Source of the DNA: Polaromonas sp.
Lineage (GTDB): Bacteria; Pseudomonadota; Gammaproteobacteria; Burkholderiales; Burkholderiaceae_C
Direction of reading: 5' to 3'
DNA length: 64,000 nucleotides
Assembly: GCA_030655515.1 (NCBI GenBank)
Contig: JAURVI010000005.1
Location: forward strand, 1-64,000
Positions 1 through 64,000 of the stretch are shown in pieces. The notes under the pieces were generated by a model, which worked only from the letters and a program-made list of their open reading frames with translations, had not been told where the DNA came from and did not search any database. A program made the position numbers and the translations under genes. Every line of letters begins with the position of its first letter. Positions within the stretch are counted from its first letter, which is position 1.

Positions 1-190
1 GCTTTTCACTTCGTGTAATGCGCTGCCCCCCGAGGGGGCTGTGCTTGCTTGGGGCGGCCCTGCGCTGCGCACGGCACGCGCCCCCACGCTTTTCACTTCG
101 TGTAATGCGCTGCCCCCCGAGGGGGCTGTGCTTGCTCGGGGCGGCCCTGCGCTGCGCACGGCACGCCTCCACGCTTGTCGCCTCGCGCAC
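1..190 (+). repeat. GC-rich dispersed repeat, tandem array (period 87 bp, about 2.2 copies, cut by the window start)
   Basis: gcttttcacttcgtgtaatgcgctgccccccgagggggctgtgcttgct(t/c)ggggcggccctgcgctgcgcacggcacgc occurs at 1 and again at 88; a partial third copy starts near 173. Confidence 0.9.
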
Positions 191-202
191 AAGTAATCCC
201 AA

Positions 203-838
203 GTGGCCCAGTTTTTCGAGATTCACCCCGACAACCCGCAAACTCGCCTGCTCAAGCAAGCCGTGGCGCTGCTGGCGCGCGGTGCCGTGGTGGCCGTGCC
301 AACCGATTCCAGTTACGCGCTGGTTTGCCATCTTGACGACAAGGCGGCGGCCGACAACCTGCGCCGCATCCGCGGGGTGGACGACAAGCACCACCTGACG
401 CTGCTGTGCCGCGACCTGAGCGAACTGGCCAACTATGCGCGGGTCGACAACAAACAGTTCCGCCTGATCAAGGCCGCCACGCCCGGGCCTTACACCTTCA
501 TTCTGGAAGCCAGCAAGGAAGTGCCACGCCGCCTGAGCCACCCGTCCCGCAAAACCATTGGCCTGCGTGTGCCGGGGCACAAAACCCTGCAGGCGCTCTT
601 GGCCCTGCACGGCGCGCCGCTGCTGGCTACCACGCTGATCCCACGCGGTGAAACCGAACCGCTCAACGATGCGCACGACATCCGCGATCAAATGGAGCAT
701 GAACTGGCGGCCGTGATTGACGCCGGCGCCTGCCCGCTGGAGCCCACCACGGTGATTGATTTGACGGCCATGGGTGATGGCGGCGAGCCGGTGGTGGTGC
801 GGCGGGGGCGCGGCGACTTGGCCGCCCTGGGTCTCTGA
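203..838 (+). CDS. L-threonylcarbamoyladenylate synthase family protein (Sua5/YciO/YrdC)
   Basis: ORF with GTG start; KQAVALLARGAVVAVPTDSSYALVC and TIGLRVPGH are family-typical. Confidence 0.9.
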   Translation: MAQFFEIHPDNPQTRLLKQAVALLARGAVVAVPTDSSYALVCHLDDKAAADNLRRIRGVDDKHHLTLLCRDLSELANYARVDNKQFRLIKAATPGPYTFILEASKEVPRRLSHPSRKTIGLRVPGHKTLQALLALHGAPLLATTLIPRGETEPLNDAHDIRDQMEHELAAVIDAGACPLEPTTVIDLTAMGDGGEPVVVRRGRGDLAALGL

Positions 839-850
839 GACAATCCGGTC

Positions 851-1519
851 ATGAATATCGCCAACCTGATTCAAACCGTCGCCATTTATGCGCTCCCCGT
901 GCTGTTCGCCATCACCGTGCATGAGGCCGCGCACGGTTATGTGGCCCGACACTTCGGCGACAACACCGCCTGGATACTGGGCCGCGTCACGCTCAACCCG
1001 CTCAAGCACATTGACCCGCTGGGCACCATCGTGATGCCGCTGATGCTTTACTTCGCCACATCGGGCGCATTTCTGTTCGGCTATGCCAAACCGGTGCCGG
1101 TGCAGTTTGGCAAGCTGCGCAACCCCAAGCGCCACATGGTCTGGGTGGCATTGGCCGGGCCGGGCGCCAACCTGGTCCAGGCTTTGTTGTGGGGTGTCTT
1201 GTTCTACCTGCTGCAGGGCGCCGCCGTCACCGAGCCTTTTTTCATCAAGATGTGCCAGGCCGGCATCCTGGTCAATGTGGTGATGTTTGTCTTCAATCTG
1301 TTTCCGCTGCCGCCGCTGGACGGCGGCCGCATCCTGGTCGGCCTGCTGCCCCACAAACAAGCCGAGCTGGTCTCGCGCATCGAGCCCTGGGGCTTTTTTG
1401 TGGTGATGGCGCTGGTGATTGCCGGCGTCATCACCACGTTGTGGATGCGCCCGCTGATGGCGCTGACTTACAGCTTTATTGAAACCGTTTTGATGCCTCT
1501 GGCGCTGCTGGTGCAATGA
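851..1519 (+). CDS. site-2 protease family (M50) membrane metalloprotease
   Basis: HEAAHG (HExxH) motif and NLFPLPPLDGGRIL. Confidence 0.92.
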   Translation: MNIANLIQTVAIYALPVLFAITVHEAAHGYVARHFGDNTAWILGRVTLNPLKHIDPLGTIVMPLMLYFATSGAFLFGYAKPVPVQFGKLRNPKRHMVWVALAGPGANLVQALLWGVLFYLLQGAAVTEPFFIKMCQAGILVNVVMFVFNLFPLPPLDGGRILVGLLPHKQAELVSRIEPWGFFVVMALVIAGVITTLWMRPLMALTYSFIETVLMPLALLVQ

Positions 1520-2877
1520 TGACGAACCCACAAGTTGGCGCCACCTCGCATTCGACCTCAACCGTCGCGCCCCTGCGTTTTCTGACCGGTATCACGACCA
1601 CCGGCACGCCGCATCTGGGCAACTATGTCGGCTCGATCCGGCCTTCCGTGGCAGCCAGCCGGGGCACCGGCGCAAGCAGTTTTTATTTTCTGGCCGACTA
1701 CCATGCCCTCATCAAGTGCAACGAGCCAGACCGTATCCAGCGCTCCACACTGGAAATTGCCGCCAGTTGGCTGGCCGCCGGGCTGGACCCGGAGCGCGTG
1801 ATCTTTTACCGCCAGTCCGACATTCCCGAGATTCCTGAACTGACCTGGCTGCTGACCTGCGTGACGGCCAAAGGCGTGCTGAATCGCGCCCACGCCTACA
1901 AGGCCGCGGTCGACAAAAACACGGCCACCGGCAACGACCCGGATGCCGACGTCAGCGCCGGCCTGTTCATGTACCCGGTGCTGATGGGCGCCGACATCCT
2001 GATGTTCAAGGCGAACCAGGTGCCGGTCGGGCGCGACCAGGTCCAGCACATCGAAATGGCGCGCGACATGGCGCAGCGCTTTAACCATCTGTATGGCGAG
2101 CACTTTGTGTTGCCACAAGCACAGGTCGAGGAATCGGTGGCCCTGCTGCCCGGCCTGGACGGGCGCAAGATGAGCAAAAGCTACGACAACACGATTGCGC
2201 TGTTCACGCCGCGTGAGCAGTTAAAGAAACTGATCGCCAGCATCGTGACCGACTCGCGCGCGCCGGGCCAACCCAAAGAAGTGGAGGGCTCGGCGCTGTT
2301 CCAGATCTACCAGGCTTTTGCCGACGAGCAGGAAACCGCCGCACTGCGCAAGGCTTACAGCGAGGGGATTGGCTGGGCAGACGCCAAGCAACTTTTGTTT
2401 GAGCGGATTGACCAGGAAATCGCTCCCATGCGGGCTCACTACCAGGCCTTGATGAAGGACCCCGCAAAGATCGAGGCCATCCTGCAGGCCGGTGCCGGCA
2501 AGGCGCGCCAGTTGGCGGCCCCTTTCATGCGCGAGCTGCGCCATGCGGTGGGCCTGCGCAAGCTCACTGCCCACGACCTGTCGCCGGCCACGACCGCTGC
2601 CGGGGAAAAAGCATCAAAAACCGCCTTGCCGGTGTTCAAGCAATACCGCGAAGCCGATGGCAAATTCCACTTCAAACTGATCGACGCGCAAGGCCGGCTG
2701 CTGCTGCAAAGCCATGGCCTCGATTCGCCCAAAGACGCTGCGCAGGCCATTGGCCTGCTGCAAATACAGGGCGCCGCCGCCTTGCCAGCGCTGCAGGGCA
2801 GGCTGCAAATCGCCGGCGACGTCACGTCCGCAGAGGTGAATTCGGCTTTGCAACAACTGATGGCGGCCAGGCACTGA
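1516..2877 (+). CDS. trpS: tryptophanyl-tRNA synthetase
   Basis: TGTPHLGNYVG (HIGH-like) and GRKMSKSYDN (KMSKS) motifs. Confidence 0.95.
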   Translation: MMTNPQVGATSHSTSTVAPLRFLTGITTTGTPHLGNYVGSIRPSVAASRGTGASSFYFLADYHALIKCNEPDRIQRSTLEIAASWLAAGLDPERVIFYRQSDIPEIPELTWLLTCVTAKGVLNRAHAYKAAVDKNTATGNDPDADVSAGLFMYPVLMGADILMFKANQVPVGRDQVQHIEMARDMAQRFNHLYGEHFVLPQAQVEESVALLPGLDGRKMSKSYDNTIALFTPREQLKKLIASIVTDSRAPGQPKEVEGSALFQIYQAFADEQETAALRKAYSEGIGWADAKQLLFERIDQEIAPMRAHYQALMKDPAKIEAILQAGAGKARQLAAPFMRELRHAVGLRKLTAHDLSPATTAAGEKASKTALPVFKQYREADGKFHFKLIDAQGRLLLQSHGLDSPKDAAQAIGLLQIQGAAALPALQGRLQIAGDVTSAEVNSALQQLMAARH

Positions 2878-3043
2878 GAAAATGCAACGCCGCCAGGGCG
2901 GCTCAATCGGGTGCGTCGCGCGGCTCACCCCAGGGGTGAAACAGTTCGTGGGTACGAAATTCACTCGCCGACGTCACTTTGAAGGCGTATGCTTATTTTT
3001 TTCCAACAACTCACAGTCCTTCATTCACCTGAAAACTGTACCC

Positions 3044-3553
3044 ATGCGTATCTTCGTCATAGATGACCATCCCTTGATGCGCGAGACGCTGGTCATGTTG
3101 ATTCGCCGCCTGCACGGCCATGCCAGCATCACCGAGCTGGACCAGTTGACCGCGATTGGCCCGGCAGTGGCGCAGCATGGCACACCGGACTTCATCTGCC
3201 TGGAGCTCAAACCGCCTGACATGCAAAGTATGTCAGGCGTGCGCGAATTGCGGCAACAGTTTGCCGGGGTGCCGATTTTGGTGCTGTCTGCCACACCGGC
3301 CCAGGGCTACCAGGAACTGTCGCTGGAAGCCGGCGTCGGCGCCGAAAGCAGCACAGAACCCGAAAAGCTGTCAAAGCGCCAGCAGCAACTGCTGGTGCTG
3401 CTGGACAAAGGCCTGAGCAACCGCGACATTGCCACCGAACTGCAGATCAGCGAGCACACCGTCAAGGTTCACTTGTGGCGCCTGTTTCGCAGGCTCAACG
3501 TTAAAAGCCGCTCGCAGGCCAGCCACCTGGCCCGCACGCAGGGGCTGCTGTAG
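3044..3553 (+). CDS. LuxR-family response regulator with atypical receiver domain
   Basis: MRIFVIDDHPLMRETL N-terminus, C-terminal LSKRQQQLLVLLDKGLSNRDIATELQISEHTVKVHL HTH; start refined from ORF start 2882 to ATG 3044. Confidence 0.85.
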   Translation: MRIFVIDDHPLMRETLVMLIRRLHGHASITELDQLTAIGPAVAQHGTPDFICLELKPPDMQSMSGVRELRQQFAGVPILVLSATPAQGYQELSLEAGVGAESSTEPEKLSKRQQQLLVLLDKGLSNRDIATELQISEHTVKVHLWRLFRRLNVKSRSQASHLARTQGLL

Positions 3554-3572
3554 AAAACCACCCTCCGAAAAG

Positions 3573-3601
3573 AAAAATGCCCACATGAAGTGGGCATTTT
3601 T
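3573..3601. terminator. intrinsic terminator, potentially bidirectional
   Basis: aaaaa-tgcccac-atgaa-gtgggca-ttttt: 7-bp perfect stem flanked by A- and T-tracts, between convergent transcripts. Confidence 0.85.
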
Positions 3602-3626
3602 CGACCAGCCTTGACGGCCTGGGTGT

Positions 3627-3703
<77 letters not shown>

Positions 3704-3721
3704 ATAAAGGATTATTGTAAC

Positions 3722-4123
3722 CTATTCTGCCTTGGCAATGTTGGTAGTGGTGTTTTCCGCAAGCTCTGGCCGGTCGACAAGCTCAACCAATGCCATCGGC
3801 GCATTGTCACCCACGCGAAACCCCATCTTCAAGATACGGGTGTAGCCACCCGGGCGTGCTTTGTAGCGGGGGCCGAGCTCGGCAAAAAGCTTCACGACCA
3901 TGTCGCGATCACGCAGGCGATCAAAGGCGAGGCGCTTGTTGGCGACAGAAGGATCTTTTGCCAGCGTAATCATGGGCTCGACGACGCGGCGCAATTCTTT
4001 GGCTTTGGGCAAGGTCGTTTTAATGACTTCATGCTGAATCAGGGAATTCATCATGTTGCGCAGCATGGCCAGCCGGTGAGAACTGGTGCGGTTGAGTTTA
4101 CGAAGTCCGTGTCCGTGACGCAT
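3722..4123 (-). CDS. rplQ: 50S ribosomal protein L17
   Basis: [24 protein letters not shown]. Confidence 0.97.
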
Positions 4124-4206
4124 TGTGCTTTCCTTTCATTTTTTAATTCAGGTAGCCGTATCAGGTACTACCCATGCACTTGCCTCTCCAGGGAGGCTAT
4201 TTCAAA

Positions 4207-5196
4207 TTAACGCTTGTCCAGGCCAGCCGGAGGCCAGCTTTCCAGCCGCATACCGAGCGTCAGGCCGCGTGAGGCCAGCACTTCCTTGATTTCATTGAGC
4301 GACTTGCGTCCGAGATTTGGCGTCTTGAGAAGTTCATTCTCGGTACGCTGGATCAGGTCGCCAATGTAATAGATATTTTCTGCTTTCAGGCAATTGGCAG
4401 ACCGAACCGTCAGTTCGAGCTCGTCGACAGGACGCAGCAGGATCGGATCGAATTGCTGCGAGCTGCGCTGGACCGGCGTATCGAACGCGGCAAGTTCATT
4501 GCCTTCGAGCTGCGCGAACACGGCGAGTTGTTCGACCAGAATTTTAGCCGAAGCGCGAACGGCGTCTTCCGCAGTCACGGCCCCGTTGGTTTCGATTTCA
4601 AGAACCAGCTTGTCGAGGTCGGTACGCTGCTCGACGCGGGCGCTTTCGACGGTGTAGCTCACGCGCTTGACTGGCGAGAACGACGCATCGAGAACAATAC
4701 GGCCGATGGATTTGGGCGACTCGTCGCCGTAGCGGCGGATCGTACCGGGAACATAGCCGCGGCCATTTTCGACCTTGATCTGCATGTCGATCTTGCCGCC
4801 GTGCGACAGATTGACGATGACGTGCTCGGGATTGATGATCTCGACGTCGTGCGGCGTCTGAATGTCAGCCGCAGTCACGGGGCCTTCGCCATCCTTGCGC
4901 AGACTCAGCGTCACCTCATCGCGATTGTGCAGTTTGAAGACCACGCCTTTGAGGTTCAGAAGGATATTGACAACGTCTTCCTGGACACCATCAATCGACG
5001 AGTACTCGTGCAACACGCCGGCGATCGTGACTTCAGTTGCGGCGTGACCCACCATGGACGAAAGCAAAACGCGACGCAGGGCGTTGCCGAGCGTATGGCC
5101 ATAGCCACGCTCAAAAGGCTCCAGAGTCACCTTGGCGCGGTTGGCGGCAAGCTGCTCAACGTTGATGGTTTTCGGTTTCAGTAAATTGGTTTGCAT
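4207..5196 (-). CDS. rpoA: DNA-directed RNA polymerase alpha subunit
   Basis: full-length alpha subunit with C-terminal [14 protein letters not shown]. Confidence 0.97.
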
Positions 5197-5293
5197 GCAT
5201 TCTTCCTCTCAATACCCTCGGCTCGTTACACCGATAAGGTCGGGTGAAGCGACCCTGCGGCTACAGTGCCCCGTAACCGCCAGGGAACGAAAA

Positions 5294-5917
5294 TTAACGT
5301 GAGTACAGTTCGACAATCAGCGATTCGTTGACGTCAGCGGCAAACTCGTCGCGATCAGGCACTTTCTTGAAGATACCCTCGCCTTTGTCAATGCTGACAT
5401 CGACCCAAGCCGGCAAACCAACTTGTTGGGCCAACTGAAGTGCTTCCGCTACGCGGGTTTGTTTCTTGGATTTATCGCGAACGGCAATGACATCACCGGT
5501 TTTGACCATGTAGGATGGAATGTTGACCGAGCCGCCATTCACGGTGATCGCTTTATGAGACACCAGTTGACGCGCTTCAGCGCGGGTGGAGCCAAAGCCC
5601 ATCCGGTAAACAACATTGTCAAGCCGTGACTCAAGAATGAAAAGCAGGTTGGCGCCCGTGTTGCCCTTGCGGCGATCAGCTTCCTCGAAATAGCGGCGGA
5701 ACTGCTTCTCGAGCACACCGTACATGCGCTTGACCTTCTGCTTTTCGCGAAGCTGCAGGCCAAAGTCGGACGTCCGGGTGCCGGAGGTACGACCGTGCTG
5801 ACCGGGCTTGGAGTCAAATTTCGCCTTGTCCCCGATCGCTCTGCGAGCGCTTTTCAGGAAAAGGTCTGTGCCTTCACGACGGGATAGTTTGGCCTTGGGG
5901 CCTAGGTAGCGTGCCAC
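5294..5917 (-). CDS. rpsD: 30S ribosomal protein S4
   Basis: [23 protein letters not shown]. Confidence 0.97.
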
Positions 5918-6050
5918 TTGAATTCCTTATGTCATCTGCTGCAGACTCTGCAGGAGCCTTCGGTATGAACCTAACGGCGGTGGGCTTGATAAAATGTTCC
6001 CCGGGTATGGCTATGCACACGAATGCCACGCCACCCCGGACAACTCGAAC

Positions 6051-6455
6051 TTAAATACGGCGGCGTTTCTGAGGACGGCAACCATTGTGAGGAACTGGCG
6101 TCACGTCGGCAATCGAGTTGATTCGAATACCTAACGCTCCCAGCGCACGCACCGACGATTCGCGTCCAGGGCCAGGGCCCTTGATTTCAACATCCAGATT
6201 CTTGATGCCTTGCTCAATGGCGGCACGACCGGCGACTTCTGAAGCGACTTGGGCTGCGAAAGGAGTCGATTTACGCGAACCCTTGAAACCCTGACCGCCG
6301 GAAGAGGCCCATGACAAGGCGTTGCCTTGGCGATCCGTGATCGTGATGATGGTGTTGTTAAAGGACGCGTGAACATGCGCGACGCCGTCGGCAACGTTCT
6401 TGCGTACTTTCTTGCGAACGCGTTGCGCTGCGTTACTGCTGGGGGCTTTTGCCAT
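6051..6455 (-). CDS. rpsK: 30S ribosomal protein S11
   Basis: [46 protein letters not shown]. Confidence 0.97.
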
Positions 6456-6475
6456 GACTACTACCTCTTACTCAA

Positions 6476-6841
6476 TTATTTCTTCAAGGACGCTGCAGCC
6501 TTGCGCGGACCCTTGCGGGTGCGCGCATTGGTGCGCGTACGCTGACCGCGCATGGGCAGGCCGCGACGATGGCGAAAGCCACGGTAACAGCCAATGTCCA
6601 TCAGACGCTTGATGTTCATCGTGGTTTCGCGACGCAGATCACCTTCGATGGTGAATTGCGCGATTTGGTCACGAATTTTTTCCAGGTCGCCGTCCGTGAG
6701 GTCTTTGACTTTTTTGGAATACGCAATATCACATGCCGCGCAAATCTTGCGGGCACGAGTGCGACCGATGCCGAAAATAGCAGTCAAGCCGATTTCGGCA
6801 TGTTGCTGCGGCGGAATATTGATACCAGCGATACGAGCCAT
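6476..6841 (-). CDS. rpsM: 30S ribosomal protein S13
   Basis: [34 protein letters not shown]; start trimmed from 6853. Confidence 0.96.
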
Positions 6842-6869
6842 GTGCGTCCTCAATAAAACTCTTTGAAAA

Positions 6870-6983
6870 TCAGCCTTGACGCTGTTTATGACGTGGGTCT
6901 GTGCAGATCACGCGTACAACGCCTTTGCGGCGGATGATTTTACAGTTGCGGCAAATCTTCTTGACCGAAGCTGAAACTCTCAT
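6870..6983 (-). CDS. rpmJ: 50S ribosomal protein L36
   Basis: [37 protein letters not shown] (37 aa) translated by eye; absent from the ORF track because it is short. Confidence 0.95.
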
Positions 6984-7011
6984 TTCTTTCTCCTAAACTT
7001 CTGAACTGTGC

Positions 7012-7230
7012 TTATTTGGCGCGGAACACGATGCGTGCGCGCGACAAATCGTAAGGCGTTAACTCAACCGTCACTTTGTCACCAGGCAGTATGCGAATGT
7101 AATGCATGCGCATTTTCCCCGAGATGTGACCCAAAACAACATGTCCATTTTCCAGCTTCACGCGAAATGTCGCGTTGGGCAAGTTCTCCACAACTTCACC
7201 CTGCATCTGGATGACATCATCTTTAGACAT
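7012..7230 (-). CDS. infA: translation initiation factor IF-1
   Basis: 72 aa, [46 protein letters not shown]. Confidence 0.96.
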
Positions 7231-7234
7231 TCCA

Positions 7235-8554
7235 TCAGCCGCCCGGTGAAGTTTTAAAGTTTGCCTTTTTCAGCAGGGATTCATACTGCTGAGACATCAT
7301 GTAGTTCTGCACCTGCGCCATGAAATCCATGGTGACAACCACAATAATCAGCAAAGAAGTTCCTCCAAAATAAAACGGCACGTTGTATTTCAAGATCAGG
7401 AACTCCGGCAGCAGGCAGACAAAGGTGATGTACACAGCGCCCGCCAATGTCAGGCGCACCAGGATCTTGTCGATATACCGCGCTGTTTGATCACCTGGCC
7501 GAATACCGGGAATAAAGGCGCCGCTCTTTTTCAGGTTATCGGCTGTTTCCCGGCTGTTAAAAACAAGCGCCGTATAAAAGAAACAGAAAAACACAATCGC
7601 CGCCGCATACAGCAACACATAAATAGGCTGTCCGGGCGTCAATGTCGCGGCAATGTCTTTGAGCCAGCGCATGCCATCGCCAGTGGTCAGCCAGCCAACC
7701 ACCGTGGCCGGCAGCAAAATAATCGAGGACGCGAAAATTGGAGGAATGACACCCGCCATGTTCAGCTTCAAAGGCAGATGGGATGATTGCCCGCCATAAA
7801 CTTTGTTGCCCACCTGCCGTCTGGCGTAATTCACCAGTATCTTTCGCTGGCCGCGCTCGACGAATACAACAAAGTAAGTCACCAGCACCACCACGGCCAC
7901 GATCACGATGGCCACCAGAATACTCATGGCACCGGTGCGTACAAGCTCAAGCAGGCCGCCGAGCGCGCTGGGAAGTCCCGCCGCGATACCGGCAAAAATC
8001 AGGATCGAAATACCATTACCCAAACCACGCTCGGTAATCTGCTCGCCGAGCCACATCAAAAACATCGTGCCGGCGGTCAAGCTCATCACCGCCGTCATGC
8101 GAAAACCGAATCCGGGCGCCAACACCAGGCCGGGCGAGCTCTCTAGTGCAATCGCGATGCCCATGGACTGAAACAGTGCCAGCCCCAAAGTGCCATACCG
8201 GGTGTATTGCGTGATCTTCCTGCGTCCGGCTTCACCTTCTTTTTTCATCTGCTCAAATGTTGGAACAACATAAGTGAGCAGTTGCATGATGATGGAGGCC
8301 GAAATGTAAGGCATGATGCCCAACGCAAAAACCGTGAAGCGCGACAAGGCCCCGCCGGAAAACATATTGAACAGGCTCAGTATGCCGCCCTGCTGCCCCT
8401 TGAAGAGCTGCTGCAATTGCGTCGGATCGATGCCCGGCACCGGAATGTGCGCGCCCACGCGATAGACCACCAGCGCAAGCAGCAAAAACACAAGCCTGTT
8501 GCGCAGATCACCGAACTTGCCGGTTTTTGCAATTTGTGCGGAGCTGGTGGCCAC
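7235..8554 (-). CDS. secY: preprotein translocase subunit SecY
   Basis: [10 protein letters not shown] and multi-TM SecY sequence. Confidence 0.97.
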
Positions 8555-8576
8555 TGATCGTTATCCGTGTAAAGAT

Positions 8577-9011
8577 TTAAGCGAGCGCGCCGCCGACGGC
8601 TTCGATGGCCGCCTTGGCACCCGCAGTCGCACCAACGCCATTGAGCTTGACGGCCTTCGTCAGCGCGCCAGACTTGATGACCTTGACGTTCTTCACGAGC
8701 TGTCCGACGAGGCCCGCCGTTTTGAGCGCCAGCAAATCGACTTCCGCCAGACCGAGCTGCTCAAGGGCCGTCAGCGTGACTTCGGCGTTGAACTTGAGCT
8801 GGTGTGACTTGAAGCCGCGCTTTGGCAAACGGCGCTGCAAAGGCATCTGACCGCCTTCAAAACCCACCTTGTGGTAGCCGCCTGCGCGGGACTTCTGACC
8901 TTTGTGGCCGCGCCCGGCGGTTTTTCCCAGGCCCGAACCGATGCCGCGGCCGACGCGGCGTTTGGCATGTTTTGCGCCTTCGGCAGGCTTGATTCCGTTC
9001 AATTCCATCAT
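8577..9011 (-). CDS. rplO: 50S ribosomal protein L15
   Basis: [25 protein letters not shown]; start may be the second Met. Confidence 0.96.
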
Positions 9012-9020
9012 AGGCTCCGC

Positions 9021-9203
9021 TTACAGCACCTTGACCAGGTAGCTGATCTTGTTGATCATGCCGCGCACCGCGGGCGTATCCTGCAATTCGCTCTTGCTGT
9101 TGATGCCGCGCAGGCCCAGGCCGCGCACGGTGGCGCGATGGGATTCCTTGGTGCCAATCGGGCTGCGAACCAGGGTCACCGTGAGTTTTTTCTCTGTCGT
9201 CAT
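9021..9203 (-). CDS. rpmD: 50S ribosomal protein L30
   Basis: 60 aa, [26 protein letters not shown]. Confidence 0.95.
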
Positions 9204-9214
9204 TGGGTACCGCC

Positions 9215-9733
9215 TTAGCCGAAGATGTCTTCGACCGATTTACCACGCTTGGCAGCGATTTCCGAAGCCGTCGTGGAGTTGTTCAGCGCGTCCATCGTTG
9301 CACGCACCATGTTGTAAGGGTTGCTGGAGCCATGGCTCTTGGCGACGATGTCGGTGATGCCCATCACCTCGAACACCGCACGCATCGGACCGCCGGCAAT
9401 GATGCCCGTACCCTTGGCAGCCGGCATCATCATGACGCTGGCGGCACCGTGGTGGCCGAACACATTGTGGTGAAGCGTGCCGTTTTTCAAGGACACTTTC
9501 GTCATGTTGCGACGGGCTTCTTCCATGGCTTTCTGCACGGCAGCCGGCACTTCTTTCGACTTGCCCTTGCCCATGCCGACGCGACCGTCGCCATCCCCCA
9601 CCACGGTCAGCGCAGCAAAACCGAGAATCCGGCCGCCTTTGACAACTTTGGTCACGCGGTTGACCGCGATCATCTTTTCCTTCAGACCATCGTCTGGAGC
9701 GTCGTTTTGTGATTTTGCTTGAAACTTAGCCAT
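9215..9733 (-). CDS. rpsE: 30S ribosomal protein S5
   Basis: [38 protein letters not shown]. Confidence 0.97.
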
Positions 9734-9750
9734 ACTTAATTCCAGTCTGC

Positions 9751-10116
9751 TTAGAACTGCAAGCCCGCTTCGCGAGCCGCCTCGGCCAGCGCTTTGACGC
9801 GGCCATGGTACGCAAAGCCAGCGCGGTCAAACGCTACTTTTTCCACACCTGCCGCTTTTGCCTTTTGAGCAATGCGCTTGCCAATGGCCTGCGCAGCAGC
9901 AACATTGGCACCCCTGCCCGAAGCGCCAAGCTCCTTGCGGATTTCGACTTCCGCCGTCGAGGCAGAGGCCAGAATTTTGGTGCCGTCGCCAGAAATAACG
10001 CTGGCGTAAATATGCAAGTTGGTGCGATTCACGGTCAGACGGGCAACGCCTTGCGTGGCAATGCGGATACGGGTCTGGCGCGAACGGCGAAGGCGCTGCT
10101 CTTTTTTGGTCAACAT
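9751..10116 (-). CDS. rplR: 50S ribosomal protein L18
   Basis: IASTEVE-type L18 core and C-terminal [26 protein letters not shown]. Confidence 0.96.
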
Positions 10117-10127
10117 GGTGCAGCTCC

Positions 10128-10661
10128 TTATTTCTTCTTGGTTTCTTTGATCGTGATCTTTTCATCCGCATAACGGATGCCCTTGCCCTTGTAGGGCTCG
10201 GGAGGACGAACCGCACGAACCTCGGCGGCGATCTGACCGACGCGTTGACGATCCGAGCCCTTGATCACCACCTCGGTGGGCGTCGGCGTGGCGACCTGAA
10301 TACCGGCAGGCATATCCATCACCACCGGATGCGAATAACCAACCGTCAGGTTCAGCTTGGCGCCCTGGGCCTGGGCCTTGTAACCCACGCCGACCAGGCT
10401 CAGCTTCTTCTCGAAACCTTTGGTCACACCGGTGACCATGTTGTTGACCAACTGCCGCATCGTGCCACTCATGGCATTGGCTTCACGCGAGTCATTGGCC
10501 GGCACAAACGTCAACTTGCCGGCATCATTCTTGATGGTCACCAGGGCATTTTGCGCCAGGCCCAGAGCACCGAGGGCACCCTTGACATTGATCTGGTCGT
10601 CTTTCATCGCCACATCCACGCCCTGGGGCACGATGACTGGCATTTTTCCTACACGAGACAT
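10128..10661 (-). CDS. rplF: 50S ribosomal protein L6
   Basis: [17 protein letters not shown]...[14 protein letters not shown]. Confidence 0.97.
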
Positions 10662-10685
10662 TTCAGTTACTCCTCAATGCCGCCG

Positions 10686-11081
10686 TCAGGCCACGTAGCA
10701 AAGCACTTCACCACCGATTCCGGTAGCGCGCGCTTTACGATCAGTCATCACGCCCTTGGGCGTCGTGACAATGGCCACACCCAGTCCATTCATGACCTGG
10801 GGGATGGCGCCGTGGCCTTTGTAGACGCGCAGGCCGGGGCGGCTGACGCGCTCGATGCGCTCAATCACCGGGCGTCCTGCGTAATACTTCAGGGCGATTT
10901 CCAGTTGGGGCTTGCCATCGTCGGTCTTGACGGAAAAGCCATCAATGTAGCCCTCGTCCTTCAAAACCTGCGCGATGGCGACTTTGACTTTTGAAGACGG
11001 CACCAGCACAACGGCTTTTTCAACCATTTGTGCATTGCGGATGCGCGTCAGCATGTCGGCAATAGGATCACTCATGCTCAT
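10686..11081 (-). CDS. rpsH: 30S ribosomal protein S8
   Basis: [16 protein letters not shown]...[12 protein letters not shown]. Confidence 0.97.
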
Positions 11082-11098
11082 TGGTAGTTCTCCTATGC

Positions 11099-11404
11099 TT
11101 ACCAGCTTGCCTTGGTGATACCAGGGATATCACCCGCAAAAGCCAACTCACGAATCTTGGCGCGAGCCAAGCCGAACTGACGGAATGTGCCACGCGGACG
11201 GCCCGTGATCGCACAGCGGTTGCGCTGACGCGTCGGGTTCGCATTGCGCGGCAGCTTTTGCAGCTCCAGACGGGCCAGGGCGCGCTCTTCATCGGAGCGC
11301 TTGGCGTCGTTGGACGTTGCTTTGAGTTCTGCGTGTTTCTTGGCGAACTTGGCGACGAGTTTGTCGCGCTTGAGTTCACGTTGCAATAAAGCCTGTTTTG
11401 CCAT
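11099..11404 (-). CDS. rpsN: 30S ribosomal protein S14
   Basis: [28 protein letters not shown]...[19 protein letters not shown]; start trimmed from ORF start 11530. Confidence 0.95.
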
Positions 11405-11411
11405 GTCCGCC

Positions 11412-11957
11412 TCAGTTCTTGAACGGAAAACGGAAGCCGGAGAGGAGCGCCTTGCACTCTTCGTCGGTCTTAGCCGTGGTGGTGATGCTGATATTGAGGC
11501 CGCGCAGGGCGTCAACCTTGTCGTACTCAATCTCAGGGAAAATGATCTGCTCTTTCACGCCGATGTTGTAATTGCCGCGGCCATCGAAGGCCCGGCCGGA
11601 AATGCCGCGGAAGTCGCGGACGCGAGGCAGCGCCACCGTCACGAAACGATCGAGGAATTCGTACATCTGGACGCCACGCAGCGTGACCATGCAGCCGATG
11701 GGAAGGTCTTCGCGGATCTTGAAGCCGGCGATGGCCTTCTTGGCCTTGGTCACGACAGGCTTCTGGCCGGCGATCTTGGCCATGTCGCTGACAGCGTGAT
11801 CCATGACCTTCTTGTCGGCGACCGCCTCGCTCACACCCATGTTGAGGGTGATCTTGGTGATGCGGGGCACCTGCATCGGCGAGGTGTAGCCAAACTTTTC
11901 CATCAAGCTTGGGGCGATTTTTTCGCGGTATTGCTGTTGTAAGCGTGCCATGTTCAT
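11412..11957 (-). CDS. rplE: 50S ribosomal protein L5
   Basis: [20 protein letters not shown]...[30 protein letters not shown]. Confidence 0.97.
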
Positions 11958-12274
11958 GCAGCCTTAATTTCTTCGCCGCTGGACTTGAAGACGCGCACTT
12001 TTTTGCCGTCGGCCAACAACTTGATGCCCACCCGATCCGCCTTGCCCGTTGCAGCATTGAAAATGGCCACATTGGACTGGTGAATCGGCATGCTTTTCTG
12101 AACGATGCCCCCCGTGGTGCCTTTGAGCGGATTGGGCTTGGTGTGTTTTTTCACCAAGTTGATCCCGTCCACCAGCACGTAGCTGTCGTCCTTGCGCAGC
12201 GAAATCTTGCCGCGCTTGCCTTTGTCGCGACCTGCGATCACGATGATCTCGTCGCCTTTGCGAATCTTGTTCAT
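11954..12274 (-). CDS. rplX: 50S ribosomal protein L24
   Basis: [24 protein letters not shown]. Confidence 0.96.
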
Positions 12275-12283
12275 GGCGCGTCC

Positions 12284-12652
12284 TTACAGAACTTCAGGAG
12301 CCAGGGACACGATCTTCATGAACTTTTCGGTGCGCAACTCGCGCGTCACCGGTCCGAAGATGCGGGTGCCGATGGGCTCCAGCTTGGCATTGAGCAACAC
12401 GGCTGCGTTGCCATCGAATTTGACGAGCGAGCCATCACCGCGGCGAATACCCTTGGCGGTGCGAACCACCACAGCGCTGTAAACCTCGCCTTTTTTGACG
12501 CGGCCACGCGGAGCGGCTTCTTTGATGCTCACCTTGATGACGTCACCGACGCTGGCGTACCGGCGCTTGGATCCGCCCAGCACCTTGATGCACATCACGG
12601 ATTTGGCACCCGTGTTGTCGGCAACATCGAGTTTGGATTGCGTTTGAATCAT
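12284..12652 (-). CDS. rplN: 50S ribosomal protein L14
   Basis: [37 protein letters not shown]. Confidence 0.97.
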
Positions 12653-12799
12653 TTAAATAGTCCCAACTTGCACCGGCGCGCCTCCCGAAGGAGGCCTTGC
12701 CAGTCAGTCTTGGGCCCGTCGTCCGCATCGCGAACCACTCGCAATGCTTCCTTTAGGCAGGTTAGGCAGAATTCTTGGCTTTTTCAAGCGAAGCCCATT

Positions 12800-12828
12800 A
12801 TTGTCATCAAATTGACCCGCCTTGTCAA
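12800..12828 (-). promoter_or_regulatory. candidate sigma70 promoter for the rplN-led (spc) operon
   Basis: minus strand TTGACA - 17 nt - GACAAT, about 150 nt upstream of the rplN start. Confidence 0.55.
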
Positions 12829-12985
12829 CACCCCCGATCAAATTACCTGACAAAGACACGAAAGGGATCGCCAAAGTCATGCGGAAAATTCGGTTGAGCC
12901 CTTGCTACCCATGCATTGACAGCTATCAATACATGAGCGTGACAGCGAGTTTTCCGGGTTTTGCGGGGCGCGGCGGGCGGGAAAA

Positions 12986-14581
12986 TCAGGCCGGAACGAG
13001 CAGATATTGATCGGCCAGCGGCAGAAAATCAGCAAGCCGGGGGTCTGCCTGATTTTCCTGCGCCAGCAGGTCGGCCACCGCGCCCGCCAGCGACTTGGCG
13101 AGTGCGGCGTCCAGAAAAAGAAGCCGGGAGCGGCGTGCCAGCACATCCTCGACCGTCCTGGCGTACTCGTAGCGCGCCGAAAATCGCACCATCGCCTCGG
13201 TCAGGCCGCCGCCCAGAACCCGGTCGGCCCCTGGCAAGGCAAGCACGGCTGCCGCCTCGCTGCCATACAGGTGCAAGCCGGGTGAATCGCTGATCTTGTG
13301 GCCTGATGACTGAGCGCCGACCAGCTTGAGGTCGGCAGTCACCCCGCCGGGGCGTTTTGCAAGCAACCCCGCGCCAAAGCAGTTGTCCAGCACATCTTCG
13401 GCCATGGCGCGGTACGTCGTCCACTTGCCACCGGTCACGGTGACCAGACCGCTTTTGCTGACCCGCACCGTGTGTTCGCGCGACAACGCCTGGGTGTTGT
13501 CGCCATCGTCTTCGAACGGTTTCACCAGGGGCCGCAGACCCACCCAGATGCTTTTGATGTCGGCCGGCCCCGGCGCCCTGCTTAAATACCGTGCCGACTC
13601 GCCAAGGATGAAATCGACTTCCTCGCGGAAGGCCAGCGGTTCGCGCGGCAGGTCGTTGCGCGGTGTATCGGTCGTGCCGAGGAGAGTCTTGCCGAGCCAC
13701 GGCACGACAAACAACACCCGCCCGTCGGTGGTTTTGGGTACCAGCAAAGCATGGTCAGTCGGCAAAAACGAGCGCTCGACGACCATATGGACACCCTGGC
13801 TGGGCGCGACCATGGGTTGGGTAGCGCGGCCTATGGCCTGGCCGTCGAGCATGCGCAACTGATCGACCCAAACACCTGTAGCATTTACGATGCATTTGGC
13901 ACGTAACGAAAGTGGATGCCCACTTTCTTGATCAATCACATGCAGTCCGACAAGCTTGCCGCCCTCATGAACGAGGCCGGTGACGGGGCAATAATTGACG
14001 AGCAGCGCACCCGCGCGGGCCGCGCTACGCGCCAGCGCCAGGGCCAGGCGCGCATCGTCGAACTGGCCGTCCCAGTATTTGACGCCGCCCTTGAGCCCGG
14101 CCTGGCGGGCCGTCGGCAGGCAGCGCAGTGTCTGTGCAATATTTAAAAATTCGGTGGGGCCGAGGCCGGCCTTGCCGGCCAGCGCGTCATACATCATCAG
14201 GCCGACGCCGTAAAGCGGAGCCTCCCAGAACTTGTACGAAGGCATCACGAAAGGCAGCGGCTGCGCCAGATGCGGCGCATTGGCCAGCAGGCGCGTTCGT
14301 TCGTGCAGCGCTTCGCGGACCAGAGAGAGATTGCCCCGGGCCAGGTAACGGACACCGCCATGAACCAGTTTGGTGGCGCGCGACGACGTGCCCTTGGCAA
14401 AGTCGTGCGATTCGACCAGGACGACGGAAAATCCGCGGGCCGCGGCATCGAGTGCCACGCCGAGCCCGGTCGCCCCGCCGCCGATGATCGCGAGGTCATA
14501 GGTATGGGGCGCCTTGAGGCGCTCTATCAAGTCTGCGCGCCGCGTCGGCAACTGCGGGAATTCAAAAGTCATGAACTCCAT
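12986..14581 (-). CDS. glpD: glycerol-3-phosphate dehydrogenase (FAD)
   Basis: YDLAIIGGGATGLGVALDAAARGFSVVLVE, KGTSSRATKLVHGGVRYL; ORF open to 14677, Met at 14581 or 14572 more likely. Confidence 0.93.
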   Translation of the reverse strand: MEFMTFEFPQLPTRRADLIERLKAPHTYDLAIIGGGATGLGVALDAAARGFSVVLVESHDFAKGTSSRATKLVHGGVRYLARGNLSLVREALHERTRLLANAPHLAQPLPFVMPSYKFWEAPLYGVGLMMYDALAGKAGLGPTEFLNIAQTLRCLPTARQAGLKGGVKYWDGQFDDARLALALARSAARAGALLVNYCPVTGLVHEGGKLVGLHVIDQESGHPLSLRAKCIVNATGVWVDQLRMLDGQAIGRATQPMVAPSQGVHMVVERSFLPTDHALLVPKTTDGRVLFVVPWLGKTLLGTTDTPRNDLPREPLAFREEVDFILGESARYLSRAPGPADIKSIWVGLRPLVKPFEDDGDNTQALSREHTVRVSKSGLVTVTGGKWTTYRAMAEDVLDNCFGAGLLAKRPGGVTADLKLVGAQSSGHKISDSPGLHLYGSEAAAVLALPGADRVLGGGLTEAMVRFSARYEYARTVEDVLARRSRLLFLDAALAKSLAGAVADLLAQENQADPRLADFLPLADQYLLVPA

Positions 14582-14723
14582 TGTCGATCCCCGCGCGCGC
14601 CCGGGCAACGATTCGGCAAATCGGCCGCCCGGACCCTTTCCGGCGCTGCTGGCCGAAGCCGGGGTAAGCTGCGACATGGCCCACCCCTGAGGTCGCCCTC
14701 ACGCCAACCATTTCGCCCCCACC

Positions 14724-16223
14724 ATGACTTACCTGCTCGCCCTGGACCAGGGCACCTCCAGTTCCCGCAGCATCGTGTTCGATGCGCGGGGCCATCTCGT
14801 GGCGCTGGCGCAGCAGGAACTGCCGCAGATCTACCCGAGGCCGGGCTGGGTCGAGCACGACGCCATGACCATCTGGCGCACGCAACTGGCGACGGCGCGC
14901 GAGGCCCTGACCAAAGCGAATATCCAGGCGGGCGACGTCCGCGCGCTCGGCATCACGAACCAGCGTGAAACCACCGTCGTCTGGAACCGCCAGACGGGCC
15001 AGCCGATCCACCACGCCATCGTCTGGCAGGACCGCCGCGCCGAATCGACCTGCGCGAAGCTGCGCGAGGAGGGCAAGGCATCCATGATCCAGGCAAAAAC
15101 CGGCCTGCCGGTCGATGCCTATTTTTCAGGCACCAAACTCAAGTGGCTGCTGGACAAGGTACCGCAGGCGAGAGAGCAGGCCGTGCGTGGCGAACTCGCG
15201 TTCGGCACCATCGACAGTTGGCTGATGTGGCAGCTCACCGGCGGGCAGGTCCATGCGACCGACGTCAGCAATGCGTCGCGCACCCTGCTTTTCAACGTAC
15301 ACAGCAACACATGGGACCAGGAACTGCTGGCGCTGCTCGACATCCCGGAAAGCCTGATGCCCCGGGTGCTGCCGTCCAGCGCGCACTATGGCGAAGTGCT
15401 GCCGGAGCTGCTCGGTGCCGCGATAAGCATTGGCGGAGTCGCCGGCGACCAGCAAAGCGCGCTGTTCGGCCAGGCTTGCTTCAAGGAAGGCATGGTCAAA
15501 AACACCTATGGCACGGGGTGCTTCATGCTGATGCATACCGGCCAGAAATTCCAGACCTCGCACAACGGCCTGCTCACGACCAGCGCGGCGCAGGTCACGC
15601 GGCAGACGGAGTATGCGATTGAAGGCAGCGTGTTTGTCGGCGGTGCCGTGGTGCAGTGGCTGCGCGACGGCCTGCACGCGATCGAGAACAGCGGCGAAGT
15701 GCAGGCGCTGGCCCAGAGCGTGCCCGATTCCGGCGGCGTCATGATGGTGCCGGCGTTCACCGGCCTGGGCGCGCCTTACTGGAAGCCCGATGCGCGCGGC
15801 ACGATCACCGGCCTGACACGCGGCACCACGCTCGCCCATATCGCGCGCGCCGCGCTGGAAAGCATCGCCTACCAGAGTGCCGCGCTGCTGCAGGCCATGA
15901 GCCGTGACGCGGTTGCCACCGGTGCCTCGCCCGTCGCCGAACTGCGGGTGGACGGCGGTGCCTGTATCAACAACCTGCTGATGCAGTTCCAGGCTGACCT
16001 GCTCGGCATCCCGGTCGTTCGCCCGGTCGTTACCGAAACGACGGCCCTGGGAGCGGCCTACCTCGCGGGCCTGTCCAGCGGTGTCTACAAAAACACGGCG
16101 GAGCTCTCGGATTTATGGCGCGCTGAGCGCCGCTTTTTGCCGGCCTTGGATGCCGGGCGCGCCGCCGAGCTGATGGCGCGCTGGGAGCATGCGGTCCGGC
16201 AAACCGTGCTCGTGCAATCCTGA
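14724..16223 (+). CDS. glpK: glycerol kinase
   Basis: [42 protein letters not shown]. Confidence 0.97.
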
Positions 16224-16314
16224 TCTGGGCGCTCGTGCAACACTGCACTAGACTTCAAGCTAAACCCATTCACCCCGACCGGGCCGTCGCCCGCATCTCT
16301 GGACAGCACACCAC

Positions 16315-17142
<828 letters not shown>

Positions 17143-17174
17143 TAACTTTCAAGACGAAGTGGATGACCCGATGA

Positions 17175-18044
17175 TCAAAATCCGGCCAGCGCATACGACA
17201 GCGCAATACCCGCAAACACCGTAAAGCCGAGCCAGTGGTTCAGGCGGAAGGCCTTGAAGCAGCCCTCGCGCTCGCGCCTGCGGATCAGCCGTCCGTGCCA
17301 CAACGCTTGCGCCAGCGCCAGCCCGAGCGCTATCCAATAAATAGCTGGTTGGGCCATATCCATCAGCGCAAAAGCCCAGATCGACAGATAAATCAGGTAA
17401 CTCGCCATGACGCCCGCCACGTCGAAACGACCGAGCGTGATGGCGGAGGTCTTCATGCCGATTTTCAGGTCATCGTCGCGGTCCACCATCGCGTATTCGG
17501 TGTCGTAGGCAATCACCCAGAACAGGTTGCCCAGCAGCAGCAGCCAGGCCAGAAGCGGCACACGCGACTGCACGGCCGCAAACGCCATGGGAATGCCCAA
17601 GCTGAAGGCCACGCCCAGCACGGCCTGCGGCATGGACACATAACGCTTGGCATAGGGGTAGACCAGCGCCACGGCCAGCGCGGCAAAAGACCAGGCGATG
17701 GTGGCGGTGTTGGTCGTGAGCACCAGGGCGAAGGCCAGCAGGGCCAGCACGGCGCCCAGCAGCAGCGCCTCCCTGCTGGAGACCGCACCGCGGGTCACCG
17801 GCCGTTGCGCCGTGCGCTTGACGTGCCGGTCGAAGTCGCGGTCGGCCACATCGTTGAGGCAGCAACCGGCGCTACGCATCAGGATGGTTCCCAGCGTGAA
17901 CACCGTCAGCAGATGCCAGCCGGGAAAACCTTGCGCCGCGACCCACAGCGCCGACAGCGTGGGCCACAGCAGCAGCAGCCAGCCGGCAGGGCGGTCCCAG
18001 CGGATCAACCCCAGGTAGAGCGCCAGCTTGTTCTTCACTTTCAA
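17175..18044 (-). CDS. ubiA: 4-hydroxybenzoate octaprenyltransferase
   Basis: [26 protein letters not shown] prenyltransferase motif, [14 protein letters not shown]. Confidence 0.94.
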
Positions 18045-18062
18045 AAAGCGCCACCCGAGGGC

Positions 18063-19046
18063 TCAGGACAGGCGTTTGACACCGGGCAGCTCGCAGGCAT
18101 AAATCGCATTGCGCAGCGCCGCGATCGCTTCATAGCGCGTGAAGCTGCGGCGCCAGGCCAGCACCACGCGGCGCGTCGGCACATGGCCATCAAAGGGCAG
18201 GTAGCGTATGTACGAGAGCAATTCTGCAACTTCCTTTCTTTTGGTTTTGCCGGGGGTTCTGGCCGGAATTCCGGGTGCCAGCGCATCCTTGGGCACGCTC
18301 AAACGCGGCACCAGCGTCACGCCCATGCCGGCAGCCACCATGTGTTTGATGGTCTCCAGCGAAGAGCCCTCAAAGGTCTTGCGGATGCCCTTGGCGTTGC
18401 TGGAAAAGCGCGCGAACTCAGGGCAAACCTCCAGCACATGGTCGCGGAAACAATGGCCGGTTCCGAGCAGCAGCATGGTCTCTTTTTTCAGTTCCTCGGC
18501 AGTGATGCTGCGACGCGCGGCCAGCGGGTGGGCGCTGGGCACGGCCGCCATGAACGGTTCGTCGTAGAGCGGCGCAATCGCCAGGTTGGCGTCGGGAAAA
18601 GGCTCGGCCAGAATCGCGCAGTCAATCTCGCCGGTGCGCAGCTCTTCGAGCAGCTTGACGGTGAAGTTTTCCTGCAGCATCAGCGGCATTTGCGGCGTTC
18701 TCGCAATCGCCTGGCGGACCAGGTCGGGCAGCAGGTAGGGGCCTATTGTGTAGATCACGCCGAGGCGCAAGGCACCCGCCAGCGGGTCTTTTCCGCGCTT
18801 GGCGATCTCGCGGATGTTCTCGGCCTGCTCCAGCACGCTTTGCGCCTGGCGCACGATCTCCTCGCCCAGCGGCGTCACCGTGATCTCGTTGGCGTTGCGC
18901 TCGAACAGCTTGACCTGCAGCTCTTCTTCCAACTTCTTGATGGCCACGCTCAGCGTCGGCTGCGACACATGACAGGCCTCCGCACCCTTGCCGAAGTGTT
19001 TTTCCCGAGCGACGGCGACGATGTATCTCAGTTCGGTAAGCGTCAT
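18063..19046 (-). CDS. oxyR: LysR-family regulator, OxyR-like
   Basis: MTLTELRYIVAVAREKHFGKGAEACHVSQPTLS; LLGTGHCFRDHVLEVCPEF retains two Cys in the OxyR redox arrangement; start trimmed from 19112. Confidence 0.85.
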   Translation of the reverse strand: MTLTELRYIVAVAREKHFGKGAEACHVSQPTLSVAIKKLEEELQVKLFERNANEITVTPLGEEIVRQAQSVLEQAENIREIAKRGKDPLAGALRLGVIYTIGPYLLPDLVRQAIARTPQMPLMLQENFTVKLLEELRTGEIDCAILAEPFPDANLAIAPLYDEPFMAAVPSAHPLAARRSITAEELKKETMLLLGTGHCFRDHVLEVCPEFARFSSNAKGIRKTFEGSSLETIKHMVAAGMGVTLVPRLSVPKDALAPGIPARTPGKTKRKEVAELLSYIRYLPFDGHVPTRRVVLAWRRSFTRYEAIAALRNAIYACELPGVKRLS

Positions 19047-19152
19047 GGCCTTATTGTCTACTTTTCGCGCCGGGATTTTTTCAGCGCCCGCCAGCACGGC
19101 CAGATTGCTCAACTTGTTCTCGCTCGGCCCTAAGCAGACACGCCCGCCGGAC

Positions 19153-19620
19153 TCAGGTCAACTGAGTCGCTCCGGAGAAGCCACGCTCCTCGGCAAACCA
19201 AGCCAGCACGGGGATAGCGCCCGGCAACACGGGCCGCACAGCGACCGGCAAACGCTGCCACGCGAACAACTGGCCTTCGCGCATTTGCAGTTCGCCCGTC
19301 CAGTCAAACACTTTGCAGAAATTGAGCCGCACCAGCGCATGAGGATAGTCCACCAGCGCAATCTTCCACGGCTGGACGGCGCCCATCGCGATGCCGATTT
19401 CCTCGATCAACTCGCGCCGCAGCGCCTGCTCGACCGTCTCGCCCTGCTCCAGCTTGCCACCCGGAAATTCCCAGTAGCCTGCGTAGGCCTTGCCGGGTGG
19501 GCGTGAGGTCAGCAGGAAATCGCCGTCGGGTTTCACCAGCACACCGACGGCTACGTCGACCACCTTGCGGTCAGCGCCGCCCTGGCGTGGCTCGTCCGCA
19601 TCGGCTATCAGTACAGCCAT
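19153..19620 (-). CDS. NUDIX hydrolase (MutT-like)
   Basis: GGKLEQGETVEQALRRELIEEIGI Nudix box. Confidence 0.92.
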   Translation of the reverse strand: MAVLIADADEPRQGGADRKVVDVAVGVLVKPDGDFLLTSRPPGKAYAGYWEFPGGKLEQGETVEQALRRELIEEIGIAMGAVQPWKIALVDYPHALVRLNFCKVFDWTGELQMREGQLFAWQRLPVAVRPVLPGAIPVLAWFAEERGFSGATQLT

Positions 19621-19650
19621 TTCAAATCCTGGCTGAACAATTTTCCGACG

Positions 19651-19719
19651 GGCCGCCCCTAGGAAAATTAGCCCCCTCGGGAGGGCAGAGAGTTACGCGA
19701 AGCGAACGAGCGTGGGGGC
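19651..19719 (-). repeat. single diverged copy of the GC-rich dispersed repeat (reverse orientation)
   Basis: gggccgcccctaggaaaattagccccctcgggagggcagagagttacgcgaagcgaacgagcgtggggg. Confidence 0.7.
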
Positions 19720-20586
19720 TCACAGTTTGCCCGCGTAATCGCGCGCAAACTGGTAGGCCACACGGCCACTGCGCGAGCCGCGCTCCAGCGCCCACACCAG
19801 CGAGGCCGGACGGGCTGCGGCAATAGCTTGACGGTTGATGCCGAACGATGACAGCCACTGTGCGACGATGGCGAGGTATTCGTCCTGGCTGAAAGGGTAA
19901 AAGCTCACCCACAGCCCAAAACGCTCGGACAGCGATATCTTTTCTTCCACACCCTCGCCGGGATGGACTTCGCCGTCGTCGGTGTGGGTGTAAGTCAGGT
20001 TTTCGGCCATGTACTCGGGCAACAGATGGCGCCGGTTGCTGGTGGCGTAAATCAGCAGGTTGGGGGCGGCGGCGGCCACCGAGCCGTCCAGGATCGATTT
20101 GAGCGCCTTGTAGCCGGGTTCCCCCTCGTCAAAGCTCAGGTCATCGCAAAACACGATGAATTTTTCCGGGCGCCCGGCCACCACGTCGACGATGTCGGGC
20201 AAGTCCGTCAGGTCCGCCTTGTCCACTTCGATCAAACGCAGGCCCTGGGGAGCGTATTCGTTCAGGCAGGCTTTGATCAGCGAAGATTTTCCGGTGCCGC
20301 GTGAACCGGTGAGCAGCACGTTGTTGGCCGGCTTGCCATCGACAAACTGCCGAGTATTGCGCTGGATTTTTTCTTTTTGCCCATCAATTTCCTTCAGGTC
20401 GGTCAGACGCATGGCGCCCAGGTGTTTGACCGGCTCCAGCGCGCCATGGCCGGCGCTGCGTTTGCGGTAGCGCCAGGCGATCACTGCGCTCCAGTCGGGG
20501 GCAGACAGCGGCTGCGGCAACACGGACTCGATGCGCGCAAGCAGGGATTCAGCGCGCACCATCAGGAGTTCAAATTGCTCGTTCAT
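19720..20586 (-). CDS. DUF815-type ATP-binding protein (AAA-like ATPase)
   Basis: NNVLLTGSRGTGKSSLIKACLNEY Walker A, FIVFCDDLSFDEGE; start trimmed from 20646 to avoid overlap with argJ. Confidence 0.88.
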   Translation of the reverse strand: MNEQFELLMVRAESLLARIESVLPQPLSAPDWSAVIAWRYRKRSAGHGALEPVKHLGAMRLTDLKEIDGQKEKIQRNTRQFVDGKPANNVLLTGSRGTGKSSLIKACLNEYAPQGLRLIEVDKADLTDLPDIVDVVAGRPEKFIVFCDDLSFDEGEPGYKALKSILDGSVAAAAPNLLIYATSNRRHLLPEYMAENLTYTHTDDGEVHPGEGVEEKISLSERFGLWVSFYPFSQDEYLAIVAQWLSSFGINRQAIAAARPASLVWALERGSRSGRVAYQFARDYAGKL

Positions 20587-20588
20587 GA

Positions 20589-21842
20589 TCAACTGCGGTA
20601 GTCGGCGTTGATTTTGACGTAGTCGTAAGACAGGTCGCAAGTCCACACGGTGTCAGCGGCTGCACCACGGCCCAGCAGAACACGCACGGTGATCTCGCTT
20701 TGCTTCATCACGCGCTGGCCGTCGGCTTCGACATAATCCACATGCCGACCACCGTTTTTGGCAACCAGCACGTCGTCCAGGTACAAATCAATTTTGGTCT
20801 GGTCCAGGTCGGCGATGCCGGCGTAACCCACGGCGCACAGGATGCGGCCCAAGTTGGGGTCGCTGGCGAAAAACGCGGTTTTGACCAGCGGCGAATGGGC
20901 AATCGCATAAGCCACCTGGCGGCACTCGTCGCCGGTTTTTCCACCCTCGACCTGGAGGGTGATGAACTTGGTCGCACCCTCGCCGTCGCGCACAATGGCT
21001 TGCGCCAATTTTTGCGCGATGCCCAGCATGGCGACACGCAGCGCTTGGCCATCGGCGCTGTCCAGAGAAGTGATCTGCGGGTGTTTGGCCTGGTTCGTGG
21101 CGATCACGACAAAAGAATCGTTGGTCGAGGTATCCCCATCCACCGTGACACGGTTGAAAGAGCCTTCGGCCAGCTCCTTGGCAAGCCGCACCATGAGGTC
21201 CTGGGACACGCAGGCATCCGTGGCCATGAAACCCAGCATGGTCGCCATATTGGGGCGAATCATGCCGGCGCCTTTGCTGATGCCGGTGATCGTCACGGCC
21301 ACCCCGCCCAGCGTGATGCGGCCGGAAAACACCTTGGGCACCGTATCCGTGGTCATGATGGCTTGCGCTGCGTTCGCCCAGTTGTTTTCTTTCGCGTCGG
21401 CCAGCGCAGCGGGCAAGCCCGCCGCAATGCGCTCATGCGGCAAAGCCTCCATGATGACCCCGGTTGAAAACGGCAGGACTTGCTCCGGGGCAAGATTGAG
21501 TTCGCGGGCCAGCGCAATACAACTGGCGCGTGCCCGGCTCAAGCCATCGACACCGGTGCCGGCATTGGCGTTGCCGGTGTTGACCAGCAACGCGCGAATG
21601 CCCGGGCCTTGAACCGGGGTTTTCCCGGCGCTTTTGGCCAGGTGCTCGCGGCAGATTTGCACCGGTGCGGCGCAGAAACGGTTTTGCGTGAACACCGCGC
21701 CGACCGAGGCCCCCTCATCGAGCAACAGCACCGCCAGGTCCTTGCGCCCGGCCTTTCGTATCCCCGCTTCGGCGATGCCCCAGCGCACGCCCGGCACCGG
21801 GTGAATATCTGCGGCGGGCGTGGCAACCAGATTGACGGGCAT
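20589..21842 (-). CDS. argJ: bifunctional glutamate N-acetyltransferase / amino-acid acetyltransferase
   Basis: [32 protein letters not shown]. Confidence 0.96.
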
Positions 21843-21882
21843 GTTCTCTTGACTCCGGGTGGCGGACGGGGAATTAAACGGA

Positions 21883-24648
21883 TCAGTTCAGCTTGCCGTG
21901 GCAGAGTTTGTATTTTTTCCCTGAACCGCAGGGGCAGGGGTCGTTGCGGCCGACGCGGGGCACAGCGCCGGCGGGTAAGGCCTGTTTGCGCGGGTACGAA
22001 TCCGCATCGACCGTGGTTTCCACCTCACCGGTTTCAGTCGGCGCCGTGTAGGTCACATTGGAAATTCTCTCAGCCCGGTCTTCCATTTCCTCGGCCGCCT
22101 GCCCGAGCTGCTCGCCCGACTGCACCTGAACCGTCATCAGGATTTTGGTGACTTCGTTTTTCACGCTGTCGAGCAACTGGCCGAACAACTCGAAGGCTTC
22201 GCGCTTGTATTCCTGCTTGGGCTGCTTTTGGGCATAGCCGCGCAAGTGAATGCCCTGGCGCAAGTAGTCGAGCGCGCTCAGGTGCTCCCGCCAGTGTGTG
22301 TCTATGCTTTGCAAAAGCACAACGCGTTCGAACTGGGTGAAGTCTTCTTCGCCGATTTTTTCGACCTTGCCGGCAAAGGCCTCGTTAGCGGCGGCGAGCA
22401 CCTTTTCCAGCACGTCCTCGTCGGCGATGGCGCTCGCTGCCTGAATTTCTTTCTGAAGCGCCAGCTCGATCTGCCATTCTTCGCGCAGCACTTTTTCAAG
22501 GCCGGCAATGTCCCATTGTTCCTCGACGCTTTCCGCCGGCACATATTGCCGGGTCAGATCGGTAAAGCAACCCTCGCGCAGGGAAGCGATCTGCTCCTGC
22601 AGGCTGGCCGCGTCCATGATGTCGTTGCGCTGCTGGTAAATCACCTTGCGCTGGTCGTTAGCCACGTCATCGTATTCAAGCAACTGTTTGCGGATATCGA
22701 AGTTGCGCGCTTCCACCTTGCGCTGCGCCGACTCGATGCTGCGCGTCACGATGCCGGCCTCGATCGCCTCGCCGTCGGGCATCTTGAGCCGCTCCATGAT
22801 GGCCCTGACCCGATCGCCGGCAAAGATGCGCATCAGCGGATCGTCCAGGCTCAGGTAAAAACGCGAGGAGCCGGGATCGCCCTGGCGGCCGGAACGGCCA
22901 CGCAACTGGTTGTCGATGCGGCGCGACTCATGGCGCTCTGTTGCAATGATGCGCAAACCGCCGAGCGCCTTGACCTTCTCGTGCTCCTGCGTCCACAGTG
23001 CGCGCAGGCGGGTTACCTCAGCCTGTTTGGCACTGGCCGCCAGCGACTCATCGGCCTCCACCGCTTCAACCCCTTTTTCGACGTTGCCGCCGAGCACAAT
23101 GTCAGTCCCCCGCCCGGCCATGTTGGTGGCGATCGTGATCATGCCGAGGCGTCCGGCCTGGGCCACGATGTCGGCCTCGCGCGCATGCTGCTTGGCATTG
23201 AGCACCTGATGCGGCAGTTTTTCCTTGTCCAGCAGTTGGTCGATGATTTCCGAATTTTCAATCGACGTGGTGCCCACCAGCACCGGCTGGCCGCGCTCGT
23301 GGCATTCGCGGATGTCCTTGATGGCCGCTTCGTATTTTTCACGCGTGGTTTTGTAGACGCGGTCAAGCTGGTCTTCACGCCGGCTCGGACGATTCGGCGG
23401 AATCACCGTGGTCTCCAGCCCGTAGATTTCCTGGAATTCGTAGGCCTCGGTATCGGCGGTGCCGGTCATGCCGGCCAGCTTGCCGTACAAGCGGAAGTAA
23501 TTCTGGAAAGTGATCGACGCCAGGGTCTGGTTTTCCGCCTGGATCTGCACCCCCTCCTTGGCCTCGACGGCCTGGTGCAGCCCTTCGCTCCAGCGCCGGC
23601 CCGACATCAGGCGGCCGGTGAACTCGTCGACAATGACAATCTCGCCGTTCTGAACCACGTAGTGCTGGTCGCGGTGGTAGAGGTGGTTGGCCCGCAGCGC
23701 CGCATACAGGTGGTGCATCAGCGAAATATTCGCCGGATCGTACAGCGTGGCGCCTTCCGGAATCAGGCCCAGGCCGAACAATATGCGCTCGGCGTTTTCA
23801 TGCCCCTGCTCGGTCAGGAAAACCTGGTGCGTCTTTTCATCGAGCGTGAAGTCGCCGGGCTTGATGATGCCTTCTCCGGTGCGCGGATCGGCCTCGCCTT
23901 CCTGGCGCGTCAGCGAAGGCACCACCTTGTTGATGGCCAGGTACATCTCGGTGTGGTCCTCCGCCTGGCCGCTGATGATGAGCGGTGTGCGGGCCTCATC
24001 GATCAGGATCGAGTCCACCTCGTCGACGATGGCGTAGTTCAGACCGCGTTGAACGCGGTCGGCCACTTCATAGACCATGTTGTCGCGCAGGTAGTCGAAG
24101 CCGAATTCGTTGTTGGTGCCGTAGGTGATGTCGGCGCGGTAGGCTTCCTGCTTTTCGGGACGCTGCATGTTCGGCAGATTGATGCCGACCGTCAGGCCGA
24201 GGAAGTTATAGAGCTTGCCCATCCAGCGGGCATCCCGGTTGGCCAGGTAGTCGTTGACGGTCACGACATGCACACCCTTGCCGGTCAGCGCATTGAGGTA
24301 GACCGGCAGGGTCGCCGTCAGGGTTTTGCCTTCGCCGGTTCCCATTTCGGAAATCTTGCCGTTGTGCAGCGCCATGCCGCCCAGCAACTGCACATCGAAG
24401 TGGCGCATCTTCATGGCGCGCTTGCTGCCCTCGCGAACGACGGCAAAGGCCTCGGGCAGGATGGCATCGAGCGTTTCACCCTTGGCCACACGGCCCTTGA
24501 ACTCCTCGGTTTTGGCTCGCAGTGCGCTGTCGTCGAGCTTTTCCAATTGCGCTTCCGCCGCATTGATGCGCGCTATGGTGTTTCGGTAAGTTTTGAGCAA
24601 CCTGTCGTTGCGGCTGCCGAAAATTTTGGTCAGGATAGTGGAAGCCAT
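21883..24648 (-). CDS. secA: preprotein translocase ATPase SecA
   Basis: [33 protein letters not shown]-terminal SEC-C zinc motif [17 protein letters not shown]. Confidence 0.98.
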
Positions 24649-24656
24649 AAATGCGA

Positions 24657-24694
24657 GGCCGCGCTGGCAGCCCCTTGGAGCAGCCAGTGCGGCC
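24657..24694 (-). promoter_or_regulatory. 38-nt hairpin immediately upstream of secA (candidate cis-regulatory RNA element)
   Basis: minus strand GGCCGC-A-CTGGC-T-GCTC-CAAG-GGGC-T-GCCAG-C-GCGGCC; ends 8 nt before the secA ATG. Confidence 0.5.
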
Positions 24695-24768
24695 GAAATC
24701 CCTTATTGTGAGTATCGACTGAGGTGTGGGCGCTTCCGGTTTGTTGAACTGCGCGCGAACCGTCGATT

Positions 24769-25755
24769 TTACCTCTGCCCCGGAGCTGCCTGGGACGGGC
24801 GGCCTGCACGGGCGGCACCGATGGCGGCAACCACCGCCGCCGCTGGCAGCTTCTGGCCGGCCGTCAGGAATTTCTGCGGGTCCTGGTACACGCCCTGCAC
24901 CAGCACTTCGAAATGCAGATGCGGACCGGTCGAGCGTCCGGTCGTACCCACCTCGGCTATTTTCTGGCCGCGCTTGATCAAATCGCCCTTCTTGACCCAT
25001 ACCCTGGACGCATGGGCATAACGGGTCACCAAATCGTTGCCATGGTCCACTTCGACCATGTTGCCGTATGCGGGGTGATACTCCTGCGTCACGACGACGC
25101 CACCGGCAGCGGCCAGAATCGGTGTGCCGGGTTCCGCCGGAAAATCCAGCCCGGTATGCAGCGCCGAGCGGCCATTGAGGGGGTCAATCCGCCAGCCGAA
25201 TGAGGAGCCGAGAATCCCCCCGGCCACAGGCTGCTGGGTGGGCACCATCATCTTCTTGATTTTCTGGTCAAAAAGACGGGACTCCATCACCGTCATCAGG
25301 TCCACCCGCTGGTCGGTCAATTTGTCGAGGTCGGCCAGCGTGGTTTGCAACTCTTCCATGGTCAACGAGCGCCCGGTGACCAACACCCCGCCGCGACCGG
25401 GCATGGCCTTGATGTCATTGGGGTTGACCCCCGCCAGGCCGGAAACCCGCTCGCCCAGGGCTTCAAGCTGCATCATCTTGGCCTGCATTTCGCCCAGCCT
25501 CTTGGCCAAAACGTCGAGGTTTTCCCGCAGGAAGCGGTCGCGCTGCTCAAACTCGTCCCTCACCATCAGTTTGACGAGCGCGCCGACCACCGGCCAGCCT
25601 TCGCGCGCTCCCTTGAGAAAGACCCAATGGTACAAGCCTGCGGCCACCAGCATCAGCGCCAATGCCGCGACAAAGCCCGCCAAAACCAGTTTGGTGCCAC
25701 TTAAATAAATGGCACGGCTTTTGGCAAGCCACGCGTCCGTGATAATCAAGTGCAT
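24769..25755 (-). CDS. M23-family peptidoglycan metallopeptidase with N-terminal TM and coiled coil
   Basis: HTGLDFPAEPGTPILAAAGGVV and HLHFEV motifs. Confidence 0.93.
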   Translation of the reverse strand: MHLIITDAWLAKSRAIYLSGTKLVLAGFVAALALMLVAAGLYHWVFLKGAREGWPVVGALVKLMVRDEFEQRDRFLRENLDVLAKRLGEMQAKMMQLEALGERVSGLAGVNPNDIKAMPGRGGVLVTGRSLTMEELQTTLADLDKLTDQRVDLMTVMESRLFDQKIKKMMVPTQQPVAGGILGSSFGWRIDPLNGRSALHTGLDFPAEPGTPILAAAGGVVVTQEYHPAYGNMVEVDHGNDLVTRYAHASRVWVKKGDLIKRGQKIAEVGTTGRSTGPHLHFEVLVQGVYQDPQKFLTAGQKLPAAAVVAAIGAARAGRPSQAAPGQR

Positions 25756-25789
25756 GTATCCAACTCCTTAAACCCTGAGTCTGCTTGCC

Positions 25790-26110
25790 GTGAACTCCAG
25801 CCCCCGTCTGCACCGGGTTCTCACCTTCAGCCAGGCTGCCGAAAACTCGCCGTCTCTGGCCCGGCTGACCGGGCTTGTTCAGGAGTCCAACGACAGACTC
25901 CAGGCGGTTGAGTCACTGATCCCCGAAGCCTTGCGTCCCGCCATTCAGGCCGGACCGATTGAGGGTGACGTCTGGTGCCTGCTGGTCAGCAGCAATGCCG
26001 CCGCCGCCAAAGTCCGCCAACTGCTGCCCCTCATCCAAACTCGCCTGATTGACAAAGGTTGGAAGGTTACCTCAATTCGGCTGAAGATACTAATAACCCG
26101 AAAGCAGTAG
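25790..26110 (+). CDS. DciA-like / DUF721 family protein
   Basis: size, position divergent from M23/secA, and LPLIQTRLIDKGWKVTSIRLKI C-terminal strand pattern. Confidence 0.6.
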   Translation: MNSSPRLHRVLTFSQAAENSPSLARLTGLVQESNDRLQAVESLIPEALRPAIQAGPIEGDVWCLLVSSNAAAAKVRQLLPLIQTRLIDKGWKVTSIRLKILITRKQ

Positions 26111-26234
26111 TTTATGAAGTGCCGCACCAGGCGCCGGCTTGCCCGGTTGGATGGATCTTGGATCTGCTATCGAACTGATGGCTACCGATGCTTACCTTCT
26201 CCGACAGTACAAGGCCGGCCTGGGTTTTGATAAA

Positions 26235-26310
26235 TGGTGCCGATTATCGGATTCGAACTGATGACCTACCGCTTACAAGGCGGTTGCTCTACCAACTGAG
26301 CTAAATCGGC
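26235..26310 (-). tRNA. tRNA-Thr (TGT)
   Basis: GCCGATTTAGCTCAGTTGGTAGAGCAACCGCCTTGTAAGCGGTAGGTCATCAGTTCGAATCCGATAATCGGCACCA. Confidence 0.95.
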
Positions 26311-26335
26311 ATGGGGTCTATTTTACTTGACCCGT

Positions 26336-26893
26336 TTACTTGACCCGTTTGAGCGAAGGACGTTTGCCCTGTTGCGGCTTGGGCGGATCCGGATCATCGT
26401 CATGCCCGGAAACGGCATGGTTGGCCGGCACCAGGTGGACGATCTTCACGTCCGATTCCGACGCAGGCGTCGGCTCTGCAAGCAGCAGGGCCGGCGCCAT
26501 CAACGTCGGTGCGGGGTTCGCGCCAGCCTCAGCCGCGGGCTGCGGACCTGCCGAGGAAAGCACGGGCTGAGGAAACGCCATGCCCTGGCCATTTTCACGC
26601 GCGTAGATGGCAATGACACGGCTGACAGGCACCATGATCTCGCGGGCGCTTCCGGCAAAACGCGCCTTGAACTCAATGAAATCGTTGCCCAGTTTCAGGG
26701 AACTGGTCGCATCAAAACTGATGTTGAGCACGATTTCGTTGTTCTTGACGTATTCACGCGGCACCTGCACCGTCCCGTCCACAGCCACCGCCACATAAGG
26801 CGTCAAGCCGTTGTCGGTACACCACTCGTACAGCGCCCGTATCAGGTAGGGGCGGGTGGACGTGGCGTCCAGTGCGTTCATCAAATCAGCCAC
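26336..26893 (-). CDS. sspB: ClpXP protease specificity-enhancing factor
   Basis: RPYLIRALYEWCTDNGLTPYVAVAVD, adjacent to sspA. Confidence 0.93.
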   Translation of the reverse strand: MADLMNALDATSTRPYLIRALYEWCTDNGLTPYVAVAVDGTVQVPREYVKNNEIVLNISFDATSSLKLGNDFIEFKARFAGSAREIMVPVSRVIAIYARENGQGMAFPQPVLSSAGPQPAAEAGANPAPTLMAPALLLAEPTPASESDVKIVHLVPANHAVSGHDDDPDPPKPQQGKRPSLKRVK

Positions 26894-26940
26894 CGCTTGC
26901 AGTCATTGCGCAATAGACTGCCGCCGCGCCAAGCAAGGCC

Positions 26941-27119
26941 TGCCCACTCGGGGGCAGCGAAGTACACGCAGGCCGTCCTTAGGCGGGGCAGCCCCCTCGG
27001 GGGGCAGCGAAGCACACGCAGTGACGAGCGTGGGGGCCAGTCCCGCCGACAGGCCGTCCTTAGGCGGGGCAGCCCCCTCGGGGGGCAGCGAAGTACGCGG
27101 AGCGACAAGCGTGGGGGCC
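26941..27119 (-). repeat. GC-rich dispersed repeat, tandem array (period 81 bp, about 2.3 copies, reverse orientation)
   Basis: ggccgtccttaggcggggcagccccctcggggggcagcgaag at 26971 and 27052; partial preceding copy. Confidence 0.9.
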
Positions 27120-27122
27120 ATA

Positions 27123-27734
27123 CTACTTGCGCATGACTTTCTCAGACGGTGTGAGCGCCTCAATGTAGGCCGGGCGCGAGAAGATGCGTTCTGCGTACTT
27201 GAGCAGCGGCGCTGCATTTTTCGACAGGTCGATGCCGTAATAGTCCAGGCGCCAGAGCAACGGGGCGATCACCACGTCGAGCATGGAAAAGTTGTCGCCC
27301 AGCATGAACTTGTTTTTCAGGAAGATGGGGGCCAACTGGGTCAAGCGGTCGCGAATGTGGGAGCGGGCTTTTTCCAGCGCTTTTTCATTGCCTTTGGAGG
27401 CCCGTGCTTCCAGCGTGTTGACGTGGACGAACAGCTCTTTTTCAAAATTGAGCAGGAACAGGCGAACCCGCGCCCGGTCGACCGGGTCGCCGGGCATCAG
27501 TTGCGGGTGCGGAAAACGCTCGTCAATGTATTCGTTGATGATGTTCGACTCGTAAAGAATCAGGTCGCGCTCCACCAGAATCGGCACCTGGCCGTAGGGG
27601 TTCATGACATTGATGTCTTCGGGCTTGTTGTACAAGTCCACGTCGCGGATTTCGAAGTCCATGCCTTTTTCAAACAGCACAAAACGGCAACGATGCGAAA
27701 ACGGACAGGTCGTGCCTGAATAAAGGACCATCAT
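27123..27734 (-). CDS. sspA: stringent starvation protein A (GST-fold)
   Basis: MMVLYSGTTCPFSHRCRFVLFEKGMDFEI...NPYGQVPILVERDLILYESNIINEYIDERFPHPQLMP; start trimmed from 27779. Confidence 0.93.
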   Translation of the reverse strand: MMVLYSGTTCPFSHRCRFVLFEKGMDFEIRDVDLYNKPEDINVMNPYGQVPILVERDLILYESNIINEYIDERFPHPQLMPGDPVDRARVRLFLLNFEKELFVHVNTLEARASKGNEKALEKARSHIRDRLTQLAPIFLKNKFMLGDNFSMLDVVIAPLLWRLDYYGIDLSKNAAPLLKYAERIFSRPAYIEALTPSEKVMRK

Positions 27735-27822
27735 GGTACGAAACTCCTGAATGCAAAGGAGTGAATGCATGAAAAGCAACCACTCCGGAAGGTGCCGGGA
27801 GCCCAGCCCCTCGACGCAAAAA

Positions 27823-28590
27823 TTACTTGATGTCTTTCCAGAACGCAGCGTTCAGACGCCAGGCGATAAAGGTAAACGCAAGAAGAAACATCAGCACCCA
27901 GACGCCGACCCTGACGCGGGTGTTCTGCGCCGGCTCCCCCATCCATCGCAGGTAGCCGACCAGATCGCCAACGGTCTGATCGTACTGCAGCGGCGTCATG
28001 CTGCCGGGCGTCACCTGTTGCCAGCTCTTGAAGACGGCGACCTTGTGACCGTGCTCTTCTTTTTCGTCAAACAGCGGCCTGCGCTCACCGGACAACTCCC
28101 ACAAGACATGCGGCATGGCCACGCTCGGAAAAGCCAGGTTGTTCCAGCCGGTGGCCTTGGTGTCGTCGCGGTAGTAACTGCGCAAGTAGGTGTAGAGGTA
28201 GTCGGCACCGGTGCCGCCAGCGCCTGAGCGTGAGCGGGCGATCACGCTCAGGTCGGGCGGGTTGCCGCCAAACCACTCCTTGGCCTGCCGTGGATCAATG
28301 GCAGCTTTCATGGTCTCGCCCACCTTGTCGGTGGCGAACAGCAGGTTGTCCTTGATTTGCTGCTCGGTCAGCTTAATGTCCCTGAGGCGGTTGTAGCGCA
28401 TGAACGCGGCGGAGTGGCAGTTCAGGCAGTAGTTGACGAACAGCTTGGCGCCATTTTGCAGGGCGCCAATGTCGTTGGCGTTGTTGGGCGCCTTGTCCCA
28501 TGCCATGCCTCCCGCCGCCTGCGCCCCATTGCCGGCCAATGCCAGCATAGCCGCCAAACCCAAAGCCAGTTGTTTCAGTGTCTTCATCAT
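27823..28590 (-). CDS. petC: ubiquinol-cytochrome c reductase, cytochrome c1
   Basis: CLNCHSAAFMRYNRL heme motif, C-terminal TM anchor. Confidence 0.94.
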   Translation of the reverse strand: MMKTLKQLALGLAAMLALAGNGAQAAGGMAWDKAPNNANDIGALQNGAKLFVNYCLNCHSAAFMRYNRLRDIKLTEQQIKDNLLFATDKVGETMKAAIDPRQAKEWFGGNPPDLSVIARSRSGAGGTGADYLYTYLRSYYRDDTKATGWNNLAFPSVAMPHVLWELSGERRPLFDEKEEHGHKVAVFKSWQQVTPGSMTPLQYDQTVGDLVGYLRWMGEPAQNTRVRVGVWVLMFLLAFTFIAWRLNAAFWKDIK

Positions 28591-28607
28591 TTTGAAAAAT
28601 CTCCAGC

Positions 28608-30008
28608 TCAGTGGGCAGCAAACGTCACGCGATCAGGGACTGGCTTGAAGGTGCCCAGACGGCTCCACCAGGGCATCAACAGGAAGAAGCCGAAGTAAAA
28701 CAGTGTCCCGACCTGCGACACCCTTTCGTTGATCAATGAGGGCGGGTTGATGCCCAGGTAACCGAGCACCAGGAAGTCGATGACAAAAATACCATACAGG
28801 TACGAGTGCCAGGTCGGGCGATAACGGATGGATTTGGCGGCACTGTTGTCCAGCCAGGGCAGGAAAAACAGGATAACCACCGCGCCACCCATGACCACCA
28901 CGCCCCAGAACTTGGCGTCGATCATCAGCATGGCCGCCACCAGCACCACCGCAGCAGCGACGATGACTGCTTTGAACAGTGCCGCGATCCTGGCCTTGAA
29001 CACGCCCAGAACGACGCCCGCCAGGACACAGGCAATCAGCGCATACATCATCTGGCTGGTAATGGCCCGCAGCATCGAGTAATAAGGCGTGAAATACCAG
29101 ACCGGGGCGATGTGTGAAGGCGTCTTCAGCGAATCAGCCGGGATGAAGTTGTTGTATTCGAGGAAATAACCGCCCGCCTCGGGTGCAAAGAAAATGATGG
29201 CGGAAAAAATCATCAGAAACACGCTGACGCCAAAGATGTCATGCACCGTGTAGTAGGGATGGAAAGGAATGCCGTCCAGCGGTTTGCCATTGGCGTCCTT
29301 GCGTGCCTTGATTTCCACGCCATCGGGGTTGTTGGAGCCGACTTCATGCAGCGCAATCAGGTGCGCCACCACCAGGCCCAGCAGGACCAGCGGCACGGCA
29401 ATCACGTGGAAGGCGAAAAAGCGGTTCAATGTGGCGTCACCCACCACGTAGTCGCCGCGGATCAGCAGCGCCAGGTCCGGGCCGATGAAGGGAATGGCGG
29501 CAAACAGGTTGACGATCACCTGGGCGCCCCAGTAGCTCATCTGACCCCATGGCAGCAGGTAGCCCATGAAGGCTTCGGCCATCAGGCACAGGAAAATCGC
29601 GCAGCCGAAAATCCAGACCAGTTCGCGCGGCTTTCTGTAGCTGCCGTAGAGCAGGCCACGGAACATGTGCAGGTAGACCACGACAAAAAAGGCGCTGGCG
29701 CCGGTGGAGTGCATGTAGCGGACCAGCCAGCCCCAGGGCACGTCGCGCATGATGTATTCGACCGAACCGAACGCCAGCGCGGCATCGGGCTTGTAATGCA
29801 TGGTCAGGAAAATGCCGGTCACGATCTGGATGACCAGCACCAGCAGGGCCAGCGAGCCGAACACGTACCAGAAGTTGAAATTCTTCGGCGCGTAGTACTC
29901 GCTCATGTGCTCTTTGTAGAGCTTGCTCGCAGGAAAGCGGTTGTCAACCCAGTTCAGCAACTTGGCGCCGACCGGCGCGGCGGGGGAGATTTCTTTGAAT
30001 TCAGCCAT
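28608..30008 (-). CDS. petB: ubiquinol-cytochrome c reductase, cytochrome b
   Basis: WVFGSLALLVLVIQIVTGIFLTMHY, GWLVRYMHSTGASAFF. Confidence 0.96.
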   Translation of the reverse strand: MAEFKEISPAAPVGAKLLNWVDNRFPASKLYKEHMSEYYAPKNFNFWYVFGSLALLVLVIQIVTGIFLTMHYKPDAALAFGSVEYIMRDVPWGWLVRYMHSTGASAFFVVVYLHMFRGLLYGSYRKPRELVWIFGCAIFLCLMAEAFMGYLLPWGQMSYWGAQVIVNLFAAIPFIGPDLALLIRGDYVVGDATLNRFFAFHVIAVPLVLLGLVVAHLIALHEVGSNNPDGVEIKARKDANGKPLDGIPFHPYYTVHDIFGVSVFLMIFSAIIFFAPEAGGYFLEYNNFIPADSLKTPSHIAPVWYFTPYYSMLRAITSQMMYALIACVLAGVVLGVFKARIAALFKAVIVAAAVVLVAAMLMIDAKFWGVVVMGGAVVILFFLPWLDNSAAKSIRYRPTWHSYLYGIFVIDFLVLGYLGINPPSLINERVSQVGTLFYFGFFLLMPWWSRLGTFKPVPDRVTFAAH

Positions 30009-30084
30009 AAGGGATCCTATTCGCTATTCGATGGAGGACGGGGGCGAGCGCGCAGCCGGCACCGGCTAAACGTCCGGCAAAGCT

Positions 30085-30708
30085 TCAGGCTTTTTTGTCC
30101 TCGCCAATCAGCAGCTTGGCGTCTGACAGGTACATGTGAGGGGGCACTTCCAGATTGTCCGGCGCCGGTTTGTTTTTATAAACGCGGCCGGCAAGGTCAA
30201 AAGTCGAGCCATGGCAGGGGCACAAAAAACCACCCGCCCAGTCGTCCGGCAGCGAAGGCTGTGCGCCGAGCTGGAACTTGTCGATGGGCGAGCAGCCCAG
30301 GTGCGAGCAGATGCCGACGCCGACAAAAAATTCGGGCTTGATCGAGCGGCCCTCGTTGCGGGCGTATTCGGGCGTGAGTTCATCCGGCTTGCGCTCGGAC
30401 TTCGGATCGGCCAGCAGCGGATCCAGCGTGGGCAGCCCGGCCAGTTGCTCGGGCGTGCGCTTGACAATCCAGACCGGCTTGCCACGCCACTCCACCGTCA
30501 GCTTTTCACCGGGTTTCATCGCTGAAATATCCACCTCGACGGCGGCGCCGGCGGCTTTGGCTCTTTCGGACGGCTGAAACGAGCTGACAAACGGCACGGC
30601 GACAGCGGCTACACCGGCACCGCCGACGGCGCAGGTGGTGACGATCCAGTTTCTTTTATCTTTATCAATCGGCGCGCCGAGCGGCGCGTGTTGGCTTGCT
30701 TGGGTCAT
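30085..30708 (-). CDS. petA: ubiquinol-cytochrome c reductase, Rieske iron-sulfur subunit
   Basis: CSHLGCSP ... CPCHGSTFD cluster ligands. Confidence 0.96.
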   Translation of the reverse strand: MTQASQHAPLGAPIDKDKRNWIVTTCAVGGAGVAAVAVPFVSSFQPSERAKAAGAAVEVDISAMKPGEKLTVEWRGKPVWIVKRTPEQLAGLPTLDPLLADPKSERKPDELTPEYARNEGRSIKPEFFVGVGICSHLGCSPIDKFQLGAQPSLPDDWAGGFLCPCHGSTFDLAGRVYKNKPAPDNLEVPPHMYLSDAKLLIGEDKKA

Positions 30709-30875
30709 GGGTGTCCTACAAGAACATGGCTTTAAAAAACGAGCGTATCAGGGTCAGCTTATGATTGTAGCGGAGCGCGAAAGTGCTTTTCAAGGCACGA
30801 CTCGCCCGGCAGCCCGGCCATGGCGTCCCGCCGCGGCAACAACCATTGCCCAACCAGGCAACAAAGGAGCACAGC

Positions 30876-31307
30876 ATGGAAATGATGCAGGAATTCAAGG
30901 AATTTGCCGTCAAGGGCAACGTGGTCGATCTGGCCGTGGGCGTGATCATTGGTGCCGCTTTCGGCAAGATTGTCGATTCCGTGGTCGGCGACCTGATCAT
31001 GCCGGTGGTGGGCGCGGTGATCGGCAAGCTTGATTTTTCGAGCTTGTTCGTCGTTCTGGGCAGCGTGCCGGCCGGAACGACCACGACGCTGGATGCCCTG
31101 AAGAAGGCTGGCGTCCCCGTGTTTGCCTATGGCAGCTTCATCACGGTGGCGGTCAACTTTGTCATCCTGGCGTTCATCATTTTCCTGATGATCAAGCAAG
31201 TCAACCGCCTGAAAAAAAGCGCGCCAGCCGCGCCCACCGCACCGGCGGCCACGCCCGAAGACGTGGTGCTGCTGCGCGAGATTCGCGATAGCCTGAAAAA
31301 TAGATGA
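30876..31307 (+). CDS. mscL: large-conductance mechanosensitive channel
   Basis: [31 protein letters not shown]; start trimmed from 30783. Confidence 0.96.
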
Positions 31308-31347
31308 GCGCGCTGGATGCCCTCCGGGCGCAGGGCGGTCAGCCAGT

Positions 31348-32403
31348 TCAGCCCAATAGCCGGCGTGCCATGCGGATGGCCGCGATCAGGCTGGCGGCAT
31401 CGGCCTGGCCGCTGCCAGCGATGTCAAAGGCGGTGCCGTGGTCCGGGCTGGTGCGCACCAGCGGCAGGCCCAGCGTGACATTCACGCCCTGCGCCAGCCC
31501 CAGGTATTTGACCGGGATCAGTCCCTGGTCGTGGTACATCGCCACCACCACGTCGAACTCGCCGGCCTGCCCGGCCCTGGCTCTGGCCCGCATGAAGACG
31601 GTGTCCGGTGCAAAGGGGCCGCTCACGTCCAGGCCTTCGGCGCGGGCCTTCGCTATCGCTGGCGCGATGATGTCCAGCTCTTCCCGGCCAAACCGGCCAC
31701 CTTCGCCGGCATGCGGGTTCAGGCCGGCCACCGCAATTCGCGGCGGGGAGCCGGAGACCCCGCGCACCGACTGGTGTGCAATCTGCAAGGTCTGCAGCAC
31801 GCGCTCAAACGTCACGGCGTTGATCGCATCACGCAAGGACAGGTGGATGCTGACCAGCACGGTCTTGAGTTCATCGTTGGCCAGCATCATGCGCACCGGC
31901 AGCTCGGACACCGCCTTGCCGAGAAAAGCCGCCGCTTCGGCCTGCAGCATTTCGGTGTGGCCGGGGTAGCGCGCAAAAACGGCACCAGCCGCGCCGGCAG
32001 CGGCCAGTGCTTCCTTGTGAATCGGCGCCGTCACCATCGCGGCGACTTCGCCCGACAGGGCCGCCCGGGCCGCCCAGACAATGCAGTCGGCCGCCGCTTT
32101 GCCGGCCAAAGCACTGACCTGCCCATACGGCACCAGCGCGGGTAACTCACATTTTTGCAGCACCGGAATACAGCGCGGCGGCACCGCTTGCCAATCGGCG
32201 GCGGCGGCGAGCTGGGCCACCGGCAGAGACGGCGATGCCCCCCGAACCAGGGAAGTCAGGGCGGCAGCGCGGCGCAGCGTGGCGACATCACCGACCACCA
32301 CGCAGCCCGCCATCTCTGCGGGTGACTCGCAAAAAGCCTTGGCAATGATTTCGGGGCCGATACCCGCAGCATCGCCCATGGTAATGAGAAGGGGTTTGCT
32401 CAT
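31348..32403 (-). CDS. pdxA: 4-hydroxythreonine-4-phosphate dehydrogenase
   Basis: ITMGDAAGIGPEIIAKAF, GLNPHAGEGGRFGREE. Confidence 0.96.
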   Translation of the reverse strand: MSKPLLITMGDAAGIGPEIIAKAFCESPAEMAGCVVVGDVATLRRAAALTSLVRGASPSLPVAQLAAAADWQAVPPRCIPVLQKCELPALVPYGQVSALAGKAAADCIVWAARAALSGEVAAMVTAPIHKEALAAAGAAGAVFARYPGHTEMLQAEAAAFLGKAVSELPVRMMLANDELKTVLVSIHLSLRDAINAVTFERVLQTLQIAHQSVRGVSGSPPRIAVAGLNPHAGEGGRFGREELDIIAPAIAKARAEGLDVSGPFAPDTVFMRARARAGQAGEFDVVVAMYHDQGLIPVKYLGLAQGVNVTLGLPLVRTSPDHGTAFDIAGSGQADAASLIAAIRMARRLLG

Positions 32404-33206
32404 GCCGGGTTGTCGATATCAATGAATTCATGCGTCAGCCCGAACTGCGCGGCCACATGCGCCGCCACGGCGGGCGCACCGTATCGCTCGGACGCATGAT
32501 GGCCGCAGGCGATGAAAGCCACGCCCATTTCGCGGGCGTAATGCGCCTGCGGCTCGGAGATTTCGCCGGTGATGAAGGCATCGGCCCCGGCGGCGATGGC
32601 GGCTTCAAAGTAGCCCTGCGCGCCGCCGCTGCACCATGCTATGTTTTTAATGGCTTTCTGCGCATGCCCGACAAGGACAACCGGCCGGTTCAATGCATTT
32701 TTTACATGCTCGGCCAGGCTCTCGGCGCTGTCAAGGCTGGAACCGGCGGGGCCGTCCGCAACGCCGCCGTGGCTGCCCAGAAAACCCAGGTTGTTCTCGC
32801 CGAAGTAGCGGTCCGCACGCAACCCGAGCCGGCGGCCGAGCTGCGCGTTGTTGCCCAGCTCGGGGTGGGCATCGAGCGGCAGATGGTAGGCATAGAGGTT
32901 GATGTCATGCGCCAGCAGCAGCGCCAGACGCTGCTTCATCCAGCCGACGACAGGGCCATTGTTGCGACCGTCCCAGCCGCGCCAGAACAGCCCATGGTGA
33001 ACAAAAATGGCGTCGGCCTTCGCCGCGACGGCCGCTTCAATCAGCGCCAGACTGGCCGTGACGCCGGAGACGATTTTTCGCACCTCGGCCTTGCCTTCGA
33101 CCTGCAGGCCGTTCGGCCCATGGTCCTTGAAGCGCTCCGGCTGCAGCAACTGATCGAAAGCGGCCAGCAGCAGCGCACGCGGCGCGACCGGCCAGGCGGG
33201 ACTCAA
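32400..33206 (-). CDS. Nif3-like dinuclear metal center protein
   Basis: PNGLQVEGKAEVRKIVSGVTASLALIEAAV, FVHHGLFWRG, GGAQGYFEAAIAAGADAFITGE; TTG start. Confidence 0.92.
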   Translation of the reverse strand: MSPAWPVAPRALLLAAFDQLLQPERFKDHGPNGLQVEGKAEVRKIVSGVTASLALIEAAVAAKADAIFVHHGLFWRGWDGRNNGPVVGWMKQRLALLLAHDINLYAYHLPLDAHPELGNNAQLGRRLGLRADRYFGENNLGFLGSHGGVADGPAGSSLDSAESLAEHVKNALNRPVVLVGHAQKAIKNIAWCSGGAQGYFEAAIAAGADAFITGEISEPQAHYAREMGVAFIACGHHASERYGAPAVAAHVAAQFGLTHEFIDIDNPA

Positions 33207-33280
33207 GGCAGGACTCCCTCGACCGGCAGATAACGCTCGCCGGTGTTGCCTATCGTGGCGAGGACGCTGGAGGCTTTCAT
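33203..33280 (-). pseudogene. 25-aa ORF MKASSVLATIGNTGERYLPVEGVLP, candidate internal-deletion remnant of a cysteine synthase gene
   Basis: ATG with upstream AAGGA; first 13 aa resemble a cysteine synthase N-terminus (..TIGNTP..), last 12 resemble its C-terminus (..GERYL..); TGA overlaps the Nif3-like TTG start (TTGA). Confidence 0.5.
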
Positions 33281-33519
33281 GACATGTTCCTTGTGGGGAG
33301 TTTGTCGCCCGCTCAACACGGGCGGCTGGTTCTGCAAATTATCGCCCTTCCCCGGAAGACCCTTGCACCGGTACGCGGGCCTGCCGTCCGGCTTGCGGCA
33401 ACATGCGCGAATTGGGCGAAAATCGGGCCTGTTGGTTATTGATCATTGCCGATCCGGCCCCATTTCCTGTGCGGACTGTCATTGACTGTCTTTGCCTGCT
33501 GCTTCACCCTGGAACCCCC

Positions 33520-34680
<1,161 letters not shown>

Positions 34681-34685
34681 CCTTA

Positions 34686-35486
34686 TCAGGGTTTGGCGGC
34701 TTCGGTTTCGCTGTCGGCCTCAGGCGCTTGGGTGCGCTTGACGAACACCTGCGCCGCCAGAATGCCGACCTCATACAGCCCGCCCACCACCATCAGCAGC
34801 ATGATCATCGAGCCCGCATCGGGCGGCGTGACCAGCGCCGTGCCGACGGCGGCAATCACCCAGAAATAGCCGCGGTACTGGCGCAACTGGGCGATGCTGA
34901 GCACGCCCATGCGAACCAGCAGGATCACCGCGATCGGCACTTCAAACGCCAGGCCGAAAGCCAGGAACATGCCGAGCACGAAGTTGAGGTACTCCTCGAT
35001 ATCCGGTGCGGCGGTGATCGACTTGGGTGCAAAGCTCTGGATGAAAGTAAACACCTGGCCGAACACAAAGTAGTAGCAAAAAGCCACGCCCACAAAAAAC
35101 AGCAGCGTGCTGGAGACCACCAGGGGCATGATCAGTTTTTTCTCGTGCGAATACAGGCCGGGGGCAACGAACGCCCAGACCTGGTACAACACCACCGGCA
35201 GCGCCATCATGAACGCAGCCATGAAAAGAATCTTGATCGGCACCACAAACGGCGAGATGACGTTGGTGGCGATCAGCGTCGCGCCCTTGGGCAGCGTAGC
35301 CACCAGCGGCGCAGCCAGCAGGTCGTACAGGGCGCCGGGGCCGGGCCAGATGGCCAGCAGGGCCGCGGCAAGACCAATCGCAATCACGACCTTGATCATC
35401 CGGTCACGCAGCTCCATCAGGTGCTGCACAAAGGGCTGTTCGGTGCCCGCGAGTTCATCGGGCTTGTCGGAGTTGGGCTCGCTCAT
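34686..35486 (-). CDS. tatC: Sec-independent protein translocase TatC
   Basis: QPFVQHLMELRDRMIKV, FAFGLAFEVP. Confidence 0.96.
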   Translation of the reverse strand: MSEPNSDKPDELAGTEQPFVQHLMELRDRMIKVVIAIGLAAALLAIWPGPGALYDLLAAPLVATLPKGATLIATNVISPFVVPIKILFMAAFMMALPVVLYQVWAFVAPGLYSHEKKLIMPLVVSSTLLFFVGVAFCYYFVFGQVFTFIQSFAPKSITAAPDIEEYLNFVLGMFLAFGLAFEVPIAVILLVRMGVLSIAQLRQYRGYFWVIAAVGTALVTPPDAGSMIMLLMVVGGLYEVGILAAQVFVKRTQAPEADSETEAAKP

Positions 35487-35537
35487 GAAAGAAGTTTTCG
35501 CAGGTCAGCGTACCGGGTGCATACGGAAAAAAGAAGA

Positions 35538-36005
35538 TCAGGCATTGCGGCCCGGCCGCGGTCGAAAGCGCGCCACGCGCGCAGCGCCGGACAGCGCCTT
35601 GCTGCGCACACCGGCGCGGGCTTTGTACCATTGCGGGGTAGCCCCTGTTTTTAGCCGCCAGTTCTTTTTCGGGTGTTTGTATTCGGGAAAACGGATCATG
35701 CCGGGCATCTCGCCGCCAGAGGCCGTGCCGGTGGTTTCGGCCCATGATTTCTCAAAGTCGCTGGCGTTGGTCTGGATGGAGTTCTCGACATCGCGGGCGG
35801 CCCCCTCGACCGATTCCTTCATCTTCTTGAGTTCATCGAGCGCCATCGAGCGGTTGACTTCCTGCTTGACATCGGCCACATAACGCTGCGCCTTGCCCAG
35901 CAGGGTGCCCAGGGTACGCGCAAGACGGGGCAATTTTTCCGGGCCGATCACGATCAGCGCCACCGCACCGATCAGGGCGATCTTCGACAGACCGATATCA
36001 ATCAC
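35538..36005 (-). CDS. tatB: Sec-independent protein translocase TatB
   Basis: [33 protein letters not shown]. Confidence 0.95.
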
Positions 36006-36049
36006 TGCAGTTCAGACCGGTGAGCCGTCAAGACAGGGATTGCAGCCAA

Positions 36050-36307
36050 TCAGGACTTCTGCTTGGCTTCGACGTCGATCGTGGTTTTGTCGGCACTGGC
36101 ACCCTGTGCGTGGCTGACCTGGCCGGCGCTGGCGTTCGCAGCAGCGGTTTTGTCGTCGGCACTCTGGCCGCCGTCTTTCATGCCGTCCTTGAAGCCCTTG
36201 ACGGCGCCGCCGAGGTCGCTGCCCATGTTTTTGAGTTTTTTGGTGCCAAAAACCATCACCACGATCAACAGCACGATCAGCCAGTGCCAAATGGAAAATG
36301 AGCCCAT
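36050..36307 (-). CDS. tatA: Sec-independent protein translocase TatA
   Basis: [40 protein letters not shown]. Confidence 0.96.
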
Positions 36308-36437
36308 GTTTCTCTCCTAATCTTCAATTGCAAGCTTGCACAACACTGTGGTCATTCTAAAGGCCTTGCCGCTCCCCTGTTACCGGAATGGACCGCATTG
36401 TGACCCCCTGGCGTGGTATTGAATGAATTTAAGGCGG

Positions 36438-36495
36438 AATGCCTGCCTTGCAAGGGGGCAGCGAAGTACGCGAAGCGACGAGCGCGGGGACGTGG
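36438..36495 (-). repeat. single short copy of the GC-rich dispersed repeat (reverse orientation)
   Basis: tgcctgccttgcaagggggcagcgaagtacgcgaagcgacgagcgcggggacgtgg. Confidence 0.7.
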
Positions 36496-36870
36496 TTACC
36501 CTCGCAACCAGGGCCGCGGACCGCCAATCACATGGAAATGCAAATGATGCACTTCCTGTCCGCCTTCCGCGCCGGTATTCGTAACAAGCCGAAAACCGCC
36601 TTCGGGGTAGGGTTTGCAGCCTTTCTCCAGCGCCAGCCTGGGGGCCAGCACCATCATGCGGCCCAGCAGCGCCTCGTGTTCAGGCCCGACCTGCGCCATC
36701 GACGCAATATGGACTTTCGGAATCATCAGAAAATGAACCGGCGCCCACGGGTGAATGTCATCGAAGACAAAAATCTCATCGTCTTCGTAAACCTTGCGGC
36801 CAGGAATTTCTCCGGCTGCGATTTTGCAGAAAATGCAATTGTCGCGGGTAGCGATGCTGGGTTGGTTCAT
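36496..36870 (-). CDS. HIT-family purine nucleoside phosphoramidase-like protein
   Basis: DNCIFCKIAAGEIPGRKVYEDDEIFVFDDI and HLHFHVIGG. Confidence 0.94.
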   Translation of the reverse strand: MNQPSIATRDNCIFCKIAAGEIPGRKVYEDDEIFVFDDIHPWAPVHFLMIPKVHIASMAQVGPEHEALLGRMMVLAPRLALEKGCKPYPEGGFRLVTNTGAEGGQEVHHLHFHVIGGPRPWLRG

Positions 36871-36885
36871 GGGTGCCAGGGTGAA

Positions 36886-37257
36886 TCAGACGAAAGAGGT
36901 GATTTTGGCCGGCCGGTTGCTGTTGAAATGCAGCCAGCCCCGGATGCAGCGGTACAGGTACCAGAGCCAGACGATGGCGTAGGCAATGGCTCCGGGTAGA
37001 AAAAGCAAGAGCCACAGCGGCGACAACAGCACCAGCCAGATCAGCGTCCACCAGAAAGTCTGGATCATGTAATTGTGGTGGTCGATATAAAGCGCATCGG
37101 ACTCGTCGGCGCGCCGGACGTAGTTGACGATGAGCGCAATCACCGCAAAAACACCGCCGCTGAACCAGGCCAGCGTGTGCAGGCCGTACAGCACATGCAT
37201 GACGATGCGGTCGTTGGAGTTTTTGTAGTCGAACTCGGCCAGATCGGTCTCACTCAT
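36886..37257 (-). CDS. DUF4870-like small membrane protein
   Basis: three predicted hydrophobic segments, position between hisE and hinT-like gene. Confidence 0.7.
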   Translation of the reverse strand: MSETDLAEFDYKNSNDRIVMHVLYGLHTLAWFSGGVFAVIALIVNYVRRADESDALYIDHHNYMIQTFWWTLIWLVLLSPLWLLLFLPGAIAYAIVWLWYLYRCIRGWLHFNSNRPAKITSFV

Positions 37258-37284
37258 GGTTTTTCTCCTGTCTGAATCTTGCCA

Positions 37285-37653
37285 TTACTTCTCGGCGGCC
37301 TCACGGGCCTGCGCCTTGCGCAGGGCTTTTTCCTCGATGCCGCTGGTGCCTTCGCGCCGCTCCAGCTCGGCGATCACGTCGGCAGGGCTCAGGCCGTAGT
37401 GCGCCAGCGCAATCAGGCAGTGAAACCACAAGTCAGCGACTTCCCCAACCAGTTTGGACGGGTCGCCGCCATGGTCCAGGTCTTTCGCAGCCATCACGGT
37501 TTCAGTGGCTTCCTCGCCGATTTTTTTCAGGAAGGCGTCCGGGCCCTTGTGCAACAGGCGGGCCACGTAGCTGGTTTGCGGGTCGCCGCCGCGGGCCGGC
37601 TTGCGGCTTTCGATGATTTGCGCGAGACGCTGCAGGGAGTCGTTGGAAGTCAT
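37285..37653 (-). CDS. hisE: phosphoribosyl-ATP pyrophosphatase
   Basis: [20 protein letters not shown]; start trimmed from 37737. Confidence 0.95.
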
Positions 37654-38045
37654 GGCTGTCGATACATGGTTGTCGGGTCTTTCAGTACCGGCTCGGTCAC
37701 CACCCACCGGCCATTTTGGTAGAGGTGGAAAAAGCAACTGTGGCGGCCGGTGTGGCAGGCGATTCCGGGCTGGTGACCCAACTGCGTCACTTTCAGCAAA
37801 ATCACGTCGTTGTCGCAGTCCAGCCGGATCTCATGCACTGTCTGCAGGTGGCCGGACTCCTCGCCCTTGTGCCACAGGCGCCCGCGCGACCGGCTGTAAT
37901 ACACGGCCTGGCCGATCTCGGCGGTTTTCTGCAGCGCCTCGCGGTTCATCCAGGCAAACATCAGCACGTCGCCGCTGGCGGCCTCCTGCGCGATGACCGG
38001 GATCAAACCCTTGTCGTCCCATTTAATTTCGTCGAGCCAATTCAT
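37650..38045 (-). CDS. hisI: phosphoribosyl-AMP cyclohydrolase
   Basis: [31 protein letters not shown]. Confidence 0.96.
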
Positions 38046-38080
38046 AGGGTCTATTGTCAGGTATCCGATCCCGCTTTTGC

Positions 38081-38860
38081 CTATAGCCGGACCGGAATAC
38101 CCCGCCCGGCCATGTGTTGTTTGGCCTGCTGCACCGTGTACTCGCCGTAATGGAAAATACTGGCGGCCAGCACCGCATCGGCGCCGCCGAGCTGAATGCC
38201 GTCGGCCAGGTGATCGAGGGTGCCGACACCGCCGGAGGCGATCACCGGCACGCTGACCGCGTCGCTGACGGCGCGTGTCAGCGCCAAATCGAACCCGGAC
38301 CTGGTGCCGTCGCGGTCCATGCTGGTCAGCAAAATCTCGCCGGCGCCGCGCCGCGCCATTTCACTGGCCCAGGCAACGGCATCGAGTCCGGTGTTTTTGC
38401 GTCCGCCATGGCTGTACACGTCCCAGCCGGCGCCACGGGTGAGTGCCTCGGCATCGGAACGGCGCTTGGCGTCGATGGCCACGACGATGCATTGCGCACC
38501 GTATTTGCCGGAGGCCTCTTCAATGACCTGCGGGTTGGCCAGCGCCGCCGAGTTGAAACTGGTCTTGTCGGCACCGGCATTGAGCAGGCGGCGCACGTCT
38601 TCGACGGTACGCACGCCGCCGCCGACCGTCAGCGGAATGAAAACCTGCGAAGCCACCGCTTCGATGATGTGCAAAATCAGGTCGCGGCCGTCGCTGGTCG
38701 CGGTGATGTCCAGAAAAGTCAGCTCGTCGGCGCCCTGCTCGTTGTAACGTGCGGCAATTTCCACCGGATCGCCGGCATCGCGCAGCTCGACAAAGTTGAC
38801 GCCCTTGACGACACGGCCGCCGGTGACGTCGAGGCAGGGGATGATTCGTTTGGCTAACAT
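38081..38860 (-). CDS. hisF: imidazole glycerol phosphate synthase cyclase subunit
   Basis: [23 protein letters not shown]. Confidence 0.97.
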
Positions 38861-38863
38861 GCG

Positions 38864-38950
38864 CCCCCACGGTCGCCCACTGCGTGCGGCTTCCTGCCCC
38901 CCGAGGGGGCCGCTGCGCCTGCGGCCCGGCGAAGCCGGTTCCGCGGCCCC
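38864..38950 (+). repeat. single copy of the GC-rich dispersed repeat
   Basis: cccccacggtcgcccactgcgtgcggcttcctgccccccgagggggccgctgcgcctgcggcccggcg. Confidence 0.75.
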
Positions 38951-38987
38951 TGCTGGTATGCAGAGCCGCCATTCGTGGCAACTGCGG

Positions 38988-39728
38988 TCATCCGTTCAAC
39001 TCATCTGCGCGGGCCTGTGCCGCGGCGAAATCGAGGTCGCCGCTGTAAATCGAACGGCCGCAGATCACACCTTCGACGCCTTCCTCCTCGACCGCACACA
39101 ACGCATCGATGTCGGCCATGTTCGAAAGCCCACCCGAGGCGATCACCGGGATCGTCAGCGCCTGCGCCAGCTTGACGGTGGCGTCGATGTTGATGCCGCT
39201 GAGCATGCCGTCGCGGCCGATGTCGGTGTAGACGATGGATTCGACGCCGTAGTCCTGGAATTTTTTGCCGAGGTCGATCACCTCGTGGCCGGTCAGCTTG
39301 CTCCAGCCGTCGGTGGCGACCTTGCCGTCCTTGGCGTCCAGCCCGACAATGATGTGGCCGCCAAACGCGGTGCAGGCGTCCTGCAGGAAACCGGGGTTTT
39401 TCACCGCGGCGGTGCCGATGATCACATAGCGCAGGCCGGAATCGAGATAGCGCTCTATCGTGTCGAGGTCGCGGATGCCGCCGCCGAGCTGCACGTCGAT
39501 CTCGCTGCCGACCTCTAGCAGGATTTTGCGGATGGCCGCTTCGTTTTTGGGTTTGCCGGCAAACGCGCCGTTCAAATCCACCAGGTGCAGGCGGCGCGCG
39601 CCCTTGTCCACCCAACTGCGTGCCATCGCGGCCGGGTCTTCACTGAAAATAGTGGATTGGTCCATGTCGCCCTGTTTGAGGCGCACGCAATGGCCGTCTT
39701 TCAAGTCAATCGCAGGGATGAGTAGCAT
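38988..39728 (-). CDS. hisA: phosphoribosylformimino-5-aminoimidazole carboxamide ribotide isomerase
   Basis: [22 protein letters not shown]. Confidence 0.97.
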
Positions 39729-39826
39729 GGGCAGTAAGTAAGGAACGGTGTGAAATGGGGTGAGGAAAACCGGTGCGGCAGAAGGTGGACTGGAAGCAGG
39801 CTGGCGAAGTGCGCTTTAACGTTGAA

Positions 39827-40504
39827 TCAGGGGTTCCAGTGCAGGAAATTGCGGTACAGCGCCAAACCGTGGCCTGCGCTTTTTTCGGGGTGAAATTGCG
39901 TTGCGAAAATATTATCGCGCGCGAGCGCCGCCGTAAAGCACCCGCCGTAGTCGGCCAGGCCGGCAGTGTGGCGCGCATCCGACGGACGCGCGTAATAACT
40001 ATGCACGAAATAAAACCAGGCGGCGTCAGGAATGCCGGCCCACACGGGGTGAGCAGGGGCCGACTGGAACACCTGGTTCCAGCCCATTTGCGGCACCTTG
40101 TAGCGGCTGCCGTCGGGCTGGATGCGCCCGGCCAGATCGAACTTGACGACTTCGCCCGGAATCAGGTCAAGACCCTTTGTTCCGGCACCGCCATCGCCGC
40201 GCTGGCCTTCGTCGCTGTGGGTCAGCAACATCTGCATGCCGACGCACACGCCGAACAAGGGCTTGTTGCGGGCGGCATGCAGCACCGCCTCCTGCATGCC
40301 GGACTCCGCCAGCTCGCGCATGCAGTCGGCAATCGCGCCTTGGCCGGGCAGCACGACGCGCTCTGCATTCATCACGTCCTCGGCCCGGGAGGTGACCACC
40401 ACCTCAAAATCGCTGCCTTGCGCCACATGCCGGACCGCCTGCGACACCGAGCGCAGATTGCCCATGCCGTAATCGACCACCGCGACAGTTTTGGGATTTC
40501 CCAT
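39827..40504 (-). CDS. hisH: imidazole glycerol phosphate synthase glutamine amidotransferase subunit
   Basis: [29 protein letters not shown]. Confidence 0.96.
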
Positions 40505-40617
40505 CAGGCTGATTGGCGCGGAATTCCGCTACGGAATTTATAGCATCCAGCATTCATGAATAAAGAGCTGAAGGCCAAAATGATGCCAAGAAACATGTTT
40601 TTCGGCTTCCTTGCGGC

Positions 40618-41250
40618 CTACAGCGAGCCTTTGGTCGATGGAATCACACCGGCAGCGCGGGGATCTATTTCCAGCGCCATGCGCAACGCGCGGGCAAACG
40701 CCTTGAACACGGTTTCGGCCTGGTGATGCGCGTTGTCGCCGCGCAGATTGTCGATGTGCAGGGTCACGAACGCATGGTTCACAAAGCCCTGGAAAAATTC
40801 ATAGGCCAGTTGGCTGTCAAAGCTGCCGATCATGCCGCTCTTGAAGGGCACATGCATTTGCAACCCGGGACGGCCCGAAAAATCCACCACCACGCGTGAC
40901 AGCGCTTCGTCCAGCGGCACATAGGCGTGGCCGTAGCGGCGCAGGCCTTTTTTATCGCCCACGGCCTGGGCCACGGCCTGGCCCAGCGTGATGCCAACGT
41001 CCTCGACTGTGTGGTGGCCGTCGATGTGCAGGTCGCCTTCGGCCAGGATGTCCAGGTCGATCAGGCCATGCCGGGCAATCTGGTCCAGCATGTGGTCGAA
41101 AAAGCCGATGCCGGTGGCCAGCTTGGCCTGGCCGATGCCGTCGAGGTTGACCCGGACGGTAATTTTGGTTTCGGCCGTATGGCGCGAAACCTCGGCAATG
41201 CGCGGGGAAGCGCTGGGAGCGGGAGCAGAGGCCGTTGCAGGGGTGGTCAT
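40618..41250 (-). CDS. hisB: imidazoleglycerol-phosphate dehydratase
   Basis: [43 protein letters not shown]. Confidence 0.97.
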
Positions 41251-42335
41251 AGTGATTCTTTCAGTGCCGCCAGCATCTGCGTGTTCTCGTCAGCGGCGCC
41301 GACCGTCAGGCGCAAACAGTTGGCAAGCAATGGATGCATTTTAGAAACGTTTTTGACCAGTACCCTGCGCGCCCGCATGCCCTCAAAGGTTTTTTGCGCG
41401 TCAGGCACCCGTACCAGGATCATGTTGGCGTCGCTTTGCCAGGTTTTGATGCCAGGCATGACCCGCAATGCTTCGAAAATAATAGCGCGCTGCGTCCGTA
41501 TTTCTTGGGCTTGCTCCGCAAACACCTCCGCATGTTCAAGCGCAAACAACGCGCATTCGTAATTGAGCACGCTGATGTTGTAGGGCGGCCGCACCTTGTC
41601 GACTTCAAGAATCAGCGCTTTCGGACCCATCATGTAGCCAATGCGCACGCCGGCCAGCCCGAATTTGCTGAGCGTGCGCATCAGCAGCACATGGCTGTAA
41701 AGCTCGGGATTTTTGGCGATGCGGTCGATATAGCTTTTGCTGGAAAAAGGCTGATAGGCCTCGTCGATGACGACCAGCCCCGGTGCCGCCGCGATGATTT
41801 TCTCGATCACCGCGCCGTCCCACAGATTAGCGCTCGGGTTGTTCGGGTAAGCGATGTAAATGATGGACGGTTTGTGCTCGGTGATCGCCGCCAGCATGGC
41901 CGCCTCGTCGAGCTCGAAGTCGGCCGTCAGTGGCACCCCGACGAACTTCAGGCCCTGCAACTGCGCGCTCATGGCGTACATCACAAAACCGGGCAGCGGT
42001 GCGAGGATGGACGCGCCAGGCACATCGCAGGCCATCGCCAGCAGCGAAATCAGCTCGTCCGAGCCATTGCCCAGCATGATGTCAAAGCCTTCTGGCATCT
42101 GCGCGTAGGAGGCGAGCGCCGCGCGCAAGTCGTTGACGCGGCCGTCCGGGTAGCGGTTCAGCGCCAGCGCGCCCAGGCGCTGGCCCAGCGCGGCCTGCAG
42201 TTCGGGCGGCAGGCGGTGCGGGTTTTCCATCGCATCGAGCTTGATCAAACCGGCCGAATCCTGGATCGCATAGGCATGCATGGACTGAACATCCTGCCGG
42301 ATCAGTCTTTTCAGCCTGAGCGCGATGTCGTTCAT
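41247..42335 (-). CDS. hisC: histidinol-phosphate aminotransferase
   Basis: [28 protein letters not shown]; start trimmed from 42539. Confidence 0.95.
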
Positions 42336-43651
42336 TTTTTCATTCTCATTTCGGCAGCGCGGGCATGGGCCTGCAGGCCTTCGCCATAGGCCAGCTCGGC
42401 GGCAATTTTTCCCAGCGTCTGCGCGCCGGCCTCGCTGACCTCGATCAGGCTGGAGCGCTTCTGGAAATCGTAAACGCCCAGCGGGCTGGAAAAGCGCGCC
42501 GTGCCGCTGGTGGGCAGCACATGGTTGGGGCCGGCGCAATAGTCGCCCAAAGACTCGCTGGTGTAGGCGCCGAGGAAAATGGCGCCGGCGTGTTTGAGCA
42601 AGGGCTCCCAGCGGTGCGGGTCATGGCTGGAGACTTCCAGGTGTTCGGGCGCGATCCGGTTGCTGATGGCGCAAGCCTCTTCCATGCTGCGGGTGTGAAT
42701 CAGCGCGCCGCGGCCGTTCAGCGACTTGGCAATGATCTCTGCGCGCGGCATCGAAGGCAGCAGGCGGTGGATCGCTTCCTGCACCTGGTCAATGTAAGCC
42801 GCGTCAGGGCACAGCAAAATGCTTTGCGCCAGCTCGTCGTGCTCGGCCTGGCTGAACAAATCCATGGCCACCCAGTCGGCCGGCGTGCTGCCGTCGGCCA
42901 GCACCAGAATTTCGGATGGCCCGGCAATCATGTCGATGCCGACGGTGCCGAACACCCGGCGCTTGGCGGCTGCCACATAGGCGTTGCCGGGGCCGGTGAT
43001 TTTGTCGACCTTGGGCACCGTTTGTGTGCCGTAGGCCAGGGCAGCCACCGCCTGTGCGCCGCCAATCGTGAAGGCCCGCGTGACGCCGGCCACGTAAGCG
43101 GCGGCCAGCACCAGCGCGTTTTTTTCGCCCTTGGGCGTCGGCACGACCATGATGATCTCGCCGACGCCGGCCACATGGGCGGGAATCGCGTTCATCAGCA
43201 CCGAGGACGGATAAGCCGCCTTGCCGCCCGGCACATAAATGCCGACGCGGTCCAGCGGCGTGACCTTCTGGCCGAGCAGGCTGCCGTCTTCGTCGCGGTA
43301 GCTCCAGCTCTGGCCATTGGCCTTTTTTTGCGCCTCGTGGTAGGTACGCACACGGCGGGCAGCAGCTTCCAGCGCTTCGCGCTGCGCGGCAGGAATGGTG
43401 TCGAATGCCGCCTTCAGCTCGGCCTGCGTCAGTTCCAGCACGGCCATGGCGGCCACCGTCAACCCGTCGAAACGTGCGGTGTATTCGAGCACTGCGGCAT
43501 CGCCGCGCTGCTGCACATCGGCCAGGATGTCGGCCACGCGCTGCTCGATCGCCGCATCGGTGTCAGCCGACCAGTGCAGACGCGCCTTGAATTTGGCCTC
43601 AAAAATGCTGTCGGCCGTTGACAGGCGAGCGGGTGTAGCGACCATATTCAT
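42332..43651 (-). CDS. hisD: histidinol dehydrogenase
   Basis: [39 protein letters not shown]; start trimmed from 43837. Confidence 0.96.
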
Positions 43652-43658
43652 GGCATTT

Positions 43659-44330
43659 TCAGTGCGCGGGCTGGGCGATGGCGGATGCAAAGGCGTCAAT
43701 GATGGCGCGTATCGGCGCCTGCTTGAGCTTGAGCGCGACCTGGTTGACCACCAGGTGCGCGCTGATGTCCATGATGCGCTCGACCTCGACAAGGTGGTTG
43801 GCCTTGAGCGTGTTGCCGCTGCTGACGAGATCGACAATCGCGTCGGCGAGTCCGGTCAGAGGCGCCAGTTCCATGCTGCCGTAGAGCTTGATCAGGTCCA
43901 CATGCACACCCTTGGTCGCGAAAAAATCACGCGCAATGCTGACAAACTTGGTCGCCACCTTCAGGCGAGAACCCTGCTTCACGGCGGCTTCGTAGTCAAA
44001 GCCGCCACGCACCGCCACGCTCATGCGGCATTTGGCAATCCGCAGGTCCAGCGGCTGGTACAGGCCCGCGCTGCTCGCGGCGCCTCCCCAGTTCGCGCCA
44101 TGTTCGATCAGCGTGTCCTTGCCGGTCACGCCGATGTCGGCGCCGCCGTACTGCACATAAGTCGGCACATCGGTGGCACGCACCAGCACGACACGCACGT
44201 CGGGCCGGTTCGTCGCGAGAATCAGCCTGCGCGATTTTTCCGGGTCTTCCAGCACCTCGATGCCGGCCACCTTGAGCAGCGGCAGGGTTTCGTCGAAGAT
44301 GCGGCCTTTGGATAACGCCAGTGTGATCAT
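43659..44330 (-). CDS. hisG: ATP phosphoribosyltransferase (short form)
   Basis: [29 protein letters not shown]. Confidence 0.96.
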
Positions 44331-45601
44331 GACTTCACTCTTTCAATGTCGGCGCCAATGCCGCGCAGCTTGGCTTCCATCTGGTCATACCCGCGGTCCA
44401 GGTGGTAGATGCGGTCCACCACCGTCTGTCCTTGGGCCACCAGGCCGGCAATCACCAGGCTGGCCGAAGCCCGCAGGTCGGTGGCCATCACGGTAGCGCC
44501 CGAAAGTCGTTCGACGCCTTCCATGACGGCCACCTTGCCCTCGATCTGGATTTTTGCGCCCAGGCGCACCATCTCGTTGACGTGCATGAAACGGTTTTCA
44601 AAAATCGTTTCGGTCACGGTGCTCGAGCCCTGCGCAATCGCGTTCAGGGCCATGAACTGGGCCTGCATGTCGGTCGGAAAACCCGGGTATTCAGTGGTGC
44701 GAAATGATTGCGCCTTCATCCGGCCCTGCGCCTGAATGCGGATGAAGCCGTCGCCCGCCGTCACCGTGGCGCCGGCTTCGCGCAGCTTGTCGATCACCGC
44801 GTCCAGATGATCGGCGCGGCCATGCCGGAGCACCACGTCGCCGCCCGTGGCCGCGACGGCGCAGAGGAAAGTGCCGGCTTCAATGCGGTCGGCCACCACC
44901 TGGTGCGTGCAGCCATGCAGGCGCTCGACCCCCTGGATGCGGATGCGGCGGCTGCCGTGGCCTTCGATCCTGGCGCCCATCTTGATCAGCATGTCCGCCA
45001 GGTCGCCAATCTCGGGCTCCTGCGCCGCGTTCTCCAGAATGGTTTCGCCCTCGGCCAGGCTGGCGGCCATCATGAAGTTTTCGGTGCCGGTGACCGTCAC
45101 CATGTCGGTCGTGATGCGGCATCCTTTGAGGCGGGTTTGCCCTTTTGGCAACCTGGCAAGCATGTAGCCGTGCTCGACCACAATTTCCGCGCCCATGGCC
45201 TGCAAGCCCTTGATGTGCTGGTCCACCGGCCGCGACCCGATCGCGCAACCACCGGGCAGCGAGACCGTCGCCTCGCCAAAGCGGGCCAGCAAGGGGCCCA
45301 GCGCCAGCACCGAAGCGCGCATGGTCTTGACCAGTTCATACGGCGCTTCGGGCGAGCTCAAAGTCCCGGCGTGGATGCCGATGCTGCCGGGCTCCGTGGG
45401 GCTGTGCTCTGCCGTGACCCCCATGTTGCGGATCAGCTTGAGCATGGTGGTCACGTCCTGCAGGCGCGGCACGTTTTTCAGCGTGACCGGATCGGCGGTC
45501 AGCAGCGCGGCGCACAACTCCGGCAAGGCGGCATTTTTGGCGCCGGAAATGTCCACGGTGCCGGCCAGCGTTCTCCCACCTTTGATCTGTAGCTTGTCCA
45601 T
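44327..45601 (-). CDS. murA: UDP-N-acetylglucosamine 1-carboxyvinyltransferase
   Basis: [39 protein letters not shown]. Confidence 0.97.
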
Positions 45602-45625
45602 GAATGAATTGGAAGAATGGGGCTG

Positions 45626-45868
45626 TTATTGCGGGCCGGCAGCCCATTCGGCCGGCGTGTAGGTCTTCATCGACAAGGCATGGACTTCGTCGCTCTGCAG
45701 GCGGCCGCCCAGCGTGGCGTAAACCCGCTGGTGGCGCTGGATCGGGCGCTGGCCTTCAAAAGCGGCAGACACGATGGTGGCATACCAGTGCCGGCCGTCG
45801 CCGGTCAGGGCTATGTGTTCGCAGGGCAGGCCCGCGGCAATGATGGCTTGAAGTTCTTCGCTGGTCAT
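45626..45868 (-). CDS. BolA-family protein (IbaG-like)
   Basis: GDGRHWYATIVSAAFEGQRPIQRHQRVYATLG, adjacent to murA. Confidence 0.9.
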   Translation of the reverse strand: MTSEELQAIIAAGLPCEHIALTGDGRHWYATIVSAAFEGQRPIQRHQRVYATLGGRLQSDEVHALSMKTYTPAEWAAGPQ

Positions 45869-45886
45869 GGTGTTCTGTGAATCCGG

Positions 45887-46642
45887 TCAGTGTCTGATTT
45901 TGTAGCCAATACGCAGCAAGTTCACCGCGATGCCGCTGACGACCAGCAGGGCGCCGCCCACAATCGCCAGGCTCAACCACGGTGACACATCGCTGATACC
46001 GAAAAAGCCGTAACGGAAACCGTCAATCATGTAGAAAAACGGGTTCAGGTGGCTGACGGTTTGCCAGAACGGCGGCAACGAGTGGATGGAGTAGAAAACG
46101 CCGCTCAGAAAAGTCATGGGCATGATGACAAAATTCTGGAAAGCCGCCATCTGGTCGAACTTTTCCGACCACAGGCCGACAATCAGCCCCAGGGCGCCCA
46201 GCAAAGCCGCCCCGAGCAGCGCAAAAACCACAATCCACAACGGTGCGATAAAACCGGGTTGACCGAAATAGACGGTGACCACAAACACACCGAGACCGAC
46301 GGCCAAACCCCGCACTATCGATGAGCCGACATAGGCAAAAAACCAGTGCCAGTGCGACAACGGGCTGAGCAGCACAAACACCAGGCTGCCCATGATCTTG
46401 CTCTGGATCAGCGACGAGGAACTGTTGGCGAAAGCGTTTTGCAGCACACTCATCATGACCAGGCCCGGCACCAGAAACGCGGTGTAGCTGACGCTGCCGT
46501 ACACCTTGACATGGTCCTGCAGCACATGGCCAAAAATCAGCATGTACATGACGGCGGTGAGCACGGGCGCTCCGACGGTCTGGAAGCCGACTTTCCAGAA
46601 GCGCAGGACTTCCTTGTAGAAAAGTGTCTGCCAACCCGTCAT
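45887..46642 (-). CDS. ABC-2 type transporter permease
   Basis: MTGWQTLFYKEVLRFWKVGFQTVGAPVLTAVMYMLIFGHVL; 6-TM; start trimmed from 46924, the extension being repeat-encoded. Confidence 0.92.
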   Translation of the reverse strand: MTGWQTLFYKEVLRFWKVGFQTVGAPVLTAVMYMLIFGHVLQDHVKVYGSVSYTAFLVPGLVMMSVLQNAFANSSSSLIQSKIMGSLVFVLLSPLSHWHWFFAYVGSSIVRGLAVGLGVFVVTVYFGQPGFIAPLWIVVFALLGAALLGALGLIVGLWSEKFDQMAAFQNFVIMPMTFLSGVFYSIHSLPPFWQTVSHLNPFFYMIDGFRYGFFGISDVSPWLSLAIVGGALLVVSGIAVNLLRIGYKIRH

Positions 46643-46652
46643 GGGAATATTG

Positions 46653-46868
46653 CCCCCACGCTTGTCGCTGTGCGTACTGCGCTGCCCCCCGAGGGGGCTG
46701 TGCTTGCTCGGGGCGGCCCTTCGCTGCGCACACTGACCCCCACGCTTGTCGCTGTGCGTACTGCGCTGCCCCCCGAGGGGGCTGTGCTTGCTCGGGGCGG
46801 CCCTTCGCTGCGCACGCTGACCCCCACGCTTGTCGCTGTGCGTACTGCGCTGCCCCCCGAGGGGGCCG
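46653..46868 (+). repeat. GC-rich dispersed repeat, tandem array (period 84 bp, about 2.6 copies)
   Basis: cccccacgcttgtcgctgtgcgtactgcgctgccccccgagggggctgtgcttgctcggggcggcccttcgctgcgcac starts at 46653, 46737 and 46821. Confidence 0.95.
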
Positions 46869-46937
46869 ATTTTTCCTTGGGGCGGCCCGGCGGAAAAATA
46901 CCCCCCGCGCCTAGCCTCGCGCAACGCATAGCGGCGA

Positions 46938-47867
46938 TCATGCAGTCACCCCGATTTTTTCAGCCATCACTTCAAGAAACACATCTTCGAGGTCGGCCTT
47001 GCGAATTTCGACGTCTTCGGCCACCAGGCCCGCTTCGCGGATGGCGCTGAGGTACTGCTCGATTTCATGCGCGTTGTGTACAGGAAGCTGCACAATCCGG
47101 CCGGTAATCCGTGCCTTGTCAGCCAGTTCTCTGGGAAGTTCGCTGTCAACCTTGAAGCGAAGTACATTCGAGGAGGCGGACTTGAGCAGCTCGGAAGTTG
47201 GGGCCAATGCGACCATGCGCCCCTGCTTGAGCATGGCAATGCGGCTGCACAAGGCTTCGGCTTCTTCGAGGTAATGGGTCGTCAGCAGCACCGTGCTGCC
47301 CTGCTTGTTGAGTTTGGCGATAAATTGCCACAAGGTCTGGCGCAACTCTACATCCACACCGGCAGTCGGCTCGTCCAGCACAATGACCGGGGGTTGATGG
47401 ACCAGCGCCAGCGCCACCAGCACACGGCGCTTCATGCCACCCGACAGTTGCCGCATGTTGGCGTGGGCCTTGTCGGCCAGGCCCAGGCTGACCAGCAGTT
47501 CGTCGATCCAGTCGTCGTTGTTTTTGACGCCAAAATAACCGGACTGGATGCGCAGTGCCTCGCGTACCGTGAAAAACGGGTCGAACACCAGCTCCTGCGG
47601 CACCACGCCCAGCTTGCGGCGGGCGCTGGCGTAGTCGCTGACCACGTCGCTGCCATGCACCTTCACCGTGCCGCTGGTGGCGCGTGACAGTCCCGCCAGA
47701 ATGTTGATCAAGGTGGTTTTCCCCGCGCCATTGGGCCCGAGCAGGCCGAAGAACTCACCGGGCTGGATGTCAAAGCTCACCTTGTCCAGCGCCATGAGGC
47801 CAGGGCCGGACCGGCTGCCTGTGCTGTGGTAATTTTTGGAGACGGACTGGAAGGAGATGGCTGGCAT
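46938..47867 (-). CDS. ABC transporter ATP-binding protein
   Basis: LLGPNGAGKTTLINILAGL Walker A, LSGGMKRRV signature. Confidence 0.95.
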   Translation of the reverse strand: MPAISFQSVSKNYHSTGSRSGPGLMALDKVSFDIQPGEFFGLLGPNGAGKTTLINILAGLSRATSGTVKVHGSDVVSDYASARRKLGVVPQELVFDPFFTVREALRIQSGYFGVKNNDDWIDELLVSLGLADKAHANMRQLSGGMKRRVLVALALVHQPPVIVLDEPTAGVDVELRQTLWQFIAKLNKQGSTVLLTTHYLEEAEALCSRIAMLKQGRMVALAPTSELLKSASSNVLRFKVDSELPRELADKARITGRIVQLPVHNAHEIEQYLSAIREAGLVAEDVEIRKADLEDVFLEVMAEKIGVTA

Positions 47868-47968
47868 GAGCCGACTATTTTAAGGGCGCGATCCGTCCGC
47901 TTGTCCAAGCCCGCGCAGATAAGGGCATTCGCTCCGGCAAAATCTGCGGTAGCCGGCCGGCGGCAGGC

Positions 47969-48247
47969 TCAGGCGGCGGCAGGAAGCAGGGCCTCCACCC
48001 CGTACAAGCCTGCGAGCTGGTGCAGGGGGGGAGGCAGACCCTTCACCGAGAAACCCTTTCCTGCCGCCCGTGCTTCGCGGCGTGATTCCAGCAAAACCGC
48101 CAACGCCGACGAGTCGAATGTCTGCAAAGCGCTGGCGTCAACCACCACCCCGGACGGTTCAGACATCACAGCCTGCTTCAAGCCTCGCACGAGTTCTGCC
48201 GCCTCGGCGTGAGTCAGGGTCATGGGCAAGGTCAACACGACAGGCAC
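47969..48247 (-). CDS. mlaB: STAS-domain protein, MlaB-like
   Basis: VVVDASALQTFDSSALAVLLESRREARAAGKGF; position after mlaC. Confidence 0.85.
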   Translation of the reverse strand: MPVVLTLPMTLTHAEAAELVRGLKQAVMSEPSGVVVDASALQTFDSSALAVLLESRREARAAGKGFSVKGLPPPLHQLAGLYGVEALLPAAA

Positions 48248-48251
48248 TCGT

Positions 48252-48890
48252 TCAGGACTTCTTGTCGCCGTTGTTGTTGGCCTTGTTGCGCTGGGCCAGT
48301 GCGGCGATCAGGCCATCGATGCCTTTCGCGGAAATTTCCTGCGCGAACTGGGTGCGGTAGGTTTCCACCAGCCAGATCCCCAGCACGTTGAGATCATAAA
48401 TTTTCCAGTTGGCGGGGGTCTTTTCCATCCGGTAATCGAGCTGAATCGGGTCGCCGCGGCCTATCACCTCGGTGCGCACCACCACTTCGGTGTCTTCCGG
48501 CGATGCGCGCAGCGGTTTGACACTGACGGTCTGATCCTTGACCTGGGACAGCGCGCCGGAATAAGTACGGATCAGCAAGGTTTTGAATTCGTCCTGCAAA
48601 CGCTTTTTCTGCTCGGGCGTGGCCTGGCGCCAATTCCGGCCCACAGCCGCCGCCGTCATGCGTGTGAAATTCACATGGGGCATGACTTTGTTGTCCACCA
48701 GCGCCATGATTCTCCCCATATCGCCGGCCTGAATCGCCTTATCGGCCCTGATACTGTCCAGCACTTCGGTGGAGCTGCGTTTGATCAAGGCGTCCGGCGC
48801 TTCCTCGGCGGCAAGCACCGGGCCACCGGCTGCCAGCAGGGCCAGCGTCAGGGAAACACCCACCACATGATTAAAAATTCGACGGTTCAT
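48252..48890 (-). CDS. mlaC: phospholipid transport periplasmic protein MlaC
   Basis: RQATPEQKKRLQDEFKTLLIRTYSGAL; start trimmed from 48968. Confidence 0.92.
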   Translation of the reverse strand: MNRRIFNHVVGVSLTLALLAAGGPVLAAEEAPDALIKRSSTEVLDSIRADKAIQAGDMGRIMALVDNKVMPHVNFTRMTAAAVGRNWRQATPEQKKRLQDEFKTLLIRTYSGALSQVKDQTVSVKPLRASPEDTEVVVRTEVIGRGDPIQLDYRMEKTPANWKIYDLNVLGIWLVETYRTQFAQEISAKGIDGLIAALAQRNKANNNGDKKS

Positions 48891-49040
48891 GGTTTCTTTC
48901 AAATCGGAACAAGCGACTGCCGGACCGGGCCAAAAGTGCAGTTGATGCGCATCTGATCGGCAAGCCATCGACTTGACGGTATTTTCTCTGCTTTATTCAG
49001 GCAAACCTGTGAAGTTGTGGCTCTACCCTGTAAAGGCTCG

Positions 49041-49784
49041 TTAATTGGCAGGTGCCGGCGGCGCTTCAGGCAGGTCGTAACGCTCTCCGGCATCCCCGTT
49101 GGTTTCAAGAACGACGCCACGACGCTGCAAATAGGCGTCGCGCGTGAAGCTGTATTTGTCCAGCGCGGCCTGGTCGAGCACCTCACCGACGCGCAGCAGG
49201 CTGGCGCGAAGGTCCACCGCGCGCAGGACATACAGCGAATTGCGGCTGGACACATTGTCCATCTGCATCACCAAATCGCCTTTGGCGTCAACCACCAGCG
49301 CAGCGGTGTCACGCACCGTGGACGGGCCCAGCACCGGCAGCACCAGGTAGGGGCCGGTTGCCACCCCCCAGTGACCCAGCGTTTTACCAAAATCCTGGCG
49401 GTTGCGCTGCAAGCCCATTTCGGTGGCCCAATCGAGCACGCCGTACATGCCGAACACCGTGTTGATGCTGACACGCATCAGGCTTTCAGCGGCCGCTTGC
49501 GGCTTGAGCTGAAGGACGCTGTTGACAAAAGACCAGACATCCGACAGGTTGCCGAAAAAGTTGTTGACGCCGGTGCGCACCGGGGAGGGCACGACGTTCT
49601 GGTAAGCCTGGGCCGCCGGCTTGACGATGGCCTCGTCCAGCCCGTCGTTAAAACGGGTCACACTGCGGTTGAAGGGTTCAAAGGGATCACGCGGGTTGGG
49701 GCCGGCGGCACAGCCTTGCAGCAAGGCAAGGGTCAGCAAGCCGGCCCACAGACCGTACCGCTTCATCATGATTCGTGTTTTCAT
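49041..49784 (-). CDS. mlaA: MlaA (VacJ) outer-membrane lipoprotein
   Basis: lipobox LLQGCAAG, NPRDPFEPFNRSVTRFND, GVATGPYLVLPVLGPSTVRD. Confidence 0.95.
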   Translation of the reverse strand: MKTRIMMKRYGLWAGLLTLALLQGCAAGPNPRDPFEPFNRSVTRFNDGLDEAIVKPAAQAYQNVVPSPVRTGVNNFFGNLSDVWSFVNSVLQLKPQAAAESLMRVSINTVFGMYGVLDWATEMGLQRNRQDFGKTLGHWGVATGPYLVLPVLGPSTVRDTAALVVDAKGDLVMQMDNVSSRNSLYVLRAVDLRASLLRVGEVLDQAALDKYSFTRDAYLQRRGVVLETNGDAGERYDLPEAPPAPAN

Positions 49785-50287
49785 TTTTTCTCATTGCTCC
49801 CTGTCGGCGGTGCAGTCGTCGAGCCAGAACTGCTGTCGGCCGCCTTGTTGAACAAAAACTGGCCGATCAGATTTTCCAGCACAACGGCCGACTGTGTTTG
49901 CCTGATCACGTCACCCGCCGCCAGGTTTTTCTCATCCGCGCCGGCTTCAACACCGATGTACTGCTCACCCAACAAGCCGCTGGTCAGGATTTTCAATGAG
50001 CTGTCCTTGGGAAACGCATACCGGCGCTCCAGGGCCAGCGTCACGCGCGCCTGGAAGGATTTGTCGTCGAAGACAATTTTTTCGACACGCCCCACCACCA
50101 CGCCCGCGCTTCGCACCGCGGCTTTGGGCTTGAGTCCGCCGACATTGTCAAATCTGGCGTCAACCTGATAGTTCGTCTGGAAATTCAAACTCAGCAAATT
50201 TGCGGACTGTAAGGCCAAAAACAAAATGGCTGCTGTCCCTACCAGTACAAAAAGGCCAACCCATACATCGTTCTTCGAGCGTTGCAC
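49781..50287 (-). CDS. mlaD: MCE-domain phospholipid transport protein MlaD
   Basis: VQRSKNDVWVGLFVLVGTAAILFLAL; ORF open to 50302 (TTG overlapping the mlaE stop), GTG at 50287 has AGGGGGA upstream. Confidence 0.93.
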   Translation of the reverse strand: MQRSKNDVWVGLFVLVGTAAILFLALQSANLLSLNFQTNYQVDARFDNVGGLKPKAAVRSAGVVVGRVEKIVFDDKSFQARVTLALERRYAFPKDSSLKILTSGLLGEQYIGVEAGADEKNLAAGDVIRQTQSAVVLENLIGQFLFNKAADSSSGSTTAPPTGSNEKK

Positions 50288-50298
50288 CACACTCCCCC

Positions 50299-51081
50299 TC
50301 AAATAGTAAACATCATCGCAGTCAGGATGAAATCCAGACCAAGAACCGACAAGGACGCGACCACCACGGTTCGGGTGGTGGCACTGGCCACGCCTTCAGG
50401 CGTGGGTTGCGCTTCAAACCCTTGCAACAAAGCCAAGAAAGTCACTGTAAAACCGAACACGATACTCTTGATGACGCCGTTGCCGACGTCCTTCCAGACA
50501 TCAACACCGCCCTGGATCTGACTCCAGAACGAACCCGCATCGACGCCAATCATCAGCACACCCACCACCCAGCCACCGATGATGCCCATGGCGCTAAAGA
50601 CAGCCGCCAGCAGCGGCATGGCAATGACGCCCGCCCAGAATCGCGGCGCCAAAATGCGTTGCACGGGGTCCACCGCCATCATTTCCATCACGCTGATTTG
50701 CTCGCCTGCCTTCATGAGACCGATCTCGGCGGTCAGCGATGTTCCGGCCCGGCCGGCAAACAACAACGCGGTGACAACCGGCCCCAGTTCCCTGACCAGA
50801 CTCAGCGTCACCAGCAACCCCAAGGCTTCGGATGAACCATAGCGCTGCAAGGTGTAGTATCCCTGCAAACCAAAAACAAAGCCCACGAACAGCCCGGACA
50901 CCGCAATGATGACCAGAGAATAGTTGCCTAAAAAATGGACTTGATCGCGAATCAGTCCAAAGCGTTTGAACGCAGGACCCAAGGTCGCCAACAGACGAAT
51001 GAAAAGACGGGCACCGTAACCCAGATCAGCCATTTGGCGGCGAACCGCAAAGCCGATATCGCTCGGCTTGTACCAACTCAT
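50299..51081 (-). CDS. mlaE: phospholipid ABC transporter permease MlaE
   Basis: FVGFVFGLQGYYTLQRYGSSEALGLLVTLSLVRELGPVVTALLFAGRAGTS. Confidence 0.96.
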   Translation of the reverse strand: MSWYKPSDIGFAVRRQMADLGYGARLFIRLLATLGPAFKRFGLIRDQVHFLGNYSLVIIAVSGLFVGFVFGLQGYYTLQRYGSSEALGLLVTLSLVRELGPVVTALLFAGRAGTSLTAEIGLMKAGEQISVMEMMAVDPVQRILAPRFWAGVIAMPLLAAVFSAMGIIGGWVVGVLMIGVDAGSFWSQIQGGVDVWKDVGNGVIKSIVFGFTVTFLALLQGFEAQPTPEGVASATTRTVVVASLSVLGLDFILTAMMFTI

Positions 51082-51929
51082 GGCGCCACTCCGCGCTGCG
51101 CTGGCCGCTGAGCCGGCTCCACGCCGAAACCGAAATCTTCCTCGACGGAAGGCCCCGGATAATGAAAACGCACAGGACCGTCTGGCAAGGCATTCACATA
51201 TTGGTACACCAGCGGATCGGTGCTTTGACGCACCTGAGCGGGCGTACCTTGCGTCGCGATTTTTCCATTGGCCAGAATAATCACATGGTCGGCAATGGCA
51301 AAAGTCTGCTCCAGCTCGTGCGATACGAAAATACTGGTCAACCCCATGGAGTCATTGAGCTGGCGAATCAGGCGCGCCGCCGTTCCAAGGGAAATCGGAT
51401 CCAGTCCGGAAAACGGTTCGTCGTACATCACCAGTTCAGGGTCCAGTGCAATCGCACGCGCCAAGGCAATTCGTCGCGCCATACCGCCCGACACTTCACT
51501 GGGCATCAGCCCATGCGCGCCACGCAAGCCCACCGCATTGAGCTTCATCAGGACGATGTCGTGGATCAGGGCCTCGGGCAAATTGGTGTGTTCACGTAGC
51601 GGGAACGCCACGTTTTCAAACACCGACAGGTCGGCAAACAGGGCGCCAAACTGAAAAAGCATCCCCATTCTGCGACGGGCGGCGTAGAGTTGCTGCTGAT
51701 CCATGAGGGTGACGTCTTGTCCATCAAAAAGCACTTCGCCAGCCTGTGCCCGGTTCTGCCCGCCAATCAGCCGCAAGATGGTTGTCTTGCCGCCGCCCGA
51801 CGCCCCCATGAGCGCCGTCACCTTGCCACGCGGCACAGACAGGGAAATGTCGTCAAGAATGACGCGTTCGCCATAACCAAAGGTCAGGTTGCACAGCTCG
51901 ACAAGGGATTCGGGGGGGGATGAGGCCAT
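51078..51929 (-). CDS. mlaF: phospholipid ABC transporter ATPase MlaF
   Basis: GASGGGKTTILRLIGG, PSEVSGGMARRIALARAIALDPELVMYDEPFSGLDP; ORF open to 51962. Confidence 0.95.
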   Translation of the reverse strand: MASSPPESLVELCNLTFGYGERVILDDISLSVPRGKVTALMGASGGGKTTILRLIGGQNRAQAGEVLFDGQDVTLMDQQQLYAARRRMGMLFQFGALFADLSVFENVAFPLREHTNLPEALIHDIVLMKLNAVGLRGAHGLMPSEVSGGMARRIALARAIALDPELVMYDEPFSGLDPISLGTAARLIRQLNDSMGLTSIFVSHELEQTFAIADHVIILANGKIATQGTPAQVRQSTDPLVYQYVNALPDGPVRFHYPGPSVEEDFGFGVEPAQRPAQRGVAP

Positions 51930-51984
51930 AAAAGTAACAAGGCCAGATGATTTCTGGCTCATGAATCATACGGGATTGCAGCGC

Positions 51985-53463
51985 TCAGCGCGGCAGGTCG
52001 CTGCACCCCATCAGGAATTCATCGACCGAGCGCGCGGCCTGGCGGCCCTCTCTGATCGCCCACACGACCAAGCTTTGGCCTCGCCGCATGTCGCCCGCCG
52101 CAAATACCTTGTGGACATTGGTCGCATAACCGCCGGTGAAGTCTGTCGTCGCCCTGGCATTGCCGCGGACATCTTTTTCGACGCCGAAGGCCTCCAGCAC
52201 GGCCGCGACCGGGGCCACAAACCCCATGGCCAGCAGCACGAGGTCGGCCTTGAGCGTCTGCTCCGAACCCGCCACTTCCTGCATCTTGCCGTCTTTCCAC
52301 TCGACCCGCACCGTTTTCAGGCCGCAGACCCTGCCTTTGTCGCCGATGAACGCCTTGGTGGAAATGGCGAACTCGCGCATGCAGCCCTCTTCGTGGCTGG
52401 AACTGGTGCGCAGCTTGATCGGCCAGTCAGGCCAGGTCAGCGGCCGGTTTTCTTCTTCAGGGGGCTGCGGCATCAATTCAAACTGCGTGACGCTGGCGGC
52501 GCCATGGCGGTTGCTGGTGCCGACGCAGTCGGAGCCGGTGTCGCCGCCGCCGATGACGATGACGTGCTTGCCATGGGCGCGCAACTGGTCCTTGATCTTG
52601 TCGCCCGCATTGACCATGTTTTGCTGCGGCAAGAACTCCATCGCAAAATGGATGCCGGCCAGCTCACGGCCCGGCACCGGCAGATCGCGCGACTGCTCGG
52701 CGCCGCCGGTCAGCAGTACCGCGTCAAACTTCTTTTGCAGTTGCTCGGGCGTGACGGTTTCCTTGGCCCAGTTGGTGACTTTGGAGTCCTTGCCCAGCGG
52801 GTCTTTGGCCTTGCCGACCATGACGCCGGTGCGAAAAGTCACGCCTTCGGCCTGCATTTGCTCGACCCGGCGGTCGATATGGTGTTTCTCCATCTTGAAA
52901 TCGGGAATGCCGTAACGCAACAGGCCGCCGATGCGGTCATTCTTCTCGAACAAGGTCACGTCATGGCCGGCGCGCGCCAGTTGCTGCGCTGCGGCCATGC
53001 CGGCCGGACCCGAGCCGACCACCGCCACTTTTTTGCCGGTCTTGTGTTTGGGCAACTGCGGCTGGACCCAGCCCTCGGCCCAGGCGCGGTCGATGATGGC
53101 GTGCTCGATGGACTTGATGCCCACCGCGTCGTCATTCACGTTGAGTGTGCAGGCGGCCTCGCAGGGCGCCGGGCAGATGCGGCCGGTGAATTCCGGAAAG
53201 TTATTGGTGCTGTGCAGTATGTCGATCGCGCTCTTCCAGTCGGCCCGAAACACCATGTCGTTGAAATCCGGAATGATGTTGTTGACCGGACAGCCGTTGT
53301 TGCAAAACGGCGTGCCGCAGTCCATGCAGCGCGCCGCCTGCTTGTTGGCCTGCGCATCGTCCAGTCCGATCACAAACTCCTGGTAGTTTTTCAGGCGCTC
53401 GGGCACCGGCTTGTAGCCCTCCTCGATGCGCTCGTATTCCATGAAACCGGTGATTTTTCCCAT
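51985..53463 (-). CDS. gltD: glutamate synthase small subunit
   Basis: [46 protein letters not shown]. Confidence 0.97.
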
Positions 53464-53487
53464 GTGGCTGCTCCAGATACTTGTTGT

Positions 53488-58281
<4,794 letters not shown>

Positions 58282-58353
58282 GGCGCACTCCTAGTCGGTT
58301 GGGGGGACAGTGCTGGCCTGCCGGGTTTCTCAACATATCTCGCAAGGATAAGC

Positions 58354-58382
58354 AGCATAGTGCAGTGCAACAACAATGCCAA
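58354..58382 (-). promoter_or_regulatory. candidate gltB promoter (overlapping sigma70- and sigma54-like readings)
   Basis: minus strand TTGGCA - 17 nt - TATGCT; the same DNA reads TTGGCAttgttgTTGCA (GG-N10-GC spacing). Confidence 0.5.
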
Positions 58383-58384
58383 GC

Positions 58385-58411
58385 AAAATAATTGGGGTCA
58401 GATTCCAATTA
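58385..58411 (+). repeat. left terminal inverted repeat of the RAYT element
   Basis: aaaataattggggtcagattccaatta. Confidence 0.85.
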
Positions 58412-58498
58412 AAAGTTACTCGACCCGATGAAAATTAAACTGGGGACACGATTGAAATAGTTTGAAAATCCATTCAAGTCAACGTGCTTCGAAGTGTC

Positions 58499-59197
58499 TC
58501 AGCCTGCGACCGGCTTGCGAACCGGGCGGCCAACCCGTGTTTTGCTGACTCTGCGCTCCGTGCGCTTTTGCAAGTCAGCAACAAAATCGGGGTCTCCCAA
58601 GGCCCAGCCGCTGAGCGCTGATTGCGTCAGCGCGGTCTGCTGCCCGGCAGGTACGCCCGCATGCACCATTTCAGCGTAGGCCGCTTCACGGGCAAAAGGA
58701 GTATTACCCAGCGTCCAGAACAGCGGATGCGGCGTCACCAGCCTGTCGCTGCGCAGCCCCGCGTAGTGGCCGTGGCTGGACCAGGGGTAGTCTCGCGCTT
58801 GAGCGACCAGCGCGGCGCGCACCGGGTTGAGGTCAATGTAGGCCATGCAAGCCAACAGATACGACTCGGTCTGGATCAGCGTGGAGCGGTAGCGGCCCTC
58901 CCACAAGGTGCCGGTACGCCCTTGTCTGTCGTTGAAATGCCGCACATAGCGCCGGCCCACGGCCTGCATCATTCGCGGCAATGAATCAGCCGATTCGGGC
59001 GTGACCAACAAGTGAAAGTGGTTGCTCATCAGCACATACGCGTGCAGTGCCACGCCAAATTTTTTGGTATTCTCCTCGATCAGGTCCAGCAGGGTCCGGT
59101 AATCGGCAGCAGATGCAAAAATGGCTTGCCGGTTGTTGCCGCGCTGAATGACGTGGTGCGGGTAGCCGGGAAGGCTCAGACGGGGAAGACGGGCCAT
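58499..59197 (-). CDS. REP-associated tyrosine transposase (RAYT, Y1/HUH family)
   Basis: MARLPRLSLPGYPHHVIQRGNNRQAIF, LMSNHFHLLVTP (HUH), LWEGRYRSTLIQTESYLLACMAYIDLNPVRA. Confidence 0.93.
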   Translation of the reverse strand: MARLPRLSLPGYPHHVIQRGNNRQAIFASAADYRTLLDLIEENTKKFGVALHAYVLMSNHFHLLVTPESADSLPRMMQAVGRRYVRHFNDRQGRTGTLWEGRYRSTLIQTESYLLACMAYIDLNPVRAALVAQARDYPWSSHGHYAGLRSDRLVTPHPLFWTLGNTPFAREAAYAEMVHAGVPAGQQTALTQSALSGWALGDPDFVADLQKRTERRVSKTRVGRPVRKPVAG

Positions 59198-59227
59198 GAC
59201 GATGTGCGCGGTGGTTTGGCGCCATCA

Positions 59228-59255
59228 TAATTGGAATCTGACCCCCAATTATTTT
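59228..59255 (-). repeat. right terminal inverted repeat of the RAYT element
   Basis: reverse complement AAAATAATTGGGGGTCAGATTCCAATTA. Confidence 0.85.
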
Positions 59256-59257
59256 CA

Positions 59258-60472
59258 TCAAGCCGGAAACGCCACGCGGCCATTCAGGCGCTCGTGTTCT
59301 TTGGTGGCAAAACGGTCCGTCATGCCGGCAATGTAATCGGCCACCACACGTCCGGGTTTGGCCTGGCGTTTTGAGCTCGCGGTCGGGCTGCTTTCCAGCC
59401 GGTCAAACCGGTCGGTGTGCGCCTGCGGCATCTGCGCCGGATCGGCCATGTAGGCTGCAAACAGGTCGCGCACCACCTGCCGGGCGGTTTGCGTGGTTTC
59501 GACCACCTGCGGATGGCGGTATAAATTTTGCAGCAGAAAACGCTTGAGGGATGAGGACCTCAAGGCCATTTCATCACTGAAGCAGACCAGCGGCGGGCTT
59601 TCGCGCACGGCCTGCACGCTGTCCGGGGCAGCATCCAGCAAGGCCGCGCGGGTGGCGTCCATCACATCGTAGACCTGGGCGCTGAGCATGCGGCGTATGG
59701 TTTCGAACAGCAGGCGGCGACCCTGCAAGCCGGGGTGCCGGGCCAGCGCTTCGCGGCTGTAGCGGTCGAACAGGTCCACCTCTTTGAGCTGCGCCAGGCT
59801 GAGCAGGCCGGAGCGCACGCCGTCGTCGATATCGTGGGCGTTGTAGGCAATCTCGTCGGCCAGATTGGTCAGTTGGGCTTCCAGGCTGGGCTGCAGTGCT
59901 GGCGGTGTGGCGCCCGATGGCGGCAGAAAACGCCGTGCGACGCCATCTGGTTCACGCTCGCTGATGCGCCGGGCGTTGCGGCGCGAGCAATGCTTGAGAA
60001 TGCCTTCGCGGGTTTCAAACGACAGGTTCAGGCCGTCATAGTCCGGGTAGCGCTCTTCCAGCGAGTCCACCACGCGCAGGCTTTGCAGATTGTGTTCGAA
60101 CCCGGCGCTGTCCGGGTCATGGCTTTTCAAGCAGGCGTTCAGCGCGTCCTGCCCGGCGTGGCCGAAGGGCGTGTGGCCGAGGTCGTGGGCCAGCGCGATG
60201 GCTTCGACCAGGTCTTCATTCAAGCGCAGTGTGCGGGCAATGGAGCGGCCGAGTTGGGCAACTTCGAGGGAGTGCGTGAGCCGGGTGCGGAACAAATCGC
60301 CTTCGTGGTTCAAAAATACCTGGGTCTTGTAGACCAGCCGGCGAAATGCGGTGGAATGCACAATCCGGTCGCGGTCGCGTTGAAAATCGGAGCGGGTCGG
60401 CGCCGCCGGCTCCGGGTAGCGGCGACCGCGCGACTGGGCCGGGTCACAGGAGTAAGGTGCCAGGATCGTCAT
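59258..60472 (-). CDS. dgt: deoxyguanosinetriphosphate triphosphohydrolase-like protein (HD domain)
   Basis: RRLVYKTQVFLNHEGDLFRTRLTHSLEVAQ, HDLGHTPFGHAGQDALN. Confidence 0.93.
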   Translation of the reverse strand: MTILAPYSCDPAQSRGRRYPEPAAPTRSDFQRDRDRIVHSTAFRRLVYKTQVFLNHEGDLFRTRLTHSLEVAQLGRSIARTLRLNEDLVEAIALAHDLGHTPFGHAGQDALNACLKSHDPDSAGFEHNLQSLRVVDSLEERYPDYDGLNLSFETREGILKHCSRRNARRISEREPDGVARRFLPPSGATPPALQPSLEAQLTNLADEIAYNAHDIDDGVRSGLLSLAQLKEVDLFDRYSREALARHPGLQGRRLLFETIRRMLSAQVYDVMDATRAALLDAAPDSVQAVRESPPLVCFSDEMALRSSSLKRFLLQNLYRHPQVVETTQTARQVVRDLFAAYMADPAQMPQAHTDRFDRLESSPTASSKRQAKPGRVVADYIAGMTDRFATKEHERLNGRVAFPA

Positions 60473-60555
60473 GGCTCAGGCATCAAACCGGGCTCCAGCC
60501 CTTTTAATACATACATGGCAAGCTGTTGATTTCATGGCGCCCGCTGACACCGTCC

Positions 60556-61671
60556 TCAGCCGCAGCACGCATCAATCACTTCGCGCACCAGCGCATCGGG
60601 CGCACTGCGCAGCGCAGCGCTGCCGGGGCCATCAATCACCACGAACCTGATTTCGCCGGCTTCGGCCTTTTTGTCCACCCGCATCAGTTCCAGGTAACGC
60701 CCCGCGTTGTCGACGGGCGACAGCTTCGGCCCGGTGACAGGCAACCCGGCGCGCTGGACGAGTGTGCGCAAGCGGCTGACAAAAGCGGCGTCGACCAGAC
60801 CCAGCCTCTGCGACAAGTGGGCGGCCATGACCATGCCACAGCCCACCCCTTCACCATGGTGCCACTGGCCGTAACCCAAGCCCGACTCGATCGCATGGCC
60901 AAACGTATGGCCAAAGTTCAAAATGGCGCGCAGACCGGATTCGCGTTCGTCCTGGCCCACCACCGCGGCCTTGATCTCGCAACTGCGCCCGATGGCGTAA
61001 GCCAGCGCCACCGGTTCGCGGGCCAGCAAAGCCTCGATATTCGCCTCGATCCAGCCGAAAAATGCCATGTCGGCAATCGGCCCGTATTTGATGATCTCCG
61101 CCAGCCCTGCGCTCAGCTCGCGCGGCGGCAGGGTCTTGAGCACGTCGAGATCGCAGATGACCCGCTGCGGCTGGTAAAACGCGCCAACCATGTTCTTGCC
61201 CAAGGGGTGATTGATGCCCGTTTTGCCACCGACCGAAGAGTCCACCTGCGCCAGCAAGGTGGTGGGCACCTGCACGAAGGGCACACCGCGCATGTAACAG
61301 GCCGCTGCAAAGCCCGTCATGTCGCCAACCACACCGCCGCCCAGCGCAAAAAGCACGGTTTTGCGGTCACAAGCGTTTGCCAGCAGCGCGTCAAAGATGA
61401 GCTGCAAGGTGGGCCAGTCCTTGTGCATCTCGCCATCGGGCAGGGTGAGCAGCAACACCCTTTGGTAATGCGCCTGCAGCGCGCGCTGCAGCGGCTGTGC
61501 GTAAAGCGGCGCCACCGTGCCATTCGACACGATCAGCGCGGTGCTTGCGGAAGGCAGGTTCCGGTAAGCCGCCGGATCGCCCAACAGGCCAGCGCCAATG
61601 GCAATAGCATAGCTCCGCTCGCCGAGGGCGATGAGGACCTGCTGCGTCGCTGGAGAAAAATTTGCGTGCAT
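60556..61671 (-). CDS. aroB: 3-dehydroquinate synthase
   Basis: [48 protein letters not shown]. Confidence 0.97.
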
Positions 61672-61754
61672 GGACTCAAGTGTAGAGGCTCTGCGGGTCG
61701 GGCTGGGCGCCTTGTCTGAGCGCGGCCGAGCCTGATTTTTACGACCCGTTGTCG

Positions 61755-62297
61755 TCAGGCTCGCGGGGCAGGCACGATACCTACCGTTTCAAGCTGCATC
61801 GCGATCATGTTGACCAGCATCGCCACCGAGGGCCGCCCGGTCTCCACGACAAAACGGGCGCTTTCGCGGTACAAGGGATCGCGCAGCGCATACAGCTCGC
61901 GCAAACGCGCCAGCGGGTCAGGCACTTGCAGCAGGGGACGACTCTGGTCATGGCGCAGACGGCGAAAGACTTCTTCAGGCGCCGAATGCAGATACACCGC
62001 ATGGGTGCGCTGCTTCAAGTGCCGGCGATTGACCGGCCGCAGCACCGCACCGCCGCCCGTCGACAAAACGCAGGGCTCGCCCAGCGTCAACTCATCAATG
62101 ACCGCCTGCTCGAGGTCGCGAAACGGCTCCTCGCCTTCCCGTTCAAAAAACGCGCGGATGGACAAGCCGATGCGCTTCTCGATGACGTGATCGGTGTCCA
62201 GGAAGGGCCGTCCCAGCCGTCGGGCCAAATGGCGCCCGACCGTGGATTTTCCGGAGCCGGGAAGACCGACAAAAGCGACGTGGTTAAGGGCAGTCAA
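61755..62297 (-). CDS. aroK: shikimate kinase
   Basis: [37 protein letters not shown] at 62297 preceded by GGAGGTCCA; ORF open to 62372. Confidence 0.93.
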
Positions 62298-62433
62298 TGG
62301 ACCTCCATGACAGAACTGGCCATCGGCGGAGGAAAGAAAAGGGGCGCATCTGCCTGAAAACCGGACCGCCACAAAACCGCCGCAGGCATCACAAGCCCCG
62401 CGAATTTTCCGATGCTTGAAGACAGACCTGAAC

Positions 62434-64000
62434 TCAGCGCAACGCAGCGCCGCTGGAAATCATTTTCGGCGAAATAAAGACCAGCAACTCAGACTTGTTG
62501 GCGGTACGTGTTCGGGTCTTGAACAGATTGCCGATGGCCGGCAGATCGCCGAGCAGGGGAACCTTGGTGACGTCCTCACGCTCGTTCTGTTCAAAAATGC
62601 CGCCGATCACCACCGTGCCGCCGTTTTCCACCAGGACCTGGGTCTGGATATGTTTGGTGTCAATCGCAAAACCATTGCTGGTGGAGCGGCCCACGCTGTC
62701 TTTGTTCACGTCCACCTGCAGGATGATATTGCCCTCAGGGGTGATTTGCGGCGTCACTTCCAGCTTCAGGTTGGCCTTGCGAAAGGCAATCGAGGTGGCC
62801 CCGCTGGAGGTCGCTTGCTGGTAAGGCAGTTCGGTCCCCTGCTCGATCAGCGCCTTGACCTGGTCGGCCGTCACGATGCGAGGGCTGGACACGATCTTGC
62901 CCTTGCCGTCGGCTTCCATGGCCGAAATTTCCAGATTGATGAATCGGGTCAACCTGGATTCGAACAAAGAGATCGCGAAAGTGCCGGCCTGGAAGCCATT
63001 CTGGCCCACGCCCGGCAGATTAATGAAATCGCCCGCAGTGGTTCCGATATTTTGCCCAAGGATAGGCGGATTGGTGGAAGAAAAATTCGGAGCGATATAG
63101 GTCGGCCCAAATTGGGTATTGTTGCTACCGTTCAAGCTAAACGGCCGACCTCCGAGCCGCACGCCCAAGGATTTCCCGAAAGTATCCTGAGCCTCGACGA
63201 TACGCGCTTCAATCAAAACCTGGCGCACCGGGATGTCGATCTTCGCAATAAAACTCTGCACCTGTTCCAGCTTCGACGGGATGTCGGTCACAAACAACTG
63301 GTTGGTTCTGGCTTCGGCAATCGCACTTCCGCGATTGGACAAGATTCTGGCACTGTTCGGGCCGGTGCCGCCGGCCGTGATCTGAGCGCCAATGTCTGTC
63401 GCTTTGGCATAGTTGATCTGGAAAGATTGCGTACGCACGGACTCCAGGGTCTGGATCGCGTTGCGCGATTCCAGATCGAGCTTGTCCTTGGCCGCCAGTT
63501 CGTCCTTGGGCGCAATCAGCAGCACATTGCCGGTTTTTCGCATGCCCAGACCCTTGGCCTGCAGAATGATGTCCAGCGCCTGATCCCAGGGCACATCTTT
63601 CAGGCGCAAGGTCACGGCGCCCGTGACCGTGTCCGAGGTCACAATATTGAAGTTGGTGAAGTCGGCAATGACTTGCAGCAAGGAGCGGGTTTCAATATTC
63701 TGGAAATTCAGCGAAAGTTTTTCGCCGGTGTAACCCGGCCCCTGCGACAGCTTGGATTCGTCCACTTTTTGCTGGCGCACTTCCAGCACAAACTGGTTGT
63801 CGCTTTGATAAGCACTGTGCTCCCACAGGCCTTTGGGCTCCACCACCATGCGCACCTTGTCGCCCAACTGGGTGGTGGTCACGCTTTGCACCGGCGTACC
63901 AAAGTCGGACACATCCAGCCGGCGCCTCAAACCCTCGGGCAAGGCGGTTTTCAGGAATTCGACGACCAGGGTCTGCCCCTGCTGGCGAATGTCCACGCCG
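62434..64000 (-). CDS. pilQ: type IV pilus secretin PilQ, C-terminal part (5' end beyond the window)
   Basis: LSLNFQNIETRSLLQVIADFTNFNIVTSDTVTGAVTLRLKDVPWDQALDIIL, secretin domain VEDGGTVVIGG-like VENGGTVVIGGIFEQNE. Confidence 0.94.
   Translation of the reverse strand, partial: GVDIRQQGQTLVVEFLKTALPEGLRRRLDVSDFGTPVQSVTTTQLGDKVRMVVEPKGLWEHSAYQSDNQFVLEVRQQKVDESKLSQGPGYTGEKLSLNFQNIETRSLLQVIADFTNFNIVTSDTVTGAVTLRLKDVPWDQALDIILQAKGLGMRKTGNVLLIAPKDELAAKDKLDLESRNAIQTLESVRTQSFQINYAKATDIGAQITAGGTGPNSARILSNRGSAIAEARTNQLFVTDIPSKLEQVQSFIAKIDIPVRQVLIEARIVEAQDTFGKSLGVRLGGRPFSLNGSNNTQFGPTYIAPNFSSTNPPILGQNIGTTAGDFINLPGVGQNGFQAGTFAISLFESRLTRFINLEISAMEADGKGKIVSSPRIVTADQVKALIEQGTELPYQQATSSGATSIAFRKANLKLEVTPQITPEGNIILQVDVNKDSVGRSTSNGFAIDTKHIQTQVLVENGGTVVIGGIFEQNEREDVTKVPLLGDLPAIGNLFKTRTRTANKSELLVFISPKMISSGAALR

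Follow-up and report, generated by a model that had tools for sequence, protein, structure and literature searches.

The window analysed here, a 64,000-nucleotide stretch of DNA from a Polaromonas sp., contains on its minus strand a gene for a Nif3-like protein and, immediately upstream of it, a 25-codon ORF at positions 33203-33280 (nucleotides ATGAAAGCCTCCAGCGTCCTCGCCACGATAGGCAACACCGGCGAGCGTTATCTGCCGGTCGAGGGAGTCCTGCCTTGA), encoding the peptide MKASSVLATIGNTGERYLPVEGVLP followed by a stop. The features of the locus are as follows.

32400..33206, minus strand: Nif3-like gene (YbgI_SA1388), 268 aa, intact, with a TTG start overlapping the stop of the putative remnant
33203..33280, minus strand: putative cysK remnant, cysK codons 1-12/13 followed in frame by the ~12 final codons and the stop
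33214..33220, minus strand: GAGGGAG, Shine-Dalgarno-like sequence of nif3, within the putative remnant's Glu-Gly-Val codons
33242..33246, minus strand: predicted deletion junction, microhomology ACAC(C), 846 bp missing compared with relatives
33284..33292, minus strand: ribosome site of the putative remnant around AAGGA, probably inherited from cysK
33338..33343, minus strand: GATAAT, resembling a -10 element and located 63 nt 5' of the putative remnant's ATG

The small ORF had been noticed in a preliminary description as having a good ribosome binding site and lying upstream of a Nif3-like gene, and this is confirmed, with AAGGA found 5' of the ATG at 33280. Its frame extends upstream to a TTG at 33337 (44 aa); despite this longer open frame, relatives conserve the ATG at 33280 as the start. 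At its other end, GAGGGAG lies 7 nt before the nif3 TTG, and this TTG overlaps the TGA stop within the sequence CCTTGA (4-nt TTGA overlap), both as previously described. Directly beyond the ORF, a putative divergent gene for an HtrA/DegP-like serine protease, judged by motif, occupies positions 33403-34680 on the plus strand, and many relatives, whether or not they have cysK, apparently carry the same neighbor upstream of nif3.

The same description proposed that the ORF derives from a gene of the CysK/CysM family, of which an intact copy should be found at this locus in relatives. Using the CysK adjoining nif3 in a relative (G017) as a query on 87 Polaromonas genomes, we found a clear orthologue (at least 79% identity; one partial) in 60 of them, the window's genome being among the 27 without one. 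An intact cysK of 307-308 codons is present directly upstream of nif3 in 26 of the 87 genomes, and all 26 orthologues of at least 86% identity occupy this position on the same strand as nif3, while four more distant ones that were examined (81-83%) have no nif3 within a 1.5 kb flank. The relatives' gene scores above the TIGR01139 cut-off, indicating that it is CysK. CysM is rejected as the source on this ground, and also because the window's genome has an intact CysM elsewhere. No remnant was observed upstream of nif3 in the 20 genomes checked that lack cysK and possess the nif3 locus. Across the genus, cysK is found beside nif3 in one part of Polaromonas and elsewhere in other members, and is missing from 27 of the 87 genomes, several complete ones included, a distribution that points to repeated moves or losses.

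We placed the window's Nif3 in a tree of 63 Nif3 proteins, which represents one short protein and has many weak forks, and it is nested among 14 genomes with the cysK-nif3 arrangement (SH-aLRT of 94). The nearest Nif3 is that of L123 (90% identity), and the AU test does not reject a single clade uniting all the cysK-adjacent sequences with the window's (p-AU 0.69). Because the window's Nif3 lies within the cysK-nif3 group, its lineage most likely descends from an ancestor that carried cysK at this locus.

The 78 nt of the ORF were compared with each intact relative gene, one junction being allowed. The best fits, obtained with L114 and G017, show 8 mismatches over the 78 nt, while the same fit on about 20,000 random 78-nt stretches of the window gave a minimum of 36 mismatches and a mean of 54. 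Each half thus matches one end of the relatives' cysK, in agreement with the initial reading of the halves as the N- and C-termini of a cysteine synthase. All but two of the 26 relative genes are exactly 924 nt long, so that the missing stretch measures 846 bp (282 codons, in frame, compared with L114 and G017). At the junction, the 5' site of relatives is GGCAACAC followed by NCC and their 3' site is TACGACACCGG, and the join in the window's genome reads GGCAACACCGGCGAGCGTTAT. The breakpoints can lie anywhere within ACAC (4 bp) for L114 and G017, or within 5 bp where the relatives' 5' site is ACACC; the junction is therefore located at a short homology near the NT/DT-G codons, where it had been predicted. 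Compared with the CysK of G017, the N-terminal part is identical (13 of 13 residues) and the C-terminal part matches at 10 of 12 residues (GERYLPVEGVLP vs GERYLSVEGFLP). Compared with L114, six codon changes are synonymous and two are non-synonymous (S to P and F to V), the latter affecting residues invariant in 24 aligned intact relatives, as would be expected once the deletion had released the C-terminus from constraint.

Taken as sequence comparison, these results make it very probable that the 25-codon ORF is the scar left by an in-frame deletion in cysK, the gene for cysteine synthase A (TIGR01139; PALP family, PF00291). Its ends correspond to those of CysK at the same locus in relatives; unlike CysK, it lacks 282 of the 307 codons and with them the entire PLP-binding catalytic core, so that CysK activity is impossible. 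The 25-aa peptide itself has no family match. In the ancestor, nif3 directly followed cysK, and comparison with relatives shows that an internal deletion of 846 bp at the ACAC(C) repeat took out 282 codons in frame, between the Ile-Gly-Asn-Thr codons near the start of cysK and the Tyr-Asp-Thr-Gly codons near its end, likely through replication slippage or end-joining at the microhomology. The deletion spared the promoter region and the ribosome site as well as the start codon and the final codons. The 25 codons would probably be translated, ribosomes then initiating or re-initiating at the overlapping nif3 TTG, so that the downstream gene would not have been silenced by the deletion.

What remains of cysteine synthesis was then considered, the description having called for a check of other cysK or cysM genes. 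No second cysK was found in the window's assembly (a draft of 2.65 Mb in 52 contigs, 84.8% complete), and because of this draft state it could lack a second cysK, or a strain variant with the gene intact. CysM is intact (NF008735 and TIGR01138 over cut-off), two CysE are present, both over cut-off, and a threonine ammonia-lyase is the only other PALP-family match. Cysteine synthesis presumably goes on via CysE and CysM. In several complete genomes of the genus, likewise without a cysK orthologue, the only matches are CysM-like and of lower identity; cysK thus looks dispensable in the genus.

As for expression, the GATAAT of the window is matched by an ATAAT within 130 nt upstream of cysK in 22 of the 26 relatives. 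A separate alignment of upstream regions, in mixed orientation, told little beyond L114 and L115. A scan with the sigma-70 consensus did not find a full promoter. An amino-acid-responsive, attenuator-type leader peptide was considered and rejected: the peptide has no Cys codon and no terminator-like hairpin was found at 33150-33560. Judged from its anatomy, which is compatible with it, translational coupling between the remnant and nif3 is plausible. Coupling is not obligatory in the clade, since a spacer of 66-247 bp separates cysK from nif3 in 11 of the 26 relatives, the nearest one (L123) among them. The spacers of L004, L005, L007, L117, L122, L126 and others are G+C-rich and repeat-like (..CCCCCACGCTTGTCGCTGCGCGTAC.. 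and ..GCGGCCCGGCGAAGCCGGTTCCGCGGCCCCGGCTG..), and apparently represent an inserted intergenic repeat that parts the two genes.

The preliminary description suggested that translational coupling may have preserved the remnant. On this view, the scar of cysK would in addition have been maintained by selection, serving as a leader through which translation is coupled to the weak nif3 TTG, a possibility that we hold to be doubtful. It would fit the in-frame junction, the retention of AAGGA and ATG, the TTGA overlap, and the predicted pairing of GAGGGAG with the anti-Shine-Dalgarno sequence (-8.0 kcal/mol, toward the strong end of the relatives' range of -3.3 to -9.8), as well as the 15 of 26 relatives in which the projected nif3 start overlaps the cysK stop or is at most 15 bp away. 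However, the codon phase of the repeats alone makes an in-frame join likely, spacers exist in the other relatives, and the scar occurs in one genome only. In view of the spacers and of this codon phase, we make no claim that selection kept the remnant.

A variant of the cysK-scar explanation, also compatible with it and in our view rather improbable, is a deletion in two steps via an internal Ser-Gly-Asn-Thr-Gly motif: a first join would have linked GGCAACAC (8 bp) with an internal GGCAACACCGGCG, and a second one ACACCGGCG (9 bp) with the C-terminal site, each of them in frame. In L114 the repeat words sit where this route needs them and in the correct phase (positions 30 and 219; 223 and 880), and both repeats exceed the 4-5 bp available to a single step, but two events are required and no intermediate appears among the matches in the 87 genomes.

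An assembly error, with the contig falsely fusing the two ends of an intact cysK, is very unlikely. The assembly is a draft of many contigs and the join is unique to it, being absent from the other 86 Polaromonas genomes and from 400 further genomes sampled across the family. Nevertheless, the 4-5 bp shared by the two ends are much shorter than the words that assemblers use, an intact functional gene would hardly bear the two substitutions at invariant positions (S to P, F to V), and the bin contains no intact copy of cysK elsewhere. The changes at two otherwise invariant codons, together with a shared sequence far too small to deceive an assembler, speak for a deletion that is real and not brand-new. 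Finally, a chance ORF with accidental likeness to cysK, for which nothing but its short length speaks, is refuted by 8 mismatches against a random minimum of 36 and by the presence of an intact cysK in this position in relatives.

In-frame, non-polar knock-out scars are well known from engineered strains, for instance those of the Keio collection of E. coli. Like them, the remnant retains the start and last codons, keeps the frame and leaves the downstream gene translatable; unlike them, it would be the product of a natural event at a 4-5 bp microhomology, without a recombinase scar. That it is a full natural counterpart, kept and tuned as a leader delivering ribosomes to the nif3 TTG, is a tentative idea that we do not favor. 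Pseudogenes arising through internal deletion at short repeats also occur in bacterial genomes, and the remnant resembles them as a microhomology deletion of a dispensable gene whose paralogue (cysM) is retained, while it differs in being very short, in still being a good open frame and in overlapping the next gene. We found no paper on a cysK-nif3 remnant locus or on such remnants. The remnant clearly adds a new case to a familiar class of events, and as gene loss it is ordinary. Compared with relatives, it provides a clean case of a redundant gene leaving an operon while the next gene stays unbroken. It also illustrates the origin of some tiny unannotated ORFs, with the caution that an ORF of 20-30 codons, even one with a good ribosome site, may be the scar of a deletion and not a new small protein.
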